DNA of 64,000 nucleotides from Fimbriimonadales bacterium. Lineage in GTDB: Bacteria > Armatimonadota > Fimbriimonadia > Fimbriimonadales > GBS-DC. The notes below the pieces were generated by a model. That model worked only from the letters and a program-made list of their open reading frames with translations, was not told the DNA's origin and did no database searches. Shown piece after piece: positions 1-64,000 of this stretch. Position 1 is the stretch's first letter. Each line of letters starts with the position of its first letter. Location of the stretch: the NCBI GenBank assembly GCA_025998675.1, contig AP024673.1:387520-451519 (forward strand), given 5' to 3'. The position numbers and the translations under genes were made by a program.

Positions 1-240
1 CGCCTTGTATTCCGTGAACGCCTCATGGCGGAAGGTGGGCGCAGGCGCATCGAACGCGACCACAATCGCATCGGGCTGCACGCGCTCCAGCAGCGAGAGC
101 AGCATGTTCGTGAAGGCGTAGACCGCGTTGGTGGGTGTACCGTCGGAGGTCGTGAGCGGGCGCGTTGCATAAAACCCCCGATAGAGCAGGCTATGTCCGT
201 CAATGATTACCAGCGTCGGACGGCGTTCGGCTTGGGTCAT
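1..240 (-). CDS. polA: DNA polymerase I, N-terminal fragment (runs off the left edge)
   Basis: Only the first 80 codons are inside the window. They encode the start of the 5'-3' exonuclease (FEN-like) domain of DNA polymerase I: LVIIDGHSLLYRGFYA near the N-terminus, a GTPTNAVYAF segment, and FDAPAPTFRHE close to the window edge, all hallmark stretches of bacterial PolA. The enzyme fills gaps and removes RNA primers in replication and repair. Two in-frame ATGs exist (246 and 240); I prefer 240 because a TACAAT -10 element ends 9 bases before it and no Shine-Dalgarno is present. The first 41 bases lie inside the 3' end of the upstream histidine kinase gene in another frame. Identification is firm although the gene is cut off. 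Confidence 0.93.
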   Translation of the reverse strand, partial: MTQAERRPTLVIIDGHSLLYRGFYATRPLTTSDGTPTNAVYAFTNMLLSLLERVQPDAIVVAFDAPAPTFRHEAFTEYKA

Positions 241-2272
241 CGGCATGGGATTGTACCTGACCATCCCATGGTGGCAAGCAGATTATGAAGGTCGCGCCTT
301 TGCCTTCCTCGCTTTCAACGGTGATGAAGCCTCCGTTCTGGCGCACGATTCCGTACACGGTCGCCAGTCCCAGCCCTGTGTTGCCCAGCCCTTTGGTGCT
401 GAAAAAGGGTTCGAAGATGTGGGCGCGCGCCGATTCGGGAATGCCCTCGCCCGTATCCCGCACAATCAGACAGACATACTCGCCCGCACGCGGCTCCTCG
501 TATGCGTCAGCGGGCAACTCTTTTTCCGAGCAGAAGCGTCGCTCCACCGCTATGGTCAGCACGCCGTTCTCTTTGTTTCTCATCGCGTCGCGCGCGTTCA
601 AGGTCAGGTTCATCACAATCTGCTCCAGCTGCGCAGGGTCGATAAAAACCGTGTTCTCTTGCTCGGTCAGGTGTAGCCGAATCGTGATTTCCTTGTCCAG
701 TATGTTTTCCAGCAGGGGCAGTAGCTCCTGAATCACAGCGTTCATCGAGACGGGGCGCGGCTGGGTGAGCTGTTTACGCGCATAGCCGAGCAGCTGGCGC
801 ACGAGGTTCGCCGCCCGCAGGCTCGATTGCACAATCCGCTCAATATCCTGCTGCACGGGATGGTCGTGAGGGAGGCGACTCTGCGCCAGCTCCGCAAAGC
901 CCAGAATCGCGGTCAGCAGGTTGTTGAAGTCGTGTGCGACGCCGCCTGCCAGTCGCCCAATACTCTCCAGTTTCTCTGCCTGAAAGAGCCGTCGCTCCAG
1001 CGCCTTGCGCTCCGTGATGTCGATGTCCGCACAGATATAACGAGTCTCGCCTTCGTATTGGATGGGGAACAGCGACGACAGGATGACGCGCTCTGTGCCG
1101 TCTGCCGTGCGAACTTTCCATTCCTGCAGGGGGGCGGGCTGTCCCGTCGTGCGCACTTGCTGCAGTTTCTCCAGAAACTCTTGCTGTTCGTCGGGCGTGA
1201 AAATGAGCGCGTCCAGTGTTTTGCCTTCTGCATCCTGTGCGCTGTAGCCATAAAACTGCTCGGAGGCGTGGTTCCAGAACAGGATACGCCCCTGATGGTC
1301 GTACATCTGCATCGCGACGGTGGGCGCATTTTCGAGGATGTTGCGTACCTGCTGGTAGGCGCGTTCCAGTTCCTGACGCGACTGTTCCAGTTGCAGGGCG
1401 TAGGCGCGTTGCTGCGTGACGGCGACTGCCACAGCCATCAGCGTACAGAAGGTCAGCACAAGGAAGAGCCAGCCAAAAATCGCTTGTTTGAACTCCAGAG
1501 GCGCACTCGGATTGTCGCCATGCGCAAAAATTGCCAGTGAGATAGACGCCGTCAGCTCGAGCAGGCTTACGCCCCGCTGTTGATAGAGGAACGCCCCCGC
1601 AACCAGGAGCGGAAACAGGAGCAACAGCGAAGGTGCAGGGAGCCCCGCTGCCTTCTGAAGATAGAAAGTCAGCCATCCCACGACAAAGGTCGCACACGAC
1701 AGGACTACCAGCATTCCGTAATCCCGCTTGCGCATCTGCCAATTGCCCCACCATATCAGCAAAAAACTTCCCACCAGCAGATAGCCGAGCCAGTCGCCCA
1801 TCCAGCGATAGAGCGTCACCGTGCCCCAGTTGTCTGGACTGATGACCCCGTAAGACACACGCAGTAAGACATTCAGCGTATTGGTCAAGCCTCCGACAAG
1901 GGCGCCTGCTCCAAGGAGTTTCAGCACATCCTGCAGCGATTCAAAGCGGGGGTTGAGACGCCAGGCACGCAATAGAAAGATAATCAAGGCAATCCCTGTA
2001 CACACGATGAGCGCACTGATGAGCGCGAGGTCCCACTTGCCCCAGCGCGCCCACACCACATAGGAGACGCCCAGCATTGTGCCTGCCAGACCCGCGCGAT
2101 GCCCCCACCAGTAAGTGAACCCAAGCGCTGCGCCGGTCGGCAGCCAGAGCAGGCTGCTACCGTCCGGCAGCACTGCCAACCGCAGGCTCACCTGCGCCAA
2201 ACCGATATATGCCAAAGCTGTGAACACGATTCGCAACAGGATCGTCGCGAACGGTTCTCGCCCCTCCGCCAT
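200..2272 (-). CDS. Membrane-bound PAS sensor histidine kinase (MASE1-like)
   Basis: 690 residues. The N-terminal 290 residues hold about eight hydrophobic segments resembling a MASE1-type integral membrane sensor, followed by a coiled stretch, a PAS domain (about 310-420), a HisKA dimerisation/phosphoacceptor domain with GGVAHDFNNLL (His447), and an HATPase domain with an N box (LTLNARDAM), DTGEGIP and GLGLATVYGIV. It should autophosphorylate in response to an unknown membrane or PAS signal. No receiver domain is fused and no response regulator lies in the window, so its partner is unknown. The start at 2272 is chosen over an upstream ATG because AGGAG sits 9 bases before it and the upstream extension is not hydrophobic. 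It follows wecB by 31 bases and its 3' end overlaps the polA start by 41 bases. Confidence 0.88.
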   Translation of the reverse strand: MAEGREPFATILLRIVFTALAYIGLAQVSLRLAVLPDGSSLLWLPTGAALGFTYWWGHRAGLAGTMLGVSYVVWARWGKWDLALISALIVCTGIALIIFLLRAWRLNPRFESLQDVLKLLGAGALVGGLTNTLNVLLRVSYGVISPDNWGTVTLYRWMGDWLGYLLVGSFLLIWWGNWQMRKRDYGMLVVLSCATFVVGWLTFYLQKAAGLPAPSLLLLFPLLVAGAFLYQQRGVSLLELTASISLAIFAHGDNPSAPLEFKQAIFGWLFLVLTFCTLMAVAVAVTQQRAYALQLEQSRQELERAYQQVRNILENAPTVAMQMYDHQGRILFWNHASEQFYGYSAQDAEGKTLDALIFTPDEQQEFLEKLQQVRTTGQPAPLQEWKVRTADGTERVILSSLFPIQYEGETRYICADIDITERKALERRLFQAEKLESIGRLAGGVAHDFNNLLTAILGFAELAQSRLPHDHPVQQDIERIVQSSLRAANLVRQLLGYARKQLTQPRPVSMNAVIQELLPLLENILDKEITIRLHLTEQENTVFIDPAQLEQIVMNLTLNARDAMRNKENGVLTIAVERRFCSEKELPADAYEEPRAGEYVCLIVRDTGEGIPESARAHIFEPFFSTKGLGNTGLGLATVYGIVRQNGGFITVESEEGKGATFIICLPPWDGQVQSHADDPSRTPSDAGNH
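250..258 (-). promoter_or_regulatory. Candidate leaderless promoter of polA
   Basis: On the minus strand AGG-TACAAT ends 9 bases before the ATG at 240. Transcription would begin at or next to the start codon. It lies inside the coding sequence of the upstream kinase. The spacing matches several other genes of the window. Confidence 0.5.
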
Positions 2273-2303
2273 CACTGGTCGCTCCTGTGCATAATTTATG
2301 CAT

Positions 2304-3428
2304 TTATGGGCGCAGTTCCTGCCGCAGAATAGTACGGATACGCTGTGCGGCGCGCCCATCGCCGTAGGGGTTCACGGCGCGCGCCATTTGCGCGTAGGCG
2401 TCGGGGTTGGTCAGCAGACGCGTGGCTTCCTGCACGATGCGCGTGCGATCTGTGCCCACCAGTTTTGCTGCGCCCGCCGCCACCCCTTCCGGGCGCTCGG
2501 TCGTCTCGCGCAGCACCAGAATCGGCTTGCCGAATGCGGGCGCTTCCTCCTGCACGCCGCCCGAATCGGTCAGAATCACATCTGCGCGGCGCATCGCATG
2601 CACAAACGGCGCGTAATCCAGCGGCTCGGTCAGCGCCGCGCGCGGGTGGTCGCCCAGGATTGGCAGCAGGCTCTGGCGCACAATCGGATTGCGATGCATC
2701 GGCGCCAGCAGCAGCAGGTCGTCGAAGCGTTCCAGCAGGTCATGAACCGCGCGGGCAATCGCGCCCATCGGCTTGCCCCAGTTCTCGCGGCGATGGGTGG
2801 TCAGCAGCAGCACTCGCCCCGAATGGGCAAGCGCGCGCTGTAGGGCAGGGTCGTCCGACTGCAGCGACTGCTCCGCCACCCACTGCACGGCGTCGATGCC
2901 CGTGTTGCCCGTGACCCAGATTCGCGCGTCAGGGATGCCCTCGCGCCGCAGGTTCTCGCGCGCGGTCTCGGTCGGCGCGAAGTGGAACTCGGCAATCGGC
3001 GCGGTCAGCCGACGGTTCATCTCTTCCGGGAACGGTTGATATTTATCGTAGGTGCGCAGTCCCGCCTCCACATGCCCGAAAGGGATTTTATGATAGAACG
3101 CCGCGAGCGCCGCGACGAAGGTGGTCGTCGTGTCACCCTGCGCCAGCACGACATCGGCAGGCGATTCCTGAAGCGCCCGGTCCAGCCCTTCCAGCGTGCG
3201 CAGGGTAATTTCCGTCAGCGTCTGGCGCGGGGTCATGATGTTGAGATCGACATCAGGCGTGAGTTCGAACAGGCGCAACACCTGGTCGAGCATCTCGCGG
3301 TGTTGCCCGGTGGCAATCAGGCGCACGGTAAAAGCGGGGTCTTCACGCAGGGCGCGCACCACAGGCGCCATTTTGATGGCGTCCGGGCGCGTGCCACACA
3401 CAGCAACCACACGAATCGGTTCGCTCAT
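2304..3428 (-). CDS. wecB: UDP-N-acetylglucosamine 2-epimerase (non-hydrolysing)
   Basis: 374 residues, the usual length for the non-hydrolysing UDP-GlcNAc 2-epimerase that makes UDP-ManNAc for surface polysaccharides. Family landmarks: CGTRPDAIKMAPV at the N-terminus, ATGQHREM, QGDTTTTF, HVEAGLRT and FPEEMNRRL, then TDSGGVQEEAP and GKPILVLRETTERPE in the UDP-binding C-terminal half. WecG/TagA-type ManNAc transferase is encoded at 58.5 kb, so the UDP-ManNAc product has a plausible user in the same genome. There is no Shine-Dalgarno; a TACACT -10 box ends 9 bases before the ATG, suggesting leaderless initiation. The kinase gene follows 31 bases downstream. Confidence 0.95.
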   Translation of the reverse strand: MSEPIRVVAVCGTRPDAIKMAPVVRALREDPAFTVRLIATGQHREMLDQVLRLFELTPDVDLNIMTPRQTLTEITLRTLEGLDRALQESPADVVLAQGDTTTTFVAALAAFYHKIPFGHVEAGLRTYDKYQPFPEEMNRRLTAPIAEFHFAPTETARENLRREGIPDARIWVTGNTGIDAVQWVAEQSLQSDDPALQRALAHSGRVLLLTTHRRENWGKPMGAIARAVHDLLERFDDLLLLAPMHRNPIVRQSLLPILGDHPRAALTEPLDYAPFVHAMRRADVILTDSGGVQEEAPAFGKPILVLRETTERPEGVAAGAAKLVGTDRTRIVQEATRLLTNPDAYAQMARAVNPYGDGRAAQRIRTILRQELRP

Positions 3429-3437
3429 GCGGTTCAG

Positions 3438-3446
3438 AGTGTACCC
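3438..3446 (-). promoter_or_regulatory. Candidate leaderless promoter of wecB
   Basis: GGG-TACACT on the minus strand, then 9 bases to the wecB ATG, without a Shine-Dalgarno. Same motif and spacing as the promoter of the divergent gene pair region at 4440. Confidence 0.55.
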
Positions 3447-3462
3447 GCTCCCAGAACTGCAA

Positions 3463-3488
3463 GCGGCGTCCCGTTGCCGAGACGCCGC
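3463..3488 (-). terminator. Stem-loop downstream of the HDOD gene
   Basis: An 8-bp perfect inverted repeat, GCGGCGTC / GACGCCGC with a 10-base loop, starts about 30 bases after the HDOD stop. The following bases are only mildly T-rich, so termination strength is uncertain. Confidence 0.4.
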
Positions 3489-3519
3489 CTGTCCCTCCCA
3501 CGCGGAAGAACTGCCCGCC

Positions 3520-4386
3520 TTACTTCAGTTGAAACAGGCTCTGCGACGCGCTGAGCAGCTCGTTCGCACGCTGCAGAAACAGCTCCGATTCCTCCAGCGT
3601 CATGTTGAGGCGGTTCAGCACGCGTGTATCGAACGGCTCCTGTGCCGCTTCGGGGTTCATCTGGTAGCCCAGCTGGTTCGCGCAGTGGTCAGCGTACTCA
3701 ATCAGGGCGCAAGCAGGGTCGTCTACCTCCAGCGATTGGTGATGGTAGCGAATCATCTGCGCGATATGCGTCGGCAGTTTCCAGCGTTCGACCAGCAGCG
3801 CGCCGACCTCCTCGTGCGTGAAGCCGAACAGTTCGCGCTCCGCCTCATGCACGGGTTTGCCCTGATGATGCACCAGATCGTGCAGTTCGCCCATCCAGTT
3901 GGTGAGCGCGGCGCTGATGACCAGTTTGCCCACATCGTGCAGCAACCCAGCCGTGAACGCTTCGTTGCGCACTCGCGCGTCGAACTGGCGCGCGCCTAAC
4001 TGCGTGATCAGCCCCACCGCCAGCGAGTGCGTCCACATCCCGCTCACATGCGGCGTGTAGCCAATCAGTGCGCGCTGAAAGAGGGGATAGGTCGCCGCAA
4101 TCAGCGCGAGGTTTTTGACCGTGTTCATCCCCAGCACCACCACCGCCTCCTCAATCGTCGCGACCTGGCGACTCATGCCATAGTAGGCGGAGTTGGCGAT
4201 GCGCAGCACCCGTGTGGTGAAGCCCTGATCCTTGCTGATTTCCTGCGCCACCTGCTGCGCATGCACATTTGGGTCGTCCACCATCTGATACACCTGCATC
4301 ACGACCGCAGGCAGGCTGGGCAAATCCTGCATCCGCGCAATCAGTTCTTCCGCCGATTGAAAACTTCGAGTAAGCGTTGTTGGCAT
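3520..4386 (-). CDS. HDOD-domain signalling protein
   Basis: 288 residues, essentially one HDOD domain (about 20-215): LPSLPAVVMQVYQMV, then ISKDQGFTTRVLRIANSAYYG, and a degenerate HD-like stretch FTAGLLHDVGKLVI with HD retained, plus HHQSLE further on. HDOD proteins are linked to c-di-GMP and stress signalling, usually as non-enzymatic output or regulatory modules. The ATG at 4386 is preferred over 4434 because GGAGG lies 6 bases upstream and the extra 16 residues are not conserved-looking. The gene is divergent from the pterin-synthase-like gene at 4457. The C-terminal 70 residues are helical and not recognised. Confidence 0.85.
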   Translation of the reverse strand: MPTTLTRSFQSAEELIARMQDLPSLPAVVMQVYQMVDDPNVHAQQVAQEISKDQGFTTRVLRIANSAYYGMSRQVATIEEAVVVLGMNTVKNLALIAATYPLFQRALIGYTPHVSGMWTHSLAVGLITQLGARQFDARVRNEAFTAGLLHDVGKLVISAALTNWMGELHDLVHHQGKPVHEAERELFGFTHEEVGALLVERWKLPTHIAQMIRYHHQSLEVDDPACALIEYADHCANQLGYQMNPEAAQEPFDTRVLNRLNMTLEESELFLQRANELLSASQSLFQLK

Positions 4387-4439
4387 GGCATTCCTCCGCA
4401 AAGGGGTCTTTCCATACCGCAGGGCGGTTTTCACACATC

Positions 4440-4448
4440 GGGTACACT
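4440..4448 (+). promoter_or_regulatory. Candidate leaderless promoter of the tandem PTPS gene
   Basis: GGG-TACACT ends 8 bases before the ATG at 4457 and there is no Shine-Dalgarno in between, so the transcript would start at or beside the start codon. Confidence 0.55.
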
Positions 4449-4456
4449 TTTAGTCG

Positions 4457-5293
4457 ATGCGCCAGCGGGTGGCTTATCGGTTCGCTTTTGAAGCGTCGCA
4501 TTTTTACCGCTTATCGCACCTCAGCGACGAGGAGAACGCGCGTTTATTTGGCAGGGCAACGCGCCATCACGGACACAACTATCAGGTGGAGGTGGTCTAC
4601 ACGCTTGAGCCGGGCAGTGCGTCCGCGTCCCTTGAGCCGCTTGCCCACGCCACGCGCCAGCGCATCGACGCGCAGTTCGACCACCGCTGCATCAATATGG
4701 AACATCCCGCGTTCCGCGAGCAGCTGCCCACTACCGAGAACCTCGCCGTCTACCTCTGGCGCGACTTGCGCGAGGGGCTGCACGCGCCTGTGGAGTCGGT
4801 CAGCGTCCACGAGTCGGACACGCTCGCGTCCACCTACGCAGGCGAGCAGGCGACCGACGCGACAGGCGTGGCGCGTCCTATCGTGTCGATGACGCGCGTC
4901 TACACCTTCTCCGCCGCGCACAGGCTGTATAACCCCCAGCTCAGCGACGAGGAGAACCGCGCCCTCTACGGCAAGTGCGCCAACCCCTACGGACACGGGC
5001 ACGATTACCGACTGGAAATCACGGTTCGGGGCGTCCCCGACCCCATCACAGGCATGGTGATGAACCTCACCGAGCTGGACGCGCTGACGCACGCCGAGGC
5101 GCTCTGTCATTTAGACCACAAGTACCTGAACGAGGAGACGCCGCCGTTTGACCAGATTCCGCCCACCTCCGAGAACCTTGTGGCGTTTCTTGTGGAGCGG
5201 CTCAGCCCCCATCTGCAGGGCAACGCGCGCCTGTATCGCGTGCGCCTGTGGGAGACGCCCCGCAGCTACTTCGAATGGACGGCGAACGATTAG
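4457..5293 (+). CDS. Tandem 6-pyruvoyl-tetrahydropterin synthase-like protein (two domains)
   Basis: 278 residues made of two PTPS/QueD-type T-fold domains (about 1-125 and 145-278). The second has the full set: FSAAHRL (His155), YGKCANPYGHGH with catalytic-type Cys174 and zinc ligands His180 and His182, LDHKYLN and PTSENL. The first keeps FEASHFYRL (His15), HHGH (His38, His40), FDHRCIN and PTTENL, but the position of the nucleophile Cys is Ala34. Single-domain QueD makes carboxytetrahydropterin for queuosine or preQ0 synthesis and related pterins; the exact reaction here is unknown. No queC, queE or folE neighbour is present. A tandem arrangement with one altered domain suggests that the N-terminal half is structural or has another chemistry. 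Confidence 0.88.
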   Translation: MRQRVAYRFAFEASHFYRLSHLSDEENARLFGRATRHHGHNYQVEVVYTLEPGSASASLEPLAHATRQRIDAQFDHRCINMEHPAFREQLPTTENLAVYLWRDLREGLHAPVESVSVHESDTLASTYAGEQATDATGVARPIVSMTRVYTFSAAHRLYNPQLSDEENRALYGKCANPYGHGHDYRLEITVRGVPDPITGMVMNLTELDALTHAEALCHLDHKYLNEETPPFDQIPPTSENLVAFLVERLSPHLQGNARLYRVRLWETPRSYFEWTAND

Positions 5294-5337
5294 CGAGTAT
5301 CTGGGGTATTTAATTCTATCAGGGGGACGCAACACCG

Positions 5338-5511
5338 ATGTGGGTGTGGATTCTGGACGCTTTTGGACATCTCTTTGATGCGCTGTTGGCTCCTTGGCGA
5401 GTCGATCGTGAGATGCGCGAGGGGCGATGGGACGAGGACGACTCCGAAGACTCCCGCGCCGTGAAGCGGCGGACGCGCCGACGCCTCCCCAGACGCTGGA
5501 GGACGCGATGA
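5338..5511 (+). CDS. Small ORF, 57 residues, Trp-rich N-terminus and Arg-rich tail
   Basis: Not recognised. ATG at 5338 with AGGGGG 11 bases upstream. The product begins MWVWILDAFGHLFDALLAP, an amphipathic or membrane-active helix, then an acidic patch (DEDDSEDS) and an Arg-rich tail (RRTRRRLPRRWR). Its stop overlaps the start of the next small ORF as ATGA, the arrangement of translationally coupled genes, which supports both being real. The role is unknown; a small membrane-anchored protein is one possibility. Low confidence because of the length. Confidence 0.4.
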   Translation: MWVWILDAFGHLFDALLAPWRVDREMREGRWDEDDSEDSRAVKRRTRRRLPRRWRTR

Positions 5512-5606
5512 AGCTGGGATGCCTGCTGGCGCTGCTGGAGTGGTTTGTGTGGGATATTCTGCTGGCGCTCTGGGACTGGCTGACCCGTCGCCGTTCGCGT
5601 CCGTGA
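5508..5606 (+). CDS. Small ORF, 32 residues, single hydrophobic Trp-rich helix
   Basis: Not recognised. The ATG overlaps the stop of the preceding 57-residue ORF (ATGA). Residues 4-25 form one hydrophobic helix with four Trp (for example LEWFVWDILLALWDWL), ended by RRRSRP, as in single-pass small membrane proteins obeying the positive-inside rule. Both small ORFs share the W-x-x-D-x-L-x-A-L pattern at their hydrophobic ends, so they may be related. Nothing else suggests a function. Confidence 0.35.
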   Translation: MKLGCLLALLEWFVWDILLALWDWLTRRRSRP

Positions 5607-5618
5607 TAAGGGCTGTGA

Positions 5619-5627
5619 AGGTATACT
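5619..5627 (+). promoter_or_regulatory. Candidate promoter of the Uma2-family gene
   Basis: AGG-TATACT, the -10 type seen throughout this window, 16 bases before the GTG at 5644 and 19 before the ATG at 5647. Confidence 0.45.
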
Positions 5628-5643
5628 CCCTGCTGGTGAATGG

Positions 5644-6201
5644 GTGATGTCCCGTGCGGTTCAGGAGCGATTGAGCGCGGCGGAGTTTGAACGGCGCTAT
5701 CTGGGCAAGCGCGCGGAGCTGTGGCGCGGGGAGGTGCGCGAGTATATGCCTGCAGGCTTCAGACATGGACGGATTACTGCGCGTCTCACAGTGCAGATGG
5801 GCGCGCGACTTACAGGCGCAAACGCAGGAGAGCTGTTCGCTGCGGAGACGGGGTTTGTGGTGCGCACGCCCGCAGGCGAGAGCGTGCTTGCCCCCGATGT
5901 CGCCTTCATTCGCAAAGAACGCCTGCCCGAAACCGAGCTGCCCAGCGGCTTCTGCCCGATTGCGCCCGATCTGGTGGTGGAGGTCGTCTCGCCCAGCGAA
6001 ACCGAGAGCGCGGTGCGGGAGAAGGCGCAGGAGTGGCTGGCAGGCGGGGTGCAGGTGGTGTGGGTGGTCGACCCGCAGCGGCGCGTGGTGGAGGTCTGGC
6101 GTGCGGACGGGCAGGTGCAGGCGCTCACTGAAGCCGACACTCTCGACGGCGCGCCCGTGCTGGAAGGGTTACGGATACCGTTGCGTGAACTGTTTGAGTA
6201 G
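5644..6201 (+). CDS. Uma2 family (DUF820) PD-(D/E)XK-like protein
   Basis: 185 residues (GTG at 5644 or ATG at 5647). Uma2/DUF820 proteins have a restriction-endonuclease-like fold and are abundant in cyanobacteria and some thermophilic phyla. Landmarks: LSAAEFERRY, ELWRGEVREYMPAG, RHGRITARL, LAPDVAFIR, PDLVVEVVSPS and a following basic residue (VREKAQEWL), then VQVVWVVDPQ. D-x(n)-E-V-V-S with K is the expected active-site arrangement. Substrate and role are not established; links to mobile elements or DNA processing have been proposed. No transposase is adjacent. The cytochrome gene follows 40 bases later. Confidence 0.85.
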   Translation: MMSRAVQERLSAAEFERRYLGKRAELWRGEVREYMPAGFRHGRITARLTVQMGARLTGANAGELFAAETGFVVRTPAGESVLAPDVAFIRKERLPETELPSGFCPIAPDLVVEVVSPSETESAVREKAQEWLAGGVQVVWVVDPQRRVVEVWRADGQVQALTEADTLDGAPVLEGLRIPLRELFE

Positions 6202-6241
6202 GCAGGAATCCCCCTACAGGCGTGCGAATCTACCCCATGTT

Positions 6242-7216
6242 ATGCAGACGCTGATGAGCTGGAGCCTGTCGGGAGTCGCGCTGACGCTGATGCTGCTGGG
6301 GGCGGGGCGCGCCGCGTCGCATGCGCCCCAACCGCACACCGACGACCTGCCCAAAGTGCGCGGCGATTGCCAGACCTGCCACCCCAACGAGGCGAAAGAC
6401 TGGGCGGAATCGCGCCACGCCGCCGCATGGGAGAGCGAATCGTTCGCGCAGACCTCGCGCAACCGCACGCTGAAGATGTGCCTGCCGTGCCACGCGCCAG
6501 AGCCGATTCTGGTCAAGGGCTTCGGCGAGCATCCCGCCCTGCGTGAGGACGAGCGCCTGCACGGAATCGACTGCATCAGCTGCCACCAGGACGCCAACAA
6601 CGCCTATCACGGCACGCTGGGCACAAAGACCGACGCGCACGCCACCGTCAAAAACGAGAAATTCGGCACAGTGGACATGTGCGCCACCTGCCACGAGATT
6701 TTCGGCACGGTGGACTGGTACAAGCAGAGCGCGTGGGGCAAAGACCCCAACGGCTGTGTCAACTGCCATATGCCTGTGGTGGAGCGACCGATTGCTACGG
6801 GCGACGGCTTGCCCGCTCGCAAAGCGCGCGTGCATAAGTTCGAGGGCGCCACTCCCGCGATGTTCCAGAAAGGCGTCCGCATGGCGCACGAGCGACGCGA
6901 CGACTACCTGCAAATCAAGATGGAGAGCGTCGAGGTGGGGCATACGGTGCCGACGGGACCCGAATATGTGGTGGTGATTGTCGAGGCGCAGTTTCTGAAG
7001 GGCGAGCAGGCGGTCGGCAAGCACCAGACGCTGCTGGCGGATAATGTCGCCATCGACGGCAACGATACGCGCCTCAAGCCGGGCGAGCGGCGGGTGATAC
7101 GCGCGTCCATCCCGGACGGCGCGACGGAGGCGGTTGTGCGCGTGCTGCATAAGCGCAATCGCGAGTGGTCGGACGACAAGGCGCGCGTGCTGTACGAGGC
7201 GAAGGTCGCGCTATGA
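6242..7216 (+). CDS. Pentaheme c-type cytochrome
   Basis: 324 residues with an N-terminal signal peptide (hydrophobic to about residue 20, AGRAASHA cleavage region) and five CxxCH heme-binding motifs at about 43, 80, 111, 147 and 172. Many additional His residues can supply distal ligands, as in cytochrome c554-like and related multiheme electron carriers. The C-terminal third (about 195-324) has no heme motif and looks like a beta-sandwich. The protein should sit in the periplasm or at the outer surface. ATG 6242 is the first start that gives a signal peptide; the longer open frame upstream overlaps the Uma2 gene and is rejected. The next gene overlaps its stop by ATGA, so cytochrome and outer-membrane-like protein are probably translated together. 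Confidence 0.87.
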   Translation: MQTLMSWSLSGVALTLMLLGAGRAASHAPQPHTDDLPKVRGDCQTCHPNEAKDWAESRHAAAWESESFAQTSRNRTLKMCLPCHAPEPILVKGFGEHPALREDERLHGIDCISCHQDANNAYHGTLGTKTDAHATVKNEKFGTVDMCATCHEIFGTVDWYKQSAWGKDPNGCVNCHMPVVERPIATGDGLPARKARVHKFEGATPAMFQKGVRMAHERRDDYLQIKMESVEVGHTVPTGPEYVVVIVEAQFLKGEQAVGKHQTLLADNVAIDGNDTRLKPGERRVIRASIPDGATEAVVRVLHKRNREWSDDKARVLYEAKVAL

Positions 7217-7824
7217 GGCGTCTCATGTGTCTGGCGCTGATGGGGGCGACCCTGTGCGCGGCGCGCGCCGACCGCCTCATCGAAATCCCGACGGGACGGC
7301 TTGTCTACCCGGAGCGCCTCACCATCGAGGCGGGCTTTCTGACAGGCGCGCCCGAACGCGAGCGTGCACTGCTGAACCTGCGCGTGGGCGGGCTGCTGGA
7401 GCTGCAGGGCGCACGCACGGGCTTCGAGAACCGACTGGAGCTGTACGGCGTGCAGTATAGCCTCTACCCGGAGATTCCGGGCTACGCGCCGGGCATCTCG
7501 GTGGGCGTCTCCGATGTGTTCGACCGCTCGCCGCAGGGCAGGGGCTACTATCTGGCGATTTCGTATGGCATCGCCGCGCTGGGCGAGACCCCGTTAGACC
7601 ATGACCTGCGCGTTCATCTCGGCTTCGGTTGGGAGGGGACGCCTGGCTTTTTCATCGGCTTCGATGTGCCCCTCACGAACCAGCTTTTTCTGCGGGCGGA
7701 GCATACGGGCGAGCGCATCAACGCCGCCCTTGCGTGGCGTCCCAGCAACCAGATCGAGCTGCGCGGCGCGGTGATACGCGACCGCACCAGCTGGAGTATC
7801 ATGATACGGTTATGGGAGGAGTGA
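7213..7824 (+). CDS. Secreted outer-membrane-like beta-barrel protein, unknown
   Basis: 203 residues. A signal peptide (MRRLMCLALMGATLCAARA) is followed by alternating short hydrophobic and polar strands (LTIEAGFLTG, RVGGLLELQGA, GFENRLELYG, LRVHLGFGWEG, FFIGFDVPL, LFLRAEHTG, IELRGAVI, TSWSIMIRLW) with an aromatic near the C-terminus, the profile of a small outer-membrane barrel. It resembles YjbH-type or generic Gram-negative barrel proteins in style, but I cannot name a family. ATGA overlap with the cytochrome gene and a 13-base overlap with the DUF2752 gene make it part of a tight three-gene unit; a role in passing electrons or anchoring the cytochrome is conjecture. Confidence 0.65.
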   Translation: MRRLMCLALMGATLCAARADRLIEIPTGRLVYPERLTIEAGFLTGAPERERALLNLRVGGLLELQGARTGFENRLELYGVQYSLYPEIPGYAPGISVGVSDVFDRSPQGRGYYLAISYGIAALGETPLDHDLRVHLGFGWEGTPGFFIGFDVPLTNQLFLRAEHTGERINAALAWRPSNQIELRGAVIRDRTSWSIMIRLWEE

Positions 7825-8276
7825 GCGGCGCGGCGCATGAACGCACGGGCTGGATCGAGATAGCCCCCGTTTCGGGCTGGGCGCGTGGGAGCCATGCGCT
7901 TTTGCTGGTGGGGGTGCTGGTGATGGTGGGCGTGGGGTTGTACCTGACGCCCGACCCCGCCGGGCACGGCACGCACCAGCAGCTGGGGCTGCCCCCTTGC
8001 ACCATCTACTTCCTGACCGAGCGCCCATGCCCCTCGTGCGGGCTGACGACCAGCGTGAGCGCAATCCTGCACGGACAGTTTGCGCTGGCATGGCGGGCAA
8101 ACCCGTTGGGGTTTCTGATTGTCGCGATTGCTATCGCGGTCGCGCTCAACAGCCTGATGGCGCTGGGCTGGGGGCGCACGCTGCGCATAGAAAACACGCG
8201 CTTCACCTTCCTGTTGCTGGGGCTATTGACGCTCTGGCTGATGCACGGGGCAGTGCGATTCTGGCTTCATCAGTGA
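7812..8276 (+). CDS. DUF2752 membrane protein
   Basis: 154 residues from ATG 7812; an in-frame GTG at 7821 overlaps the previous stop and is an alternative. The diagnostic feature is RPCPSCGLTTS (CxxCG) after an extracytoplasmic loop, preceded by one membrane segment and followed by two more (LIVAIAIAVALNSL and FLLLGLLTLWLM). DUF2752 proteins are small membrane proteins of unknown function, common in Bacteroidota, Planctomycetota and Armatimonadota. Its two close cysteines could be redox active. It closes the cytochrome-barrel unit, and its stop overlaps the 3' end of the convergent biotin carboxylase gene by 7 bases. Confidence 0.8.
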   Translation: MGGVSGAAHERTGWIEIAPVSGWARGSHALLLVGVLVMVGVGLYLTPDPAGHGTHQQLGLPPCTIYFLTERPCPSCGLTTSVSAILHGQFALAWRANPLGFLIVAIAIAVALNSLMALGWGRTLRIENTRFTFLLLGLLTLWLMHGAVRFWLHQ

Positions 8277-9763
8277 ATGCGCCATCGCCCCAGCTGCTCC
8301 CAGGGGGAGGGTAAGCGTTGGGCGGCGTCGCGTCCCGCGGCGCGCGTGGGGAGCGTGCGCGTGAGCGGCTCCAGCAGCGCGAGCGCGGTCAGCACCGGTT
8401 CAGGCGGGAGATTCTCGGCGCGCGACACCGTATGCTCCGCGAGAAACCCCGTGTGCAGGTCGCCTGCCTGAAAGGCAGGATGGCGCAGCAGGTCTATGAG
8501 GAACGCCTGATTGGTGCGCACGCCGAGCGCGACGGTCTGTTCCAGCGCGTTGATGAGCCTGCGGATGGCGGCGAGGCGGTCGGGCGCGTGGGCAATCACC
8601 TTCGCAATCATCGGGTCGTAGTGGGGCGTGATGGTTGCGCCCGTCTCGACGCCCGAATCGAAGCGCACGCCGGGCAGGTGAGGCTGGGCGTAGGCGAGCA
8701 GCGTACCCAGCGCAGGCGCGAAATCGTTGTCGGGGTCTTCGGCGTACAGGCGCGCTTCGATGGCGTGCCCGTGCTGAGGGGGCGTCTCCAGCGTGAGCGG
8801 CTCGCCCGCCGCGATGCGCAGCTGCCAGTGAACGAGGTCGATGCCCGTGACCATCTCCGTGACGGGGTGTTCCACCTGCAGGCGTGTGTTCACCTCAAGG
8901 AAGTAGAACTGCTCGGTTTGCGGGTCATAAAGGAACTCCACCGTGCCTGCGTTGGTGTAGCCGACGGCTTCAGCGAGGCGCACGGCGGCGTCGCAGAGGG
9001 CGGCGCGCGTCTCTGGCGGAAGGTTGGGCGCGGGGCTTTCCTCGATAATCTTCTGATGGCGTCGCTGGATGGAGCATTCGCGCTCGTGCAGGTGGAGGAC
9101 GCGCCCGTGCTGGTCGGCGAGGACTTGCACCTCAATATGGCGCGGGCGCGCGAGGTAGCGTTCGAGCATCAGGCGCGGGTCGCCGAAGGCGTTCTGGGCT
9201 TCGCGCGACGCGCTCTCGGCGGCTTCCAGGAAGGCGCCGGGCGTCTCGACGACGCGCATGCCTTTGCCGCCGCCGCCCGCGACCGCTTTCAGCAGCACGG
9301 GGAAGCCAATCTGCTGGGCGGCGCGCTGCAGTTCTTCAGCCGACGCCGCATGCGCAGGGTTGTAGCCGGGCACGATGGGCACGCCCGCGCGCTCTGCCGC
9401 GCGTTTCGCTTCGCCCTTGTCGCCCAGCAGCCGAATCACTTCGGGACGCGGACCGATGAACACGATTCCCGCCTGCGCGCACGCCGCCGCAAAGTCGGGA
9501 TTCTCAGAGAGGAATCCGTAGCCGGGGTGAATGGCTTCCGCGCCTGACCATCGGGCAATCTCCAGAAGGCGCGGGATGTTGAGGTAACTCTCAGAAGCGG
9601 GCGCGCCGCCCAGCAGGTACGCCTCGTCCGCCTCGCGCACAAACGGCGCGCCCGAATCCGCCTCCGAATAGACCGCGACGCTTTTAATGCTCAGCTCACG
9701 GCACGCTTGAATCACGCGCCGCGCAATCTCGCCCCGATTCGCAATCAACACCTTGCGAAACAT
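8270..9763 (-). CDS. accC: Biotin carboxylase subunit of an acyl-CoA carboxylase
   Basis: 497 residues. MFRKVLIANRGEIARRV at the start, HPGYGFLSEN, GPRPEVIRLLGDK, the glycine loop AVAGGGGKGMRVV, RPRHIEVQVLAD, RECSIQRRHQK, EVNTRLQVEHPVTEMVTG and the biotin-carboxylase C domain (IEARLYAEDP) are all present. It uses ATP and bicarbonate to carboxylate biotin. It is longer than E. coli AccC (about 450) but has no biotinyl (MKM) domain, so BCCP and the carboxyltransferase must be encoded elsewhere; acetyl-CoA, propionyl-CoA or methylcrotonyl-CoA complexes cannot be told apart. A TATACT -10 lies 7 bases before the ATG, again without Shine-Dalgarno. Confidence 0.93.
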   Translation of the reverse strand: MFRKVLIANRGEIARRVIQACRELSIKSVAVYSEADSGAPFVREADEAYLLGGAPASESYLNIPRLLEIARWSGAEAIHPGYGFLSENPDFAAACAQAGIVFIGPRPEVIRLLGDKGEAKRAAERAGVPIVPGYNPAHAASAEELQRAAQQIGFPVLLKAVAGGGGKGMRVVETPGAFLEAAESASREAQNAFGDPRLMLERYLARPRHIEVQVLADQHGRVLHLHERECSIQRRHQKIIEESPAPNLPPETRAALCDAAVRLAEAVGYTNAGTVEFLYDPQTEQFYFLEVNTRLQVEHPVTEMVTGIDLVHWQLRIAAGEPLTLETPPQHGHAIEARLYAEDPDNDFAPALGTLLAYAQPHLPGVRFDSGVETGATITPHYDPMIAKVIAHAPDRLAAIRRLINALEQTVALGVRTNQAFLIDLLRHPAFQAGDLHTGFLAEHTVSRAENLPPEPVLTALALLEPLTRTLPTRAAGRDAAQRLPSPWEQLGRWRIH

Positions 9764-9770
9764 CGGGGCG

Positions 9771-9779
9771 AGTATACCC
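9771..9779 (-). promoter_or_regulatory. Candidate leaderless promoter of accC
   Basis: GGG-TATACT then 7 bases to the ATG at 9763. It fits in the 19-base gap after the DUF1559 gene, so accC can be transcribed independently. Confidence 0.6.
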
Positions 9780-9782
9780 TGT

Positions 9783-10574
9783 TCAGGGCGCCTGCTGGCA
9801 CGACGGCGCGTAGTAGTTCGACTCCGGGAACGGAATCTTCGGGCAGAAGTAGTGTTTGGGCACGGTGTCGCGGCACTGCCCGATACGCGACTCCTGCGCC
9901 GTGTGGCGGGCGCGAATCCATTTTGAGTGCCCGTCGTAGAACTGGAAGTTCGCGCCGCCGTTGTGCTTGATGGAGGGGCAATCCACAAACTGGTTGCCTG
10001 CCAGCGCCCAGAAGTAGCCGTCGTTGAGCGTCTCGCCCTCATCCACCAGCTGCACAAACTCTGCTGGTCGCTCGACGACAGGTTCAGGAATGTAGCCCGC
10101 GACGGCGTTCATGGAGTAGCTGAGCTTTTTCTCCTGCCCGCGCCGATCCGAAGGGCAGATATAGATATCGGGGTTTTTCACATAGCTGTAAATCACGCCC
10201 TTCGTCACATGCCCGTACAGTAGCCAGATGCCGCTCACGGTGGAGTTCGGGTCGTCGACGCGCAACAGCACCGAATAGCAAGGCACCCACTGCGCGTCCA
10301 GCCGCGAGATGAACCCGGTCATCCAGCTGGGCCAGTCGGGCTGGTACCACTGTCCGGGGCAGTGTCCGCCGTCGCCCGGTCCGGGGTTTTTGCCGTCCCA
10401 GTCGGCGCGGTACATCACAAACGCCGTCCCCAGCTGACGCAGGTTCGACAAACAGGTTGTCTGGCGCGCCTTCTCACGCGCCTGCGCAAACACCGGAAAC
10501 AGGATTGCCGCCAGGATGGCGATAATCGCAATCACTACCAGCAACTCGATGAGTGTAAAGGCTCTCCTATGCAT
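9783..10574 (-). CDS. DUF1559-type protein with prepilin-like N-terminus
   Basis: 263 residues. Short basic leader [12 protein letters not shown] with the type IV prepilin cleavage and methylation signature, one membrane helix ([17 protein letters not shown]), then [18 protein letters not shown] typical of Armatimonadota homologues. The exported part ends with a [16 protein letters not shown] block, the H-x-G motif region found near the C-terminus of these proteins. They are processed by a prepilin peptidase and probably form pseudopilus-like or surface structures; functions are unknown. Start at 10574 is supported by GAGGAGG upstream and by the leader length. A second paralogue is encoded at 33050. 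Confidence 0.9.
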
Positions 10575-10595
10575 CAGCGCCTCCTCGTGTGTGCA

Positions 10596-10601
10596 ATTAT
10601 A
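10596..10601 (-). promoter_or_regulatory. -10 element of the DUF1559 gene
   Basis: A perfect TATAAT on the minus strand 21 bases before the start codon, with GAGGAGG between. I see no convincing -35. Confidence 0.45.
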
Positions 10602-10635
10602 GCCCAATTTTTTCACACCACGAGGAAATTCCTGC

Positions 10636-13600
10636 CTATCCGCAGCCGAACGACATTCCGCAGTTGAGGCACTGGTAGCATGCGCCGGAGCGGGTCATAA
10701 TCATGCCGCAAGTGGGGCAGGGCGGCGCGTCCTGCTGCAGCCGTATCAGTTTCGACCAGTCCGTGGTCTGTGCGCCCTGCCCGTGCGGAGAGAGCGTCTC
10801 GCCCGCGCCGCCCTGCACGCCCGCCTCTACAGGCAGTGCTTCCGCAGGAACGCCATTCTCGTGCAGCGGTTCCGACGGCTGGGGTGGGGTGTTCAGGAAC
10901 TTCGCGCCCAGCCAGCGGAAGATGTAGTCCACGATGGAGGTCGCCACAGGGATCTGCGGGTTGTTGGTGAAGCCGCTCGGCTGGAAGCGCGTGTAGGAGA
11001 ACTTCTCCACCAGTTTCTCCAGCGGCACGCCGTACTGCAGCGCGAGGGAGATGGCGGTCGCAAAAGCGTCCATCAGCCCCGAAATCACCGAGCCTTCCTT
11101 CGCCATCGTGAGGAAAATCTCGCCGGGCGCGCCGTCTTCGTACATGCCGACGGTGATGTAGCCCTCGTGCCCAGCGACGCTGAATTTGTGGGTGATGCTG
11201 CGGCGTTCGTCGGGCAGGCGTCGGCGGACGGGGCGCGCGCTGGCTGGCTCTGGCTCGGCGTCGGGCTTTTTGGTCGACAGCGGCTGTGTGCGCTTGCTGC
11301 CGTCGCGGTAAATCGCGATGGCTTTCAGCCCCAGCTTCCACGCCTGCAGGTAAATCTGCTCGATGTCTTCGGGCGTGGCGGTGTGCGGCATGTTGACCGT
11401 TTTGGAGATAGCGCCGCTCAAAAACGGCTGCACCGCCGCCATCATCTTCACATGCGCCATCGGCGCGAGGCTCCGCACGCCCTTCGCGGGTCGGAACGCG
11501 CAGTCGAACACGGGCAGGTGTTCCTCTTTCAGGTACGGCGCGCCCTCGATGGTATCGTGTTCATCGATATAGCGCAGGATGGCTTCGCGCTCCTCGTCGC
11601 CGTAGCCCAGCTGCTCAAGCGCGAGCGGCACGGTGTTGTTCACGATTTTGAGCATCCCGCCGCCGACCAGCGTTTTGTATTTCACCAGCGCGATGTCGGG
11701 TTCGATGCCCGTCGTATCGCAGTCCATCAGAAACGAAATGGTGCCCGTGGGCGCCAGTACCGTGACCTGCGCGTTGCGGTAGCCGTGCTGCTCGCCCAGC
11801 TGAATCATTTCGGCGTACAGGGCGCGCGCCTGCTGGAGCAACTCTTCGGGAACCAGCGCGTCGGGAATCTGGTTCAGTGCGTCGGCGTGCATGCGCATCA
11901 CTTCCAGCATCGGCTCGTGGTTCAGCTCGAAGGCGGGGAAGGGCGCGCCGCAGTCGCGGGCGATAATCGCCGACTGGCGGTACGCCTCGCCGTGCATCAG
12001 CGCGGTCATCAGCGCGGCGTAGGCGCGTCCCGCATCGCTATCGTAGGGCAAGCCGAGCGACATCAGCAGTGCGCCCAGATTCGCATAGCCCAGCCCCAGC
12101 GGGCGGAAGTTGTGGCTGTTGTCGGCAATTTTCTCGGTGGGGTACGCCGAGTTGTCGACGATAATCTCCTGCGCCGTGATGAAAATGCGCACCGCCGCGC
12201 GAAAGGCGTCGGCGTCAAACCGTCCGTCGGGCAGGCGGAACTTCATCAGGTTCAGGCTTGCGAGATTGCAGGAGGTATCGTTCAGAAACACAAACTCCGA
12301 GCAGTTAGCGACAACCAGCCCGTTCACGATATAGGTATGGTGGAGCGGCTCCGTGAGGTTGTAGGTGAGTTCGTACCCGTCCGATACGCGCTCGACCAGC
12401 CGCGCCTCTACAGGGACTTCGTAAAATCGGTGTTCACGCGCCCATCGCTCCAGCGTCTGCTGTTTGCTGGGGAGGGCGAATCCAATCTGCTCATAGAAGC
12501 GCCTCAGCGAAGAACCCGTGATACGCAAATCATACGAGGCGCTCGGCGATTCGTAAACTCTCAGTTGTCCGTCGCGCTTGCGAGTGTAGCGGAAAGAGGC
12601 TCTCTTGGGCGGTTGCGTGTAGATTCGGCTCTGGACGCCAAACATCAGGAGCAGTTGCTGCACCTGCTGCAGGAGCGCGCGCGACTTGCTGCCCAAGCCG
12701 ACATAGCGCACGCCTTTTTTCTGGTCGTCGCGGGCGCATCCGTCTGCAGTGAATAGTCCGCGCAGGTAGGCGGCGACGATTTCTGGCGGCGCTTGAAAGA
12801 TCGACGCAGGCACCTGCTTGTCGTGCGCCTTGGCGCGGCGTACTCCCAGCGATTCGAGGAAGCGACTGAACGCGGCGCGCACCACGCGCATTTGCACGGT
12901 GCCATTCACTTGCTGACTCACATGCGGGCGCAGTCCAAGCGATTCCAGCACGGCTCGATGGCGCGGGAGCAGGTGCGTCTGCTCCTCCTCGCCGCCGTAA
13001 ATCCAGATGACCATCGGGCTGGAGTGGACGAACGATCCATCGCCTGTGAGGTGTCCCAGCAGTTCGGCAAACGCGGGCGACCATTCCGCAGGCAGGTTCA
13101 GTTGCGCGTGCCGCTCGCCCTTCGCGCGCAGTTGTCGCCAGTCTGCAGTGGCGGGTATGCGCCATGAGGCATCTGTGGGGAGACAGGGCGTATCCGTCAC
13201 CAGCACGGAGTCTTCGGGGGTCAATTCATCCGCACGCACCATCCCCCGATTGCGCGTGAAGAAGTGATGATTCGGCGTGCAGCGCACCTCGATGCCGTTC
13301 GAGAAGTGCAGCCGCACCACCTCGTGAACGCCTGTAATCATCCACTGAGTCGGCTCACTCAGCCGCACGCCTTCGCCGGGCTGGGCAGCCGTGCGATTGT
13401 GCGTGTAGATCAGGAACGACTCGCCTGCGTTCACACGCTGGATAATCTCGCGGAAGGGGATTAGTCCTTTGCTGGTGTAAACGAGGCTATCGCCCGTAAA
13501 GCACGGATTGCTCGCCTCAATCGCGCCGCTGTTTTTGACCGTGTGCCAGCGGTTGGTGGCGTCGTGGAACTGCAGTCCGGGGTCGCCGCACACCCACGCG

Positions 13601-15777
13601 GCTTCCGCGATTTTGCGGAACAGGTCGCGCGCGCGATAGCTTCCCAGCGGCTCGCCTGTGGTGCGGGCGATGGTGCGCCATTCGCCGTTGGTCTCCACCA
13701 CTTGCATAAACTCGTCCGTGACGCGTACGCTGTGGTTGGCGTTCTGGAAAAAGACCGAGTCATATGCGCCGCCGGGCACATTGAAGCCGGGGTCGTAGCC
13801 TGCCTCGATGAGCGCCCACGCCTTCTTCTCCTCGTTCGCCTTACACTCGATGAACTCCACGATGTCGGGATGGTCGATGTTCAGGATGACCATCTTGGCG
13901 GCGCGGCGCGTCTTGCCCCCGCTCTTGATGACCCCTGCGAAGGCGTCGAACCCGCGCATAAACGACACGGGTCCCGACGCGCGCCCCCCGCCCGAAAGGT
14001 ACTCCTGCGAGCCGCGCAAGCGCGACAGATTCGAGCCCGACCCGGAGCCGAATTTGAAAATCATCCCCTCCGTCTTCGCCAGCTCCAGAATCGACTCCAT
14101 CGTGTCCTCGACGGAGACGATAAAGCAGTTATGCACCAGCACAGCGTTCGACAGATAACAACCGCTCAGCGTCTGGATATCGTAGACTTCCATCTCACCA
14201 AGCGGTTCGATGGAGGCAATCTGCTGGTAGCGCACGGTGGGGCATCTCTTGCCTTTCACCTGCAGAGAAGCAAGTAGTCGGCTCTGCTTCGACTCAGAAA
14301 CAAACCCTATCTGCTCTGCGAATTTCTGCCTCTCCGAAGCAATCGAGATATCCAATTCCCACAAATCGTAACGGTCAGGTCGCTTTTCTCGTTTTTGCCG
14401 CGTACGCGCGTAGATCCCAAAGCGCGTGAGCAACACCTGGAGTTCCTCGACCCAGTGGCGCGAAATAACAGCAAACGCAATATGCGCGCTTGGATAATGA
14501 ACCGCTGCGTAACCATCAGCTTGGAAAAGACTCTTGAGATAAGCAACGACCACATTATTGGGGGCGTTCCAGATTGGGCGTGGCACGCGAATATCGTTTC
14601 CGCGACGCTGTAGCTCATACTTCTCGACAAAGGGGCGGAGAGTGTCTCCGTACAGGCGGATACGCAGGCAGGGCTCCTTGAGTTGTCGAGTTTGTACTTC
14701 ACGGATGTGGTAATGGTGATCTGGAAAAACGCGCTTGAGATGGCTCATCACCCAGTCGAACTCTTCTTGTCCGACCACCATAAACTCGATTGTCAGCGAC
14801 CTGTTTGTGCCACTGGGATACTGTCCAACAAACCCGTCTGCTTGAAGCCAGCCTGCAAGCGCTGCTTCCGCAACCGCTTGTTCATCACCATCTGGCATAT
14901 AGGCGCGTGGGAGATTCGCATACACACGCATCCACATGCCTGGCTTTAGGGCATCGACGCGTTGCCACTCAAGCCTGTTGGTGCGTCGCGTTCGATGAGC
15001 GCACACTAAATGGTCAGCGGTCGCGTCCACATAGAACCCGTCATTCAGTTGTACACGATAGACAGGTTTTCGTCCATTATGTTTTACGGCTACTACTGGG
15101 GTTAGTCCCTGACCGTCCCAGACAGGTAGCCCGATAAGGTTCTTCTCGACAATCTCGCCGATTGGCATTGGTCCGTACAGGGTATTGACAAGGGCATGGT
15201 ACGGTTGGCACGCCGAGCACTGAGCGCGAGGCTCAATCCCGACATTGAACCAGACGGGGCTGTTGAACGCGCCGTACTGGTGCAGCAGGAGGTACTTTAG
15301 CTCGTCGCGGAAGGCGTCGGCGTCTTCGTCGGACGCGAAGTAGCGCATCTGCCTGCCCCAGTCGGTCAGGGTGTCCACCACGCGCCCGATGACCTGTCGC
15401 ACGCTGGTTTCGCGTTCGGGCGTACCTATCTGTCCACGAAAGTATTTGGAGACGACCACATTCGTCGCCAGCTGGCTCCAGAAGGCGGGCGTTTCCACCT
15501 CGCGCTGTTCGAACACCACGCGCCCGCGCTCGTCGGTGATGACCGCCGTGCGCCGCTCCCATTCCACCTCGTCGAAGGGGTCCACACCCGCGCGGGTGAA
15601 GCGCCGTTCTATCGTCAGTCCCCTGCCTGTGTTGAGGGTGTCGTACTTCTCGCGGGGAACGAATCCGTAGCGTTCGGCGGCGCTGCTGGGCTTGGGGCGG
15701 GTGGGTTCGCGCGTTTCGACCACCGCGCCGTTGGTCTCGAAGCCCAGCTCGACGACTCCTTCCTGGGGGTTATGCAT
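10636..15777 (-). CDS. nrdJ: Adenosylcobalamin-dependent ribonucleotide reductase (class II) with two inteins
   Basis: 1713 residues as translated, about 952 after removal of two inteins (residues 190-550 and 759-1158). Extein landmarks: [26 protein letters not shown] across intein 1, [36 protein letters not shown] across intein 2, [29 protein letters not shown], and a C-terminal CxxC...CxxC zinc ribbon (CPTCG and CYQCLNCG) of the vitamin-B12-dependent group. It reduces ribonucleotides using a cobalamin-generated thiyl radical; N-P-C-S-E is the active-site triad. Intein 2 splits it just before the radical Cys, and intein 1 sits directly before the first redox Cys, so the enzyme is inactive until both splice. 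It follows nrdR by 15 bases and should share its promoter. Confidence 0.96.
12304..13503 (-). other. Intein 2 of NrdJ (LAGLIDADG type, about 400 residues)
   Basis: Begins at Cys ([17 protein letters not shown], block A), has block B TPNHHFF, two LAGLIDADG-like motifs ([12 protein letters not shown] and [11 protein letters not shown]), and ends [20 protein letters not shown] before Cys+1 of the extein. The penultimate residue is Ala instead of the usual His. Insertion is between Pro and the catalytic Cys of the NPCSE motif. The homing endonuclease domain seems intact. Confidence 0.93.
14128..15210 (-). other. Intein 1 of NrdJ (LAGLIDADG type, about 361 residues)
   Basis: Begins at Cys190 ([20 protein letters not shown]), has block B with ATADHLV, two LAGLIDADG-like motifs ([11 protein letters not shown] and [11 protein letters not shown]) and ends [12 protein letters not shown] before Cys+1 (CFIVSVED). 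The N-terminal block lacks the common G-D after the Cys. The splice junction residues Cys1, His-Asn and Cys+1 are canonical, so splicing should work. Its sequence is not obviously related to intein 2 beyond the fold. Confidence 0.93.
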
Positions 15778-15792
15778 GGTCGCCCTCCTTGC

Positions 15793-16272
15793 TCACGATT
15801 CGGCGCGTGTGGCGCGTTTTTGCTGGCGGGTGAGCATCTGCACCACGCGGCTGAACTGCTGCGGGTCGTTGAACTCCTCGTACACGGAGGCGAAGCGCAC
15901 ATAGGCGACGGGGTCAATCTGCAGCAGTTTGTCCATCACCATGCGCCCGATTTCCGCGCTGCTGATTTCGGTCTCGTCGCGGTTCTGGATTTCCTGATCG
16001 ATCTCCTCGACGGCTTTTTCGAGGACATCCATGCTCACCGGGCGTTTCTGGCACGCGACCACCATGCCGTTGAGGATTTTGCTGCGGTCAAACGGCTCGC
16101 GTCGTCCATCCTTTTTGACGACCATGAGGGGGCGCTCTTCGTAGCGTTCGAAGGTGGTGTAGCGTTTGCCGCAGCGGAGGCACTCGCGTCGTCGTCGGAT
16201 GACCGCGCCGCCCTGCGAAGGGCGCGAGTCCACTACATGGTCTTCATCCACGCCGCAGTATGGGCATCGCAT
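15793..16272 (-). CDS. nrdR: Transcriptional repressor NrdR
   Basis: 159 residues, the usual size. N-terminal zinc ribbon MRCPYCGVDEDHVVDSR ... RRRECLRCGKRYTTFERYE (two CxxC pairs), then the ATP-cone domain starting at VVKKDGRREPFDR. NrdR senses ATP/dATP and represses ribonucleotide reductase genes by binding paired NrdR boxes. It lies 15 bases upstream of nrdJ and is the first gene of the unit, an autoregulated layout common in actinobacteria and related phyla. Its promoter is an exact sigma-70 consensus and carries candidate NrdR boxes just downstream of the -10. Confidence 0.96.
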   Translation of the reverse strand: MRCPYCGVDEDHVVDSRPSQGGAVIRRRRECLRCGKRYTTFERYEERPLMVVKKDGRREPFDRSKILNGMVVACQKRPVSMDVLEKAVEEIDQEIQNRDETEISSAEIGRMVMDKLLQIDPVAYVRFASVYEEFNDPQQFSRVVQMLTRQQKRATRAES

Positions 16273-16290
16273 CGTCTCGCCTCACTTTGC

Positions 16291-16370
16291 CACATATTTG
16301 CAGGGCGCGTCCTGTTGCCCCTACATCTTGTGGCTATCTATATTATAGCACATCAGGACGGGTTTGTCAA
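16291..16370 (-). promoter_or_regulatory. nrdR-nrdJ promoter with candidate NrdR boxes
   Basis: Minus-strand TTGACA (16370-16365), a 17-base spacer and TATAAT (16347-16342): a perfect sigma-70 promoter. The -35 overlaps the csaB stop. A 10-base core CTACATCTTG (plus strand, 16321-16330) matches 8 of 10 positions of the NrdR-box core CwAtATaTwG; a weaker CACATATTTG sits 30 bases away at 16291-16300. Two boxes about three helical turns apart beside the transcription start is the known NrdR layout. Confidence 0.6.
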
Positions 16371-17395
16371 GGGGAGCCGATGCAAACCTGCAGCACGCGC
16401 TCCAGCAACCCGCACGCGGCGCTCTTCAGGGCAGGCGCGGTCTGTTGCAGGCGCGTGCGGAGCGTTTCGCGCGGGAACGCCTCCCATGCCTGCAGCATCT
16501 CGGTTTGTAGCGCGTGGAGGGGCACAGTCGGCGCGTCAATCTGTGCGGCGAGCGCGTCCACCTTCGGGTCGTAGGCGACGCACAGCACGGGCGCGCCTGC
16601 CGACGCCGCGAAAATCGCCCCGTGCAGGCGCATCGCAATCATCGCCTCCAGCCGCGCCATCACGCCGAGCAGCTGCGCTGGATGCTGGGGCGGGGGCAGG
16701 GTCTGCGCGCCCGACTCGGCGGCAATCGCCTCGCACAGGGCGCGATCCTGCGACTCCTGCATGGGAATCAGCAGCGCGCGGTAGCCGTCCGCTTGCATGG
16801 CGCGACAGAGCGACGCGAACGCCTGTTGCACGGGCGCGTCCTTCCAGAGGCGCGGCGCGACGCCCACCCAGCGCGCGTGCGCCTCTAACTCGACCTGCGA
16901 GGGCTGCGGCTCCAGCGCCCAGGTGAGGTCGGCGTCCACTGTCGCCCCGCGCACGCCAATCTGTTCCAGCAGGCGCGCGGTGTCGGCGTCGCGCACGCTG
17001 AGGAATGGAACCCGCCGCAGCAGGTTTGCCGTGAGCCTGCGACTGACGCCCCTTCGTAGCGGACCGACGCCCTGTCCCACCAGCAACACCCTGCCGTGCG
17101 CCTGTAGCCCCCAGCGAATAAGCGCGAGGTAGTAGAGGAGCGAGCGCAGGCTGGTCGCATCCTGCAGCAGGCTGCCGCCGCCGAAGATGAGCGCGTCCGA
17201 TTCGCGAACGGCGCGCCGCACGGCGCGAAGCTCCGTGCGGGGCAGGGCGCGCACGCCGTAAATCGCTTCTGTGAACGCAGGGTCGCCCGACAGCACGCAC
17301 ACCGCCTCGCGCGGCAGCACTTGCAGCAGGGTCGCAAGCGAGCCTTCGTCGCCCCAGTTGCGGTAGCCGTAGTAGCCTGCAATCAGGATGCCCAT
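16367..17395 (-). CDS. csaB: Polysaccharide pyruvyl transferase (CsaB type)
   Basis: 342 residues. MGILIAGYYGYRNWGDEGSL is the signature N-terminus, followed by FGGGSLLQD, GQGVGPL, SVRDADTARLL, and the C-terminal MRLHGAIFAASAGAPVLCVAYDPKV region of the pyruvyltransferase family. CsaB adds ketal pyruvate to a secondary cell-wall polysaccharide that anchors SLH-domain surface proteins, so a pyruvylated polymer and an S-layer are implied, although no SLH protein is in the window. The gene overlaps the 3' end of the FGGY kinase by 13 bases, consistent with translational coupling, and its stop overlaps the nrdR -35. Confidence 0.9.
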   Translation of the reverse strand: MGILIAGYYGYRNWGDEGSLATLLQVLPREAVCVLSGDPAFTEAIYGVRALPRTELRAVRRAVRESDALIFGGGSLLQDATSLRSLLYYLALIRWGLQAHGRVLLVGQGVGPLRRGVSRRLTANLLRRVPFLSVRDADTARLLEQIGVRGATVDADLTWALEPQPSQVELEAHARWVGVAPRLWKDAPVQQAFASLCRAMQADGYRALLIPMQESQDRALCEAIAAESGAQTLPPPQHPAQLLGVMARLEAMIAMRLHGAIFAASAGAPVLCVAYDPKVDALAAQIDAPTVPLHALQTEMLQAWEAFPRETLRTRLQQTAPALKSAACGLLERVLQVCIGSP

Positions 17396-18912
17396 CGGCG
17401 AGACTCTACCCGATAGCGAGCGCGGAACTCGCGGTACATCGCGTTATAGAGGCGGGCGTGTGCAGAGTCGGGCAGATAGCGCGCCTGCACGGGCGCATGC
17501 CGCTCCAGCGATTGCCAGTCTGTCCAGCCCATCGCGACGGCGGCGAGCATCCCTGCGCCGCGCACGGTCGCCATCTGCGGCTGCGCCATCTGCCAGAGTT
17601 CGCGCTGGAGCACATCGGCAATCACCTGCGCCCAGACTGCCGAGCGCGCCCCGCCGCCAATCAGCCGAATCGGTTCCAGTCGCCTGCCCGCGAGCCGTTC
17701 CACCGCCTCCAGCAGCCAGCGGGCGTTCAGGGCGACGCCCTCCAGCACGGCACGCGCCATCTCCGCACGCCCATGGCTCAGGCTCAGGCGGCAGAATCCG
17801 CCGCGAATGTGCGGGTTTTCGACAGGCGTGCGCTCGCCGACCAGCCACGGCAGGAAGCGCAAACCGCCTGCGCCTGCCCCTGCCTGCGCCGCCCAGGCGT
17901 CCAGCTGTGCGTAGGCGTCGGGCGGCGGGCACGCGCCCCAGAGGAGACGGCACAGCCAGTCCACGCATGCGCCCGCCGTCTCCTGCTCGTTCGCAATGAA
18001 GTAGCGCCCCGGAATGCCCGCGGGCAGGGTCGCGATGTTGCGCCAGAGGTCAGTGCGCTTGAAGGGCACATGGCAACTGATCCATGCGGAGGTGCTGAGC
18101 GCCATGTGCGCCTGAAAGTCGCCCAGCCCGCCCGAGCCAATCGCTGTCGCGTGCAAATCGGGCGCGCCCAGCACAACCTGAACCTCGCGCGGCAGCCCCC
18201 ATTCGTCCGCGACTGACGGCAGAATCGCGCCCAGAACCGCCGTGCTGGGGTAGAGGTCGGGCAACTGTTCGCGGCGTAGTCCCGCCATGCGCAGCAGCGT
18301 CGGATGGTAGTCAATCCGCCGAATGTCGCGGTTGTCGGTGAGCCAGTGCAGGGCGAGCGTCTCGCAGGAGCTGGCGAATCGCCCTGTCAGGCGCAGGTTG
18401 AGATAGTCCTTCGGTTCGAGGAACTTGTGCGCCGCGTGGTAGCGTTCAGGCTGGGCGTGTTTGAGGTACAGGATATGCGCAAGCGGGTCTTTGCCCGAGC
18501 GGGCGGGCGCGCCGCCTGTGAGACGCAGCCAGGTGCGCAGCTTGAGCAAGTTGTACCCCATCAGGCTGGGGAACCCGCCGATGAGTTCGGCGATGTAGGG
18601 CGCGCCGCGCGTGTCCATCCACACAATTGCGTTGCCCAGCGGCTCGCCCGCTGCGTCCACCGCGACCGTGCCCGACCACTGCGCCGTGCAGCCCACCGCG
18701 CGAATCGCGTCGCGGTGTTCGGGCGCGCTGGCGAGCAGTCGCTGCACGAGGCGCGTGAGCGTCACCCACCAGACGCGCGGGTCCTGCTCCACCCCGCCGT
18801 CGGGCGTGAACAGCAGTGATTGCGGCTCGGCGTCCCACGCGAGCAGCTCGCCCTGCGCGGAGACCACCGCCGCCTTAATCGCCGTCGTGCCCAGATCGAG
18901 CGCGAGAATCAT
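17383..18912 (-). CDS. FGGY-family carbohydrate kinase (xylulokinase-like)
   Basis: 509 residues. MILALDLGTTAIKAAVV (phosphate-1), WMDTRGAPY, a central GAPDLHATAIGSGG stretch, and IRLIGGGARSAVWAQVIADVLQ (adenosine-binding region) define the FGGY kinase family. Xylulokinase or a related ketose/polyol kinase is the best guess; substrate cannot be read from the sequence. The ATG at 18912 is chosen because it starts directly at the conserved ILALDLGTT. No sugar transporter or isomerase is adjacent, so the pathway is not defined by context. It overlaps csaB by 13 bases. Confidence 0.87.
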   Translation of the reverse strand: MILALDLGTTAIKAAVVSAQGELLAWDAEPQSLLFTPDGGVEQDPRVWWVTLTRLVQRLLASAPEHRDAIRAVGCTAQWSGTVAVDAAGEPLGNAIVWMDTRGAPYIAELIGGFPSLMGYNLLKLRTWLRLTGGAPARSGKDPLAHILYLKHAQPERYHAAHKFLEPKDYLNLRLTGRFASSCETLALHWLTDNRDIRRIDYHPTLLRMAGLRREQLPDLYPSTAVLGAILPSVADEWGLPREVQVVLGAPDLHATAIGSGGLGDFQAHMALSTSAWISCHVPFKRTDLWRNIATLPAGIPGRYFIANEQETAGACVDWLCRLLWGACPPPDAYAQLDAWAAQAGAGAGGLRFLPWLVGERTPVENPHIRGGFCRLSLSHGRAEMARAVLEGVALNARWLLEAVERLAGRRLEPIRLIGGGARSAVWAQVIADVLQRELWQMAQPQMATVRGAGMLAAVAMGWTDWQSLERHAPVQARYLPDSAHARLYNAMYREFRARYRVESRRWAS

Positions 18913-19015
18913 CCCCAGTCCGCAATTCCACACTGATGCGCGAATCTCCTGCGAAGCAGCATAATGACCCCCTTGCGCTATGAGTGCGCCCCGTAGAGCA
19001 AGCCGCAACTACTAT

Positions 19016-19045
19016 GGAGTGCGGAAGCTCCCGCTTCAGCACTCC
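19016..19045. repeat. REP-like hairpin between divergent genes
   Basis: GGAGTGC-G-GAAGC, loop TCCC, GCTTC-A-GCACTCC: a 12-bp stem with one internal mismatch. It lies in the 251-base gap between the divergent FGGY kinase and lytic transglycosylase genes, so it is not a terminator for either; a dispersed palindromic element is more likely. The rest of the gap shows nothing recognisable except an AATACT 6 bases before the ATG at 19164. Confidence 0.45.
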
Positions 19046-19163
19046 AAATTACGCGCCTGCACGGACAGGGAAGTTGCTGAAAATCTACCGCAAAGGCACT
19101 TAGAAACGCTTACTGCAACCGCCCATAGCAGGAGTCGCGCGTCCTGCATGGAATACTTAATCT

Positions 19164-20213
19164 ATGGCGCGAAGGCTTCTTCTGGGCTGGCTCTGCGCGC
19201 TGCTAATCGGCGCGTGGGGTCAGGAGCTGGAGTCGTATCTTAAGACGCGCACGGCGCACAAAATTCGGGGCGCGACGCCGATTGCGGGGCTGGAACTCGC
19301 GGTGGGTTCGCGCGTGCTGGAGGTAGAGGGCGTCGTGGTCGGCTCGGTCGCTGTCGGCGAGGAGCGCTCCATCCTGATGGAGGTCGAGCCGGGGCGCAGT
19401 CTCGTGATCCAGATTGACGAGTCGCACGGCTGGCTCACGCGCGGGCAGATGCGCATTCGCGCGATTGTGCAGGTGCGCCGCGAGAGCGAGCTGGTCACGC
19501 CGACCTATCGGCTGCTGGACGCCGCGTTCGCCAGCACAGTTGCGAAGTGGGAGGCGCAGCAGCGCGCGCGCCCGCAAGCGCAGGCGAGCCGCCCATCCCA
19601 GCAGAAAAAGCCCTCCACGCGCCCGCCTGCGCGCGGTGGGAGCGTCGCCAGCCGCGCCAAAAGCCCCAACCCGCCGCAGCGACCGCAGCCTGCGCCCGAT
19701 TGGGACACCTTCCGCGCAAACCTGAGCCTCTATGTGCCAGAATACGCGGCGTTCATTCGCAGCCGCAACCCGCGCCTGTCGCCCCAGCAGGCAGACCAGA
19801 TTGCGTGGGCAATCCTGCGCTTCAGCGCACACTATGGCGTCGACCCGCGCTTCATCGTGGCGATTGTGCTGGTCGAATCGGGCTTCAATCCGAACGCGAC
19901 CTCGCGCAAGGGCGCGGCGGGACTGGGACAGCTGATGCCGGGTACAGCGCGCGGGCTGGGCGTAGTAGACCCCTACGACCCCATCCAGAACCTCAACGGC
20001 ACGGTCAAGCTGGTGCGCGGGCATCTGGAGAAATACTGGGCGCAGACGGGCGACCCGAACGGCTGGGAGCATGTCGTGCTGGCGCTGGCGGCCTACAACG
20101 CGGGTTCGGGCGCGGTGCGCAAACACGGCGGCGTGCCCCCCTATCGCGAAACGCAGAACTATGTGCGCAAAGTCATCCAGGTCTACAAGCAACTCTGTGG
20201 AATCCGTGAGTAG
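19164..20213 (+). CDS. Lytic murein transglycosylase (SLT domain)
   Basis: 349 residues. Signal peptide (ARRLLLGWLCALLIGAWGQ), a beta-rich N-terminal region that may bind the wall (about 25-125), a Pro/Ala/Arg/Gln-rich linker (about 130-180), and a C-terminal SLT goose-lysozyme-like domain with VESGFNPNA (catalytic Glu238), SRKGAAGLGQLMPGTA, a YDPIQN segment and ALAAYNAGSGAV. It cleaves peptidoglycan strands to 1,6-anhydro ends. The start at 19164 gives a clean signal peptide. rimI overlaps its stop and is probably co-transcribed, though the two functions are unrelated. Confidence 0.92.
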   Translation: MARRLLLGWLCALLIGAWGQELESYLKTRTAHKIRGATPIAGLELAVGSRVLEVEGVVVGSVAVGEERSILMEVEPGRSLVIQIDESHGWLTRGQMRIRAIVQVRRESELVTPTYRLLDAAFASTVAKWEAQQRARPQAQASRPSQQKKPSTRPPARGGSVASRAKSPNPPQRPQPAPDWDTFRANLSLYVPEYAAFIRSRNPRLSPQQADQIAWAILRFSAHYGVDPRFIVAIVLVESGFNPNATSRKGAAGLGQLMPGTARGLGVVDPYDPIQNLNGTVKLVRGHLEKYWAQTGDPNGWEHVVLALAAYNAGSGAVRKHGGVPPYRETQNYVRKVIQVYKQLCGIRE

Positions 20214-20724
20214 CGACGGCGAGACGCTGACGATTGAACGCATGACGGAGGCGCACCTGCCCGAAGTGATGCCCATCGAGCGGGCGGTGTTCATGCCCGG
20301 CTGGTCGGAAGAGACCTTTCGCAGCGACCTGCGCAACCCCGCCGCGCTGTACCTGATTCTGAAACTGAACGGCAAAATCGTCGCCTATGCGGGGATGTGG
20401 GTGGTGGTGGACGAGGCGCATATCACCAATGTCGCGGTGTTGCCCGACTATCGCGGACGCGCCTTCGCCAAGCGGCTGATTCACCGCCTGCTGAGTCTCG
20501 CCCGCGAGCGCGGCTGCGTCAAAGCGACGCTCGAGGTGCGCGTGAGCAACACCGCCGCGCAGAAACTCTACGAGAAGTTCGGCTTTCGTCCCGTCGCCAC
20601 ACGCGCGAAGTATTACGACAATGTGGAGGACGCGCTGATTATGTGGCTGGAGGGGTTGGAGACGCCCGAATACGGCGAGGTGCTGGCGCAGATAGAGCGC
20701 GAGTTTCGCGGGCAGGGGAAGTGA
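20206..20724 (+). CDS. rimI: Ribosomal-protein-alanine N-acetyltransferase-like (GNAT)
   Basis: 172 residues from GTG 20206; GTG 20197 and ATG 20242 are alternatives, and 20206 keeps the conserved LTIERMTEAHLPEVMPIE while overlapping the previous stop. GNAT motifs: AHITNVAVLPDYRGRAFAKRL (acetyl-CoA loop), LEVRVSNTAAQKLYEKFGF, and a YYDNVEDALIM end, as in RimI, which acetylates the N-terminus of ribosomal protein S18 and other substrates. It sits next to the ribosomal protein cluster but on the opposite strand. No tsaB or tsaD neighbour is present, unlike many RimI loci. Confidence 0.85.
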   Translation: MSSDGETLTIERMTEAHLPEVMPIERAVFMPGWSEETFRSDLRNPAALYLILKLNGKIVAYAGMWVVVDEAHITNVAVLPDYRGRAFAKRLIHRLLSLARERGCVKATLEVRVSNTAAQKLYEKFGFRPVATRAKYYDNVEDALIMWLEGLETPEYGEVLAQIEREFRGQGK

Positions 20725-20787
20725 TGCGGTCATGCAGGCAGATTTCGTAATTTTCGTGCGTATCCATCAAGAACCGCGCGCTTTTTT

Positions 20788-20904
20788 GCCCTCACCCCCA
20801 GCCCCTCTCCCGCGCGGCGGGAGAGGGGAGCCGTGCAAGCCTTGCGCGACGCGCTATCCCCCTCTCCCAACGGGTTGGGAGAGGGGGACAAAGGGGGTGA
20901 GGGC
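20788..20904. repeat. 117-bp palindromic MITE-like repeat
   Basis: Bounded by the 12-base inverted ends GCCCTCACCCCC / GGGGGTGAGGGC. Inside are two stem-loops: CCCCTCTCCCG..CGGGAGAGGGG (20802-20828) and CCCCCTCTCCCAA..TTGGGAGAGGGGG (20858-20887). It lies between the convergent rimI and rplE genes and could act as a two-way terminator. A decayed related fragment is at 54228. Similar CCCTCACCCCCAGCCCCTCTCCC-type repeats are frequent in many bacterial genomes (general knowledge). Confidence 0.7.
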
Positions 20905-20947
20905 AACACGCGTCATCGAATTACGCACTGCGAACCGCTGATCGGCG

Positions 20948-21598
20948 CTACTTGCGGAACGGCATGCCCATCGCTTTGAGCAGGGCGAACGCCTCTTCGT
21001 CGGTCTTGGCGCTCGTGCAGAAGGTGATGTCCATGCCGCGCAGGCGGTCTACCTGATCGTAGACGATTTCGGGGAACAGAATCTGCTCGCGCAGTCCCAT
21101 CGAGTAGTTGCCGCGCCCGTCGAAGGAGCGGGGCGAGATGCCCGCGAAGTCGCGAATGCGCGGCAGCACCACATTAATCAGCTTCTCCATGAAGATATAC
21201 ATCCGATCGCCGCGCAGGGTGACCTTGCAGCCGATGCGGTGTCCCTGGCGCAGTCGGAAGTTGGAGATAGCTTTTTTGGCGACGGTGACGACGGGTTTCT
21301 GTCCCGAGATGAGCGCGAGGTCGCGCACAGCGTTTTCGAGCTGTTTGGGTTCCTGCTCGCCCTTGCCGACGCCCATGTTAATCACGATTTTCTCCAGGCG
21401 CGGGATTTGCATCGGGTTTCGGTAGTTGAACTGCTGCTGGAGCTGTGCGCGCACGACCTGCTCGTAGTGGGTGCGCAGGCGCGGGGTGATTCGCGCGGCG
21501 GCGCCGTCGCCTGTTTCGAACAGCTTCTCCGTTTTTTGTTCCTTCGTTGCCTTCTTGCCCTGTGGTTGCTGGGGCGGGGGCGTCTTCTGTTTAGCCAT
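20948..21598 (-). CDS. rplE: 50S ribosomal protein L5
   Basis: 216 residues, longer than the usual 179 because of a Lys/Gln/Pro-rich N-terminal extension of about 36 residues. Core landmarks: [47 protein letters not shown] and [21 protein letters not shown]5 binds 5S rRNA in the central protuberance. It is the last gene of the cluster here; rpsN, rpsH and rplF, which usually follow, are missing and the palindromic repeat begins 44 bases beyond its stop. Confidence 0.96.
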
Positions 21599-21608
21599 CG
21601 TTCATCCC

Positions 21609-21959
21609 TCACTTCTCAGCGTCGATCATCTCGCCGCATTTTTTGCACACGCGGTACAGGTTGCCGTCCTGTCCGCGCACGCGCCCCACGCGGGTCGTCT
21701 TGTCGCAGTGGGGGCACACCAGCATCACCTTGCTGGCGAACAGCGGCGCGGGCATCTGAATTTTCGTGCCCTTCTGATTGATCATGCGCGGTTTCTGATG
21801 TTTCCAGACGAGGTTCAGCCCGTCGACGACGACCCGGTTTTCGCGGGGCATGACGCGCTGCACGCGCCCGCGTTGCCCCTTGTCCTTGCCCGAGATAATC
21901 TCGACGGTATCGCCTGTTCGAATCTTCATGCGCAGGGGTCGCTCCCGTTTGCGTATCAT
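21609..21959 (-). CDS. rplX: 50S ribosomal protein L24
   Basis: 116 residues. [20 protein letters not shown] is the KOW motif that defines L24, followed by [19 protein letters not shown]. The C-terminus has two CxxC pairs (CPHCDKTT and CKKCGEMI), a zinc-binding tail found in a subset of L24 proteins. An assembly initiator that binds 23S rRNA domain I. About 10 bases separate it from rplE and 12 from rplN. Confidence 0.96.
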
Positions 21960-21971
21960 GGTCGTACCTCC

Positions 21972-22340
21972 TTACAGCACTTCAGGGGCGAGCGAGACGA
22001 TGCGCATGAACTGTTTGTCGCGCAGTTCGCGGGCGACGGGTCCGAAGATTCGTGTGCCGCGCGGCTCGCCCTGATTGTTGATAATCACGCAGGCGTTATC
22101 GTCGAAGCGCAGCGTGCTGCCGTCGGGTCGGCGGATGGCTTTGCGCGTGCGCACGATTACGGCGCGCACCACATCGCCTTTTTTGATGGGCATGTTCGGG
22201 GTGGCGGCTTTGACCGACGCCACAATCACATCGCCCACATGCCCGTAGCGCGCGTTCGATCCTTTCAGCACGCGGATGCACATCACCTCGCGTGCGCCTG
22301 AGTTATCGGCGACTTTCAATCGGGTAAACGGCTGTATCAT
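21972..22340 (-). CDS. rplN: 50S ribosomal protein L14
   Basis: 122 residues, exactly the family length. [22 protein letters not shown] is split across the conserved start, followed by [25 protein letters not shown], and [14 protein letters not shown]. It contacts helix h14 of 16S rRNA at the subunit interface and is the binding site of the RsfS silencing factor encoded at 37.3 kb. Preceded by a GGAGGG Shine-Dalgarno, within the co-directional cluster. Confidence 0.97.
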
Positions 22341-22355
22341 AGCAATCCCTCCTGT

Positions 22356-22673
22356 TTACTGGGCGCGCTCCAGGATGGCGCGCACGCGCCAGCGTTTGTG
22401 TCGGCTGAGCGGGCGCGTCTCGACAATCTCGACGCGGTCGCCCACGCGACAGGCGTTTTGCTCGTCGTGCGCCATGTACTTTTTGGTGCGCCGTATCGTT
22501 TTGCCATAGAGCGGGTGGCGGTAGCTGCGCATCACAGCGACCACGACGGTTTTGTCCATCTTGTCGCTGACCACCACGCCGACGCGCACCTTGCGACGCC
22601 CCTTATAGGGCGTCGTCTCGCCAACGGGCGCGCCCGGCGCCTGTGTTTCCTGCTGAATCGTTTCCTCGTTCAT
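22356..22673 (-). CDS. rpsQ: 30S ribosomal protein S17
   Basis: 105 residues. Core [45 protein letters not shown] and [20 protein letters not shown] is the OB-fold S17. An N-terminal extension of about 20 residues rich in Gln, Thr and Pro is not seen in most homologues. Lies 12 bases after rpmC. Confidence 0.97.
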
Positions 22674-22685
22674 AGATGCTGCTCC

Positions 22686-22895
22686 TTAGAGATTTGCCTC
22701 GCGTCGCTTCTCGTTGATAATGGTCGTAATGCGTGCGATGTTGCGCCGAATCTGGCGCATCGAGTCGGTGTCTTTGAGCTGTCCGATGGTTTTCTGCACG
22801 CGGGCTCGATACTGCTCGTTGCGCAGGTTATCGAGTTCCTTTTGCAGTTCGGCAAGGCTCATCCGTCGCAGTTGGTCGGCGTTCAGGGGTTTCAT
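22686..22895 (-). CDS. rpmC: 50S ribosomal protein L29
   Basis: 69 residues. Two-helix protein starting [20 protein letters not shown], with [14 protein letters not shown] and [19 protein letters not shown]29 lies at the exit tunnel near the trigger factor and SRP docking site. The ATG overlaps the rplP stop by 4 bases (ATGA). Confidence 0.97.
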
Positions 22896-23347
22896 GCGCT
22901 TTCACCTCCTGCGGCTTCGGTCTCGACGCCGAGCTGGAAGTCGGCTTTCGAGACGATTTTGGTTTTGATGGGCAGTTTGTGGCTGGCGCGTCGGAGCGCT
23001 TCGCGGGCGCGCGCCTCATCGACGCCGCCGAGTTCCATGATGACACGCCCACGCTTGACGACGGCGACCCAGCCTTCCACGCTGCCTTTACCGGAGCCCA
23101 TACGGGTCTCGGCGGCGCGTTTGGTGTAGGGCTTATCGGGGAAGATACGGAACCAGGTTTTCCCGCCGCGGCGCAGGTAGCGCACAATCGCGACGCGGGC
23201 AGCTTCCATCTGGCGGTTGGTAATCCATGCGGGTTCCATCGCCACCAGTCCGAAGTCGCCGAAGTGCAGTTCGCGTGCGCCTTTCGAGACGCCCTTGCGC
23301 CGTCCCCGTTGCTGTTTACGATATTTCGTTCGTTTCGGCATTAACAT
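22892..23347 (-). CDS. rplP: 50S ribosomal protein L16
   Basis: 151 residues from 23347, or 149 from the second ATG at 23341, which begins [20 protein letters not shown] like other L16 proteins. GAGGTGA lies before the first ATG. Landmarks: [40 protein letters not shown] and [27 protein letters not shown]. It organises the tRNA A-site region. ATGA overlap with rpmC. Confidence 0.97.
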
Positions 23348-23358
23348 AGCGGTTCACC

Positions 23359-24246
23359 TCACTCTGAGACAGGCTTTTCGCTGATTGGCGGGGATGTGTC
23401 GCCGCCTGGGCGTCCTCGTCCACCGCCGCCCTGGCGTCCGCGTCCACCGCCACCGCCTCCGCCGCCCTGGCGTCCGCGTCCACCGCCGCCGCGTCGCCTG
23501 CGTCCGGGCTGTCGCTCACCGCCGCGTCCGCCCGGCGCGCCTCGACGCGCCTCGCCCGGCATCGCGGATTCCGGCGTGGTCACCGAGGAGAGCAGAATAC
23601 GCCGCTCCGAGCGCGGAATCTCGCCCTTGTAAATCCAGACCTTCACGCCAATCGTGCCGTAGATGGTGTAGGCGGTGGCGAAGCCGTAGTCGATATCGGC
23701 GCGCAGCGTCTGCAGCGGCACGCGCCCCCAGCGATCCCACTCGGTGCGGGCGATTTCCGCGCCGCCCAGCCTGCCTGCGACCATCACCTTGATCCCGCGC
23801 AGGTTCATGCGCTGCGCGCGGGCGAGCGTCTGGCGAATCGCCCGTCGGTGCGAGATACGGCGCTCCAGCTGGCTGGCGATGTTCTCCGCCACCAGTTGCG
23901 CGTCCTGGTCGGGATTGCGTACATCTTCGACATCGATGCGCAGTTCGGGCTTATTGGGGTGCAGCGCCTTGAGGACGGCGCGGTTGACCTCCTCGATGCC
24001 CTGTCCGCCACGCCCGATAATCTGTCCGGGGCGCGCGGCGTAGATGATGATGCGCACGATGTTCGCCGCCCGTTCAATCTCGATTCGGGAGATGCCCGCG
24101 CCGTACCAGCGCTGCTTGATGGTGCGCCGAATCAGGTAGTCTTCGTAGAGCGTGTGGCGGTACTGCTTCTTCGGCGCGTACCAGCGGCTCTCCCAGTCGC
24201 GCGTGACGCCCACGCGAAAGCCAATCGGGTTGATTTTCTGACCCAT
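23359..24246 (-). CDS. rpsC: 30S ribosomal protein S3 with Gly/Arg-rich C-terminal tail
   Basis: 295 residues compared with 210-235 for typical S3. The core is normal: MGQKINPIGFRVGVTRDWES, the KH domain with RPGQIIGRGGQGIEEV, and the C-terminal GVKVWIYKGEIP. After about residue 230 comes a low-complexity tail of Gly, Arg and Gln (GGGGRGRQGGGG type) ending TSPPISEKPVSE. The DNA of the tail contains a 36-base tandem repeat. S3 forms part of the mRNA entry site, so a basic tail there could touch mRNA or rRNA. Its ATG overlaps the rplV stop by one base. Confidence 0.96.
   Translation of the reverse strand: MGQKINPIGFRVGVTRDWESRWYAPKKQYRHTLYEDYLIRRTIKQRWYGAGISRIEIERAANIVRIIIYAARPGQIIGRGGQGIEEVNRAVLKALHPNKPELRIDVEDVRNPDQDAQLVAENIASQLERRISHRRAIRQTLARAQRMNLRGIKVMVAGRLGGAEIARTEWDRWGRVPLQTLRADIDYGFATAYTIYGTIGVKVWIYKGEIPRSERRILLSSVTTPESAMPGEARRGAPGGRGGERQPGRRRRGGGGRGRQGGGGGGGGRGRQGGGGRGRPGGDTSPPISEKPVSE
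23402..23487. repeat. 36-bp tandem repeat in the rpsC tail
   Basis: A 27-base block at 23425-23451 recurs exactly at 23461-23487 (period 36), with a diverged third copy at 23402-23427. It encodes the RGRQGGGG units of the S3 tail and suggests growth by slippage. Confidence 0.7.
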
Positions 24247-24635
24247 TAGTTCTGCTCCTCCTGCTGCGGCTGCGCTTGTCGGCGCGTGGCGGGACGCCTC
24301 TGAGTTGGCGTGACGATGCCCAGCTCGATGGTGATGTGGCTGGTGCGCTTGAGGATTCGGTACGCCCGTCCCCGGTCTTTGGGGAGGATACGCTTCCAGC
24401 GGGGTCCCTCGTCGACATAGGCGCGCGCCACGAACAGCGCGTTGGGCGCGAGACCGCCGTTATGGATGGCGTTCGCGACGGCGGATTCCAGCACCTTCCG
24501 CGCCACACGCGCCGACTTGTTGGGGAGTTGCTGCAGAATCGTCAGCGCTTCGTCGACCCGCTTGCCGCGCACCAGGTCAATCGCCAGGCGCGCTTTGCGC
24601 GGGGGTATCCGAATGTATCGTGCAACCGCTTTCAT
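24246..24635 (-). CDS. rplV: 50S ribosomal protein L22
   Basis: 129 residues. MKAVARYIRIPPRKARLAIDLVRGKRVDEAL, then SAVANAIHNGGLAPNALFVARAYVDEGP and RILPKDRGRAYRILKRTSHITI define L22, whose loop lines the exit tunnel near the macrolide site. A short Arg/Gln-rich C-terminal tail follows. Positioned between rpsS and rpsC as in other S10 operons. Confidence 0.97.
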   Translation of the reverse strand: MKAVARYIRIPPRKARLAIDLVRGKRVDEALTILQQLPNKSARVARKVLESAVANAIHNGGLAPNALFVARAYVDEGPRWKRILPKDRGRAYRILKRTSHITIELGIVTPTQRRPATRRQAQPQQEEQN

Positions 24636-24645
24636 ACCTATCTCC

Positions 24646-24939
24646 TTACCGTTTGCGCACCTTCGAGGTCTTCTCCGAGCCTGCGTGCCCGCGGAAGGTG
24701 CGCGTCAGCACGAACTCGCCCAGTTTGTGTCCGACCATCTGTTCCGTCACATAGACGGGCACATGTTTGCGCCCATCATGGACGGCGAAGGTCAGCCCAA
24801 TCATTTCGGGCACAATCATCGACCGGCGCGACCATGTTTTGATGGGTCGCTTCTGGGCTGGCGGCGCGTCCATCATCGCCAGCACCTTCTTCATCAGTTT
24901 CGGGTCTACATAGGGTCCTTTTTTCAGCGAGCGCGCCAT
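24646..24939 (-). CDS. rpsS: 30S ribosomal protein S19
   Basis: 97 residues. [49 protein letters not shown] and [17 protein letters not shown] are the S19 core. Part of the head of the small subunit with S13. Three bases separate it from rplB. Confidence 0.97.
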
Positions 24940-24942
24940 AGG

Positions 24943-25767
24943 TTATTTCCTCCGCTTGAGAATGAATCGGCTCGTGCGCTTGTTGCGTCGGGTCTTGACG
25001 CCGAGCGCAGGTTTGCCCCATGGGGTTTTGGGGTGGGGCAGTCCGATGGGCGCTTTGCCCTCGCCGCCGCCGTGCGGGTGGTCGCGCGGGGTCATCGCCG
25101 AGCCGCGCACATGCGGGCGGCGTCCCATCCAGCGCGATTTGCCCGCCTTGCCCCAGACCTCGTTCTCGTGATCGAGGTTGCCCACCTGTCCGACGGTCGC
25201 GCGGCAGCTGAGATGCACCAGTCGCATTTCGCCCGACGGCATGCGCAGGGTCGCGTAGTTGCCCTCTTTCGCGAGGATTTGCGCCGCCGCGCCTGCGCTG
25301 CGCACCAGCTGTCCGCCCTTGCCCGGATTGAGTTCGATGTTATGCACCAGGGTGCCAACCGGGATGTTCTGCAGGGGCAGGGCGTTGCCCGGCAGGATGT
25401 CGGCGTCGGGTCCGTTCATCACCGTTGCGCCGACCTCCAGTCCGACGGGCGCGAGGATGTAGCGCTTCTCGCCGTCTTCGTATTGCAGCAGCGCGATTCG
25501 GGCGGAGCGGTTCGGGTCGTACTCGATGGCGATAACTTGCGCCGCGACGCCGTCCTTGTTGCGCTTGAAATCGATGATGCGGTACAGGCGTTTGTTGCCG
25601 CCGCCGCGATGACGCGCCGTCACGCGCCCCATGTTATTGCGCCCGCCCGTCTTGCGCAGACCGACCGTGAGGCTCTTCTCAGGCTCTTTTTTGGTAATCT
25701 CCTCGTAGGTCGAGGTCTGCATAAAGCGTCTTCCGGGCGAGGTCGGTTTCCATTTCTTAATTCCCAT
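24943..25767 (-). CDS. rplB: 50S ribosomal protein L2
   Basis: 274 residues, family length. [50 protein letters not shown]-like segment, and the C-terminal [22 protein letters not shown] with the conserved HPHGGG loop near the peptidyl-transferase centre. Ends in a basic [17 protein letters not shown] tail. Sixteen bases after rplW. Confidence 0.97.
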
Positions 25768-25783
25768 TTCTCTCTACCTCCGC

Positions 25784-26074
25784 TTACAGGTTGAAGTCTT
25801 CGATGGTCTGGTCGGGCTTGAGGGTCACGATGGCTTTCTTCCATGCGCGTGTATAGCCCTGACTGCGCAGCCCGACGCGCTTCGGCTTGGGTTTGACCCA
25901 GAGCGTGCGCACTTTGACCGCGTCCACATTGTAGAGCTGCTTGAGCGCGTGCTTGATGTCGATTTTGGTGGCGTCGTCTGCCACCTCGAAAAAGTATTGA
26001 TTGTCGAGCATGCGCAGGCGTGTGCCTTTCTCGGTAATCAGCGGACGGATGATAATCTGTGCGGGATGTTTCAT
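25784..26074 (-). CDS. rplW: 50S ribosomal protein L23
   Basis: 96 residues from 26074, whose ATG overlaps the rplD stop (ATGA); an upstream start at 26083 is possible but would add only three residues inside rplD. MKHPAQIIIRPLITEKGTRL, YFFEVADDATKIDIKHALKQLYNV and VKVRTLWVKPKPKRVG are the L23 core. It is the exit-tunnel docking site for SRP and trigger factor. Confidence 0.96.
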   Translation of the reverse strand: MKHPAQIIIRPLITEKGTRLRMLDNQYFFEVADDATKIDIKHALKQLYNVDAVKVRTLWVKPKPKRVGLRSQGYTRAWKKAIVTLKPDQTIEDFNL

Positions 26075-26700
26075 TGCGCCCACACCTCCTCCATTTTCGC
26101 GAGAGCCTGTCGGGTAGCAATTACGCGCCGCGCGGGGATGATTTCGTGGAGCGCGAAGGCGGGCGCGATGCGCACCAGCACATTCGGGATGTTGCGGAAC
26201 GATTTGTAGACGACCTCGTTCGGTTCGTGAATCAGGATCAGCACGCGCTCGTCCCCGACGCCCAGCGCTTTGAGGAACGCCGCCGCCTGTTTGGTTTTGA
26301 TTTCGGGGAAGTTGAGTTCGTCCACCACGAGCAGCGCGCCGCTCTCGGCTTTATCGGCAAGCACGGTGCGGAAGGCGAGCCGTCGCTCCTTCTTGTTCAC
26401 GATAGGGTTGTAGTCGCGCGGGGTGGGTCCATGCACGATGCCGCCCTTGCGCCAGTGCGGGGCGCGGATGGAGCCCTGTCGGGCGCGTCCGGTATGCTTC
26501 TGACGCCACGGCTTGCGTCCACCGCCGCGCACTTCACTGCGCGTTTTGGTATCGTGCGTGCCCTGACGCAGGTGCGCCAGCTGCGCCACGACGGTGCGAT
26601 GCACCACGCTTGTCTTACCCTGCGTCCCGAACAGGCGGTCGCTCAGTTCGACCTCGCCTATCGCTTGACCTTGCGCGTTATATAAACTGGCTTTCGGCAT
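26071..26700 (-). CDS. rplD: 50S ribosomal protein L4
   Basis: 209 residues from ATG 26700, which has GAGGTGA upstream; GTG 26709 is a weaker alternative. MPKASLYNAQGQAIGEVEL, RQGTHDTKTRSEVRGGGRKPWRQKHTGRARQG-type extended loop (the macrolide-site loop), and GALLVVDELNFPE. In many bacteria L4 also autoregulates the S10 operon; no S10-leader structure of that kind was recognised here. Confidence 0.96.
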   Translation of the reverse strand: MPKASLYNAQGQAIGEVELSDRLFGTQGKTSVVHRTVVAQLAHLRQGTHDTKTRSEVRGGGRKPWRQKHTGRARQGSIRAPHWRKGGIVHGPTPRDYNPIVNKKERRLAFRTVLADKAESGALLVVDELNFPEIKTKQAAAFLKALGVGDERVLILIHEPNEVVYKSFRNIPNVLVRIAPAFALHEIIPARRVIATRQALAKMEEVWAQ

Positions 26701-26711
26701 AGGAATCACCT

Positions 26712-27602
26712 CTACTGTTTCTGCACATAGACGATCGAGCCGCGTCCACCCGGCACGGCGCCTTTGATCAGCACGCGGTTCTGCTCGGCGAGGATTTTCA
26801 CGATGGTCAGGTTGCGCGTGGTCACCTGGTCGCCGCCCATGCGTCCGGGCGAGCGTTTGCCCTTGAACACGCGCTGGGGACCGGTCGCGCCGCTGGAGAG
26901 GGGGCGGCGGTGGGTCATCGAGCCGTGCGTCATGGGACCGCCCGCGAAGCCGTAGCGGCGCACAACGCCTGCGAAACCTTTCCCTTTCGAGACGCCTGTG
27001 ACTTTGACCGTCTCGCCCTCGCTGAACACATGCTCCGCGCGCACTTCCTGCCCGCTCGCGGCTTGTCCGTCCACGATTTCGAACTCTTTCAGATGGCGCA
27101 GGGGTTTCTCCAGCTCGGCTTTTTTGAACACCCCGCGCATGGGCTTGTTCACCCGCTGGGTCTTCATCGGCTCGTAGCCAATCTGTGCGGCGTGGTAGCC
27201 GTCCTTTTCAGGCGTGCGCACCTGTACCACATGGCAGGGTCCCAGCTCCACAACGGTCACGGGCACCATGCGTCCGTTCTCGTCGTAGATGTGGGTCATG
27301 CCGAGCTTGCGTCCGATTAAGCCCTTCAGCACGGGCGGCGGGGGCAGTTCGCGTTTGGGCGTTGCGGGCGCGGCAGGCGCAGGCTCCGCTTCGGCTGCGC
27401 TCGCTGCCGCTGCAGCAGGCGTTTCCGAATCGGCGTCGGCTGCCGCCTCTGGAGAATCCTCTGCAGACGCCGTCTCGCTCGCGGCGACTGCTTCTGTAGC
27501 AACCTCTGCGGGCGCAGTCGACTCGGCAGACTGCGCGCTCGCCTCCATCGGCTCGCCGTTTGCCTGCGGGGTCTCTTCAGGTACCTGTTTTTCTTCTTGC
27601 AT
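26712..27602 (-). CDS. rplC: 50S ribosomal protein L3 with long acidic Ala-rich N-terminal extension
   Basis: 296 residues against about 205-215 for most L3 proteins. The normal domain begins at about residue 90 (LKGLIGRKLGMTHIYDENG) and has the expected GVSKGKGFAGVVRRYGF, GPMTHGSMTHRRPLSSG and RVFKGKRSPGRMGGDQVT stretches. The first 88 residues are a low-complexity extension dominated by Ala, Glu, Ser, Thr and Pro, net acidic. The ATG at 27602 has GAGGAGG 9 bases upstream, so the extension appears to be translated. An internal start at the normal position has no ATG: the first Met of the core is in KLGMTHI. Confidence 0.94.
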   Translation of the reverse strand: MQEEKQVPEETPQANGEPMEASAQSAESTAPAEVATEAVAASETASAEDSPEAAADADSETPAAAAASAAEAEPAPAAPATPKRELPPPPVLKGLIGRKLGMTHIYDENGRMVPVTVVELGPCHVVQVRTPEKDGYHAAQIGYEPMKTQRVNKPMRGVFKKAELEKPLRHLKEFEIVDGQAASGQEVRAEHVFSEGETVKVTGVSKGKGFAGVVRRYGFAGGPMTHGSMTHRRPLSSGATGPQRVFKGKRSPGRMGGDQVTTRNLTIVKILAEQNRVLIKGAVPGGRGSIVYVQKQ

Positions 27603-27616
27603 CGCTTACTGCCTCC

Positions 27617-27925
27617 TCAGAGTTTAATCTCAATATCCACGCCGCTGGGCAAATCCAGGCGCATCAGTGCATCAATCGTTCGATTGTTCGGATCCAGGAT
27701 ATCGATGAGCCGTTTATGGGTGCGGATTTCGAAGTGTTCCATCCCGATTTTATCGATGTGCGGACCGCGGATGACGCAGAATCGGCGGATGTCGGTCGGC
27801 AGCGGCACGGGACCGCGCACGCGCGCGCCCGTGTTTTGCACCTGCTCGACGATCCGCTTCACCGAGTCGTCCAGCACGCGATGATCATAGGCTCGTAGTC
27901 GTATCCTGATTTTGTCGCGTTTCAT
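27617..27925 (-). CDS. rpsJ: 30S ribosomal protein S10 / NusE
   Basis: 102 residues, family length. [56 protein letters not shown] and [11 protein letters not shown] are classic. It also acts as NusE in antitermination. ATG 27925 is supported by GGAGGAG and the conserved N-terminus. It is separated from tuf by 70 bases that hold a -10-like TATACT within a stem, so an internal promoter may start the S10 part of the cluster. Confidence 0.97.
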
Positions 27926-27944
27926 CGTCCTCTCCTCCAGAATC

Positions 27945-27976
27945 GGGGCGGAGAGAGAGTATACCCTATCCGCCCC
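27945..27976 (-). promoter_or_regulatory. tuf-rpsJ spacer: -10-like element inside an inverted repeat
   Basis: GGG-TATACT on the minus strand (27966-27958) is enclosed by an 8-base inverted repeat, GGGGCGGA / TCCGCCCC. No T-tract follows. It could be an internal promoter with an operator-like palindrome or simply an RNA hairpin between tuf and rpsJ. Confidence 0.4.
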
Positions 27977-27995
27977 AACCTGATTGCCTGCGCGT

Positions 27996-29213
27996 TTAGT
28001 CGAGCATCTCCGTGACGACGCCCGCGCCCACCGTGCGACCGCCCTCGCGAATCGCAAAACGCAAGCCAGACTCAATCGCCACAGGAGACACCAACTGAAC
28101 CTCCATATTCACATTATCCCCAGGCATCACCATCTCCACGCCCGCGGGCAACTTAATCTCACCTGTCACATCCGTCGTCCTAAAGTAAAACTGCGGACGA
28201 TACCCCGTCACAAACGGCGTGTGGCGACCGCCCTCCTCCTTGCGCAACACATACACCTCCGCCTTGAAGTGCTTGTGCGGCTTGATGCTCCCAGGCTTGG
28301 CTATCACCATCCCGCGCTCAATATCGTCCCGATCCACACCGCGCAGCAGCAGACCCACATTATCGCCCGCCTCCGCGCTGTCCAGGATCTTGCGGAACAT
28401 CTCGATGCTCGTCACCACCGTCTTGCGCGTCTCGTCCCGAAAACCGATAATCTCCACCTCTTCGCCGGTCTTCAGCACGCCGCGCTCCACGCGACCCGTC
28501 GCCACCGTGCCGCGCCCGGTAATCGTGAACACATCCTCTACCGCCATCAGGAATGGCTTGTCCAGCTCACGCTGCGGCAACGGGATGTAGCTGTCCACCG
28601 CGTCCATCAGATCCCATATCGCCTTGATCCAGCGGTTGCTGGTGTTGCGGCTCCAGTCCTCGCTGTCGGGCGCTTCCACCACCTGCAGCCCGCTGCCGCG
28701 AATGACGGGGATTTCGTCGCCGGGGAAGCCGTACTTGGAGAGCAGCTCGCGCACCTCCAGCTCCACGAGATCCAGCAGCTCTTCGTCGTCGACCATATCC
28801 ACTTTGTTCATAAAGACCACGATCGCGGGCACATTCACCTGTCGTGCGAGCAGGATGTGTTCGCGGGTCTGAGGCATGGGTCCGTCGGTGGCGGCGACGA
28901 CGAGGATAGCGCCGTCCATTTGTGCGGCGCCTGTGATCATGTTTTTGATGTAGTCGGCGTGTCCGGGGCAGTCGACATGGGCGTAGTGTCGGGTTTCGGT
29001 CTGGTATTCGGCGTGGTAGATGTTGATGGTGACGCCGCGGGCGCGCTCTTCGGGCGCGCTATCGATGCGGTCGTAGGGTTGGTACTCGGCGAACCCGCTT
29101 TTGCTCAGCACGCGCGTGATGGCGGCTGTGAGCGTGGTTTTGCCGTGGTCGACATGTCCGATGGTGCCGATGTTGACATGTGGTTTCGTGCGTTCAAATT
29201 TCTGTCGTGCCAT
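27996..29213 (-). CDS. tuf: Elongation factor Tu
   Basis: 405 residues. GTP-binding motifs GHVDHGKTT (G1), DCPGHADYI (G3, with the catalytic His), NKVD (G4), and the domain II/III stretches [25 protein letters not shown] and [21 protein letters not shown]. Delivers aminoacyl-tRNA to the ribosome. Switch I reads [17 protein letters not shown], where most bacteria have INTAHVEY, a modest variation. Lies 12 bases after fusA in the standard str-operon order. Confidence 0.98.
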
Positions 29214-29225
29214 CGTTCTCTCCTC

Positions 29226-31322
29226 CTATGATCGTGTGGTCTGGAGCGCCTGTTTGCGCTCGATGATGCTCTGCGCCACCTGCGCGGGCGCTTCCTCATA
29301 GTGCGAGGGGTGCATCGTATAGGTCGCGCGTCCCTGCGTCAAGGAGCGCAAAGTGGTCGCGTAGCCGAACATTTCGGCGAGGGGCACAACCGCTTTGATG
29401 ACCTGCGTGCCGCCCACGCCGGGTTCGATCATCTCGATTCGTGCGCGGCGCGAGTTCAAATCGCCAATCACATCGCCGACATGGTTGTCGGGCGTGGTGA
29501 CCTCCAGCTCCATGTACGGCTCCAGAATCACGGGCTTGGCGCGGTTCACGGCTTCCTTGAACGCGATGGAGCCTGCAATCTTGAACGCCATCTCGCTCGA
29601 GTCGACCTCGTGGAAGGAGCCGTCGACGAGGCGCACTTTCACATCGACGACGGGGTAGCCCGCCATGACGCCTGCGTCGGCAGCTTCACGGATGCCCGAC
29701 TCGACGGCAGGGATGAACTCGCGCGGGATTGCGCCGCCGACAATCTTGTTTTCGAAGGTAATGCCAGAGTTCTGTTCGCCGGGCTCAATCTCGATGATAC
29801 AGTGCCCGTACTGTCCGCGCCCACCGGACTGGCGCACGAATTTGCCTTCGGCTTTGGCGGGTGTGCGGATGGTCTCTTTGTAGGCGACCTGCGGGCGTCC
29901 CTGGTTCGCCTCCACTTTGAACTCGCGGTAGAGGCGATCCAGAATAATCTCCAGGTGCAGCTCGCCCATGCCCGAGATGATGGTTTGTCCCGTCTCGTGG
30001 TCGGTGGAGATGCGGAAGGTGGGGTCTTCCGCCGCCAGTCGCTGCAGCGCGTTCGCGAGCTTGTCCTGGTCGGCTTTGGTCTTCGGCTCGATGGCGAGCG
30101 AGATAACGGGTTCGGGGAACTGCGGCGGCTCCAGCAGGATGGGATGGTTCGGGTCGCAGAGGGTGTCGCCCGTGGTGGTTTGCTGGAATCCGATGATGCC
30201 CACGATGTCGCCTGTGAACGCCTCTTCGATGTCCTCGCGGCGGTTGGCGTGCATCTGCAGGATGCGCCCGACGCGCTCGCGCGTGTCTTTGGTGGCGTTG
30301 AAGATGTAGGAGCCTTTGTTAATCTTGCCGGAGTAGACCCGCACATAGGTCAGCTTACCGACGAAGGGGTCGTTTTGAATCTTGAAGGCGAGCGCGCACA
30401 CGGGTTCGTCGTCGGAGGGCAGTCGCTCCAGCTCCTCGTGGGTGTCGGGATGGACGCCCTTGACCGCGCCGATGTCCACTGGCGAGGGCAGGTAGTCCAC
30501 GACGGCGTCGAGCAGCAGCTGCACGCCTTTGTTCTTGTAGGCGGAGCCGCACAGCACGGGCACGAGTTTGAACTGGAGCGTGCCTTTACGCAGGGCGCGG
30601 CGGATTTCCTCGTCGCTAATCTCGCCGCCTTCCAGGTAGCGCTCCATCAGCTCGTCGTCCATCTCGACGGCGGCTTCGATCATCTTCTCGCGCCACTCCT
30701 GCGCCTGCGCCTGCAGTTCGGCGGGGATGTCGCGATATTCGTACTGGTTGCCTTTCTCATCGAGCCAGTAGACTGCCTGCATTCGAATCAGGTCGATGAC
30801 GCCAGCGAAGTTCTCTTCCTGCCCGATGGGGATTTGCACGGGCACGGCGTTGGTGTTGAGGCGTTCGCGGATGCGCTCCACCACGCGGAAAAAGTCTGCC
30901 CCGACGCGGTCCATCTTATTGATGAAGGCGATTCGGGGCACTTTGTAGCGGTTGGCTTGCCGCCAGACGGTCTCGGATTGGGGCTGCACGCCGCCCACCG
31001 CGCAGAAGATGGCGACAGCGCCGTCCAGCACGCGCATCGAGCGTTCCACTTCGACGGTGAAGTCCACATGTCCAGGCGTGTCGATAATATTGATGCGATG
31101 GTCGTTCCAGAAGCAGGTGGTGGCGGCGGAGGTGATGGTGATGCCGCGTTCCTGCTCTTGTTCCATCCAGTCCATCGTGGCGGCGCCTTCGTGGACCTCG
31201 CCGACGCGATGGATTCGTCCTGTATAGTACAGGATTCGCTCGGTCGTGGTTGTCTTGCCCGCGTCGATATGCGCGGCGATGCCGATATTGCGCGTTTTTT
31301 CTAACGGGTGCTGTCGCGCCAT
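29226..31322 (-). CDS. fusA: Elongation factor G
   Basis: 698 residues. [20 protein letters not shown] (G1), [14 protein letters not shown] (G2), DTPGHVDFT (G3), NKMD (G4), plus domain [17 protein letters not shown]-like and the C-terminal [24 protein letters not shown]. Drives translocation of tRNA and mRNA, and ribosome recycling with RRF. It sits between rpsG and tuf with gaps of 12-13 bases. Confidence 0.98.
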
Positions 31323-31335
31323 AGTATTTGCCTCC

Positions 31336-31809
31336 TTACCATCGATAGTGGGCGAACGCGCGGTTCGCTTCCGCCATACGGTGGGTATCTTCGCGTTTTT
31401 TGTATGCGCCGCCTGTTTTGTTGTAGGCGTCGATAATCTCCTGCGCCAGCCGTTCGTGCGCGGGGCGTCCGGTCTTTTTGCGTTGCAGCGAACTCACAAT
31501 CCAGCGGAGCGCGAGTGAGCGTCGGCGTTCGGCGCGCACCTCCATCGGCACCTGATAGGTCTGTCCCCCCACACGGCGGGGGCGCACTTCGACCTGGGGC
31601 GCGACATTTTCGATGGCTTGCTCGAACACCTCCATCGCAGGCTTGCCCGTCTTCTGCTCGACGATTTCCATCGCCTTGTAGAACACGCTCTCGGCGACCG
31701 CTTTTTTGCCGCCCTTCATCATGCGGTTGATGAATCGGGCGACCAGTTCGCTATCGTACACAGGGTCGGGCAGCACCACACGCTTGGGAACGGGACCTTT
31801 TCTGGGCAT
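31336..31809 (-). CDS. rpsG: 30S ribosomal protein S7
   Basis: 157 residues. [28 protein letters not shown]... start, [43 protein letters not shown] and [15 protein letters not shown] end are the standard S7. Primary binder of the 3' major domain of 16S rRNA, and a translational regulator of the str operon in E. coli. Confidence 0.97.
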
Positions 31810-31821
31810 AGGGTGTCCTCC

Positions 31822-32232
31822 TTACTTCTTCGCGTCTTTGGGTCGTTTAGAGCCGTACTTCGAGCGTCCCTGCATGCGGCGGTCCTGGTTGCGCGTGGTG
31901 GGCTGTTTTTCGATGCCTGCGCAGTCGAGCGTGCCGCGGATGATGTGGTAGCGCACGCCGGGCAGGTCTTTCACGCGCCCGCCGCGCACCAGCACGACCG
32001 AGTGTTCCTGCAGGTTGTGCCCGATGCCCGGGATGTAGGCAGTGATTTCGATGCCGTTGGTCAGGCGCACGCGCGCGACCTTCCGCAGGGCGGAGTTCGG
32101 CTTTTTGGGCGTCATCGTGCGCACGATGGTGCAGACGCCCCGCCGCTGCGGACACGCCTGCAGCGCGGGCGACTTCGTCTTCCGAATCTTCGGCTTACGA
32201 CCCTTCCGTACTAATTGATTAATCGTCGGCAT
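31822..32232 (-). CDS. rpsL: 30S ribosomal protein S12
   Basis: 136 residues from ATG 32232, preceded by [21 protein letters not shown], the decoding-centre loop [20 protein letters not shown] (the Lys position of streptomycin sensitivity is intact, PKKPNS), [17 protein letters not shown] and SKYGSKRPK. First gene of the cluster. Its 175-base leader contains three hairpins, the last followed by a T-rich run. Confidence 0.97.
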
Positions 32233-32259
32233 ATAAAGACGCCTCCTGTCGCTGGAGCG

Positions 32260-32295
32260 TAAAAGAAAGCCCCTCACACGCGGGCGTGGAGAGGC
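32260..32295 (-). terminator. Attenuator-like intrinsic terminator in the rpsL leader
   Basis: On the minus strand a GC-rich hairpin, GCCTCTCCACG..CGTGTGAGGGGC with a CCCG loop, is followed by TTTCTTTTA and then by the rpsL Shine-Dalgarno about 20 bases on. Position inside the leader of the ribosomal cluster suggests attenuation rather than simple termination. Confidence 0.5.
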
Positions 32296-32299
32296 TCCG

Positions 32300-32350
32300 T
32301 GCGCCTCTTCAGGCGCATCTCAGGTCAACTCGCAACGCCGCTTCCGGCGT
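32300..32350 (-). promoter_or_regulatory. Two hairpins in the str-operon leader
   Basis: ACGCCG-GAAG-CGGCGT (32335-32350) and TGCGCC-tgaaga-GGCGCA (32300-32317) precede the terminator-like hairpin in the transcript. They could form a ribosomal-protein binding leader. No known leader family was matched. Confidence 0.4.
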
Positions 32351-32406
32351 CGCTTGTTGTGCCTCGTCCCGCGTGCGAAATCACGCTCGTACAGGGTGCG
32401 GTTCAT

Positions 32407-32436
32407 AGTGTACGATGAACCTCCAGCGTGCGCCAA
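32407..32436 (-). promoter_or_regulatory. Candidate promoter of the ribosomal cluster
   Basis: Minus-strand TTGGCG (32436-32431), an 18-base spacer and TACACT (32412-32407). It would give a leader of about 170 bases. The remaining part of the 317-base gap up to 32550 holds the divergent promoter of the Cys-rich gene; I see no gene in it. Confidence 0.45.
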
Positions 32437-32533
32437 AACTGGCTACGCCCCAGCGAGCCATATTATAACCAATTGCACGCGAAAAAGTCAAGGGGTTGGG
32501 CAGGGCGCGTCTCCACGCACATGGTTTCGGCTG

Positions 32534-32542
32534 TGGTATAAT
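32534..32542 (+). promoter_or_regulatory. Extended -10 promoter of the Cys-rich gene
   Basis: TGG-TATAAT, a perfect -10 with the TGn extension, ends 8 bases before the in-frame TTG at 32550 (7 intervening bases). No Shine-Dalgarno, so a leaderless transcript is implied. Confidence 0.6.
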
Positions 32543-32549
32543 TTCTTTG

Positions 32550-32945
32550 TTGAACAATCGTCTTCTGAGCCGACAAGTCTTGTGGCTGCTGGCGCTCTGG
32601 GTAAGCCTGTTGACGCCGCTTGCGGCGTGGGGCTGTGTGCAGGCGTGCGTGCGCGTCTGGGATGCGCCGCAGTGCTGCGCGTCCGAGACCACGCTCCCGT
32701 GTTCCGACCACCCGTGCTCGTGCGCGCCCTGCCCGGTCTGCAGCGCGCCTGAACCGTCGCCTCTGTGGACAAAGGCGGAGAGCGTCGTTCCACTGATTTC
32801 CATCCTTCCGGGCGTCCTGACGCCGGCGCCGACGCTATCCCGACTTGCGGTTCAGCCAGTCTTGCTGCCCGAACCGCCGTTCATTCCCCCAGACACCGAT
32901 GTCAAGTGGGGGCATCCCCACCGCGCGCCTCCTGTTTCCCTCTAA
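32550..32945 (+). CDS. Small secreted Cys-rich protein, unknown
   Basis: 131 residues from the TTG at 32550. A signal-like segment ([20 protein letters not shown]) precedes a compact region with eleven Cys between about residues 28 and 70 ([22 protein letters not shown]). The rest is Pro/Leu/Val-rich without hydrophobic helices. Cys spacing suggests metal binding or disulfides. No ATG is available near the N-terminus; an upstream GTG or longer frame would precede the promoter, so TTG is preferred. The family is not recognised. It is followed after about 100 bases by a DUF1559 gene and is divergent from the ribosomal cluster. Confidence 0.5.
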
Positions 32946-33049
32946 TCGGCGACTGCCATGCGCAGGCAACCTGCCTGCGGCTTGCACTTTCACTTTGCGT
33001 TGCTCTGCTGTGGTCAGCAGAACGGAATTTCTTTGGAACAGGAGGCATT

Positions 33050-33964
<915 letters not shown>

Positions 33965-33970
33965 GCCGAC

Positions 33971-34008
33971 GCTGCTGGGTGCAGGGACGCTTCCCTGCGC
34001 CCAGCAGC
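33971..34008 (+). terminator. Strong stem-loop after the second DUF1559 gene
   Basis: GCTGCTGGG-T-GCAGGG, loop ACGCTT, CCCTGC-G-CCCAGCAGC: a 15-bp stem with one mismatch, 7 bases after the stop. There is no T-run, so it may also be a REP-type element or an mRNA-stabilising structure. Confidence 0.5.
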
Positions 34009-34054
34009 AGGAATAACCAGCGCGTCGTCGAATCGCGCGTGCGAGGTGAACTCT

Positions 34055-34693
34055 ATGAGACGACGCGAATCGGGACGAGTTGCAGGCATTCTGGCGCTGC
34101 TGGTGCTGCTGGCGGGCATCGGCGCGGGCGCGTGGTACTTTCTGGTCTATACCAAGTCGCCCCAGTACGCGCTGAACCAGTTCTTCGCCGCCGCGAAAGC
34201 GAACGATACCGAGAAAGTCGAGCGCTACATCGACAAGTCAGGCGCAATTGTGGGCATGCTCGCTGCCGCCGCGACGATGAACCCCAATATGGCGGGCGCA
34301 GACCCCGTGCGCGCGATTTATCCGGGCTACATAGACGCCTCAGTGGGGCAGACGCAGAGCTACAGCATCGATTCAATCACGGTGGAGGGCGACCGCGCGC
34401 GCGCGCAGGTGACTCTGCAGGTCGCGATGGACGGCAAAACCGAAACCCTCAAGCCCGTCTATGTGCTGGTGAAGACCGACGAGGGGTGGAAAGTGCATGT
34501 GCAGGACACGATGTTCGGCTCGTTCAATCAGTTCTTACCCGCCCGCGCGCGCCAGATGATGCGCAATCAGCTGCGCGCGATTGCCAATAGCCCCGCAGGC
34601 GCGATGGCGAAGAGCCAGTTGCAGGGCATTCGCGCGGAGATTGAGAAGTACCCTGAATTCGCCAAGTTGCTTCGGGAAGTGGGGCTGCTGTAA
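34055..34693 (+). CDS. Membrane-anchored DUF4878-like protein
   Basis: 212 residues from ATG 34055 (GAGGTG 6 bases upstream). One N-terminal membrane helix (about residues 8-30: GILALLVLLAGIGAGAWYFLV), then SPQYALNQFFAAAKANDTEKVERYIDKSG, the pattern of DUF4878/NTF2-like lumazine-binding proteins, with a later VTLQVAMDGKTETLKPVYVLVKTDEGWKV beta-rich segment that fits an NTF2-like cone. It would face the periplasm. Its TAA overlaps the ATG of the MFS gene (TAATG), so the two are coupled. Function unknown. Confidence 0.65.
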   Translation: MRRRESGRVAGILALLVLLAGIGAGAWYFLVYTKSPQYALNQFFAAAKANDTEKVERYIDKSGAIVGMLAAAATMNPNMAGADPVRAIYPGYIDASVGQTQSYSIDSITVEGDRARAQVTLQVAMDGKTETLKPVYVLVKTDEGWKVHVQDTMFGSFNQFLPARARQMMRNQLRAIANSPAGAMAKSQLQGIRAEIEKYPEFAKLLREVGLL

Positions 34694-35985
34694 TGTCGGT
34701 CGCCCCCGAATCGCGTGCCCGACGCTGGTACGACGGGCTGACGGGCTATCACTGGCTGGTGCTGACAGTCGCCGCGCTGGGGTGGCTGTTCGACACGATG
34801 GACCAGTGGCTCTATGTGCTGGCGCGTCAGCCAGCGATGACCGAGCTGCTGGGGCCCGACGCGACTCGCGAGGATGTGGCGCGCTATTCGGGGGTGGTGC
34901 AGATGATTTTCATCGCGGGCTGGGCGACTGGCGGCTTTTTGTTCGGCATCATCGGCGACAAGCTGGGGCGCACCCGCACGATGATGATTACCGTGCTGAT
35001 GTACGCGGGCTTCACGGGGCTGAGCGCGCTGGCGCAGACCTGGGAACAGTTCGCGATTCTGCGCTTTCTGGTGGGGCTGGGGATTGGCGGCGAGTTTGCG
35101 GCGGGTGCGGCGCTGGTGGCAGAGACCTTCCCTGCGCACGCCCGCCCAACTGCGCTGGGCATCATGCAAGCCAGCTCCGCGATTGGCAACCTGCTGGCGG
35201 CGGTGATTTACCTGCTGGTGGGCGCGAATCCCAATCTCGGCTGGCGCTGGGCGTTTGCGGTGGGCTTTTTCCCGGCACTGCTGGTATTCGTGATACGGTT
35301 ATTTGTGCGCGAGCCAGAGCGCTGGCAGCAGGCGCGCGCGATTGGCGAAAAGCTTGGCTCGTTCGCCGAGCTGTTCAAAGACCCGCGCTGGCGACGCCAT
35401 ACGTTGATTGGCGTCGGGCTGGCGGCGGTCGGCGTGATTGGCTTCTGGGGCATCGGCACTTGGTCGCCTGAACTGCTCAAGCAGGCGATGAACCCCGCGA
35501 ATGACCCCGCGCTGAACCCGCTGGTGGAAGAGCGTAAGACCTACGCCGTGATGATGCAGCAGGTGGGCGCGTTTTTCGGCATGCTCGGCTGGGCAATCCT
35601 GGCGCAGCGGATTGGACGCAAGCCGACCTTCGCGCTCACCTTCGCGGCGTGCCTGGTGGTGGTGCCCGCGACCTTCTTCCTGACGACCTCGTTCGAGCGC
35701 GCCATGCTGATGTACCCGCTGCTGGGCTTTTTCACGACCGCGCTGTTTGCGGGCTATGCGGTCTACTTCCCGGAGCTGTTCCCGACCCGCCTGCGGGCGA
35801 CGGGCGTGGGCTTTTGCTACAATGTCGCCCGCTACATCGCGATTGTGGGTCCCTACACTTTTGGCTTGCTCACAGCGGCGTACAGCATCCAGTGGGCGGC
35901 GACGATTCTGTCGGGTGTGTTCCTGCTGGGGTTTGTGGCGCTGGCGTTCGCGCCCGAAACGAAGGGCAAGCCTTTGCCTGAGTAA
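34693..35985 (+). CDS. MFS transporter, metabolite:H+ symporter type
   Basis: 430 residues with 12 predicted membrane segments. Motifs of the major facilitator superfamily: GGFLFGIIGDKLGRTRTM (loop 2-3, GxxxDxxGRR type), FLVGLGIGGEFAAGAALVAETFP (sugar-porter-like E and GGE), and PELFPTRLRATGVGFCYN in the second half. The N-terminal FDTMDQWLY sits in helix 1, as in the sialic-acid/aromatic-acid:H+ symporter group (FxxDxxD variant). The substrate is unknown. Preceded by a DUF4878-like gene with overlapping stop and start. Confidence 0.87.
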   Translation: MSVAPESRARRWYDGLTGYHWLVLTVAALGWLFDTMDQWLYVLARQPAMTELLGPDATREDVARYSGVVQMIFIAGWATGGFLFGIIGDKLGRTRTMMITVLMYAGFTGLSALAQTWEQFAILRFLVGLGIGGEFAAGAALVAETFPAHARPTALGIMQASSAIGNLLAAVIYLLVGANPNLGWRWAFAVGFFPALLVFVIRLFVREPERWQQARAIGEKLGSFAELFKDPRWRRHTLIGVGLAAVGVIGFWGIGTWSPELLKQAMNPANDPALNPLVEERKTYAVMMQQVGAFFGMLGWAILAQRIGRKPTFALTFAACLVVVPATFFLTTSFERAMLMYPLLGFFTTALFAGYAVYFPELFPTRLRATGVGFCYNVARYIAIVGPYTFGLLTAAYSIQWAATILSGVFLLGFVALAFAPETKGKPLPE

Positions 35986-35987
35986 GG

Positions 35988-36455
35988 CTACCCGCTGGTA
36001 TCGAGAATTTGAGAGACATCTCTGGGATTCACAGCATGGATGGAAGTGTATCTCTGGAAGTCTACTTGATTGAAAGTCAGCAGGTAGGAAATGCTGTGCG
36101 CTTCCATACAGGCGACTATGCGGGCGTCCCAGACCTGTCTGCCGTGTACCGCATGAGTGTGCGCGAGTGTATACCATCGCACAAAAACATCGGGCGGTTC
36201 CAGAAGCAGGCGATGCGTGGCAATGAATTCTTCAATAGCAGTTTGTGCCTCAGCGACTGTAAGACCTAAGCCGCCCCGCGCATCTGCCGGGCGTGTGGCG
36301 ACTGACCAGAATTCAATCAGACACTGGGGTACAACGCATAACATCCAGCCGTGGTCTATCAGCTGCTCGATGGCTCTTACTGCGACAGGGTGCGCTGGAT
36401 CCTGTGTGGCGCGTTCACGCACGATAACGCTCGTGTCAATCAGAATCGCCTTCAT
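35988..36455 (-). CDS. PIN-domain toxin (VapC-like)
   Basis: 155 residues. PIN-domain ribonuclease with acidic metal-binding residues in MKAILIDTSVIVRE (Asp7), PQCLIEFWSV (Glu), QVWDARIVACM (Asp) and a terminal FNQVDFQRY. In VapC toxins this fold cleaves tRNA or rRNA. ATG 36455 fits the PIN start exactly; the open frame continues upstream only inside the antitoxin gene. The start overlaps the antitoxin-like gene by 20 bases. Both are on the minus strand between the MFS gene and nadD, and its stop lies 3 bases from the convergent MFS stop. Confidence 0.85.
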   Translation of the reverse strand: MKAILIDTSVIVRERATQDPAHPVAVRAIEQLIDHGWMLCVVPQCLIEFWSVATRPADARGGLGLTVAEAQTAIEEFIATHRLLLEPPDVFVRWYTLAHTHAVHGRQVWDARIVACMEAHSISYLLTFNQVDFQRYTSIHAVNPRDVSQILDTSG

Positions 36456-36684
36456 CGTAGAGATGTTCACGACGCAGTTGCTCGTCTGTAAACACAGCGT
36501 TCGTGGGGTTCTGGCGGAACCGCTCCAGCATCTGGCGATAGCGGACGCGCAGGTGTTCAGGGGATTGAGACGCCTCCACTGGATGCTGCAGCACAATCAG
36601 CACCCACTCGCCAGCCTCCAGAGACACAGGGTGTTTGGGCACAAAATGCACGCCGTCGAACTCCGCCTGAACAACAATCATCAT
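36436..36684 (-). CDS. DUF104/AF2212-type antitoxin-like protein
   Basis: 82 residues from ATG 36684 (a second ATG follows at 36681). The beginning MIVVQAEFDGVHFVPKHPVSL then EAGEWVLI matches the pattern of DUF104/AF2212-like antitoxins, short beta-rich proteins that start with an x-A-x-F/Y-x-x-G-x-F/L-x-P stretch. A 30-residue helical tail (VRYRQMLERFRQNP) would neutralise the PIN toxin. The overlap with the toxin gene supports a toxin-antitoxin pair. A GGG-TATACT box is 13 bases upstream. Confidence 0.75.
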   Translation of the reverse strand: MMIVVQAEFDGVHFVPKHPVSLEAGEWVLIVLQHPVEASQSPEHLRVRYRQMLERFRQNPTNAVFTDEQLRREHLYDEGDSD

Positions 36685-36697
36685 CTCACCATTGCCC

Positions 36698-36706
36698 AGT
36701 ATACCC
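36698..36706 (-). promoter_or_regulatory. Candidate promoter of the toxin-antitoxin pair
   Basis: GGG-TATACT, 13 bases before the ATG at 36684, in the 63-base gap with the divergent nadD. Confidence 0.5.
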
Positions 36707-36747
36707 TCGAAGCAGGGAGTGTGCATTCTCCATCGAACCTCTGAGGT

Positions 36748-37344
36748 GTGCATATCGCCCTGTTTGGCGGTACTTTTGACCCGGTGCATTACGGACACCT
36801 GCGCCTTGCGGAGGAGGCGCGCGAAGCGGCGGCGCTGGCGCGCGTGCTGTTTGTGCCTGCGGCGGTTTCGCCCTTCCGCGTGGGCGAGCCAATCACCCCC
36901 GCACAGCACCGCCTGCAGATGTTGCGTTTAGCGACCGCTGATAACCCCGCTTTTGAGGTATCTGAACTCGAGATCGAGCGCGGCGGCGTCTCTTACACGA
37001 TAGACACTCTGACAACCTTGCAACAGCAGTATCCCGATGCAACGCTTTATCTGATTCTGGGCACAGATGCCCTGCAAGACTTCATGAGCTGGCGTCGGGT
37101 AGACGCGATTGCACAGGCGTGCCAGTTGCTGGTGGGCGTACGTCCGAACTACGACCTGCAGGCGACGCTGGCGCAGCTGCCCGACGCAATCCGCCAGCGC
37201 GTGCAGCCCGTCGCGATGACTCCGCTGGGCATCCGGGCGCGCGATATTCGCGAGCGTGTGCGCACGGGACGCTCGGTGCGCTATCTGACGCCCCCAAATG
37301 TGATAGAATATATCCAGCAACATCGGCTGTATCAGGAGCCATAG
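36748..37344 (+). CDS. nadD: Nicotinate-nucleotide adenylyltransferase
   Basis: 198 residues from GTG 36748. HIALFGGTFDPVHYGHLRLAEEA carries the nucleotidyltransferase HxGH signature, with SYTIDTLTTL, LILGTDALQDFMSW and a C-terminal SVRYLTPPNVIEYIQQHRLY. Makes deamido-NAD from nicotinate mononucleotide and ATP. The nadD-rsfS pair (4 bases apart) is a conserved bacterial neighbourhood. GAGG lies almost adjacent to the GTG, so the initiation signal is weak. Confidence 0.95.
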   Translation: MHIALFGGTFDPVHYGHLRLAEEAREAAALARVLFVPAAVSPFRVGEPITPAQHRLQMLRLATADNPAFEVSELEIERGGVSYTIDTLTTLQQQYPDATLYLILGTDALQDFMSWRRVDAIAQACQLLVGVRPNYDLQATLAQLPDAIRQRVQPVAMTPLGIRARDIRERVRTGRSVRYLTPPNVIEYIQQHRLYQEP

Positions 37345-37348
37345 CGAT

Positions 37349-37747
37349 ATGACAGCAGAACAGAAGCGTCAAATGATACTGGACGCAGCGGAGGACGCGA
37401 AGGCGGAGCGTGTGAACGCGCTGGACTTACGCGGCAAGACGCTGATTGCGGATTACTTCATCGTGTGCAGCGGCACTTCCGATGTGCATGTCCGCTCGGT
37501 GGCGGACAAGATTCAGGACGCCCTGCGCGCGGCGGGCGAGCGCGCCCTGCGCGTGGAGGGCTATCGCGAAGCCACATGGGTGCTGCTGGACTACGGAGAT
37601 ATCGTGGTGCATATCATGCGCGAGGAGGCGCGCCAGCATTACGGGCTGGAAGCGTTCTGGCAAAACGCGCCGCTGATTGAGAGCTTGAGGGAACATACAG
37701 GCGATGGGTCTCGGAAACGAGCTGGATCCGAAGCGGGACGAGATTGA
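37349..37747 (+). CDS. rsfS: Ribosomal silencing factor RsfS
   Basis: 132 residues. LDLRGKTLIADYFIVCSGTSDVHVRSVADKI and WVLLDYGDIVVHIMREEARQHYGLEAFW are the RsfS (DUF143/iojap) landmarks. It binds L14 and blocks subunit joining in starvation. A short C-terminal extension (about residue 118 onward) is Arg/Glu-rich and overlaps the next gene by 44 bases in another frame. Located right after nadD. Confidence 0.95.
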   Translation: MTAEQKRQMILDAAEDAKAERVNALDLRGKTLIADYFIVCSGTSDVHVRSVADKIQDALRAAGERALRVEGYREATWVLLDYGDIVVHIMREEARQHYGLEAFWQNAPLIESLREHTGDGSRKRAGSEAGRD

Positions 37748-38372
37748 GCGTCTGCTCCGCGCGGCGCACATTCACCAGGTGCGCGGCGAGCGCGAGAAGG
37801 CGAAAGCGTTGCTCCAGCAGGCGCTGGAGCAGGACGCCGAGAACGCGGGCGTGTGGGAGCTGCTGGGCGACTATCAACGCGAGGCGGGCGACTGGCAGGG
37901 CGCGCACGACGCCTACAAAAAAGCGCACGAACTCGCCCCCGAAAGCGCGCCCCTCGAGCGCAAGTACGCCGAGGCAATCTTGCAACTCACGCGCCAGCAG
38001 GAGCAGTACCAGCAGTGGGAGCGCGCGCTGGAGGGCAAAGGCGCAGGCGACGAGACGCTGCTGCCGCGCAATCCGGGGCTGGCGTTCCTGCTCTCGCTGC
38101 TGATGCCCGGCGTGGGACAGCTCTACAACGGGCAGCTGGTCAAGGGCGGGATTATTCTGGGGCTTGTGCTGGTGTGCGCGGTGGTGTTTACGCTGACGCC
38201 GGGGGGGAGCGATTTCGTCTACAACCTGCTGGCGTATCTGGTGAACCCGGCGCGCGCGCGGGGTACGATGAGCGGCGTGCAACTGCTGACCGCGCTGGTG
38301 ATATTCATCGCGTGGGTCTATGCCTTTATCGACGCGCCGCTCACCGCCGCCGCACGCAATCGGCTGGTATGA
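37704..38372 (+). CDS. TPR plus membrane protein (DUF5683/TM2-like end)
   Basis: 222 residues. Residues about 10-105 hold TPR-type helical pairs (AKALLQQALEQDAENAGVWELLGDYQ, GAHDAYKKAHELAPES). The second half carries three hydrophobic segments beginning FLLSLLMPGVGQLYNGQLVKGGIILGL, with the P-G-x-G-Q-x-Y-x-G-x-x-x-x-G pattern of TM2/DUF5683 proteins. It is cytoplasmic at the N-terminus with a membrane-embedded end; function unknown. It starts inside rsfS (44-base overlap) and converges on the E2 gene. Confidence 0.72.
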   Translation: MGLGNELDPKRDEIERLLRAAHIHQVRGEREKAKALLQQALEQDAENAGVWELLGDYQREAGDWQGAHDAYKKAHELAPESAPLERKYAEAILQLTRQQEQYQQWERALEGKGAGDETLLPRNPGLAFLLSLLMPGVGQLYNGQLVKGGIILGLVLVCAVVFTLTPGGSDFVYNLLAYLVNPARARGTMSGVQLLTALVIFIAWVYAFIDAPLTAAARNRLV

Positions 38373-38410
38373 GCGGGCAGGGGGCGCGCCTTACGCCCCC
38401 GACAGCCCGC
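38373..38410. terminator. Two-way stem-loop between convergent genes
   Basis: GCGGGC..GGGGCG-loop-CGCCCC..GCCCGC, centred between the TPR gene stop and the E2 gene stop and extending into the last E2 codons. The symmetry would serve both directions; no T-tract. Confidence 0.5.
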
Positions 38411-39572
38411 GCTCAACCAGCGATTCGGCGTTTTCGAGGTTCTCGGCGACGGCGTTCAGGAACTCCGCGCCGCCCACGCCATTAATCAGGCGGTGGTCAA
38501 AAGTCAGCACGAGGTTCACATGCGGGGCGCCGTCCACCATAAACGCTTCCCCGGCGAACAGAATCGCCGCCGCTGGCGAGACCAGCACGGGAATGGCGTC
38601 CACCATCTGGAACCCGCCCATGTAGGTGAGTAGCAGTTGGATGCTGGAGTCTGCCTGATCTTCGCCCCCACGCGCCTTGCGGATTTGCGTTTGCAGTGTG
38701 CGCACGAAACTCGCAAAATCCAGCGCGGAAGCGTTTTTCACCAGTGCGGTCACCAGTTCGTCGCCCGGTCGCGCAACGGCAATCCCGAGGTTCACATGCG
38801 CGTATTGGCGCAGGGTCTCCTCGCCGACCAGTTGCGAGCGGAACTTGGGGTGCTGGAGGGTCGCCTGCGCGGCGCAATAAGCAAACACCTGAAATTCGGA
38901 CGGCTGTACGGGCGCGTTCGGGTTCGTCTTGAACTGCGCGACGACGCGCTGCACGGCGTCCCAGCGCGCGGGTCGGCGCAGGGTCGCAGGCACGACCAGC
39001 TGCGTGCTGCGCTTGAGCCGATAAATAAAGGTGCGCTGCTGCTGCGGGAGCGGGTAGTCCACATACTCCGCGACGCCGTCGCCCGTGCGACTGGCGAGAT
39101 AGGCGTCGATATCTTCGGGCATCAGCTTGTTGCCGGACGCCGCAGGGATTCGGCGCAGCTCCTCCTCCGAGACGCCCTTCTGTCGGGCGTAGGCGCGTGT
39201 GCGGGGCGGGATGACCAGCTCCAGTCGCTCGCCGACCGCCGCCGGTTCACGCGCAGGCGCGGGGGCGGGGGCAGTCGCCGGCGCTGTGTGGGCGGGCGCA
39301 TGGGCAACGGGCGCTGCGACCTCGACCGTGCCTTCGACCTCCATGCGGGCAATCGGCGCGCCAATCGGCAGAATGTCGCCCTCCTTCGCCAACCACTCCA
39401 CAATCACGCCCGCGTAGGGGCTTTCGACTTCCACATTCGCTTTATCGGTCTCCATTTCGTAGATATGCTCGTCGCGCGCCACGCGGTCGCCCGGCTGCTT
39501 CAAAAAGCGCATCACGCGCACTTCCTGCAATCCTTCGCCTAACTGGGGTACGATTACCTCTACAATCGCCAT
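38391..39572 (-). CDS. 2-oxo acid dehydrogenase E2-like dihydrolipoamide acyltransferase
   Basis: 393 residues. Lipoyl domain with ETDKAN (Lys44 as lipoylation site), an Ala/Pro-rich linker (about 85-110), a peripheral-subunit-binding-like segment (RTRAYARQKGVSEEEL...LMPEDIDAYL), and a catalytic domain. E2 enzymes carry HxxxDG at the active site; here it is HRLING (His360, Asn364), so the Asp is replaced by Asn. E1 and E3 genes are not adjacent. ATG 39572 has AGGAGG 8 bases upstream and a GGG-TACAAT box behind it. It could be an altered acyltransferase or a structural E2 subunit. Confidence 0.82.
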   Translation of the reverse strand: MAIVEVIVPQLGEGLQEVRVMRFLKQPGDRVARDEHIYEMETDKANVEVESPYAGVIVEWLAKEGDILPIGAPIARMEVEGTVEVAAPVAHAPAHTAPATAPAPAPAREPAAVGERLELVIPPRTRAYARQKGVSEEELRRIPAASGNKLMPEDIDAYLASRTGDGVAEYVDYPLPQQQRTFIYRLKRSTQLVVPATLRRPARWDAVQRVVAQFKTNPNAPVQPSEFQVFAYCAAQATLQHPKFRSQLVGEETLRQYAHVNLGIAVARPGDELVTALVKNASALDFASFVRTLQTQIRKARGGEDQADSSIQLLLTYMGGFQMVDAIPVLVSPAAAILFAGEAFMVDGAPHVNLVLTFDHRLINGVGGAEFLNAVAENLENAESLVERGLSGA

Positions 39573-39596
39573 CGATAACGCCTCCTACGGGAACAG

Positions 39597-39619
39597 ATTG
39601 TACCCGTTTCGGGTATAGT
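39597..39619. promoter_or_regulatory. Divergent -10 elements between E2 and the LolA-like gene
   Basis: GGG-TACAAT on the minus strand (39605-39597, for E2) and GGG-TATAGT on the plus strand (39611-39619, for the LolA-like gene at 39642) lie back to back in the 69-base gap. Confidence 0.5.
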
Positions 39620-39641
39620 TCAGTATACGGAGACGAACACT

Positions 39642-40430
39642 ATGCGAACCCTATGGATGGCAGCAGCATTTATGGCAGCAGCGGCGGTCGGCTTTGCTCA
39701 GGGGGACGCCAAAGCGTTTCTCAAGCAGGTACAGCAGAAATACCGCAACGCGAAGTCGTGGGAGATGAGCATCGACATCACCGCCGAGTTGAATTTCGGC
39801 GGCAATTCGCAGAAGCAGCAGTCCAGCTCCACAATTGCGATGCAGCGCCCGAATCGGGTAGCGGCGAAGGTGGGCGCAAGCGGCTTCAGCCCTGCGCGGG
39901 AGGTCTACTCCGACGGCAAGACGGTCTATGTGTATGTGCCCAGCGCGAAACAGTATATGAAGCAGCCTGCGCCGTCTAACCTCAGCGGCGCAAACGCGGG
40001 GCTGCTGGGCGAAGCGGGCATGCTGATGGGCATCGCCGAGCAGGACCTGGACAAGCTGGGACCGAACGCGAAGATTCAGTTCCGCGGCACGCAAACCGTT
40101 GCGGGCAAGCAGACGCGGATTGTGGAGATTACCGACTCGCAGGGCAACGCCTCCGTGAATCTCAGGCTGTTTGTCGGCGCGCAGGATCGCCTCATCTACC
40201 GTGTGGAGCTGAATCAGACGATGCGCCCCCGTCAGGGTGGTCAGGGCGGCGGACAACCGCAGCAGCAGTCGTCGATGAAGGTCACCGCCAACCTGCGCTA
40301 TATCAGCTTCGATAAGCCGATTCCTGCCGCGCGTTTCCGCTTTACTCCGCCCAAGGACGCGAAGGAGATGCAGCCGCCGCAGCAGGGACAGCCGATGACC
40401 CCGCCGCAACCGCCAGGGCGCGGCAGGTAA
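39642..40430 (+). CDS. LolA-like/DUF2092-type secreted protein
   Basis: 262 residues. Signal peptide (MRTLWMAAAFMAAAAVGFAQG), then FLKQVQQKYRNAKSWEMSIDITAEL, PNRVAAKVG and TVYVYVPSAKQYMKQP, the pattern of LolA/DUF2092-like half-barrel proteins that carry lipids or lipoproteins. The C-terminus is Gln/Pro/Gly-rich (PPQQGQPMTPPQPPGRGR) and likely unstructured. A LolB partner is not nearby. Promoter GGG-TATAGT is 23 bases upstream of the ATG, with a GGAGACG between. Confidence 0.72.
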   Translation: MRTLWMAAAFMAAAAVGFAQGDAKAFLKQVQQKYRNAKSWEMSIDITAELNFGGNSQKQQSSSTIAMQRPNRVAAKVGASGFSPAREVYSDGKTVYVYVPSAKQYMKQPAPSNLSGANAGLLGEAGMLMGIAEQDLDKLGPNAKIQFRGTQTVAGKQTRIVEITDSQGNASVNLRLFVGAQDRLIYRVELNQTMRPRQGGQGGGQPQQQSSMKVTANLRYISFDKPIPAARFRFTPPKDAKEMQPPQQGQPMTPPQPPGRGR

Positions 40431-40463
40431 GCGCATTCTATCGGGAGTCGCGTTCGGAGCGTC

Positions 40464-42050
40464 ATGGAGGCGCCTTTGCAGATGGGGTATGACCCTTCGC
40501 GCATCTGGCTGTTCCATGAGCGGCTGAGCGCGATTCCCGAAGAGATGGGCGCGGTGCTGGAGTACGCCGCCTGCTCGCCCAATATCAAGGAGCGGCGCGA
40601 CTATTCCTGCGCACTGTTCGACGCGCAGGGCAGGCTGATTGCGCAGGCGGCGCATATTCCCGTGCATCTGGGCGCGATGCCCCTGCTCATGCAGTACCTG
40701 CTGCCGCGCTTCGAGTGGCGCGACGGCGACATGGTACTTACCAACGACCCCTACCATGCAGGCACGCACCTGCCCGACTGGACGCTGATTGCCCCTGTGT
40801 TCGTGGCGGGGCGGCTGGTCGGGTTTGTGGCGAGCCGCGCGCACCATGCCGACACGGGCGGCGCGACGCCAGGTTCAATGCCTCTTGCGACCGAAATCTA
40901 CGAAGAGGGACTGCGCATTCCGCCCGTCAAACTCGTGCAGGCGGGCGCGCTGAACGAGCCGTTGCTGTCGATTATTCTGCACAATGTGCGCACGCCCGAT
41001 GAGCGGCGGGGCGACCTGATGGCGCAAATCGGCGCGAACCAGACAGGCGTGAAGCGCATGCAAGAGCTGCTGCAGACGGAGGGCGTCGCCGTGTGGCAGG
41101 AACGGTTCGAGATGCTCATGCGCTACAGTGAGCAGCTGATGCGCGCCGCGCTGGATCAGATTCCTTCGGGCGAGTACGAGTTCGTGGACTATCTGGACGA
41201 CGACGGGCGCGGCAATCGCGACTTGCCGATACGGGCGCGTGTGGTTGCGCCCGCGCAGGAACCGGGTACGGTGCGCTTCGATTTCACGGGCAGTGCGCCG
41301 CAGACGACGGGGGGGCTGAACGCGCCCGAAGCCGTCACGCGCGCGGCGTGCTACTATGTCGCGCGGTGCCTGCTGCCCGAAGACGCGCCCACCAACGACG
41401 GCTGCTGGCGACCGATTGAGGTGGTTGCCCCTGCAGGGACAATCGTGAACGCGCAGCCGCCCGCCGCCGTCGCAGGGGGGAATGTGGAGACCTCGCAGCG
41501 GATTGTGGACGCGCTGCTGGGCGCGCTGGCGCAGGCGTTGCCGGACCGTATCCCTGCCGCGTCGCAGGGCACGATGAACAACATTCTGTTCGGCGGCTAC
41601 GACCCCCAGCGGCGGCGCGCGTTCGTCTACTACGAAACGCTGGCGGGCGGCGCAGGCGCACATCCCGACGCGGACGGGGCGAGCGCAATTCACACGCATA
41701 TGACCAACACGCGCAACACGCCGATAGAGGCGCTGGAGAGCGCGTATCCGGTGCGCGTGCTGGAGTATCGGATTGCGCCGCGCACGGGCGGCGCAGGGCA
41801 GCGGCGCGGCGGCGATGGGATTGCGCGCACTTACCAGTTCCTGACGGAGACGACGCTCACCCTGCTGACCGACCGTCGTCGGCGCGCGCCCTACGGATTA
41901 AACGGGGGCAAGCCCGGCAAGCGCGGGCAGAATCAACTGCACATCGACGGCGAGGTGGACGCCGAAGTCGGGAAGGGCGTGATTCGCGTGCCTGCGGGCG
42001 CCATCCTGACCATTCGCACGCCCGGGGGCGGCGGCTGGGGAACGCCCTGA
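40464..42050 (+). CDS. Hydantoinase B / oxoprolinase family protein
   Basis: 528 residues. HyuB family stretches: DYSCALFDAQGRLIAQAAHIPVHLG, DGDMVLTNDPYHAGTHLPDWTLI, VASRAHHADTGG, and GGVGAR-like terminal GGGGWGTP. Usually pairs with HyuA as the two-subunit hydantoinase or acetophenone/acetone-type carboxylase, but HyuA is not adjacent; the LolA-like gene precedes it and a regulator follows. It is complete: conserved GNVETSQRIVDALLGALAQ and TNTRNTPIEALE are present. Substrate unknown (N-carbamoyl, 5-oxoproline or related). Confidence 0.87.
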   Translation: MEAPLQMGYDPSRIWLFHERLSAIPEEMGAVLEYAACSPNIKERRDYSCALFDAQGRLIAQAAHIPVHLGAMPLLMQYLLPRFEWRDGDMVLTNDPYHAGTHLPDWTLIAPVFVAGRLVGFVASRAHHADTGGATPGSMPLATEIYEEGLRIPPVKLVQAGALNEPLLSIILHNVRTPDERRGDLMAQIGANQTGVKRMQELLQTEGVAVWQERFEMLMRYSEQLMRAALDQIPSGEYEFVDYLDDDGRGNRDLPIRARVVAPAQEPGTVRFDFTGSAPQTTGGLNAPEAVTRAACYYVARCLLPEDAPTNDGCWRPIEVVAPAGTIVNAQPPAAVAGGNVETSQRIVDALLGALAQALPDRIPAASQGTMNNILFGGYDPQRRRAFVYYETLAGGAGAHPDADGASAIHTHMTNTRNTPIEALESAYPVRVLEYRIAPRTGGAGQRRGGDGIARTYQFLTETTLTLLTDRRRRAPYGLNGGKPGKRGQNQLHIDGEVDAEVGKGVIRVPAGAILTIRTPGGGGWGTP

Positions 42051-42055
42051 CAACA

Positions 42056-42063
42056 GGTACAAT
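42056..42063 (+). promoter_or_regulatory. Candidate -10 of the BTAD regulator
   Basis: AGG-TACAAT, 51 bases before the ATG at 42115, immediately after the HyuB stop. No -35 was identified. Confidence 0.35.
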
Positions 42064-42114
42064 ACGAAGGAAGCGGTTGACCGAAGCGCTTCGTGCGAGA
42101 GGGTAGACGCATCA

Positions 42115-45100
42115 ATGTCCTACACGCGAAAGGTTCTCTCCGTGTGTGAGTCGCACGCGCCGCTGGCAGCGTGGCTCGATCAGGCGCGGCATGGGGGGCG
42201 CGTGCTGCTGATTCTGGGAGAGCCGGGCACAGGGCGCAGTGCGACCCTGCGTGAACTGCAGCGTCTCGCGGCAATGCAGGAGATTGCCGTCGCAGAGACC
42301 TGGTGTCGCGGCGACGCCGCCGAACCGCCGCATTTGCCCCTGATGAGCCTGCTGGAGAGCCTCGCCTACGAATCGGGCGAGAAGGGCGCGCCCCTGCGCG
42401 ACGCGCTGGACAAGTGGAGCCAGAACCCGCAGGCGTGGCATCTGGCGTCGCGACTCATCTATCCCCTGCGCGAGCTGGCGCGCTGGCAGCCGGTGTTGCT
42501 GCTGATGGACGATTTTCACCGCGCGCACGAGAACCTGCAACGGATTGTGCTAAACTGGCTGGTGGCGCTGCGCCTGGAGCCGATTGGACTGGTGATGACC
42601 GTCGCCACGCCGCACCGCAGCCCCCTCCTGCGCGAGCTGGAGCAGGTGATTGGCGAGCGCGCGGTGGGCGAGGTGTGGAGCCTGCGCACGCTTACACGCG
42701 AGGAGACCGCCCAGCGCGTGCAGGCGATGCTGGACGGTCTGCCAGACGCGGACGCCCTCGCCAGCGCGCTGCACGACCTCACGGATGGCACCCCCCTGTT
42801 TCTGAGCGAGATACTCACCAGTCTGCAGGCGGATACGGCGCGCGCGTCGACCGATGTCGGCGCGCTCATCCCCCAGAGCCTGCGGGAGGGCGTGCTGCGC
42901 CGTTTCGAGGGCTTGCCGAAGTCCGCGCAGGACATCGGGCGCGCGCTCAGCCTGATGGACGACGCGCTCTACCCCGACGCGGTGCAGGCGATGCTGCGCC
43001 TCAGCGAGAGCGCGTTTGCGAAGGGGCTGGACGGGCTTGTGTCGCTGGGCTGGATCGAGGCGCAACCGAACGGGCAGTTGCGCTGGCGCAATCGGGTGCT
43101 GCGCGAGGTGGTCTACTCTACGATGGAGCCGCAGGAGCGGGCGCGCGGGCATGAGCGGCTGGCGGCTGCGCTGGAGCAGACGGGCGCGCCTGAGCTGATT
43201 GTGCTGTTGCAGCAGCGGTGGTGTAGCCCCTCCCCAGAACGGTTGCAACGGATGCACGCCGCCTATCTGCGCTTGCGCACGCAGTTGCCTCCGCGCACGC
43301 GACTGGAGCTTGTGGAGGCGTGTCTGGGCGCGGCGTCGCAGCTGGGCGATGGACGCGCGCGCGCCGCGTTTCTGTGCGAGCGCCCGTACCTGCTGTTCCA
43401 GTTGCAGGATGGGCTGCTGCACGCGCTGGACGCTTCGCAGCAGGCGCTGGCGGCGCTGGAGGCATACCCTGAAGCCGACCCTGACCGCGAGTTGTGGGTA
43501 CAGGTGAGTTGCGCCCGAGCGGGACAACTCACGCAGCTGGGGCGCATGCGTGAGGCGCAGGAGACGCTGGCGCCGCTCCTTGCCGACCCGTCGCTTCAGG
43601 AGTCGCAGCGGCTGATGGTGGAACTGAGCATGGCGTATATCTTCGCCTGTCAGGGCGATTTGCGCGCCGCGTATGTGATTCACCAGCGCGTGTGGGAGCG
43701 GCTGCGGGCGAATCAGGACTGGCTGATGCGCTGGGGAGGCGTGTTGCGCTACACCATGCAATACGCGCTGGCGTTTGGCGACCGCGCGCTGGCGCGCGCG
43801 GCGTTGCAGTGCGTCGGCGCGTGGGCGTCGCAGCCAGGGTTCCCCGAACGCTTTGAAATGCTCTACCATCTGATGAGCGCGGAGATGGCGTTTTATGAGG
43901 GGCACGGGGTGGAACAGCAGGCGCGCGCGCGTCTGGCGCTGGAGCGGGGCGAGGCGTCGGGCGACCCGACGGCGGCGCTGGAGGCATGGTTCCAGACGCT
44001 CCTGTATCGCCAGCCTGCGGAGGCGGCGCGCGTGGCGGACCGTGCGCTGGCGCTTGTACGGCGCGCGCTGGGGCAGGAACGTGAGGCGGAGTGGCTCACG
44101 CGCCGCGCACTCGCCTTACTGGAGGCGGGGCAGTACGCGCGGGCGATTGAAGCCGCCGACGAGGCGCGCCGCGCCGCACTCAAAATCGGCAGCCAGTGGC
44201 AGACCGCGAAGGCATGGTTGGTCGTTGCGCAGGCGCATCTGGCGAACAAGCGCACGACCGACGCCCATCACGCGCTCCAGCAAGTTGCGCCCATCGCCCG
44301 CACGCTGGACGCGCCTGAGCTACGCTGTGAACTGCACCTGACTCAGGCGACGCTGTTGCTTATGGAGGAGGCGCGCGCGGAAGCCCTGTCGGCGCTGGAG
44401 CAGGCGTGCGCCCTCGCGAACGAATGGGGGCACGCCCTCTATCGCGGCTTGGCGCTTGCGCTGACTGCCGATGCGACGGGCGACCCCGACGCCCGTGAAC
44501 GCGCGGACGCGCTGCTCACGGAATACGGCGCGCCGCTCCTGCGACGACTGGCGCAATCGCCCACGCCGAAACCCATTCCGAGTCGCGGCTGGGATATCTA
44601 CCTCCAGCTGCTGGGCGAAACGACCCTGCACTACCGCGCGGCGGCGATGACGCCCCGCATGTGGCACAGTCCGCGGGCGCGCGCCCTCTGCGTCTCGCTC
44701 GCGCTTCAGGAGGGCAGCCCCGTCGACTCGTTCACGCTGATGGAGTGGCACTTCCCGCACCTGGACGCCGACCGCGCGCGGGTGAACCTGCAGACGACGG
44801 TCTCGGCGGCGCGTCGCTCGTTGCGCAAGGCGTTCGGTGAGCCGGCAGGCGACTGGATTCACTACGAGAACGGCGTCTACCGCTGGGCGCCGCCATGCAC
44901 ATGGCGACTCGATGTGCAGGAGTTCGAGTCCATCGCCAGCGACGCGCTCAGCATCGCCCAGCCCGACCTGCAGCTCGCGCGGCTGGAGGAAGCCATCCGC
45001 CTCTATGCGGGCGATTTGCTGCCAGAGTTCGCCGACGAGCCGTGGTGTAGCGTCGCGCATCAGCGCATGCGCGTGCTGCTGGTCGAATGCCTGCTGGCGC

Positions 45101-45342
45101 GCGCGCAGCGCCTCTATGTGCGCGGCGACTATGCGGCGGCGTCGGCAGACTGCGAGCGCATCCTGCAAATAGACCCTGCCGACGAGAGCGCGCTATGCCT
45201 GCTCCTGCAAATCTACGCCGCGCAGGGACACCGAGCCGAGGCGCTGCGCCTGTTCGAACACACGCAGCAGCATGCTCGCGAACGACTCGGACAGATCCTC
45301 TCGCCGACCACCGTGGAGACCTTTCAGCGACTGTTTCACTGA
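42115..45342 (+). CDS. Large ATPase-TPR-BTAD transcriptional regulator
   Basis: 1075 residues, in the order NTPase, TPR, winged helix, BTAD. About 15-300 is a STAND/AAA-type ATPase: LGEPGTGRSATL (P-loop with Arg41 in place of Lys), VLLLMDDFHRAHENL (Walker B), and a sensor region. About 310-830 is helical and TPR-like (repeated A-L-x-L-A/E patterns). About 840-945 is a winged-helix segment (ARALCVSLALQEG...RVNLQTTVSAARRSLRKAF) and 950-1075 the BTAD domain (PDLQLARLEEAIRLYAGDLLPEF, LLVECLLARAQ, LCLLLQIYAAQG). In AfsR/SARP proteins wHTH-BTAD is N-terminal; here it is at the C-terminus, as in a MalT-like layout. It is followed by an 11-bp direct repeat and a sigma-like gene, its probable target. 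Confidence 0.82.
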   Translation: MSYTRKVLSVCESHAPLAAWLDQARHGGRVLLILGEPGTGRSATLRELQRLAAMQEIAVAETWCRGDAAEPPHLPLMSLLESLAYESGEKGAPLRDALDKWSQNPQAWHLASRLIYPLRELARWQPVLLLMDDFHRAHENLQRIVLNWLVALRLEPIGLVMTVATPHRSPLLRELEQVIGERAVGEVWSLRTLTREETAQRVQAMLDGLPDADALASALHDLTDGTPLFLSEILTSLQADTARASTDVGALIPQSLREGVLRRFEGLPKSAQDIGRALSLMDDALYPDAVQAMLRLSESAFAKGLDGLVSLGWIEAQPNGQLRWRNRVLREVVYSTMEPQERARGHERLAAALEQTGAPELIVLLQQRWCSPSPERLQRMHAAYLRLRTQLPPRTRLELVEACLGAASQLGDGRARAAFLCERPYLLFQLQDGLLHALDASQQALAALEAYPEADPDRELWVQVSCARAGQLTQLGRMREAQETLAPLLADPSLQESQRLMVELSMAYIFACQGDLRAAYVIHQRVWERLRANQDWLMRWGGVLRYTMQYALAFGDRALARAALQCVGAWASQPGFPERFEMLYHLMSAEMAFYEGHGVEQQARARLALERGEASGDPTAALEAWFQTLLYRQPAEAARVADRALALVRRALGQEREAEWLTRRALALLEAGQYARAIEAADEARRAALKIGSQWQTAKAWLVVAQAHLANKRTTDAHHALQQVAPIARTLDAPELRCELHLTQATLLLMEEARAEALSALEQACALANEWGHALYRGLALALTADATGDPDARERADALLTEYGAPLLRRLAQSPTPKPIPSRGWDIYLQLLGETTLHYRAAAMTPRMWHSPRARALCVSLALQEGSPVDSFTLMEWHFPHLDADRARVNLQTTVSAARRSLRKAFGEPAGDWIHYENGVYRWAPPCTWRLDVQEFESIASDALSIAQPDLQLARLEEAIRLYAGDLLPEFADEPWCSVAHQRMRVLLVECLLARAQRLYVRGDYAAASADCERILQIDPADESALCLLLQIYAAQGHRAEALRLFEHTQQHARERLGQILSPTTVETFQRLFH

Positions 45343-45348
45343 AACGCC

Positions 45349-45384
45349 GATTTTCAGTGGATTTTCAGTGCCGTAGCGTATCCT
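45349..45384 (+). promoter_or_regulatory. SARP-like operator: 11-bp direct repeat 8 bp upstream of a -10
   Basis: GATTTTCAGTG occurs twice in a row (45349-45359, 45360-45370), followed by 8 bases and TATCCT (45379-45384), a candidate -10; GAGGGG and the ATG at 45409 follow. SARP/BTAD activators bind direct repeats with 11-bp period, the last one 8 bp from the -10, so the geometry matches. An inverted copy (CACTGAAA) starts just before the BTAD stop. Confidence 0.6.
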
Positions 45385-45408
45385 GAGGCTACCTGTGAGG
45401 GGATACCT

Positions 45409-46014
45409 ATGGCAACTGAATGGGATGACACGGTCGAGCTGACGCTGTGGCTCCAGTTTGCGGAGCAGTGTGCGGAACGGTGGTTGAGCAAGCGCAACGC
45501 GCAGAGTGCGGCGCCCCTATGCTGGGACGACCTGCAGGATATTCTCTGCGAGGTGCGTGTGGCGGTGTTGCGCTTCAAGGTTCCTGAGACGGTGCTGGAC
45601 TGGCAGCCGCTGCTGGCGAAGTATGTGCAGCGGGTATGTGAGCGGGCGTATGCGCGTGCGCAGCGGGCGCGGCGAAAAAGCGCGTCGCTGGAGGCGCTGC
45701 CCGAAAGCCTGCACCCCTGTATCGAGACGCGCACGGAGCCGCTGGACGAAGCGTGGTTCCTGACGCGGGTGGCGTCTGTCCTGAAGCAGGCGCCCCTCCA
45801 CCACACGGCGGCGTTCGTACTGTCGCTGGAGGGCGAGCTGGCGCAGGCGTTGCAGGCGCACGGCGTCTTGCCCGACGCGCTCGCGCGATGGGCGCAGGAA
45901 GCGCCATTGACCGACAAAGCGATTGGCGCGCTACTGGGTCTGACGCCCCGCGCCGTCATTCGCGCCCGCCAGCACGCCCGCGAGAAGTTACGCCGCCAGC
46001 TGTGCGATTTATAG
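45409..46014 (+). CDS. Sigma-70-like (ECF-type) protein, probable target of the BTAD regulator
   Basis: 201 residues. The C-terminus (about 165-198) reads APLTDKAIGALLGLTPRAV then IRARQHAREKLRRQL, a helix-turn-helix as in sigma-70 region 4 (xTxxEIAxxLGLSxxxVxxRLxRAREKL). Upstream is helical, with Arg-rich and Glu-rich patches (RVCERAYARAQRARR), which could be a reduced region 2; the classical region-2 sequence is not clear. ATG 45409 has GAGGGG 6 bases upstream. The gene sits 66 bases after the regulator and its stop lies 3 bases from the convergent secA stop. A divergent sigma factor or DNA-binding protein are both possible. Confidence 0.6.
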   Translation: MATEWDDTVELTLWLQFAEQCAERWLSKRNAQSAAPLCWDDLQDILCEVRVAVLRFKVPETVLDWQPLLAKYVQRVCERAYARAQRARRKSASLEALPESLHPCIETRTEPLDEAWFLTRVASVLKQAPLHHTAAFVLSLEGELAQALQAHGVLPDALARWAQEAPLTDKAIGALLGLTPRAVIRARQHAREKLRRQLCDL

Positions 46015-46017
46015 GCG

Positions 46018-49000
46018 TTAGCCGTACTTCGGGTAGCAGCACTTTTTGTATTTCTTGCCGCTGCCGCACGGGCACGGGTCGTTGCGTCCGATCTTGCCTG
46101 CGGGCGCGCCAGCCTCTGCGAGCGGTTCTGCGCCGTCCGACAGTTTCTGCACGCCCATCCCGCCGCGCGCGCCTGCGACCGCCGGGTTCGCGTCGCCCGC
46201 AATGCGCACCACCTGACGCGGCTGCGGCGGCGCGACCTGCGCGTGGAACAAAAACAGCACCACATCGTTGCGAATGGCGTGCAGCGTCTCGGCGAACACC
46301 TTCGCCGACTCCTGCTTGTACGCCACCAGCGGGTCAATCTGCCCGTAGCCGCGCAGCCCAATCCCCTCGCGCAGGTACTCCATCGTCGCCAGATGCTCCA
46401 CCCAGCGACGGGTGATGACCTGCAACATGAAGTGGCGCTCCAGCTCGCGCACCAGGTCCGCGCCGAGCTGCTCCTCGCGCAGGGCATACGCCTGCTCCGC
46501 CCACTCCTGCACCTGGTCGAGCAGCTGGTCGTGGCGCGTGAAGGTGAAGTCGTCGGGCTTGACGAAGAACTCCAGCGGGAAAATGGTGTTCAGTCGCTGG
46601 TAGAGCGCGGGCAAATCCCACTCGGTGGGCGGCAGGTTGCGCGGGGCATACTCGTCCACCGCGTCGGCGACCACCTCACGGATGTATTCCAGCGCCAGCT
46701 CGCGCGTGCCGACGCCCTCCAGAATCTGGCGGCGCAGGCTGTAGATGGTCTGGCGCTGGTAGTTCAGCACATCGTCGTACTGCAACACATGCTTGCGGAT
46801 GGAGAAGTTATGCAGCTCGACTCGCTTTTGCGCCCCCTCGATGGCTTTCGTGAGCATTTTGGCTTCCAGCGGCTCGTCTTCCGGCCAGGTCTTGAGCAGG
46901 GGGCTGTTGCGCAGGTTCTCTGCGAACAGGCGCACCAGCTCGTCGTCCAGCGAGAGGTAGAAGCGCGACTCGCCGGGGTCGCCCTGTCGCCCGGAGCGTC
47001 CACGCAGCTGGTTGTCAATGCGTCGGCTTTCGTGGCGTTCTGTGCCCAGCACGAACAGCCCGCCGAGCTTGCGCACCTCTTCGGCGGCGACGGAGCGCTC
47101 TTGCTCGGAGAGGGGCAACGGCGGCGCGGCGCGCACCTTGCCCCCACGACGGAACGAAATCTCTTCATGCGCCACTGTGTCGGCGTTCTCGGCGTCCGAT
47201 TCGCCTTCGGGCTTCGGCTCCTGCTTGACCACCGAGCCGCCCAGCAGGATGTCCACGCCGCGTCCCGCCATGTTGGTCGCGATAGTGACCGCGCCCTTGC
47301 GCCCCGCCTCGGCGATAATCGCGGCTTCCTTCTCGTGGTACTTCGCGTTCAGCACATTGTGCGGGATGCCGTGTTCCATCGCCTCGACGAAATACTCGGC
47401 GTTCGCTTCGGGCAGCTCCCAGTGTTCGAGGAACCACTTCACATGCGCGGGGTCGGTCGGGCTGGTGGGCAGCCCCAGCTCACGCAAAATCGGCGTAATT
47501 TGGCGCATCGAGAGCGTGTTGAGCGGCATCAGCAGCGTCTTGCGCCACTCCTCTTTTTTCTGCTTGTCGACGCCCTTGCTGGACTCCAGCTCGCGGCGGG
47601 CGCGTTCGATGAGCGTGAGCAGTTGCAGTTTATCGAACGCCAGCCGCGCGGAGACCACCTCCGACATCTCAATCGAGCGCGTGCCGACCAGCACGGGCTG
47701 CTGCTTGGTGTAGAGGCGCAGAATCTCCAGCGCAATCCCGCGCAGCTTCGCCTCGAGGTTTTTGTAGACGACATCGGGGTGGTCGGTGCGAATCATCGGA
47801 CGGTGCGTGGGGATACACACCACATCCATGCCGTAGATTTTGCGGAACTCCTCCTCTTCGGTTTTGGCGGTTCCCGTCATGCCCGCGAGTTTCTGGTAGA
47901 GGCGGAAGTAGTTCTGGAAGGTCACAACGGCGATGGTCTGGCTCTCCTGTTTGATGGGCACGCCCTCTTTGGCTTCGAGCGCCTGGTGGATGCCGTCGCT
48001 GAAGCGTCTGCCGTGCATCAGGCGTCCCGTGAACTCGTCGACGATGATAATCTCGCCGCCGCGCACCACATAGTGGATGTCCTTTTTGAAGTAGCCGTGC
48101 GCCTTGAGCGCGGCGTTGATGTAGGGCATCAGCTCCACCTCATCCGCGAGGTTCGGGACGCCCATCATCTGCTCCAGCCGATTTGTGCCCTCTTCGGTGA
48201 GCGTGACGGCGTGGTGCTTTTCGTCCACCACATAGTCGCGTTCGGGCTGCAGGCGGCGCACATATGAGTCGACGCGCGTGTAAATCGTGAGGTCTTCCTC
48301 AATCTGCCCAGAGATGATGTGCGGGGTGCGCGCCTCATCGATGAGGATGCTGTCCACCTCGTCGATAATCGCGAAGTAGAGGTCGCGCTGCGAGAGCTGG
48401 TCCACCGAGTAGACCATGTTGTCGCGCAGGTAGTCGAAGGCGTACTCGTGGTTGGTGCCGTAGGTGATGTCGGCGGCGTAGGCTTCCTTGCGGGTGACCT
48501 CGCGCAGGTGCAGGTAGCGGGGGTCGGGGTGCTGGTAGCCCGGCTCGTAGATGTACGACCCGCCGCGCTCGTCGGTCTCCGCGCTCTGCCCCTGAATGAC
48601 GCCGACGCTCAGCCCCAGCAGGTGGTAGATAGGCGCCATCCAGACCGCGTCGCGCCGCGCGAGGTAGTCGTTCACCGTTACCAGATGCACGCCCTTGCCC
48701 AGCAGCGCGTTCAGATACAACGGCAGCGTGGCGACCAGCGTCTTGCCCTCGCCTGTTTTCATCTCGGCAATGCGCCCCTGATGGAGAACGATGCCGCCCA
48801 GCAGCTGCACATCGAAATGGCGCATGTTCAGCGTGCGTCGCGCGGCTTCACGGCACGCGGCGAACGCTTCGGGCAAAATATCGTCCAGCGTCGCGCCGTC
48901 CTGCAGGCGCTTCTTGAATTCGTCGGTCTTCGCGCGCAGCTGCTCGTTGGATAACGCTTTGAAATCGGGTTCCAGCGCGTTGATTTTCTGCACGATGGGC

Positions 49001-49065
49001 ATGAGCCGCTTCACATCGCGCTCGCTGGTGTCCATCATCTTCTTAAGCCACTCTCGAACAATCAT
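46018..49065 (-). CDS. secA: Preprotein translocase ATPase SecA
   Basis: About 1015 residues; ATG 49068 or 49065 (GGAGGAG is directly upstream, spacing favours 49065). Landmarks: HFDVQLLGGIVLHQGRIAEMKTGEGKTLVAT (Walker A), DYLARRDAVWM, GTNHEYAFDYLRDNM, DEVDSILIDEARTP (Walker B), GMTGTAKTEEEEF, IATNMAGRGVDI, ESRRIDNQLRGRSGRQGDPG. The C-terminus has the zinc motif CPCGSGKKYKKCC, as in SecB- or ribosome-binding SecA tails. Drives export through SecYEG. Length above the 840-900 typical comes from insertions in the central scaffold region. Confidence 0.98.
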   Translation of the reverse strand: MIVREWLKKMMDTSERDVKRLMPIVQKINALEPDFKALSNEQLRAKTDEFKKRLQDGATLDDILPEAFAACREAARRTLNMRHFDVQLLGGIVLHQGRIAEMKTGEGKTLVATLPLYLNALLGKGVHLVTVNDYLARRDAVWMAPIYHLLGLSVGVIQGQSAETDERGGSYIYEPGYQHPDPRYLHLREVTRKEAYAADITYGTNHEYAFDYLRDNMVYSVDQLSQRDLYFAIIDEVDSILIDEARTPHIISGQIEEDLTIYTRVDSYVRRLQPERDYVVDEKHHAVTLTEEGTNRLEQMMGVPNLADEVELMPYINAALKAHGYFKKDIHYVVRGGEIIIVDEFTGRLMHGRRFSDGIHQALEAKEGVPIKQESQTIAVVTFQNYFRLYQKLAGMTGTAKTEEEEFRKIYGMDVVCIPTHRPMIRTDHPDVVYKNLEAKLRGIALEILRLYTKQQPVLVGTRSIEMSEVVSARLAFDKLQLLTLIERARRELESSKGVDKQKKEEWRKTLLMPLNTLSMRQITPILRELGLPTSPTDPAHVKWFLEHWELPEANAEYFVEAMEHGIPHNVLNAKYHEKEAAIIAEAGRKGAVTIATNMAGRGVDILLGGSVVKQEPKPEGESDAENADTVAHEEISFRRGGKVRAAPPLPLSEQERSVAAEEVRKLGGLFVLGTERHESRRIDNQLRGRSGRQGDPGESRFYLSLDDELVRLFAENLRNSPLLKTWPEDEPLEAKMLTKAIEGAQKRVELHNFSIRKHVLQYDDVLNYQRQTIYSLRRQILEGVGTRELALEYIREVVADAVDEYAPRNLPPTEWDLPALYQRLNTIFPLEFFVKPDDFTFTRHDQLLDQVQEWAEQAYALREEQLGADLVRELERHFMLQVITRRWVEHLATMEYLREGIGLRGYGQIDPLVAYKQESAKVFAETLHAIRNDVVLFLFHAQVAPPQPRQVVRIAGDANPAVAGARGGMGVQKLSDGAEPLAEAGAPAGKIGRNDPCPCGSGKKYKKCCYPKYG

Positions 49066-49080
49066 CATCTCCTCCGTGAC

Positions 49081-49110
49081 GGGGCAGGGTATATGATACC
49101 CGATTGCCCC
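49081..49110 (-). promoter_or_regulatory. secA promoter region with stem-loop
   Basis: GGG-TATCAT on the minus strand (-10 candidate, 25-28 bases before the ATG) lies inside an inverted repeat GGGGCA..GGGTAT-ATG-ATACCC..TGCCCC. The remaining sequence to 49258, between secA and fliI, shows no convincing gene. Confidence 0.45.
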
Positions 49111-49258
49111 CAGATGGAGATTGTCGGCGGTTGGGCGGGGTGGGGATTAGCGCATCTCGATGGGGTGGCTTTTGACCAGTGCGCCGAGCCGTCGGGTCTA
49201 CATGCAGCAGGCGAAGAGCCTCCCTCCATAAGGGGAACTTCTGAATGCACGGTTAGTA

Positions 49259-50566
49259 TCACTTATCCACAAGCGCGTACAGCCCCTGTAGCGTCTCGTC
49301 GAAGGCGGGCTGCTCGTCGCGCGACTGGCGCAGGAACTGGCGGATGGCGTCCATGCGGGCGACGGCGGCGTCCACCAGCGGGTTGGCGCCCTGCTGATAC
49401 GCGCCGATGGCGATCAGGTCTTCCGCCTCGCGATAGGCGGCGAGCAGCTGGCGCAGGCGGTTCGCCGCCTGCAGGTGTTCGGGCGAGACAATATTCGGCA
49501 TCACGCGCGAGAGGCTTGCCAGCACATCAATCGGCGGGTAGTGCCCCTGCTGCGTGAGCGCGCGCGACAGCACGATATGCCCATCGAGGATAGCGCGCGC
49601 CGTGTCGGCGATGGGGTCGTTCAGGTCGTCGCCGTCCACCAGCACGGTGTAGAGCGCGGTGATGCTCCCCTGCGCGCTGTTGCCCGCGCGTTCCAGCAGG
49701 CGGGGCATGAGGGCAAACACGGAGGGCGTGTAGCCGCGCGCGGCAGGCGGCTCGCCCGCCGACAGCCCAATCTCGCGCTGCGCCATCGCCAGGCGGGTCA
49801 GCGAGTCCATCATCAGCAGCACCTGCCTGCCCTGATCGCGAAAATACTCGGCAATCGCGGTGGCGGTGAAGGCGGCTTTCTGGCGCACAATCGCGGGCTG
49901 GTCGGAGGTGGCGACCACCAGCACGGAGCGCTGGAGACCCGCCTCGCCGAGGCTGTCCTCGATGAACTCGCGCACTTCGCGTCCGCGCTCGCCAATCAGC
50001 GCAATCACATTCACTTCGGCGGCGGTGTTGCGGGCAATCATGCCCATCAGGGTGCTTTTGCCGACGCCGCTGCCTGCGAAGATGCCCACGCGCTGCCCAT
50101 AGGCGCAGGTGAGCAGGGCGTCGATGGCGCGTACCCCCAGCGGCAGAGGCGTGCGCAGGGGTGGGCGTTCCAGCGCGGGCGGCGCATCGGCAAGCAGCGG
50201 GTAGCGACGGACGCTCTCAGGTGCGGGCTTACCGTCGATGGGGTTGCCCAGCCCATCCAGCACGCGTCCCAGCAGCGCGTCGGACACCCCGACCGCGGCG
50301 GTCTGGCGCGTCGGGATGACCTCGCTGCCCGGCGCAACGCCCGTCAGCTCGCCCAGCGGGGTCAGCAGCGTGCGCCCGTTGCGGAAGCCGACCACCTCCA
50401 CCTGTAGCGGCGGCTCGTGTCTGCCGCGCTCAATCAGGCAAAGCTCGCCCAACTTCGCCGGCGGGCCCTGCGACTCGATGAGCAGCCCCACCGCGCCGAC
50501 CACGCGCCCATGCACGCGCACGGGGTCCAGCGCGCGCACCGCTTCCTTCGCCGCCTCCCAGTTCAC
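49259..50566 (-). CDS. fliI: Flagellar/type III secretion ATPase (FliI family)
   Basis: 435 residues. Walker [19 protein letters not shown] (Lys170), [31 protein letters not shown], Walker [42 protein letters not shown] and [26 protein letters not shown] are typical of FliI/YscN rather than of F1 beta or Rho. The enzyme unloads export substrates at the flagellar or type III gate. No other flagellar gene is in the window: it is flanked by secA and a metallophosphatase. The start at 50566 is an ATG; upstream 36 bases separate it from the phosphatase stop. Confidence 0.93.
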
Positions 50567-50603
50567 AAAGGCTATTTTCGGCAGGCGGGCGCAGCAGGCT
50601 CAC

Positions 50604-51575
50604 CTACCCGCCTGTCGGCGCGGGATAGGGGAAACTGCGATACTCGTGTTCGAACGAGCCGTCGTCGTAGAGGTCTACCAAGCCCCAGCCTGGCGGCGTC
50701 TGATGGTAGTTGCCGCGCCACCATCCACCGCTGACCGCTCCATCGCAGATGTAGGCCACGCCGTTATACTCCACGCGGTCAAAAAGGTGAATATGCCCGC
50801 TCAGGCAGAGCTTGACATTTTTGTGCTGATAGAACAGCTCCACGATGCGCCGCGCGTCGATATGCACCCACGCGCCCGGCACGACCCAGTCGCCCGACTT
50901 CTCGTTCTCGCCGTCGAACAGGGCGCAGGCAGAGACGATGGGCATATGCGACAGCACCAGCACGGGCATCGTAGCGGGCGTGCGCCCCAGCTCGGCTTTG
51001 AGCCACTCGAACTGCTCGTCGTCCAGCCGCGCTTTGTAGCCGTTGCCGTGCGAGAATGTGCCGTCCAGCACGATGAACTTCCAGCCCGCCTGCTCAAAGC
51101 TATAGTAGGGCTTCTCCAGTCCCAGCGCCTCCATCGCCCACTTCTTGCCGTATTTGGGTTCATCGCCCGTGCAACCGCTGCGCGATTTGTCCCAGCCCCA
51201 CACATCGTGGTTGCCGATGCAGTGGCGGATGGGGATCTGGCAGTGTTCTTTGATAAGGCGCGTCCAGAGGTCGAACAGCACGCGGGCGCGTTGCTCATTC
51301 TGGGCGAACACATCGCTCACGAAGTCGCCGCCGTTGAGAATCAGGTTCGGGCGGTCGGGCATTTCATGGACGGTCTTCAGGCAATCGATGAGTCCGCGCA
51401 CGGAGACGCCTTCGGGCGCGACATGGATGTCGGTCAGGTGCGCGATTCGCAGCACGCGCTTGCGTTGCGGGTTGGGCGAGGCGTCCATCGCGCCGCGCAG
51501 GGTCAGCCACGCTGCCGCGCCCAACGACGCCGCGCCGAGTCCTTTCAGCACCTCGCGTCGGGTCAATTGTTCCAT
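50604..51575 (-). CDS. Tat-exported metallophosphoesterase
   Basis: 323 residues from ATG 51575 (GGAGGA just upstream; 51587 is an alternative). Tat signal MEQLTRREVLKGLGAASLGAAAWL with twin Arg. Metallophosphatase motifs: HLTDIH (Asp-x-His), LNGGDFV (GGD), IGNHDVWG (GNHD), VLSHMPIV and LSGHIHL (GHxH). The calcineurin-like domain spans most of the protein, so it acts on phosphoesters in the periplasm; the substrate is unknown. It precedes fliI by about 37 bases. Confidence 0.9.
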   Translation of the reverse strand: MEQLTRREVLKGLGAASLGAAAWLTLRGAMDASPNPQRKRVLRIAHLTDIHVAPEGVSVRGLIDCLKTVHEMPDRPNLILNGGDFVSDVFAQNEQRARVLFDLWTRLIKEHCQIPIRHCIGNHDVWGWDKSRSGCTGDEPKYGKKWAMEALGLEKPYYSFEQAGWKFIVLDGTFSHGNGYKARLDDEQFEWLKAELGRTPATMPVLVLSHMPIVSACALFDGENEKSGDWVVPGAWVHIDARRIVELFYQHKNVKLCLSGHIHLFDRVEYNGVAYICDGAVSGGWWRGNYHQTPPGWGLVDLYDDGSFEHEYRSFPYPAPTGG

Positions 51576-51656
51576 CGGCTCCTCCATAACAAAGTAGAGT
51601 ACCTGTGTTTGTATAAAGCGTGTGTTAAGGATACCACTTGACCGATAGCCGCGATA

Positions 51657-51688
51657 CAAAAACCCCTCGCCCATATGCAGGCGAGGGG
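51657..51688 (-). terminator. Intrinsic terminator of the first PEP-CTERM gene
   Basis: CCCCTCGCC, 8-base loop, GGCGAGGGG then TTTTTG on the minus strand: a 9-bp stem with a T-tract, 28 bases after the PEP-CTERM stop. The clearest terminator of the window. Confidence 0.85.
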
Positions 51689-51716
51689 GCGATGAAACGA
51701 GCAATAGTTGTGCGAA

Positions 51717-52592
51717 TTATCGTGTGCGGCGGCGTAGACCGAGCAGGCTCGCCAGACCTATCCCCAGCGCGGCGAGGCTGGCGGGCTCAGGCACGACTTC
51801 GAAGTTATAAGTATTGGAGTTGCCGCCGAAGCCGAAAGTGATGTTGTCGACGGCGCCTTCGAACTGCCCGTTCCAGCCAGAGCCGATACCAGCGTTCACG
51901 GAGATTACGAACAGCTGGGCGTTCACGGCATTCGCAGCTGTAAGCCAGTCAGGAATGGTCTTCAACACAGCATTGAAGTTGACATTCGGGTCGCCGAAGC
52001 CCAGCGAGGCAGTCGCCCAGAGCTTGTAGTTGCTGGCGATAATATCGTCCGCCACCCATGTATTGGTCGGTGCAGCGCCTGTAAACCCGTTGTAGACGCC
52101 CTCAAAAATCAGGTAGCCCGTGTTCACCGAGTTATCGGGGTTGACCCGCAGGATGCCCAGCCGCAACACGGGGTGTAAGTGATTAATCACCGTTGAGCTA
52201 CCGTCCCGATACCACTCGTAGCTGAGCGCGGTGAGTTGAGAGAGGTTACCCAGAATTGAGTTGGGATTGAGGGGGTTGGGCGCGAAGTTGCCGCCCACGC
52301 TCACGTGGTCAGCGAAATACTCGATATCTGCCTTGCCAGAGCTACTGGTGCTGTTGAAGTAGACCGAGCCGTTGCCGTTGCGCGGGTAGTTGTTGCGAAT
52401 ACCAACTGCGCCGCCGCCTCGCGTGTTGTTGTAGACCCAGTTCGGATGCCCGAAGCTCTGACCCTGATTGGTGGTACTTGAGTTGGTAAACAGGTCGCCC
52501 GGAGCGTTATTTTGCGAGAACACCGTCTGTGCGCTGGCGTTTACTGCAATCAGCGCGGTCAAGCCAATCACTAAACTCGTGTGTCGTATCAT
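51717..52592 (-). CDS. PEP-CTERM sorting domain protein 1
   Basis: 291 residues from 52592 (52595 has an adjacent ATG; GGAGGT is upstream). Signal peptide (TSLVIGLTALIAVNASAQ), a beta-rich body of about 240 residues with many Asn, Ser and Thr, and a C-terminal VVPEPASLAALGIGLASLLGLRRR sorting signal. PEP-CTERM proteins are cleaved and anchored by exosortase in exopolysaccharide-producing bacteria. No exosortase is in the window. A conserved upstream element is shared with the second PEP-CTERM gene. Confidence 0.9.
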   Translation of the reverse strand: MIRHTSLVIGLTALIAVNASAQTVFSQNNAPGDLFTNSSTTNQGQSFGHPNWVYNNTRGGGAVGIRNNYPRNGNGSVYFNSTSSSGKADIEYFADHVSVGGNFAPNPLNPNSILGNLSQLTALSYEWYRDGSSTVINHLHPVLRLGILRVNPDNSVNTGYLIFEGVYNGFTGAAPTNTWVADDIIASNYKLWATASLGFGDPNVNFNAVLKTIPDWLTAANAVNAQLFVISVNAGIGSGWNGQFEGAVDNITFGFGGNSNTYNFEVVPEPASLAALGIGLASLLGLRRRTR

Positions 52593-52620
52593 CATGTGAC
52601 CTCCGCTAAGTGTGTACCAC

Positions 52621-52695
52621 AGTATATAGACTCAAAACCCCGCCAAAAGCGGACAGGTTTGTGAGTCGATTCGGGCGTTTTCTGGTTGACAGTGC
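52621..52695 (-). promoter_or_regulatory. Conserved upstream element of PEP-CTERM gene 1
   Basis: A 75-base stretch about three quarters identical to 54061-54135, containing GCCAAAAGCGGACA, ACTCAAAAC and a TATACT-like -10 nearest the gene. Lies 26 bases before the ATG. Confidence 0.6.
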
Positions 52696-52758
52696 GTGAA
52701 TGGCAATTTCTGTGCCAGAGTCTGCAGCGTTGTTCGGTAATCATGCGAGTTTTGGGAT

Positions 52759-52780
52759 GGGGTGGAGCTGGCTCCACCCC
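52759..52780 (-). terminator. Perfect 10-bp hairpin after PEP-CTERM gene 2
   Basis: GGGGTGGAGC-TG-GCTCCACCCC, 12 bases downstream of the stop at 52793. No T-run in either direction; terminator-like or structural. Confidence 0.5.
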
Positions 52781-52792
52781 GTATTCAGCGGT

Positions 52793-54016
52793 CTATGCCT
52801 TGCGGCGTTTGCGAAGCGCGACGAACGCCAGCCCGCCGCTCAGCGCCAGCAAAGAGGCAGGCTCGGGTACGACAGTCACGCTGAAGTCTTTGAACCCATA
52901 TCCCAGAGCTGCAAAGTCCACCAGCATCTGCGTTTGCCAGCTGCTTCCGTCCCAGTAGAGGCGGTAGAGACCAGGAGAATGGGTTGCAGCGCCAGCATAC
53001 CCTGAGTCCGTGACGCCAAGCAGGATATCGCCCAGATAGTCTTCCAGGTCGGGAATCTCAAACAATCGAACGGTGCTGGCGCCCCAGTCGCTAACATAAA
53101 CGAAGCGCCCCGTGATCACCGTCGCCACAGCCGCGCGCAGTCCCAGCGGGCTATGAGTTGTAAAGGTACCTGAGACAGGGTCCACTGTGTACATGAGCGA
53201 TCCAGGTATAGCCCCATAACTCCCAGAAGTGACGGAAGGCTCTTCACGCAACATCAGCAGATGCCCCGCGTATGAACCATATTTTGCTGGGTCATTAGGC
53301 AGGACCGTCATTCCACGCACCTGTGAGAGCGGCGGCGCTCCTGTGCGAACAGGTTCAGCGCCCACGAAAGTCAGGTTCCCGAAGCCGTCTGCACGGTAGA
53401 GATGAACACTCTGGATGCTGTCGTCCGGCTGAAACGCAATCAGCAGGTCATAGTTCCAAGCCCCCGTATGATCCACATGCAGGGCAAGGTTGTCTGCGTT
53501 GGTTGCCAAATTGGTCGTTGGCAAATTCACGAAGTTGGACGATGAGGTTCCATCTGGTGAGTATCGTCGGATGTGGTAGGTAGTTGCGGTACCAGTGCCT
53601 TCGCGTCGAAGCGCGAATATCTCATCCTGTATAAAACCGTTGGGGAGATTCCGTTGTACTCCCGTCGGCGCGACTCTTCGCCATCCCGTTCTTGTGCGAG
53701 CGAGGTCTCCAAAATCGAAAACATTGCTGCTGGGAGCTGTTTGCGAACTGACATCGGGGGGAATGTTGTTCAGGTCAATCTGCCACAGGTCTCTGTCAGG
53801 GGTTGTCGCCTGCGGAGCGCCTGCGACTGTATCGCCTACAATGCGGTGGCGTCCAGGCTGATAAACCAGCGAATAGGGATTCTTGACACGCCCGACATCT
53901 GTGACCGTGACTTGAGCGAAGACGATGGACAAATTGGCTGCAGCCAGTAGGGGCGCCATCGCAAGCATGACGCCTGCTTTGTACACCTTCCGATTCAGCA
54001 AGTTCACCTGATGCAT
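52793..54016 (-). CDS. PEP-CTERM sorting domain protein 2
   Basis: 407 residues. Signal peptide (about residues 10-35: KAGVMLAMAPLLAAANLSIVFAQ), a large body with VTDVGRVKNPYSLVYQP and repeated YxxxD/RxxG patterns that may form a beta-propeller (LALHVDHTGAWNYDLLIAF, LTFVGAEPV, RFVYVSDWGASTVRLFEIPDL), and a C-terminal VVPEPASLLALSGGLAFVALRKRRK tail. A GGAGGC Shine-Dalgarno precedes the ATG. Downstream neighbour is PEP-CTERM gene 1, with which it shares its upstream element; likely regulated with it. Confidence 0.88.
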   Translation of the reverse strand: MHQVNLLNRKVYKAGVMLAMAPLLAAANLSIVFAQVTVTDVGRVKNPYSLVYQPGRHRIVGDTVAGAPQATTPDRDLWQIDLNNIPPDVSSQTAPSSNVFDFGDLARTRTGWRRVAPTGVQRNLPNGFIQDEIFALRREGTGTATTYHIRRYSPDGTSSSNFVNLPTTNLATNADNLALHVDHTGAWNYDLLIAFQPDDSIQSVHLYRADGFGNLTFVGAEPVRTGAPPLSQVRGMTVLPNDPAKYGSYAGHLLMLREEPSVTSGSYGAIPGSLMYTVDPVSGTFTTHSPLGLRAAVATVITGRFVYVSDWGASTVRLFEIPDLEDYLGDILLGVTDSGYAGAATHSPGLYRLYWDGSSWQTQMLVDFAALGYGFKDFSVTVVPEPASLLALSGGLAFVALRKRRKA

Positions 54017-54060
54017 GGTACAAGCCTCCTATTTGATTGGAAACTCAGAATGAGTTCCAC

Positions 54061-54135
54061 TCTATACAGACTCAAAACACTGCCAAAAGCGGACATGTTT
54101 ACGAGACGATTCTGGTGTTTTGCGGTACTAAGTGC
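54061..54135 (-). promoter_or_regulatory. Conserved upstream element of PEP-CTERM gene 2
   Basis: Second copy of the element at 52621, aligned end to end. TATAGA near the gene would be its -10; it lies 45 bases before the ATG. Confidence 0.6.
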
Positions 54136-54368
54136 TGTGGCATTATACTTTCAACCGCTCCTCGTTTACGGGGGCTGAGCCGGTGCAAGGTCGCATAGTC
54201 TGCATAGTAAGCGTTCGCTCGCCCGCACCCTCAGCCCCTCTCCTGCAGGCGGAAGCGGGGGGCGCTTGTGTTGCAGTCTTAGCGAAAAGGCACTTAATAT
54301 AGCCAAAGGGGATTCCTGCAGGAACCCCTGCGGCAAGGTTGAACTATATCCTCACAGGAGGTGTGCTT
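54136..54368 (+). other. Intergenic region with decayed repeat and palindrome
   Basis: No gene seen. It contains CCCTCAGCCCCTCTCC at 54228-54243, a fragment related to the palindromic repeat at 20788, with its right arm decayed; and a hairpin GGGG-A-TTCC TGCA GGAA-CCCC at 54308-54328. AGGAGGTG at 54356-54363 is the Shine-Dalgarno of the next gene. Confidence 0.45.
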
Positions 54369-54644
54369 ATGTCCAACGGAGGCAGTAGTACGAACGCCAC
54401 GCTGATTCTGGTGCTGGGAATATTGGGAATAGTGTGCCTGCCGATTCTGGCGCCTGTGGCGTGGATTATGGGCAATAATGCGTTGAAGGAGCTGGATCAG
54501 GGGTTTGGCGACCCGAACACGCGCGGACTGGTGGTCGCGGGGCGTATTCTGGGCATCATCGGGACGGTGCTGCTCATACTGGGCTGCATTTACGGGATTC
54601 TCATGTTCGTGTTCTTCGGCGCGATGGCAGCCAGTCAGGGCTAA
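54369..54644 (+). CDS. DUF4190 membrane protein
   Basis: 91 residues from ATG 54369 (AGGAGGTG 5 bases upstream). Two membrane segments (LILVLGILGIVCLPILAPVAWIM and AGRILGIIGTVLLILGCIYGILMFVF) around a short loop with NNALKELDQG, the DUF4190 signature (GxLxxCxPLxxxAxIxG..AL). Function unknown. Its stop overlaps that of dtd on the other strand. Confidence 0.8.
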   Translation: MSNGGSSTNATLILVLGILGIVCLPILAPVAWIMGNNALKELDQGFGDPNTRGLVVAGRILGIIGTVLLILGCIYGILMFVFFGAMAASQG

Positions 54645-55099
54645 TCGGTCGCGCGTGCAGGCGGCGTCTCCACAATCAGCGTGACGGGTCCGTCGTTTTG
54701 TAGGCGCACCTGCATCTGCGCGCCGTAGACGCCCGTCTGCACGGGGACGCCCTCCGCCTGCAGGGAGGCGCAGAACTGCTGGTAGAGCGTTTCGCCCTGT
54801 TCGTAGGGGGCAGACTCGGCGAAGCTGGGGCGTCGCCCTCTGCGGCAGTCGCCGTACAGCGTGAAGTTGGACACCACCAGCATCGCGCCGCCGATTTCCA
54901 GCACGGAAAGGTTCAGCTTGCCCTGCGCATCTTCAAAAAAGCGCAGGTGGGCGAGTTTCTGGGCGAGCCAGCGCGCCTCCGCGTCGGTGTCGGCGGCGTG
55001 GACGCCCAGCAGCACGAGCGCGCCCTGCTCAATCCGCCCGACGATACGCCCCTCGACCGCCACCTCCGCCCAGCTAACTCTTTGCACGACGGCGCGCAT
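54641..55099 (-). CDS. dtd: D-aminoacyl-tRNA deacylase
   Basis: 152 residues. MRAVVQRVSWAEVAVEG, LVLLGVHAADTDAEA, LRFFEDAQGKLNLSVLEIGG, MLVVSNFTLYGDCRRGRRPSF and the GP-Q dipeptide region (NDGPVTLIVE) define DTD. It hydrolyses D-aminoacyl-tRNA. It overlaps rel by 26 bases, a common rel-dtd pairing, and its stop overlaps the convergent DUF4190 stop. Confidence 0.95.
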   Translation of the reverse strand: MRAVVQRVSWAEVAVEGRIVGRIEQGALVLLGVHAADTDAEARWLAQKLAHLRFFEDAQGKLNLSVLEIGGAMLVVSNFTLYGDCRRGRRPSFAESAPYEQGETLYQQFCASLQAEGVPVQTGVYGAQMQVRLQNDGPVTLIVETPPARATD

Positions 55100-57290
55100 C
55101 CTTGCTTTTGCCCTCCATAATGCGGGAGACCGCCAGCACATCTTCCAGCGAGGCGAGTTTCTGGGTGATGGCGCGCAGCTCCTGCGCGCTGTGAACCTGC
55201 ACCTCCATGTCCACCTGCGCGGTGAGGTTGGGCGTGCGCTTGACGCGCACATCGGCGATGTTGACCCCTGCCGTGCCCAGAATGGTGGTGATGTCGCCCA
55301 GCACGCCCGGGCGATCGAGCGTTTCGAAGCGCAGCGCGACGGGATAGGCGCGGTCTTTGTGCGCCAGCCATTCGATGTGCATAATGCGTTCAGGCTCCTT
55401 CTCTTCGAGGGCGCGCAGGTTGGGGCAGGCGGCGCGATGGACAATAATGCCCCGCCCCCGCGAGATGTAGCCGCGCAGCTCATCGCCCGGCAGGGGGTAG
55501 CAGCAGGTCGCGCGGCGGGTGAGGTAGCCGTCCGCGTCTTCGATTTGCATCGCGCGCACTTCACGCCCTGCAGTGGTGGGCGCAGGCGCCTCCGTCGACG
55601 GCGCGCCGCCAGCGGCGCTGCGCACGCGCTGCACAACCGCCTGCACGCTGGTCAGACCCTCGCCGATGCTGGCGTACAGGTCGTCCTCGGTGCGCAGATT
55701 GAGCGATTTGAGCAGTTCGGGCAGCGCGTCGCGGAAGCCGCTGAGGGGCAGGCGCAGGCGCTCCAGCTCGCGTTCCACCAGATTGCGCCCGTGCGCGATG
55801 AACTCGGCGCGGCGCGCCTCGCGGAAGTAGGCGCGTATCTTGCTCCGTGCGCTGGAGGTGCGCACAATCCGCAGCCAGTCGTAGCTCGGCTGCGGCGTTG
55901 GGCGCGTGAGGATTTCCACCATATCCCCTGTGCGCAGCTTGTAGTCCAGCGGCACGATGCGCCCGTTCACGCGCGCCCCTGTGCAGCGATGCCCGATGTC
56001 GGTGTGGATGCGATAGGCGAAGTCGAGCGGCGTCGCGCCTTCAGGCAGGTCAATCAGGTCGCCCTTCGGGGTGAACACCAGCACCTGGTCAGTGCCCATC
56101 TCGCGAAAGACGCTGGTGAGGAACTCCAGGTTGCTCTTGAAGTCGGTCAGGTCGCGCAGTTGCTGCTGGAGGGCGGGGAGCTGGATGGGCTTCTGGTCGG
56201 CGCCCTCTTTGTAGCGCCAGTGCGCCGCGACGCCGTATTCGGCAACCTGGTGCATCTGCCAGGTGCGAATCTGAATTTCCAGCGTGCGCTCGTTGGGACC
56301 GATGACTTTGGTGTGGAGCGACTGGTAGCCGTTGGGCTTGGGCGCGGCGATGTAGTCATAAAACATGGACGGGATGGGCTTCCAGAGTTCGTGGACGACG
56401 CCCAGCGCCATATAACACTCTTCCACCGTGTCGGTCAGCACGCGCAGGGCGATGAGGTCGTAAATCTGGCTGAAGTCCAGTTGCTGCTGTTGCATTTTGC
56501 GGAAAATGCTCCACAGGTGCTTGGGGCGTCCCATCACATCGGCGCGCACGCCGCGCTCCCAGAGCCGCTCTTTGAGCGTATGCACCAGCTGCAGCACCTC
56601 CTGCTGGCGTTCGGCGCGGGTCTGGGCAACCTTCTGGCTGATTTCGCGGTACTGCTGCGGATAGAGATACTTGAACGCGAGGTCGTCCAGTTGCGCCTTA
56701 ATCTGATAGATGCCCAGTCGGTGGGCGAGGGGGGCGTATACCTGCAGCGTCTCCGTGGCGATTTGCACCTGTTTTTCGGGGGGCATCGCGTCCAGCGTCT
56801 GCATGTTGTGCAGGCGGTCGGCGAGCTTGATGACCATCACGCGCAGGTCTTCAGCGACCGCCACGAGCAGTTTGCGCAGGTTGTCGGCGGACTTGGCGAT
56901 GCTCATACGCCGACGGCTCGCCTCGTTGAAAATCTCCATCTTGCGTTCGGAGTGGTGTAGCTTGCTGACCCCCTCCACCAGCTGGCGCACCGTTGTCCCG
57001 AAACGCTGCTCCAGTTCGTCGGGCGTGGTCTGGGTGTCTTCCAGCACATCGTGCAGCAGCCCCGCGATGACGGTGTTGACACCCATTTGCAGGTCGGCTA
57101 AGATGTGCGCGACGGCGAGCGGGTGCGTGATATAGGGCTCGCCGCTTTTGCGTTTTTGTCCGTGGTGACGCTCCTCGGCGAACAGATAGGCTTCCACCAG
57201 CCGCGAAATATCGGCGTCGGGCGCATAGTCCCGAACCTTCTCGATGAGCGACTCGACCTGTTCGGGGAGTTCGTAATCCAGCGCCTGCAT
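55074..57290 (-). CDS. rel: Bifunctional (p)ppGpp synthetase/hydrolase (Rel)
   Basis: 738 residues. N-terminal HD hydrolase (HHGQKRKSGEPYITHP, GLLHDVLEDTQTT with His80-Asp81), synthetase domain (RLHNMQTL, YDYIAAPKPNGYQSLHT), TGS (VFTPKGDLIDLPEGATPLDFAYRIH), and a C-terminal ACT domain (DRPGVLGDITTILGTAGVNIADV). Both catalytic parts appear intact, so the enzyme should make and degrade the stringent alarmone. Followed by dtd, preceded by an unknown gene whose stop is 1 base from the rel ATG. Confidence 0.97.
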   Translation of the reverse strand: MQALDYELPEQVESLIEKVRDYAPDADISRLVEAYLFAEERHHGQKRKSGEPYITHPLAVAHILADLQMGVNTVIAGLLHDVLEDTQTTPDELEQRFGTTVRQLVEGVSKLHHSERKMEIFNEASRRRMSIAKSADNLRKLLVAVAEDLRVMVIKLADRLHNMQTLDAMPPEKQVQIATETLQVYAPLAHRLGIYQIKAQLDDLAFKYLYPQQYREISQKVAQTRAERQQEVLQLVHTLKERLWERGVRADVMGRPKHLWSIFRKMQQQQLDFSQIYDLIALRVLTDTVEECYMALGVVHELWKPIPSMFYDYIAAPKPNGYQSLHTKVIGPNERTLEIQIRTWQMHQVAEYGVAAHWRYKEGADQKPIQLPALQQQLRDLTDFKSNLEFLTSVFREMGTDQVLVFTPKGDLIDLPEGATPLDFAYRIHTDIGHRCTGARVNGRIVPLDYKLRTGDMVEILTRPTPQPSYDWLRIVRTSSARSKIRAYFREARRAEFIAHGRNLVERELERLRLPLSGFRDALPELLKSLNLRTEDDLYASIGEGLTSVQAVVQRVRSAAGGAPSTEAPAPTTAGREVRAMQIEDADGYLTRRATCCYPLPGDELRGYISRGRGIIVHRAACPNLRALEEKEPERIMHIEWLAHKDRAYPVALRFETLDRPGVLGDITTILGTAGVNIADVRVKRTPNLTAQVDMEVQVHSAQELRAITQKLASLEDVLAVSRIMEGKSKDARRRAKS

Positions 57291-57291
57291 G

Positions 57292-57738
57292 CTACATCAC
57301 GCGCATCACATCGATGTCGCGCTCGTCGTCATTAATGGGCGGTAGGGTCTGCAAGATGCGCAGCTGCGCCTGAATCGACTCCTCTTCACGCGCGAAGATG
57401 GGGTCGCCGTTCTCGGTCGCCATCTGCCAGAGCATGGCGTCGCGCGGCGTAATCAGCATGAGGTCGAGGTAGTAGTCGGGGTTGACAATCGGGTGCAGGC
57501 GCGCCGCCAGTTGGCGCATGGTCTCCAGCTTGTCCTCGTGCTGAAGCGCCTCGTCAATCCACACGCCAAAGGTGGCGTCGCTCTGCATCACGCCCTCCGC
57601 GCGCACGGTGAACGCCAGCACCACCTCCACCGCCTCCACCTGTTCAAACACGCTTACCAGCATCGGCACTCGCTCTGCAGGAATCGGCTCACGCCCCTCA
57701 GGACGCGGATCGTCCAGAAAACTGCGTTCGTTGGTCAT
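57292..57738 (-). CDS. Hypothetical protein, 148 residues
   Basis: Not recognised. MTNERSFLDDPRPEGREPIPAERV, then a beta/alpha mix (MLVSVFEQVEAVEVVLAFTVRAEGV), LETMRQLAARLHPIVNPDYYLDLMLITP and an acidic end with INDDERDIDVMRVM. Start ATG 57738; a TATACT box lies 20 bases upstream. It immediately precedes rel and likely shares its transcript. No catalytic motif is visible. Confidence 0.6.
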   Translation of the reverse strand: MTNERSFLDDPRPEGREPIPAERVPMLVSVFEQVEAVEVVLAFTVRAEGVMQSDATFGVWIDEALQHEDKLETMRQLAARLHPIVNPDYYLDLMLITPRDAMLWQMATENGDPIFAREEESIQAQLRILQTLPPINDDERDIDVMRVM

Positions 57739-57758
57739 GGTGAAAAGTCTCCGCCCTC

Positions 57759-57767
57759 AGTATACCT
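57759..57767 (-). promoter_or_regulatory. Candidate promoter of the rel-dtd transcript
   Basis: AGG-TATACT, 20 bases before ATG 57738, following the PD-(D/E)XK gene stop by about 18 bases. Confidence 0.45.
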
Positions 57768-57784
57768 TAAGAGAATTACGCGCT

Positions 57785-58504
57785 TCAGCGCAAGTGGGTT
57801 GCGATGGCGGCATACGCCGCGCAGGTTTTGCAGCTGGGGTTCGCTGCGGGCGGCGCGTCTTGCGAGAGGATTGCCCACGCGCGCGCCAGCAGGGCGTCTA
57901 TCTGCTCGTCCCGCCGCTCGATGGGCAGCCACTGGGCGCGAAACTCCATCAGGAAGCTGTCGCCGTTGATTTTGTGAGGCGCGTCCACTTCCGTGATGGG
58001 GTCGTAATACATCAGCCCCAGCGTCTGCACGCGGCACGGGTAGGGAAAGCCGTGAATCGACTTTCCGAGGTTCTCCGCGATTCGCGCGTAGACATTCAGT
58101 TGCACCTCGTAGAGGGGGCGGAACGGGTCGTCGAGCTTGAAGCGGGCGGTCTTGTAGTCGATAATGATGAGTCCGCCGCCGGGCGTTTGCAGGATTTCGT
58201 CGGGCGCGCCGCGCAGCACCAGCGAGCCGTACCGTGTCGCGACCTTGAACCACGAGAAGTGTGGGGCGGGGAGCGGCGTCCCGTGCAAGCCGAAGCGGGC
58301 GAACCATTCGGGCGCGCTGCCGCTGTGCTGCAACGCTGCCTGCAGCACCTTCTTGGAGTAGGAGTCGATGCTGCTGAAGATGCCCGGAAAAGGCGTTGGC
58401 GGCGCGCCGATTTTCTGATGGAGCCAGAAGCAGCATTCGCAGGCGTCGGGCAGCGCGAGCGCGCCCAGCGTCCGTGCGCTCAGCAGATTCCAATCCTTGC
58501 GCAT
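57785..58504 (-). CDS. PD-(D/E)XK nuclease family protein with Cys cluster
   Basis: 239 residues from ATG 58504. A RecB/Cas4-like nuclease: GAPDEILQTPGGGLIIIDYKTA contains the catalytic D...D-x-K (IIIDYKT), followed by a LYEVQLNVYARI helix with the conserved QLxxYA. Cys residues DACECCFW near the N-terminus and CKTCAAY at the C-terminus could hold an iron-sulfur cluster, as in AddB/Cas4. No CRISPR-Cas is present. The longer open frame upstream overlaps wecG and is a shadow. It begins 21 bases after wecG. Confidence 0.75.
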   Translation of the reverse strand: MRKDWNLLSARTLGALALPDACECCFWLHQKIGAPPTPFPGIFSSIDSYSKKVLQAALQHSGSAPEWFARFGLHGTPLPAPHFSWFKVATRYGSLVLRGAPDEILQTPGGGLIIIDYKTARFKLDDPFRPLYEVQLNVYARIAENLGKSIHGFPYPCRVQTLGLMYYDPITEVDAPHKINGDSFLMEFRAQWLPIERRDEQIDALLARAWAILSQDAPPAANPSCKTCAAYAAIATHLR

Positions 58505-58524
58505 AGTGCGCACGGAATACGCTG

Positions 58525-59301
58525 TTAGCCTGCAGATTCCTGCAGGTGTTTGTTGCGCAGCACCCGCCATGCGAATCGGGGCAGGTTGCGCACTTTTTTG
58601 ATTTTGCGGGGGTCTTGCATCAGCCGCCAGAGCCACTCGCAGCCGATGCGCTGGAGCCACTGGGGGGCGCGTTTGACCACGCCTGCGTACACATCGAAGC
58701 TGCCGCCGACGCCAATCATCACGGGCACGCCCAGTTGCTCTCGATGGCGCCACGCCCATTTTTCCTGACGGGGCATGCCCATCCCGACCAGCAGCACCTG
58801 GGGGCGCGCGGCGGCGATTTGGGCAAGGATGGCTGGCTCGTCCGTTTCGGAGAAGTAGCCGTGCTGCACGCCGACAATCTGTGCGTTGGGATAGCGCTGG
58901 AGCAGGTTCTGCGCCGCGCGTTCGGCGACGCCCGGCGCCGCGCCCAGCAGGTAGAGGCGGTAGCCCTTCTCGTGGCTCAGGCGCGTCAGATGCTCCACCA
59001 TGTCCACGCCCGACACGCGCTCGGGGAAGGGCTGCCCCAGTCGCCTGCCCGCCCACAGCAGCCCGAAACCGTCGGGGGTCACCAGCGCGGCGCGTTCCAT
59101 CAGCGCACGAAACTCGGCGTCCTCCAGCGCAATCAGCACCGCGTTCGCGTCGGCGGTAATCACCAGACCTGGTTCCTCGCGCTGAATTAGACACTCTAAC
59201 TGCCGCAGCGCCTCGTCCATCCCAACGCGATGCACGCGCACGCCCAGAATCCGCGCCTCTTTCAACGGGGCTGCTCTCTCCTCCTGCAACGCCTGTTCCA
59301 T
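58525..59301 (-). CDS. wecG: WecG/TagA/CpsF family glycosyltransferase
   Basis: 258 residues. ILGVRVHRVGMDEAL, VITADANAVLIALED, TPDGFGLLWAGR, GVDMVEHLTRLSHEKGYRLYLLGAAPGVAE, LVGMGMPRQEKWAW and MIGVGGSFDVYAGVVKRAPQW are WecG/TagA motifs. It transfers ManNAc (or ManNAcA) onto lipid-linked GlcNAc, the step that would use the product of WecB encoded at 2.3 kb. No Shine-Dalgarno; a TATCTT -10 lies 9 bases before the ATG. The nuclease gene follows. Confidence 0.93.
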   Translation of the reverse strand: MEQALQEERAAPLKEARILGVRVHRVGMDEALRQLECLIQREEPGLVITADANAVLIALEDAEFRALMERAALVTPDGFGLLWAGRRLGQPFPERVSGVDMVEHLTRLSHEKGYRLYLLGAAPGVAERAAQNLLQRYPNAQIVGVQHGYFSETDEPAILAQIAAARPQVLLVGMGMPRQEKWAWRHREQLGVPVMIGVGGSFDVYAGVVKRAPQWLQRIGCEWLWRLMQDPRKIKKVRNLPRFAWRVLRNKHLQESAG

Positions 59302-59310
59302 CCGCTCTAA

Positions 59311-59319
59311 AAGATACCC
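59311..59319 (-). promoter_or_regulatory. Candidate leaderless promoter of wecG
   Basis: GGG-TATCTT, then 9 bases to the ATG at 59301. Confidence 0.5.
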
Positions 59320-59338
59320 GCTCGCAGCGCAAGTGTGC

Positions 59339-59360
59339 TATAATACAGGGGGGTCCCCCC
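59339..59360 (+). promoter_or_regulatory. Promoter of the dockerin-repeat gene with G6-T-C6 palindrome
   Basis: TATAAT (59339-59344) is followed by GGGGGG-T-CCCCCC (59348-59360) at the expected transcription start, then AAAGGAG and the ATG. Confidence 0.55.
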
Positions 59361-59371
59361 AAAGGAGTTTG

Positions 59372-61144
59372 ATGATGCGAACGATTAGCGGAGTGATAGC
59401 GGGTTTAACTTTGACGATGAGTGTCTATGGGCAGGCGTTCATCCATCAGAAGTTAGGTGAGAACTTTACAAGCGTTGGCACGGGTATTCTCACGGAGAGC
59501 GGGCTGCCGTTCTGGTCGGCAGTGGCTTCGGGCAGCAATCTGGACATTTTCCGAATCACGGGCAACGACAACTTCACCGCCTCGATTCTGGGCAGTAACC
59601 GTCTGGCGTATCCTGTGGCGTATCACGCGACTGCGGGACTGCTCTGGGAAGGGCAGGGCAGCGCGCTCTCGGGCAACACGGATGTGTTTGTGGAGACGAC
59701 GAATGTGAGCGCGTCCGTGCTCGGGTCTAACCGAATCGCGTTTGGCTTCGGGTTCACCAGCGCAGGGCAGCCGGTATGGTACGGCGCAGGCAGCGCGACC
59801 AGCAACAATCTGGACATCTTTCGCGGCGGCGCGAACCTGACGGCGTCCGTGCTGGGCAGCGGCTCGCGCGATGCGGTGCCGATGGCGCTGATGAACGACC
59901 GCCTGCTCTGGGACGGCTCTGGTCCCAACACGGGCGTCAATCGGGATGTGTTCCGCACAGATCTCAGCAGCTCGACCACCAGCAACATTTCGCAGTCGCC
60001 GCTGGGAAGCAACCGTTTTGCCGTCGCCGCTGCGCTCAATACGAACGGCGACGCGGTCTGGTACGGCAGCGGCTCGGCGACGGGCGACTACAGCGATGTG
60101 TTTTTCAACAGCACGAATGTGAGCTTCCCCGTGATTGGCGGGGGCAACATCAACAACCCGCGCGATGCGGTCGCGTTCGATGTGAGCGGCAACAACCTCA
60201 TCTGGCAGGGACGCAGCGCGACCACGAGCCAGTTCTTCGACTCGTTTGTGACCACCATCGGCGGCGGCACCGTTAACCTGAGCCAGTCGCCGCTGGGCAC
60301 GGGACGCGATAGCCAGCCGATTGATGTAGAAGGCGCGTCCGTACTGTGGAACGGTTTTGGCGACAGCGTGGGCAACTTCGATGTGTTTGTTACCCGACCG
60401 GGCACAACGCGCAACCTGAGCCAGCAGCGTTTCGGCGGCGGCAACACGCCCGGCGTGCGCGAGGGCTACGGGGTCGGCGTGTTCGCCAGCGGCAACGCTT
60501 TCTGGCTGGGCGCGCACAGCACCACGAACTCCAAGAGCCACCTGTTCCACTACAACTGGAACGCCAACAGCAGCACGAACCTCGTGCAGGAGTCGGTCAA
60601 TCGCGACGCGGACGCGGTCTACATCGCGCACAATAGCGCGGAGCAGGTGCTGTGGGCGGTTCCCACGGGCAGCGGCAGCTTCGAGGTCTACCTCTCAACG
60701 CCGAACATCGCGACCACCCTGCAGGGCACGGTGGCCATCGCGGGCTTCGCGGGCAACACGAACCAGATTGCGCTGACCATCCGCCAGTACGACCCGTACA
60801 CGGGCAATGTCGCCGCCACGCACACGGGCAACATGAACAGCGGGTTCACCTACTCGATTGCCGTGACGCCGGGCTTGTACGACGGGCTGCGCATCACCGC
60901 GCCGCGCTGTCTGGCGCGAAACATCCCCGGACTGCGCCGTCTGCTGGGCGCGACCACGCTTGACTTCAGCCTGACGCTCGGCGATGTGAACGGGGACAAC
61001 ATCATCGATGACGCCGACCTGCTGGAGGTTCTGTTCAACTTCGGCAATAGCAGCAGCGCGCCTGTCGACCTGAACGGCGACGGCATCGTGGACGACGCCG
61101 ATCTGCTGATAGTGTTGTTCAACTTCGGCGCGCAGGGAGACTGA
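59372..61144 (+). CDS. Secreted repeat protein with C-terminal dockerin-like domain
   Basis: About 590 residues (ATG 59372 or 59375, AAAGGAG upstream). Signal peptide (TISGVIAGLTLTMSVYGQ), then about eight repeats of some 45 residues of the type LWxGxGS-x-DVF-x-N-x-S-x-S-LGSNR-x-A, suggesting a beta-propeller, a carboxypeptidase-like beta domain (TVAIAGFAGNTNQIALTIRQY), and at the end two dockerin/EF-hand repeats (DVNGDNIIDDADL and DLNGDGIVDDADL) with Ca-binding D-x-N-x-D. No PEP-CTERM tail. It sits just before a sugar isomerase with only 3 bases between. Confidence 0.78.
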   Translation: MMRTISGVIAGLTLTMSVYGQAFIHQKLGENFTSVGTGILTESGLPFWSAVASGSNLDIFRITGNDNFTASILGSNRLAYPVAYHATAGLLWEGQGSALSGNTDVFVETTNVSASVLGSNRIAFGFGFTSAGQPVWYGAGSATSNNLDIFRGGANLTASVLGSGSRDAVPMALMNDRLLWDGSGPNTGVNRDVFRTDLSSSTTSNISQSPLGSNRFAVAAALNTNGDAVWYGSGSATGDYSDVFFNSTNVSFPVIGGGNINNPRDAVAFDVSGNNLIWQGRSATTSQFFDSFVTTIGGGTVNLSQSPLGTGRDSQPIDVEGASVLWNGFGDSVGNFDVFVTRPGTTRNLSQQRFGGGNTPGVREGYGVGVFASGNAFWLGAHSTTNSKSHLFHYNWNANSSTNLVQESVNRDADAVYIAHNSAEQVLWAVPTGSGSFEVYLSTPNIATTLQGTVAIAGFAGNTNQIALTIRQYDPYTGNVAATHTGNMNSGFTYSIAVTPGLYDGLRITAPRCLARNIPGLRRLLGATTLDFSLTLGDVNGDNIIDDADLLEVLFNFGNSSSAPVDLNGDGIVDDADLLIVLFNFGAQGD

Positions 61145-61147
61145 GCC

Positions 61148-61930
61148 ATGCGTATCAGCTGCGCCGCCTATTCGTTTCGGGAGGCTCTGACCAAACGGGA
61201 GATGAGCCTCCCGGAGTTCATCCGCCTGTGTGCGGAGCTGGGGCTGGACGGCGTGGAGCTGACGGGCTACTACTTTCCCGACACGAGCCGCGCGACGCTC
61301 AACAGCCTCAAGCGGGAGTGTTTCCGCCATGGGCTGGCGGTTTCGGGCACGGCGACGCGCAACCACTTCACGCACCCCGACGCTGACTTCCGCAAGGCGG
61401 AGGTGGAGAAGGTGAAGCAGTGGGTGGACATCGCGGTCGCGCTGGGGGCGCCGATGCTGCGCATCTTCACCGATCGGGGCATTCCTGAGGGCTATCTGGA
61501 ATCGCAGGCGTACAGCTGGTCGCGCGAATGCATCGAGCAGGTGTTGCCCTACGCCGAGTCGCAGGGCGTCGTGCTGGCGATCGAGACCCACTGGGGGCTG
61601 ACCGCCGACGCCGAACGCACCCTGCGCTATGTGCGCGATATCAATAGCGATTATTTTGGCGTTCTGCTGGACGGCGCAAACACCCGCGAGAAGCACTACG
61701 AGATGATTGAAAAGCTTGCGCCGTATGCCGTGAGCGTCCATGCGAAGACCCACTCGCGCAATGCCCGCGACGAGTTCTTCGAGCTGGACTACGAGCGCAT
61801 CTTTCGCACCCTCAAGGCGGCGGGCTTCAAAGGCTATGTCGCTATCGAGTATGAGTATACGGAGCCTGCGCTGCCCGCCGTGCGACGATTTGCCAAAAAA
61901 CTCCTCACCCTGCGCAACAAAATCCGTTGA
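61148..61930 (+). CDS. Sugar phosphate isomerase/epimerase (AP endonuclease 2 fold)
   Basis: 260 residues. A TIM-barrel of the xylose-isomerase-like family: LGLDGVELTGYYFP, VALGAPMLRIFTDRG, GVVLAIETHWG (metal-binding Glu), FGVLLDGANT (Asp), SVHAKTHS and GYVAIEYEY. Substrate unknown; such proteins act on inositol, xylose or other sugar derivatives. It starts right after the dockerin-like gene, with MRISCAAYSFREALT as N-terminus. Confidence 0.88.
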   Translation: MRISCAAYSFREALTKREMSLPEFIRLCAELGLDGVELTGYYFPDTSRATLNSLKRECFRHGLAVSGTATRNHFTHPDADFRKAEVEKVKQWVDIAVALGAPMLRIFTDRGIPEGYLESQAYSWSRECIEQVLPYAESQGVVLAIETHWGLTADAERTLRYVRDINSDYFGVLLDGANTREKHYEMIEKLAPYAVSVHAKTHSRNARDEFFELDYERIFRTLKAAGFKGYVAIEYEYTEPALPAVRRFAKKLLTLRNKIR

Positions 61931-61983
61931 TAAGGCAGGAGTCGATGCTGAGGGGGCGAATCGACCGTCGCAGGAGGGAAGCG

Positions 61984-62376
61984 ATGCGAGCGTTGATGAC
62001 TCTGGCGACGATGGCGCTGCTGTGTATGGGGTTGCTGGCGCAGCAGAAGCCTGCTGTGAACCCTGTCAAGACGACGGTTGCCGCGCTGATTGAGAACCCC
62101 GACAAGTTCCACCGCAAATTCGTGGAGGTGGAAGGCGAGGTGGACGACCTGAAAAAGAAGACCTCTCGCGCAGGCAACCCCTACACGACCTTCAAACTGG
62201 ATAGCGGGAGCAAGCAAATCACGGTCTTCTCGTATGGGCATCTTGACCTGCGCAATGATGATAAGGTGGTTGTGATTGGGAAGTTCTACAAGGAGCGGCG
62301 TGTGGGGCGCACCACCTTCACCAACGAGATTGACGCCAGCGCAAAAGAGGGGGGTAGTGTACGGCGAAAAGAGTGA
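61984..62376 (+). CDS. Secreted OB-fold-like protein
   Basis: 130 residues from ATG 61984 (AGGAGGG 4-5 bases upstream). Signal peptide (LMTLATMALLCMGLLAQ), then TTVAALIENPDKFHRKFVEVEGEVDDLKKKTS, TTFKLDSGSKQITVFSYGHLDLRNDDKVVVIGKFYKERRVGRTTFTNEIDA, the pattern of single-domain OB-fold proteins (DUF/tRNA-anti-like) seen in periplasmic proteins. It overlaps hxlR by GTGA, so they are one transcript. Function unknown. Confidence 0.68.
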   Translation: MRALMTLATMALLCMGLLAQQKPAVNPVKTTVAALIENPDKFHRKFVEVEGEVDDLKKKTSRAGNPYTTFKLDSGSKQITVFSYGHLDLRNDDKVVVIGKFYKERRVGRTTFTNEIDASAKEGGSVRRKE

Positions 62377-62729
62377 CGCCTACGGAGCGAGACTATCGCC
62401 AGCAAGAGGCTTTCCATCGCCTGACCGACGTCCTGCGTTGTAAGTGGACGGTGGCGGTGCTGGACGCGCTGGGGCAGGGGATTAATCGCCCGGGACAGAT
62501 TCTACGCGCCTTGCCGGGCTTGACGACAAAGGTGCTTTACGAGCGCGTCCATAAACTGGAGCGCTATGGGTTGGTCGTGCGCCGTGCCTACCCCGAACTG
62601 CCGCCCCGCGTCGAGTACGAGCTGACAGAGCGGGGGCAACAACTCATCGAACTCATACGACAAATGCGCGCATTCGCCCAGGCATGGGTCGACGAAGTTG
62701 CGGAAGACGCGAGTTTTACCGAAAAGTGA
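62373..62729 (+). CDS. HxlR-family transcriptional regulator
   Basis: 118 residues with GTG start 62373 that overlaps the preceding stop (GTGA). Winged-helix of the HxlR family: KWTVAVLDALGQGINRPGQILRALPGLTTKVLYERVHKLERYGLVVRRAYPELPPRVEYELTERGQQL is the conserved block given in parts here: LRCKWTVAVL, TTKVLYERVHKLE, VEYELTERGQ. HxlR regulators respond to formaldehyde, quinones or redox stress; the Cys near the start (LRCKWTV, residue 22) fits a redox switch. The P460 cytochrome gene is its likely target. Confidence 0.9.
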   Translation: MTPTERDYRQQEAFHRLTDVLRCKWTVAVLDALGQGINRPGQILRALPGLTTKVLYERVHKLERYGLVVRRAYPELPPRVEYELTERGQQLIELIRQMRAFAQAWVDEVAEDASFTEK

Positions 62730-62730
62730 A

Positions 62731-62747
62731 TACTTACTTTTTGGAAA
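62731..62747 (+). promoter_or_regulatory. Candidate HxlR operator upstream of the P460 gene
   Basis: TACTTACTTTTTGGAAA follows the hxlR stop. HxlR-type sites often contain an ACTTAC-type half-site; the second half is imperfect here. It is in the 74-base gap before the P460 gene, with possible TTGCGT and TAGAAC promoter boxes downstream. Confidence 0.4.
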
Positions 62748-62803
62748 ACCTCTTGCGTTGCACGGCGCGGGCAGGGTAGAACTCCTCGCAGGAGGTAACG
62801 ACC

Positions 62804-63295
62804 ATGCGAGGATTCCTCATCGGAACGGCTTTGTGTATCGTGCTGGGCGTCGCGGCGTTCGCGGGGCAGTCTAAAGCGCCGACTCCTGAGAAACTGCCCG
62901 CGGGCTGGCGCAACTGGACTCACATTACGACAGGCGTCATCTATAGCGAGCAGCATCCCCTGTTCGGCGCGTTCGGCGGTGTGCATCACATCTACGCGAA
63001 CGCCGCCGCAACAGAGGTCTATCGTAAAAACGGCAATCGATATCCTGATGGCAGCCAGATTGTGTTCGTGCTATACGAAGCGAAGGACGCCGACGGGATG
63101 TATGTGGCGGGCAAGAAGAAGGTCACAGCGCTGATGGTGAAGGACAGTCGCAAGTATCGTCAATCGGGCGGCTGGGGCTGGCAAGCCTGGGACGCCAGCG
63201 GAAAAGCAATCGTCACGGATCCTGTGGGGCAGTGCATGGGCTGCCATCAGGCGTCGCCGAACCGCGACCTGGTGATTAGCCGATGGACGCCGTAG
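62804..63295 (+). CDS. Cytochrome P460 family protein
   Basis: 163 residues. Signal peptide (FLIGTALCIVLGVAAFAG), WRNWTHITTGVIYSEQHPLFGAFGGVHHIYAN, VFVLYEAKDADGMYVAGKKKVTALMVKD, GGWGWQAWDASGK and a single heme motif CMGCH at 144-148 near the C-terminus. P460 cytochromes have a Lys-crosslinked heme and oxidise hydroxylamine or NO-related species; which it does here is not known. AGGAGG 8 bases before the ATG. The hxlR gene precedes it. Confidence 0.88.
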   Translation: MRGFLIGTALCIVLGVAAFAGQSKAPTPEKLPAGWRNWTHITTGVIYSEQHPLFGAFGGVHHIYANAAATEVYRKNGNRYPDGSQIVFVLYEAKDADGMYVAGKKKVTALMVKDSRKYRQSGGWGWQAWDASGKAIVTDPVGQCMGCHQASPNRDLVISRWTP

Positions 63296-63305
63296 CGCGT
63301 TGAAC

Positions 63306-63329
63306 GGGGCGACGGTATTCTGTCGCCCC
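63306..63329. terminator. Two-way stem-loop between P460 and the tryptophanase-like gene
   Basis: GGGGCGAC, 8-base loop, GTCGCCCC, between convergent genes; the last base overlaps the stop of the gene on the minus strand. No T-run. Confidence 0.6.
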
Positions 63330-64000
63330 TAAACTGGCTCAAAGTGGCAGCTGAAGTGGCGCAGGAACGGCGTCTGCCAGGTGATTCGGTAGCCGCGTAG
63401 CTGCTCGCGGCGGCGGTAGACCTCCAGAATCACCTCCACCACATAGTCCACATGGCTCTGGGTGTAGACGCGGCGCGGGATGGCGAGCCGTACCAGTTCA
63501 CGCGGGGCGGGCTGTTCCGCGCCCGTTTGCGGGTCGCGCGGCGCAAACATCACGGAGCCAATCTCGCAGCTGCGCACGCCGCCCAGCCGATAGAGTTCCA
63601 CCACCACAGACTGACCCGGATACTGCAGCGGTGGAATGTGCGGTAGCATGCGCCCAGCGTCGATATAGATGGCGTGCCCGCCCGGCGGTTGCACGATGGG
63701 CACACCCTCCCGCGCGATGTGTTCGCCCAGATAACTGGTCGAGCGGATGCGATACTGCAGGTAATGTTCGTCCAGCACTTCACGTAGCCCAATTGCTATC
63801 GCTTCGAGGTCGCGCCCCGCCAGCCCGCCGTAGGTGGGGAAGCCCTCTGTGAGGATGAGCAATTCGCGTTCCTGCTGGGCGAGCGCGTCGTCGTTGGTGC
63901 AGAGGAAGCCGCCGATGTTGGCTAAGCCGTCTTTTTTGCCCGACATGGTGCAGCCATCGGCGTAGGAAAACATCTCGCGGGCAATCTCCAGCGGGGTCTT
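63329..64000 (-). CDS. tnaA: Tryptophanase/tyrosine phenol-lyase family protein, C-terminal part
   Basis: 224 codons are visible; the 5' part lies beyond the right edge. PLP-dependent beta-eliminating lyase: MSGKKDGLANIGGFL with the Schiff-base Lys, GLAGRDLEAIAIGL, PPGGHAIYIDAGRMLPHIP, YPGQSVVVELYRLGGVRSCEIGSVMF and LVRLAIPRRVYTQSHVDYVVE. EIGS rather than ERG in the substrate region favours tryptophanase over tyrosine phenol-lyase, but the call is not secure without the N-terminal half. Converges on the P460 gene, with the stem-loop at their junction. Confidence 0.85.
   Translation of the reverse strand, partial: KTPLEIAREMFSYADGCTMSGKKDGLANIGGFLCTNDDALAQQERELLILTEGFPTYGGLAGRDLEAIAIGLREVLDEHYLQYRIRSTSYLGEHIAREGVPIVQPPGGHAIYIDAGRMLPHIPPLQYPGQSVVVELYRLGGVRSCEIGSVMFAPRDPQTGAEQPAPRELVRLAIPRRVYTQSHVDYVVEVILEVYRRREQLRGYRITWQTPFLRHFSCHFEPV

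Follow-up and report, generated by a model that had tools for sequence, protein, structure and literature searches.

Our results lead us to propose that, in a hot-spring Armatimonadota bacterium, a large regulator carrying a SARP-type activator module at its C terminus very probably acts on tandem 11-bp repeats to turn on an ECF sigma factor gene and a secreted protein gene, with the sigma factor in turn directing a second tier of genes and the N-terminal part of the regulator gating the module. The locus lies in a 64,000-nucleotide stretch of DNA (the window), and all coordinates given here agree exactly with the sequence. A sequence-only reading had reported GATTTTCAGTG twice in tandem, six bases past the regulator stop and eight bases before a TATCCT element; these coordinates were verified, and the observation holds and is very unlikely to be due to chance. 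The locus contains the following features.

42115-45342, plus strand: regulator open reading frame, 1075 aa, with stop TGA at 45340-45342; AAA_16/STAND-type ATPase domain, TPR/helical region and C-terminal SARP module (Pfam)
42163-42570, plus strand: ATPase domain, residues 17-152 (Pfam, alignment)
42571-44604, plus strand: helical/TPR-like middle, residues 153-830, with weak TPR matches at about 634-764; the fastest-diverging part
44602-44907, plus strand: winged-helix DNA-binding domain, residues 830-931 (AF2 model and Foldseek to AfsR)
44770-44838, plus strand: recognition-helix stretch DRARVNLQTTVSAARRSLRKAFG, residues 886-908 (alignment)
44908-45330, plus strand: BTAD, residues 932-1072 (Pfam)
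45335-45361, plus strand: hairpin overlapping the first repeat, present only in genomes G000 and G008
Between regulator stop and operator, plus strand: spacer AACGCC, six bases (sequence)
45349-45359 and 45360-45370, plus strand: operator, two 11-bp direct repeats GATTTTCAGTG with conserved core TTTCAGTG
Between second repeat and -10, plus strand: spacer CCGTAGCG, eight bases (sequence)
45379-45384, plus strand: -10 element TATCCT, 8 bp downstream of the second repeat
45397-45402, plus strand: ribosome-binding site GAGGGG (sequence)
45409-46014, plus strand: sigma-like open reading frame (ECF-type sigma factor gene), 201 aa, ATG at 45409; sigma2-like helices at residues 4-92, a linker and sigma4-like helices at 114-199 (AF2 model)

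The geometry of this promoter is that of a SARP target, in which 11-bp direct repeats are followed by a -10 element 8 bp from the last repeat (PMC10936776), and inspection of the sigma-gene promoter sequence revealed no -35 resembling TTGACA. The pattern TTTCAG-N5-TTTCAG-N10-TANNNT stands upstream of the sigma gene in 11/11 orthologues from five genera of one family, a count of site presence and not of binding. Loss of the repeat in homologous loci that keep both genes had been named beforehand as the finding that would speak against an operator; in this comparison, none of the 11 genomes carrying the sigma gene has lost the repeat, and in every one of them the period stays at 11 bp and a TANNNT -10 follows the second repeat at 8 bp. 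When different genera are compared, identity is 73-95% over the 22-bp operator versus 17-31% for the flank immediately upstream. Alignment of the orthologues resolves each repeat into a conserved 8-bp core and three looser bases; within a repeat, SARP proteins contact the first 8 bp and not the last 3 (PMC10936776). A functionless tandem duplication that arose by chance might be entertained on the ground that the window shows no excess of the lone 11-mer (13 matches with up to 2 mismatches versus 9.7 in shuffles), but conservation of the repeats in 11 genomes of five genera, between flanks at background identity, refutes it. The 22 matches of TTTCAG-N5-TTTCAG, at 18 sites in 18 family genomes, against 1 for the reversed control, also speak against it, and we give it a negligible probability.

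The repeat might also be part of a transcription terminator or attenuator of the regulator gene, since the first repeat coincides in part with a 10-pair hairpin, TTCACTGAAA...TTTTCAGTGGA, which runs into T-rich sequence and has a fold z-score of -2.26. However, the left arm is missing in G002, G004, G006, G007, G010 and G014-G017, all of which keep the repeats, so that the hairpin, seen only in G000 and G008, is not the conserved feature. Gene order speaks against this explanation as well. The regulator and sigma genes are adjacent in G000, G008, G002, G004, G006 and G016, while no sigma gene was found directly downstream of the regulator in G007, G010, G014, G015 and G017, where it lies on another contig or on the same contig in the opposite direction; in these five the repeat accompanies the sigma gene, and no repeat was found downstream of the regulator in G007, G010, G014 or G015. 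As a general reason for the repeat, the hairpin is thus refuted by genome comparison and has very little probability left, although in G000 and G008 it may additionally act as a terminator.

The regulator itself supports reading the repeats as a SARP operator. Pfam identified BTAD (3.5e-16) and AAA_16 (4.2e-11), both of which were matched in 10/10 aligned orthologues, and a winged helix of the OmpR-like type (AF2 pLDDT 93.6; Trans_reg_C matched in 2 orthologues) is followed directly by BTAD, which is the arrangement of the SARP family. A structure search with this C-terminal module recovered AfsR in the RNA polymerase complex on the afsS promoter (8k60/8hvr; TM 0.73-0.77), and its best PDB folds were the AfsR complex and EmbR (TM to query 0.72-0.74; EmbR 0.72-0.73). 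Together with sequence profile matches to AfsR (7e-9) and EmbR (1.1e-8), this identifies the module as an AfsR/EmbR-type SARP domain. Pfam and structure thereby bear out the ATPase-TPR-winged helix-BTAD order, the reverse of AfsR, that had been proposed from the sequence. The C-terminal position of the module is unlike the N-terminal one that is usual for large SARP members and is found in those other BTAD regulators of these genomes that were examined. The ATPase-TPR-SARP order is new here and was confined to this family when 291 genomes of the phylum were searched; full-text literature searches turned up neither C-terminal SARP modules nor BTAD regulators of Armatimonadetes. The proposal of a signal-sensing ATPase fared less well: the AAA_16 domain and a Walker B motif (MDD) are present, but in the Walker A motif, GEPGTGRS, the lysine is replaced by arginine at residue 41, as in 9/10 aligned orthologues, and the ATPase label is weakened because this substitution, as read from the sequences, argues against ordinary ATP hydrolysis.

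It is also conceivable that the repeats are a genuine operator for another factor, such as one of the other BTAD regulators, and that adjacency to this regulator is merely historical. Further BTAD proteins are indeed encoded in G000 and its relatives, and the two genes are apart in several genomes. We nevertheless consider this unlikely, given the six genomes in which the genes are neighbors and a recognition helix whose constancy is similar to that of the operator. The recognition-helix stretch overlaps the 25 residues (879-903) that vary least in the regulator and is 78-100% identical to that of G000, versus 33-80% for whole orthologues, so that a nearly constant recognition helix appears to match an unchanging operator. 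Moreover, G001, G003, G005, G011 and G013 are without regulator, sigma gene and repeat alike, and two of these (G011 and G013) possess different BTAD regulators, in which the SARP module is N-terminal, yet no repeat, and such regulators therefore do not account for it. Regulator and repeat co-occur across the 18 genomes (Fisher p = 0.0025, in a test that is not independent of phylogeny). In G009, the regulator is cut and both sigma gene and repeat are absent. In G012, an 81% complete draft, the regulator is intact while sigma gene and repeat were not found, and thus contigs may be missing or the regulator may act on other genes. Autoregulation of the regulator was also considered and set aside: no repeat occurs upstream of its gene in the genomes examined, and hence its own promoter gives no sign of it.

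The product of the downstream gene, previously described as a reduced sigma factor, is sigma-like but not reduced, as sigma2- and sigma4-type domains are both present and sigma3 is absent, which is the domain content of ECF sigma factors. TIGR02937 was matched in 9/11 orthologues (best E 7.7e-10), with the G000 protein scoring 23.4 bits, below the curated cut-off of 42.9; the sequence profile matches M. tuberculosis SigE at 7e-4. The fold search that had been suggested for this protein, run on its AF2 model (pLDDT 86.8), returned sigma factors (ECF) for nearly all of the top PDB matches, with weak E-values (best 0.13). From model and sequence, we regard the protein as a divergent two-domain ECF sigma factor, with an extra helical segment (about 142-162) within its sigma4 part. 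ECF sigma genes are frequently autoregulated, and the repeat is present whenever the sigma gene is, so that the conserved block might be the sigma factor's own promoter with the TTTCAG hexamers as -35. We rejected this very improbable explanation on the unfit -35 spacing, which is abnormal for both hexamers (10 bp from the second to the -10, 21 bp from the first), and because two or three repeats with an 11-bp period are more than a sigma factor requires.

Returning to the regulator as activator, we propose that two protomers would bind side by side on the two 11-bp repeats, which take the place of a -35 element, and would bring RNA polymerase carrying the housekeeping sigma factor to the otherwise weak TATCCT promoter, so that the neighboring gene for the ECF sigma factor is turned on. 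The secreted protein gene would be turned on by the same regulator through two or three repeat copies, and the ECF sigma factor would then act on a second tier of genes. Gating of the SARP module upon a signal is probably the role of the N-terminal nucleotide-binding and TPR parts. The AfsR-like DNA-binding end and the conserved double repeat at the neighboring sigma promoter lead us to infer that regulator and sigma gene probably form an AfsR–AfsS-like on-switch cascade with its parts rearranged. The earlier proposal of a two-gene cascade is thus supported by operator conservation and the SARP module, from which activation is inferred, but it has to be widened to take in one additional target or more.

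Among known systems, AfsR–afsS of Streptomyces coelicolor comes closest, with the same wiring, a different domain order and an unrelated small AfsS. In both, a large regulator combines SARP, nucleotide-binding and TPR parts (PMC10936776, PMC10972967, PMC2267785), a target gene adjoins the regulator gene and encodes a "sigma factor-like" protein, and two 11-bp direct repeats replace a poor -35 in front of a non-consensus -10. In contrast, the SARP module is N-terminal in AfsR, and the place of the 201-aa two-domain ECF sigma factor is taken there by AfsS, of 63 aa with 12-aa repeats (PMC2267785); the Armatimonadota locus belongs to another phylum, has no known antibiotic link and has a second target, the gene of a secreted protein. 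The SARP fold (winged helix and BTAD) is shared by EmbR of Mycobacterium tuberculosis (2fez/2ff4), but this protein combines an N-terminal SARP with FHA and is without ATPase/TPR parts. The sigma protein resembles ECF (group 4) factors in having sigma2 and sigma4 without sigma3, and it differs in its divergence, its extra helical segment and the SARP-type operator that drives its gene; no anti-sigma partner was noted adjoining the gene.

MalT and the LAL (large ATP-binding LuxR-type) regulators consist of an ATPase, TPRs and a C-terminal DNA-binding domain, an order that the Armatimonadota regulator shares, but their output is a LuxR-type HTH instead of a SARP module, and no LuxR HTH family was among the matches listed for the regulator. 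SARP regulators have been studied nearly exclusively in Actinobacteria, and comparative genomics now provides one from Armatimonadota with an operator, a promoter geometry and two types of target gene. We tentatively raise the somewhat doubtful possibility that the SARP-to-sigma cascade is old or recurrent and no peculiarity of Streptomyces, the Armatimonadota version having a real ECF sigma for AfsS, a SARP module at the end of a MalT-like protein and a nucleotide domain that is perhaps non-hydrolyzing. Since the wiring is that of AfsR–AfsS with a recognizable sigma factor in the place of AfsS, the action of AfsS becomes approachable from outside Streptomyces, and the predicted sigma-factor regulon is directly searchable.

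Restriction of the family repeat pairs to two types of gene is likewise new here, as every such site belongs to one of them: the sigma gene, or the secreted protein gene, which lies elsewhere in the chromosome and carries two or three repeat copies, with the second site of the present genome at genome position 2053275-2053305. G017 encodes a remoter homologue of this secreted protein, and there the repeat is lacking. Two sites with 1 mismatch, G017:C8 and G017:C46, were dismissed as operators for want of a suitable gene downstream. Outside the family, the exact TTTCAG-N5-TTTCAG-N10-TANNNT pattern occurs in 2/95 other genomes of the order (G055 and G102), and both matches look like chance, with that of G055 lying inside a 553-codon open frame. 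The many 2-mismatch genome matches, TTTGCAGTGAATTTTCAGCG, represent copies of a palindromic repeat that is dispersed in the genome and were rejected as operators. The exact pair TTTTCAGTG-N2-TTTTCAGTG occurs a single time in the 2.99-Mb genome.

The promoter of the sigma-like gene (201 aa, directly downstream of the regulator in the source genome, G000) carries every sequence feature required for SARP-type activation, all of them conserved. SARP promoters contain 11-bp direct repeats, the last one 8 bp from the -10 element, and two protomers sit side by side, each contacting the first 8 bp of its repeat, with sigma region 4 held over the protomers instead of at a -35 (PMC10936776). The sequence-only reading had cited this same spacing, in agreement with the published geometry, and had placed the tandem repeat, the 8-bp gap and the start codon correctly on G000 (2.99 Mb, a single contig containing the window):

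45340-45342, + strand: regulator stop codon, six bases before the first repeat
45349-45359, + strand: repeat 1, GATTTTCAGTG
45360-45370, + strand: repeat 2, GATTTTCAGTG, eight bases before the -10
45379-45384, + strand: -10 element TATCCT
upstream of the sigma gene ATG, + strand: ribosome-binding site GAGGGG
45409, + strand: sigma gene start ATG

Taken singly, the 11-mer is not unusual by its count within the window, and a TTGACA/TATAAT-type ordinary promoter was not found before the sigma gene in G000.

A hairpin of 10 pairs overlaps repeat 1 in G000, so that a terminator function had to be weighed. Sigma-like gene orthologues occur in 11 genomes, all of one family (named relatives of the gene: Armatimonadetes/Fimbriimonadales MAGs and HRbin15), and regulator orthologues, whole or partial, in 13. 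The two genes adjoin in G000, G002, G004, G006, G008, and G016; they lie on different contigs in G007 and G014 (other sequence directly 3' of the regulator), on opposite strands in G010, separated by about 4.8 kb, and on separate contigs in G015 and G017, with the regulator near a contig end. Even so, TTTCAG-N5-TTTCAG-N10-TANNNT precedes the sigma gene in 11/11 orthologues, the 8-bp distance to the -10 included, and no repeat-like sequence was found 3' of the regulator stop in G007, G010, G014, or G015. The repeat thus belongs to the sigma gene and not to the regulator 3' end, which rules out a terminator as its general explanation, although the hairpin may serve as one in addition in G000 and G008.

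Operators from different genera share 73-95% identity, against a background of 17-31% for the DNA just upstream. An extra half-site lies 21 bp upstream of repeat 1 in G002, G004, G006, G007, and G010; in G014 and G017 the distance is 11 bp. A scan of all 113 genomes of the order found exact matches to the combined operator and -10 pattern in each of the 11 family genomes (one apiece) and in two others, where they look like chance. The 81%-complete draft of G012 has an intact regulator (contig C253); neither sigma gene nor repeat was found anywhere in it.

The domain order proposed earlier for the regulator was borne out:

residues 17-152, + strand: AAA_16
between AAA_16 and BTAD, + strand: helical/TPR-like part
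residues 932-1072, + strand: BTAD, C-terminal with the winged helix
42217-42240, + strand: Walker A GEPGTGRS, Lys replaced by Arg

Residues 815-1075, modelled with AlphaFold2 (pLDDT 93.6), match AfsR (8k60 and 8hvr, complexes with RNA polymerase at the afsS promoter) and EmbR (2fez, 2ff4) over winged helix and BTAD together, and sequence profiles agree. Residues 879-903, within the recognition-helix region, are the most invariant 25 of the whole protein. The SARP module is N-terminal in the other BTAD regulators examined in family genomes, and among 291 phylum genomes, matches outside the family reach just the SARP part; the ATPase–TPR–SARP order is therefore limited, as far as searched, to this family. 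Walker A reads GxxGxGR(S/T) in 9 of 10 aligned orthologues (G000 and eight others), and G015 and the fragmentary G017 retain GKT. This weakens the "ATPase" label, and nucleotide hydrolysis should not be assumed. A TATACT/TACACT-like box a few bases 5' of the regulator ATG in G002, G004, G007, G010, G014, and G016 suggests a leaderless mRNA.

Searching the 18 family genomes for TTTCAG-N5-TTTCAG gave 22 matches at 18 sites, versus 1 for the reversed control; 11 sites precede the sigma gene and 7 lie upstream of secreted protein genes. Sites of the latter kind occur in six genomes belonging to the genus; each holds two or three repeats, with an ATTAAT/TTAATT-like element some 8 bp beyond the final one. 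The G000 site is as follows:

genome coordinates G000:C1:2053275-2053305: second operator, TTTCAG in three copies; precedes the gene for a secreted protein of 516 aa, which diverges from groES

In G000, G002, and G007 this gene and groES/groEL form a divergent arrangement; its neighbours in G008 and G016 are different. The G000 protein has a signal-like N-terminal start and a C-terminal end, GDLNGDGSVDDADLLVVLFNFGAGR, that matches Dockerin_1 weakly (E 0.24); its G008 counterpart matches DUF7901. At G016:C23:36684, the repeat pair precedes just a C-terminal remnant, as if the majority of the gene had been deleted. A dockerin-like signal, GDLNGDGxVDDADLLxVLFNFG, marks a large protein family, with 161 matches in G000, often as tandem pairs; two of the matches fall near window 60968-61132. 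G000 also carries 15 or more copies of a dispersed, often intergenic palindromic repeat (TTTGCAGTGAATTTTCAGCG...GGAGTGCTGAAGCGGGAGCTTCAGCC...).

Our results, which establish conservation, geometry, fold and the identity of the targets, lead us to propose that the regulator, responding to a putative signal, most likely turns on the sigma gene, and by the same SARP mechanism the secreted-protein gene, and that the sigma factor would then drive further genes. The circuit would work like AfsR–AfsS, but in AfsR the SARP module is at the opposite end, and AfsS is a 63-aa repeat protein (PMC2267785), whereas the target here is an ECF sigma factor; the pair is therefore no member of AfsR–AfsS. By its module the regulator belongs to the SARP family, and by its architecture it is a new variant, of which we found no description in the open-access full-text literature.

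The sigma-like protein had been taken for a reduced sigma factor; it is instead an ECF sigma factor that is divergent yet has both domains, two helical units joined by a flexible linker. Its top PDB fold matches, with weak E-values, are nearly all sigma factors, mostly ECF, TIGR02937 matches 9/11 orthologues, and a profile search links its sequence to M. tuberculosis SigE (7e-4). A second, distant sigma-like relative (28% identity) lies at G017:C46:85522-85977.
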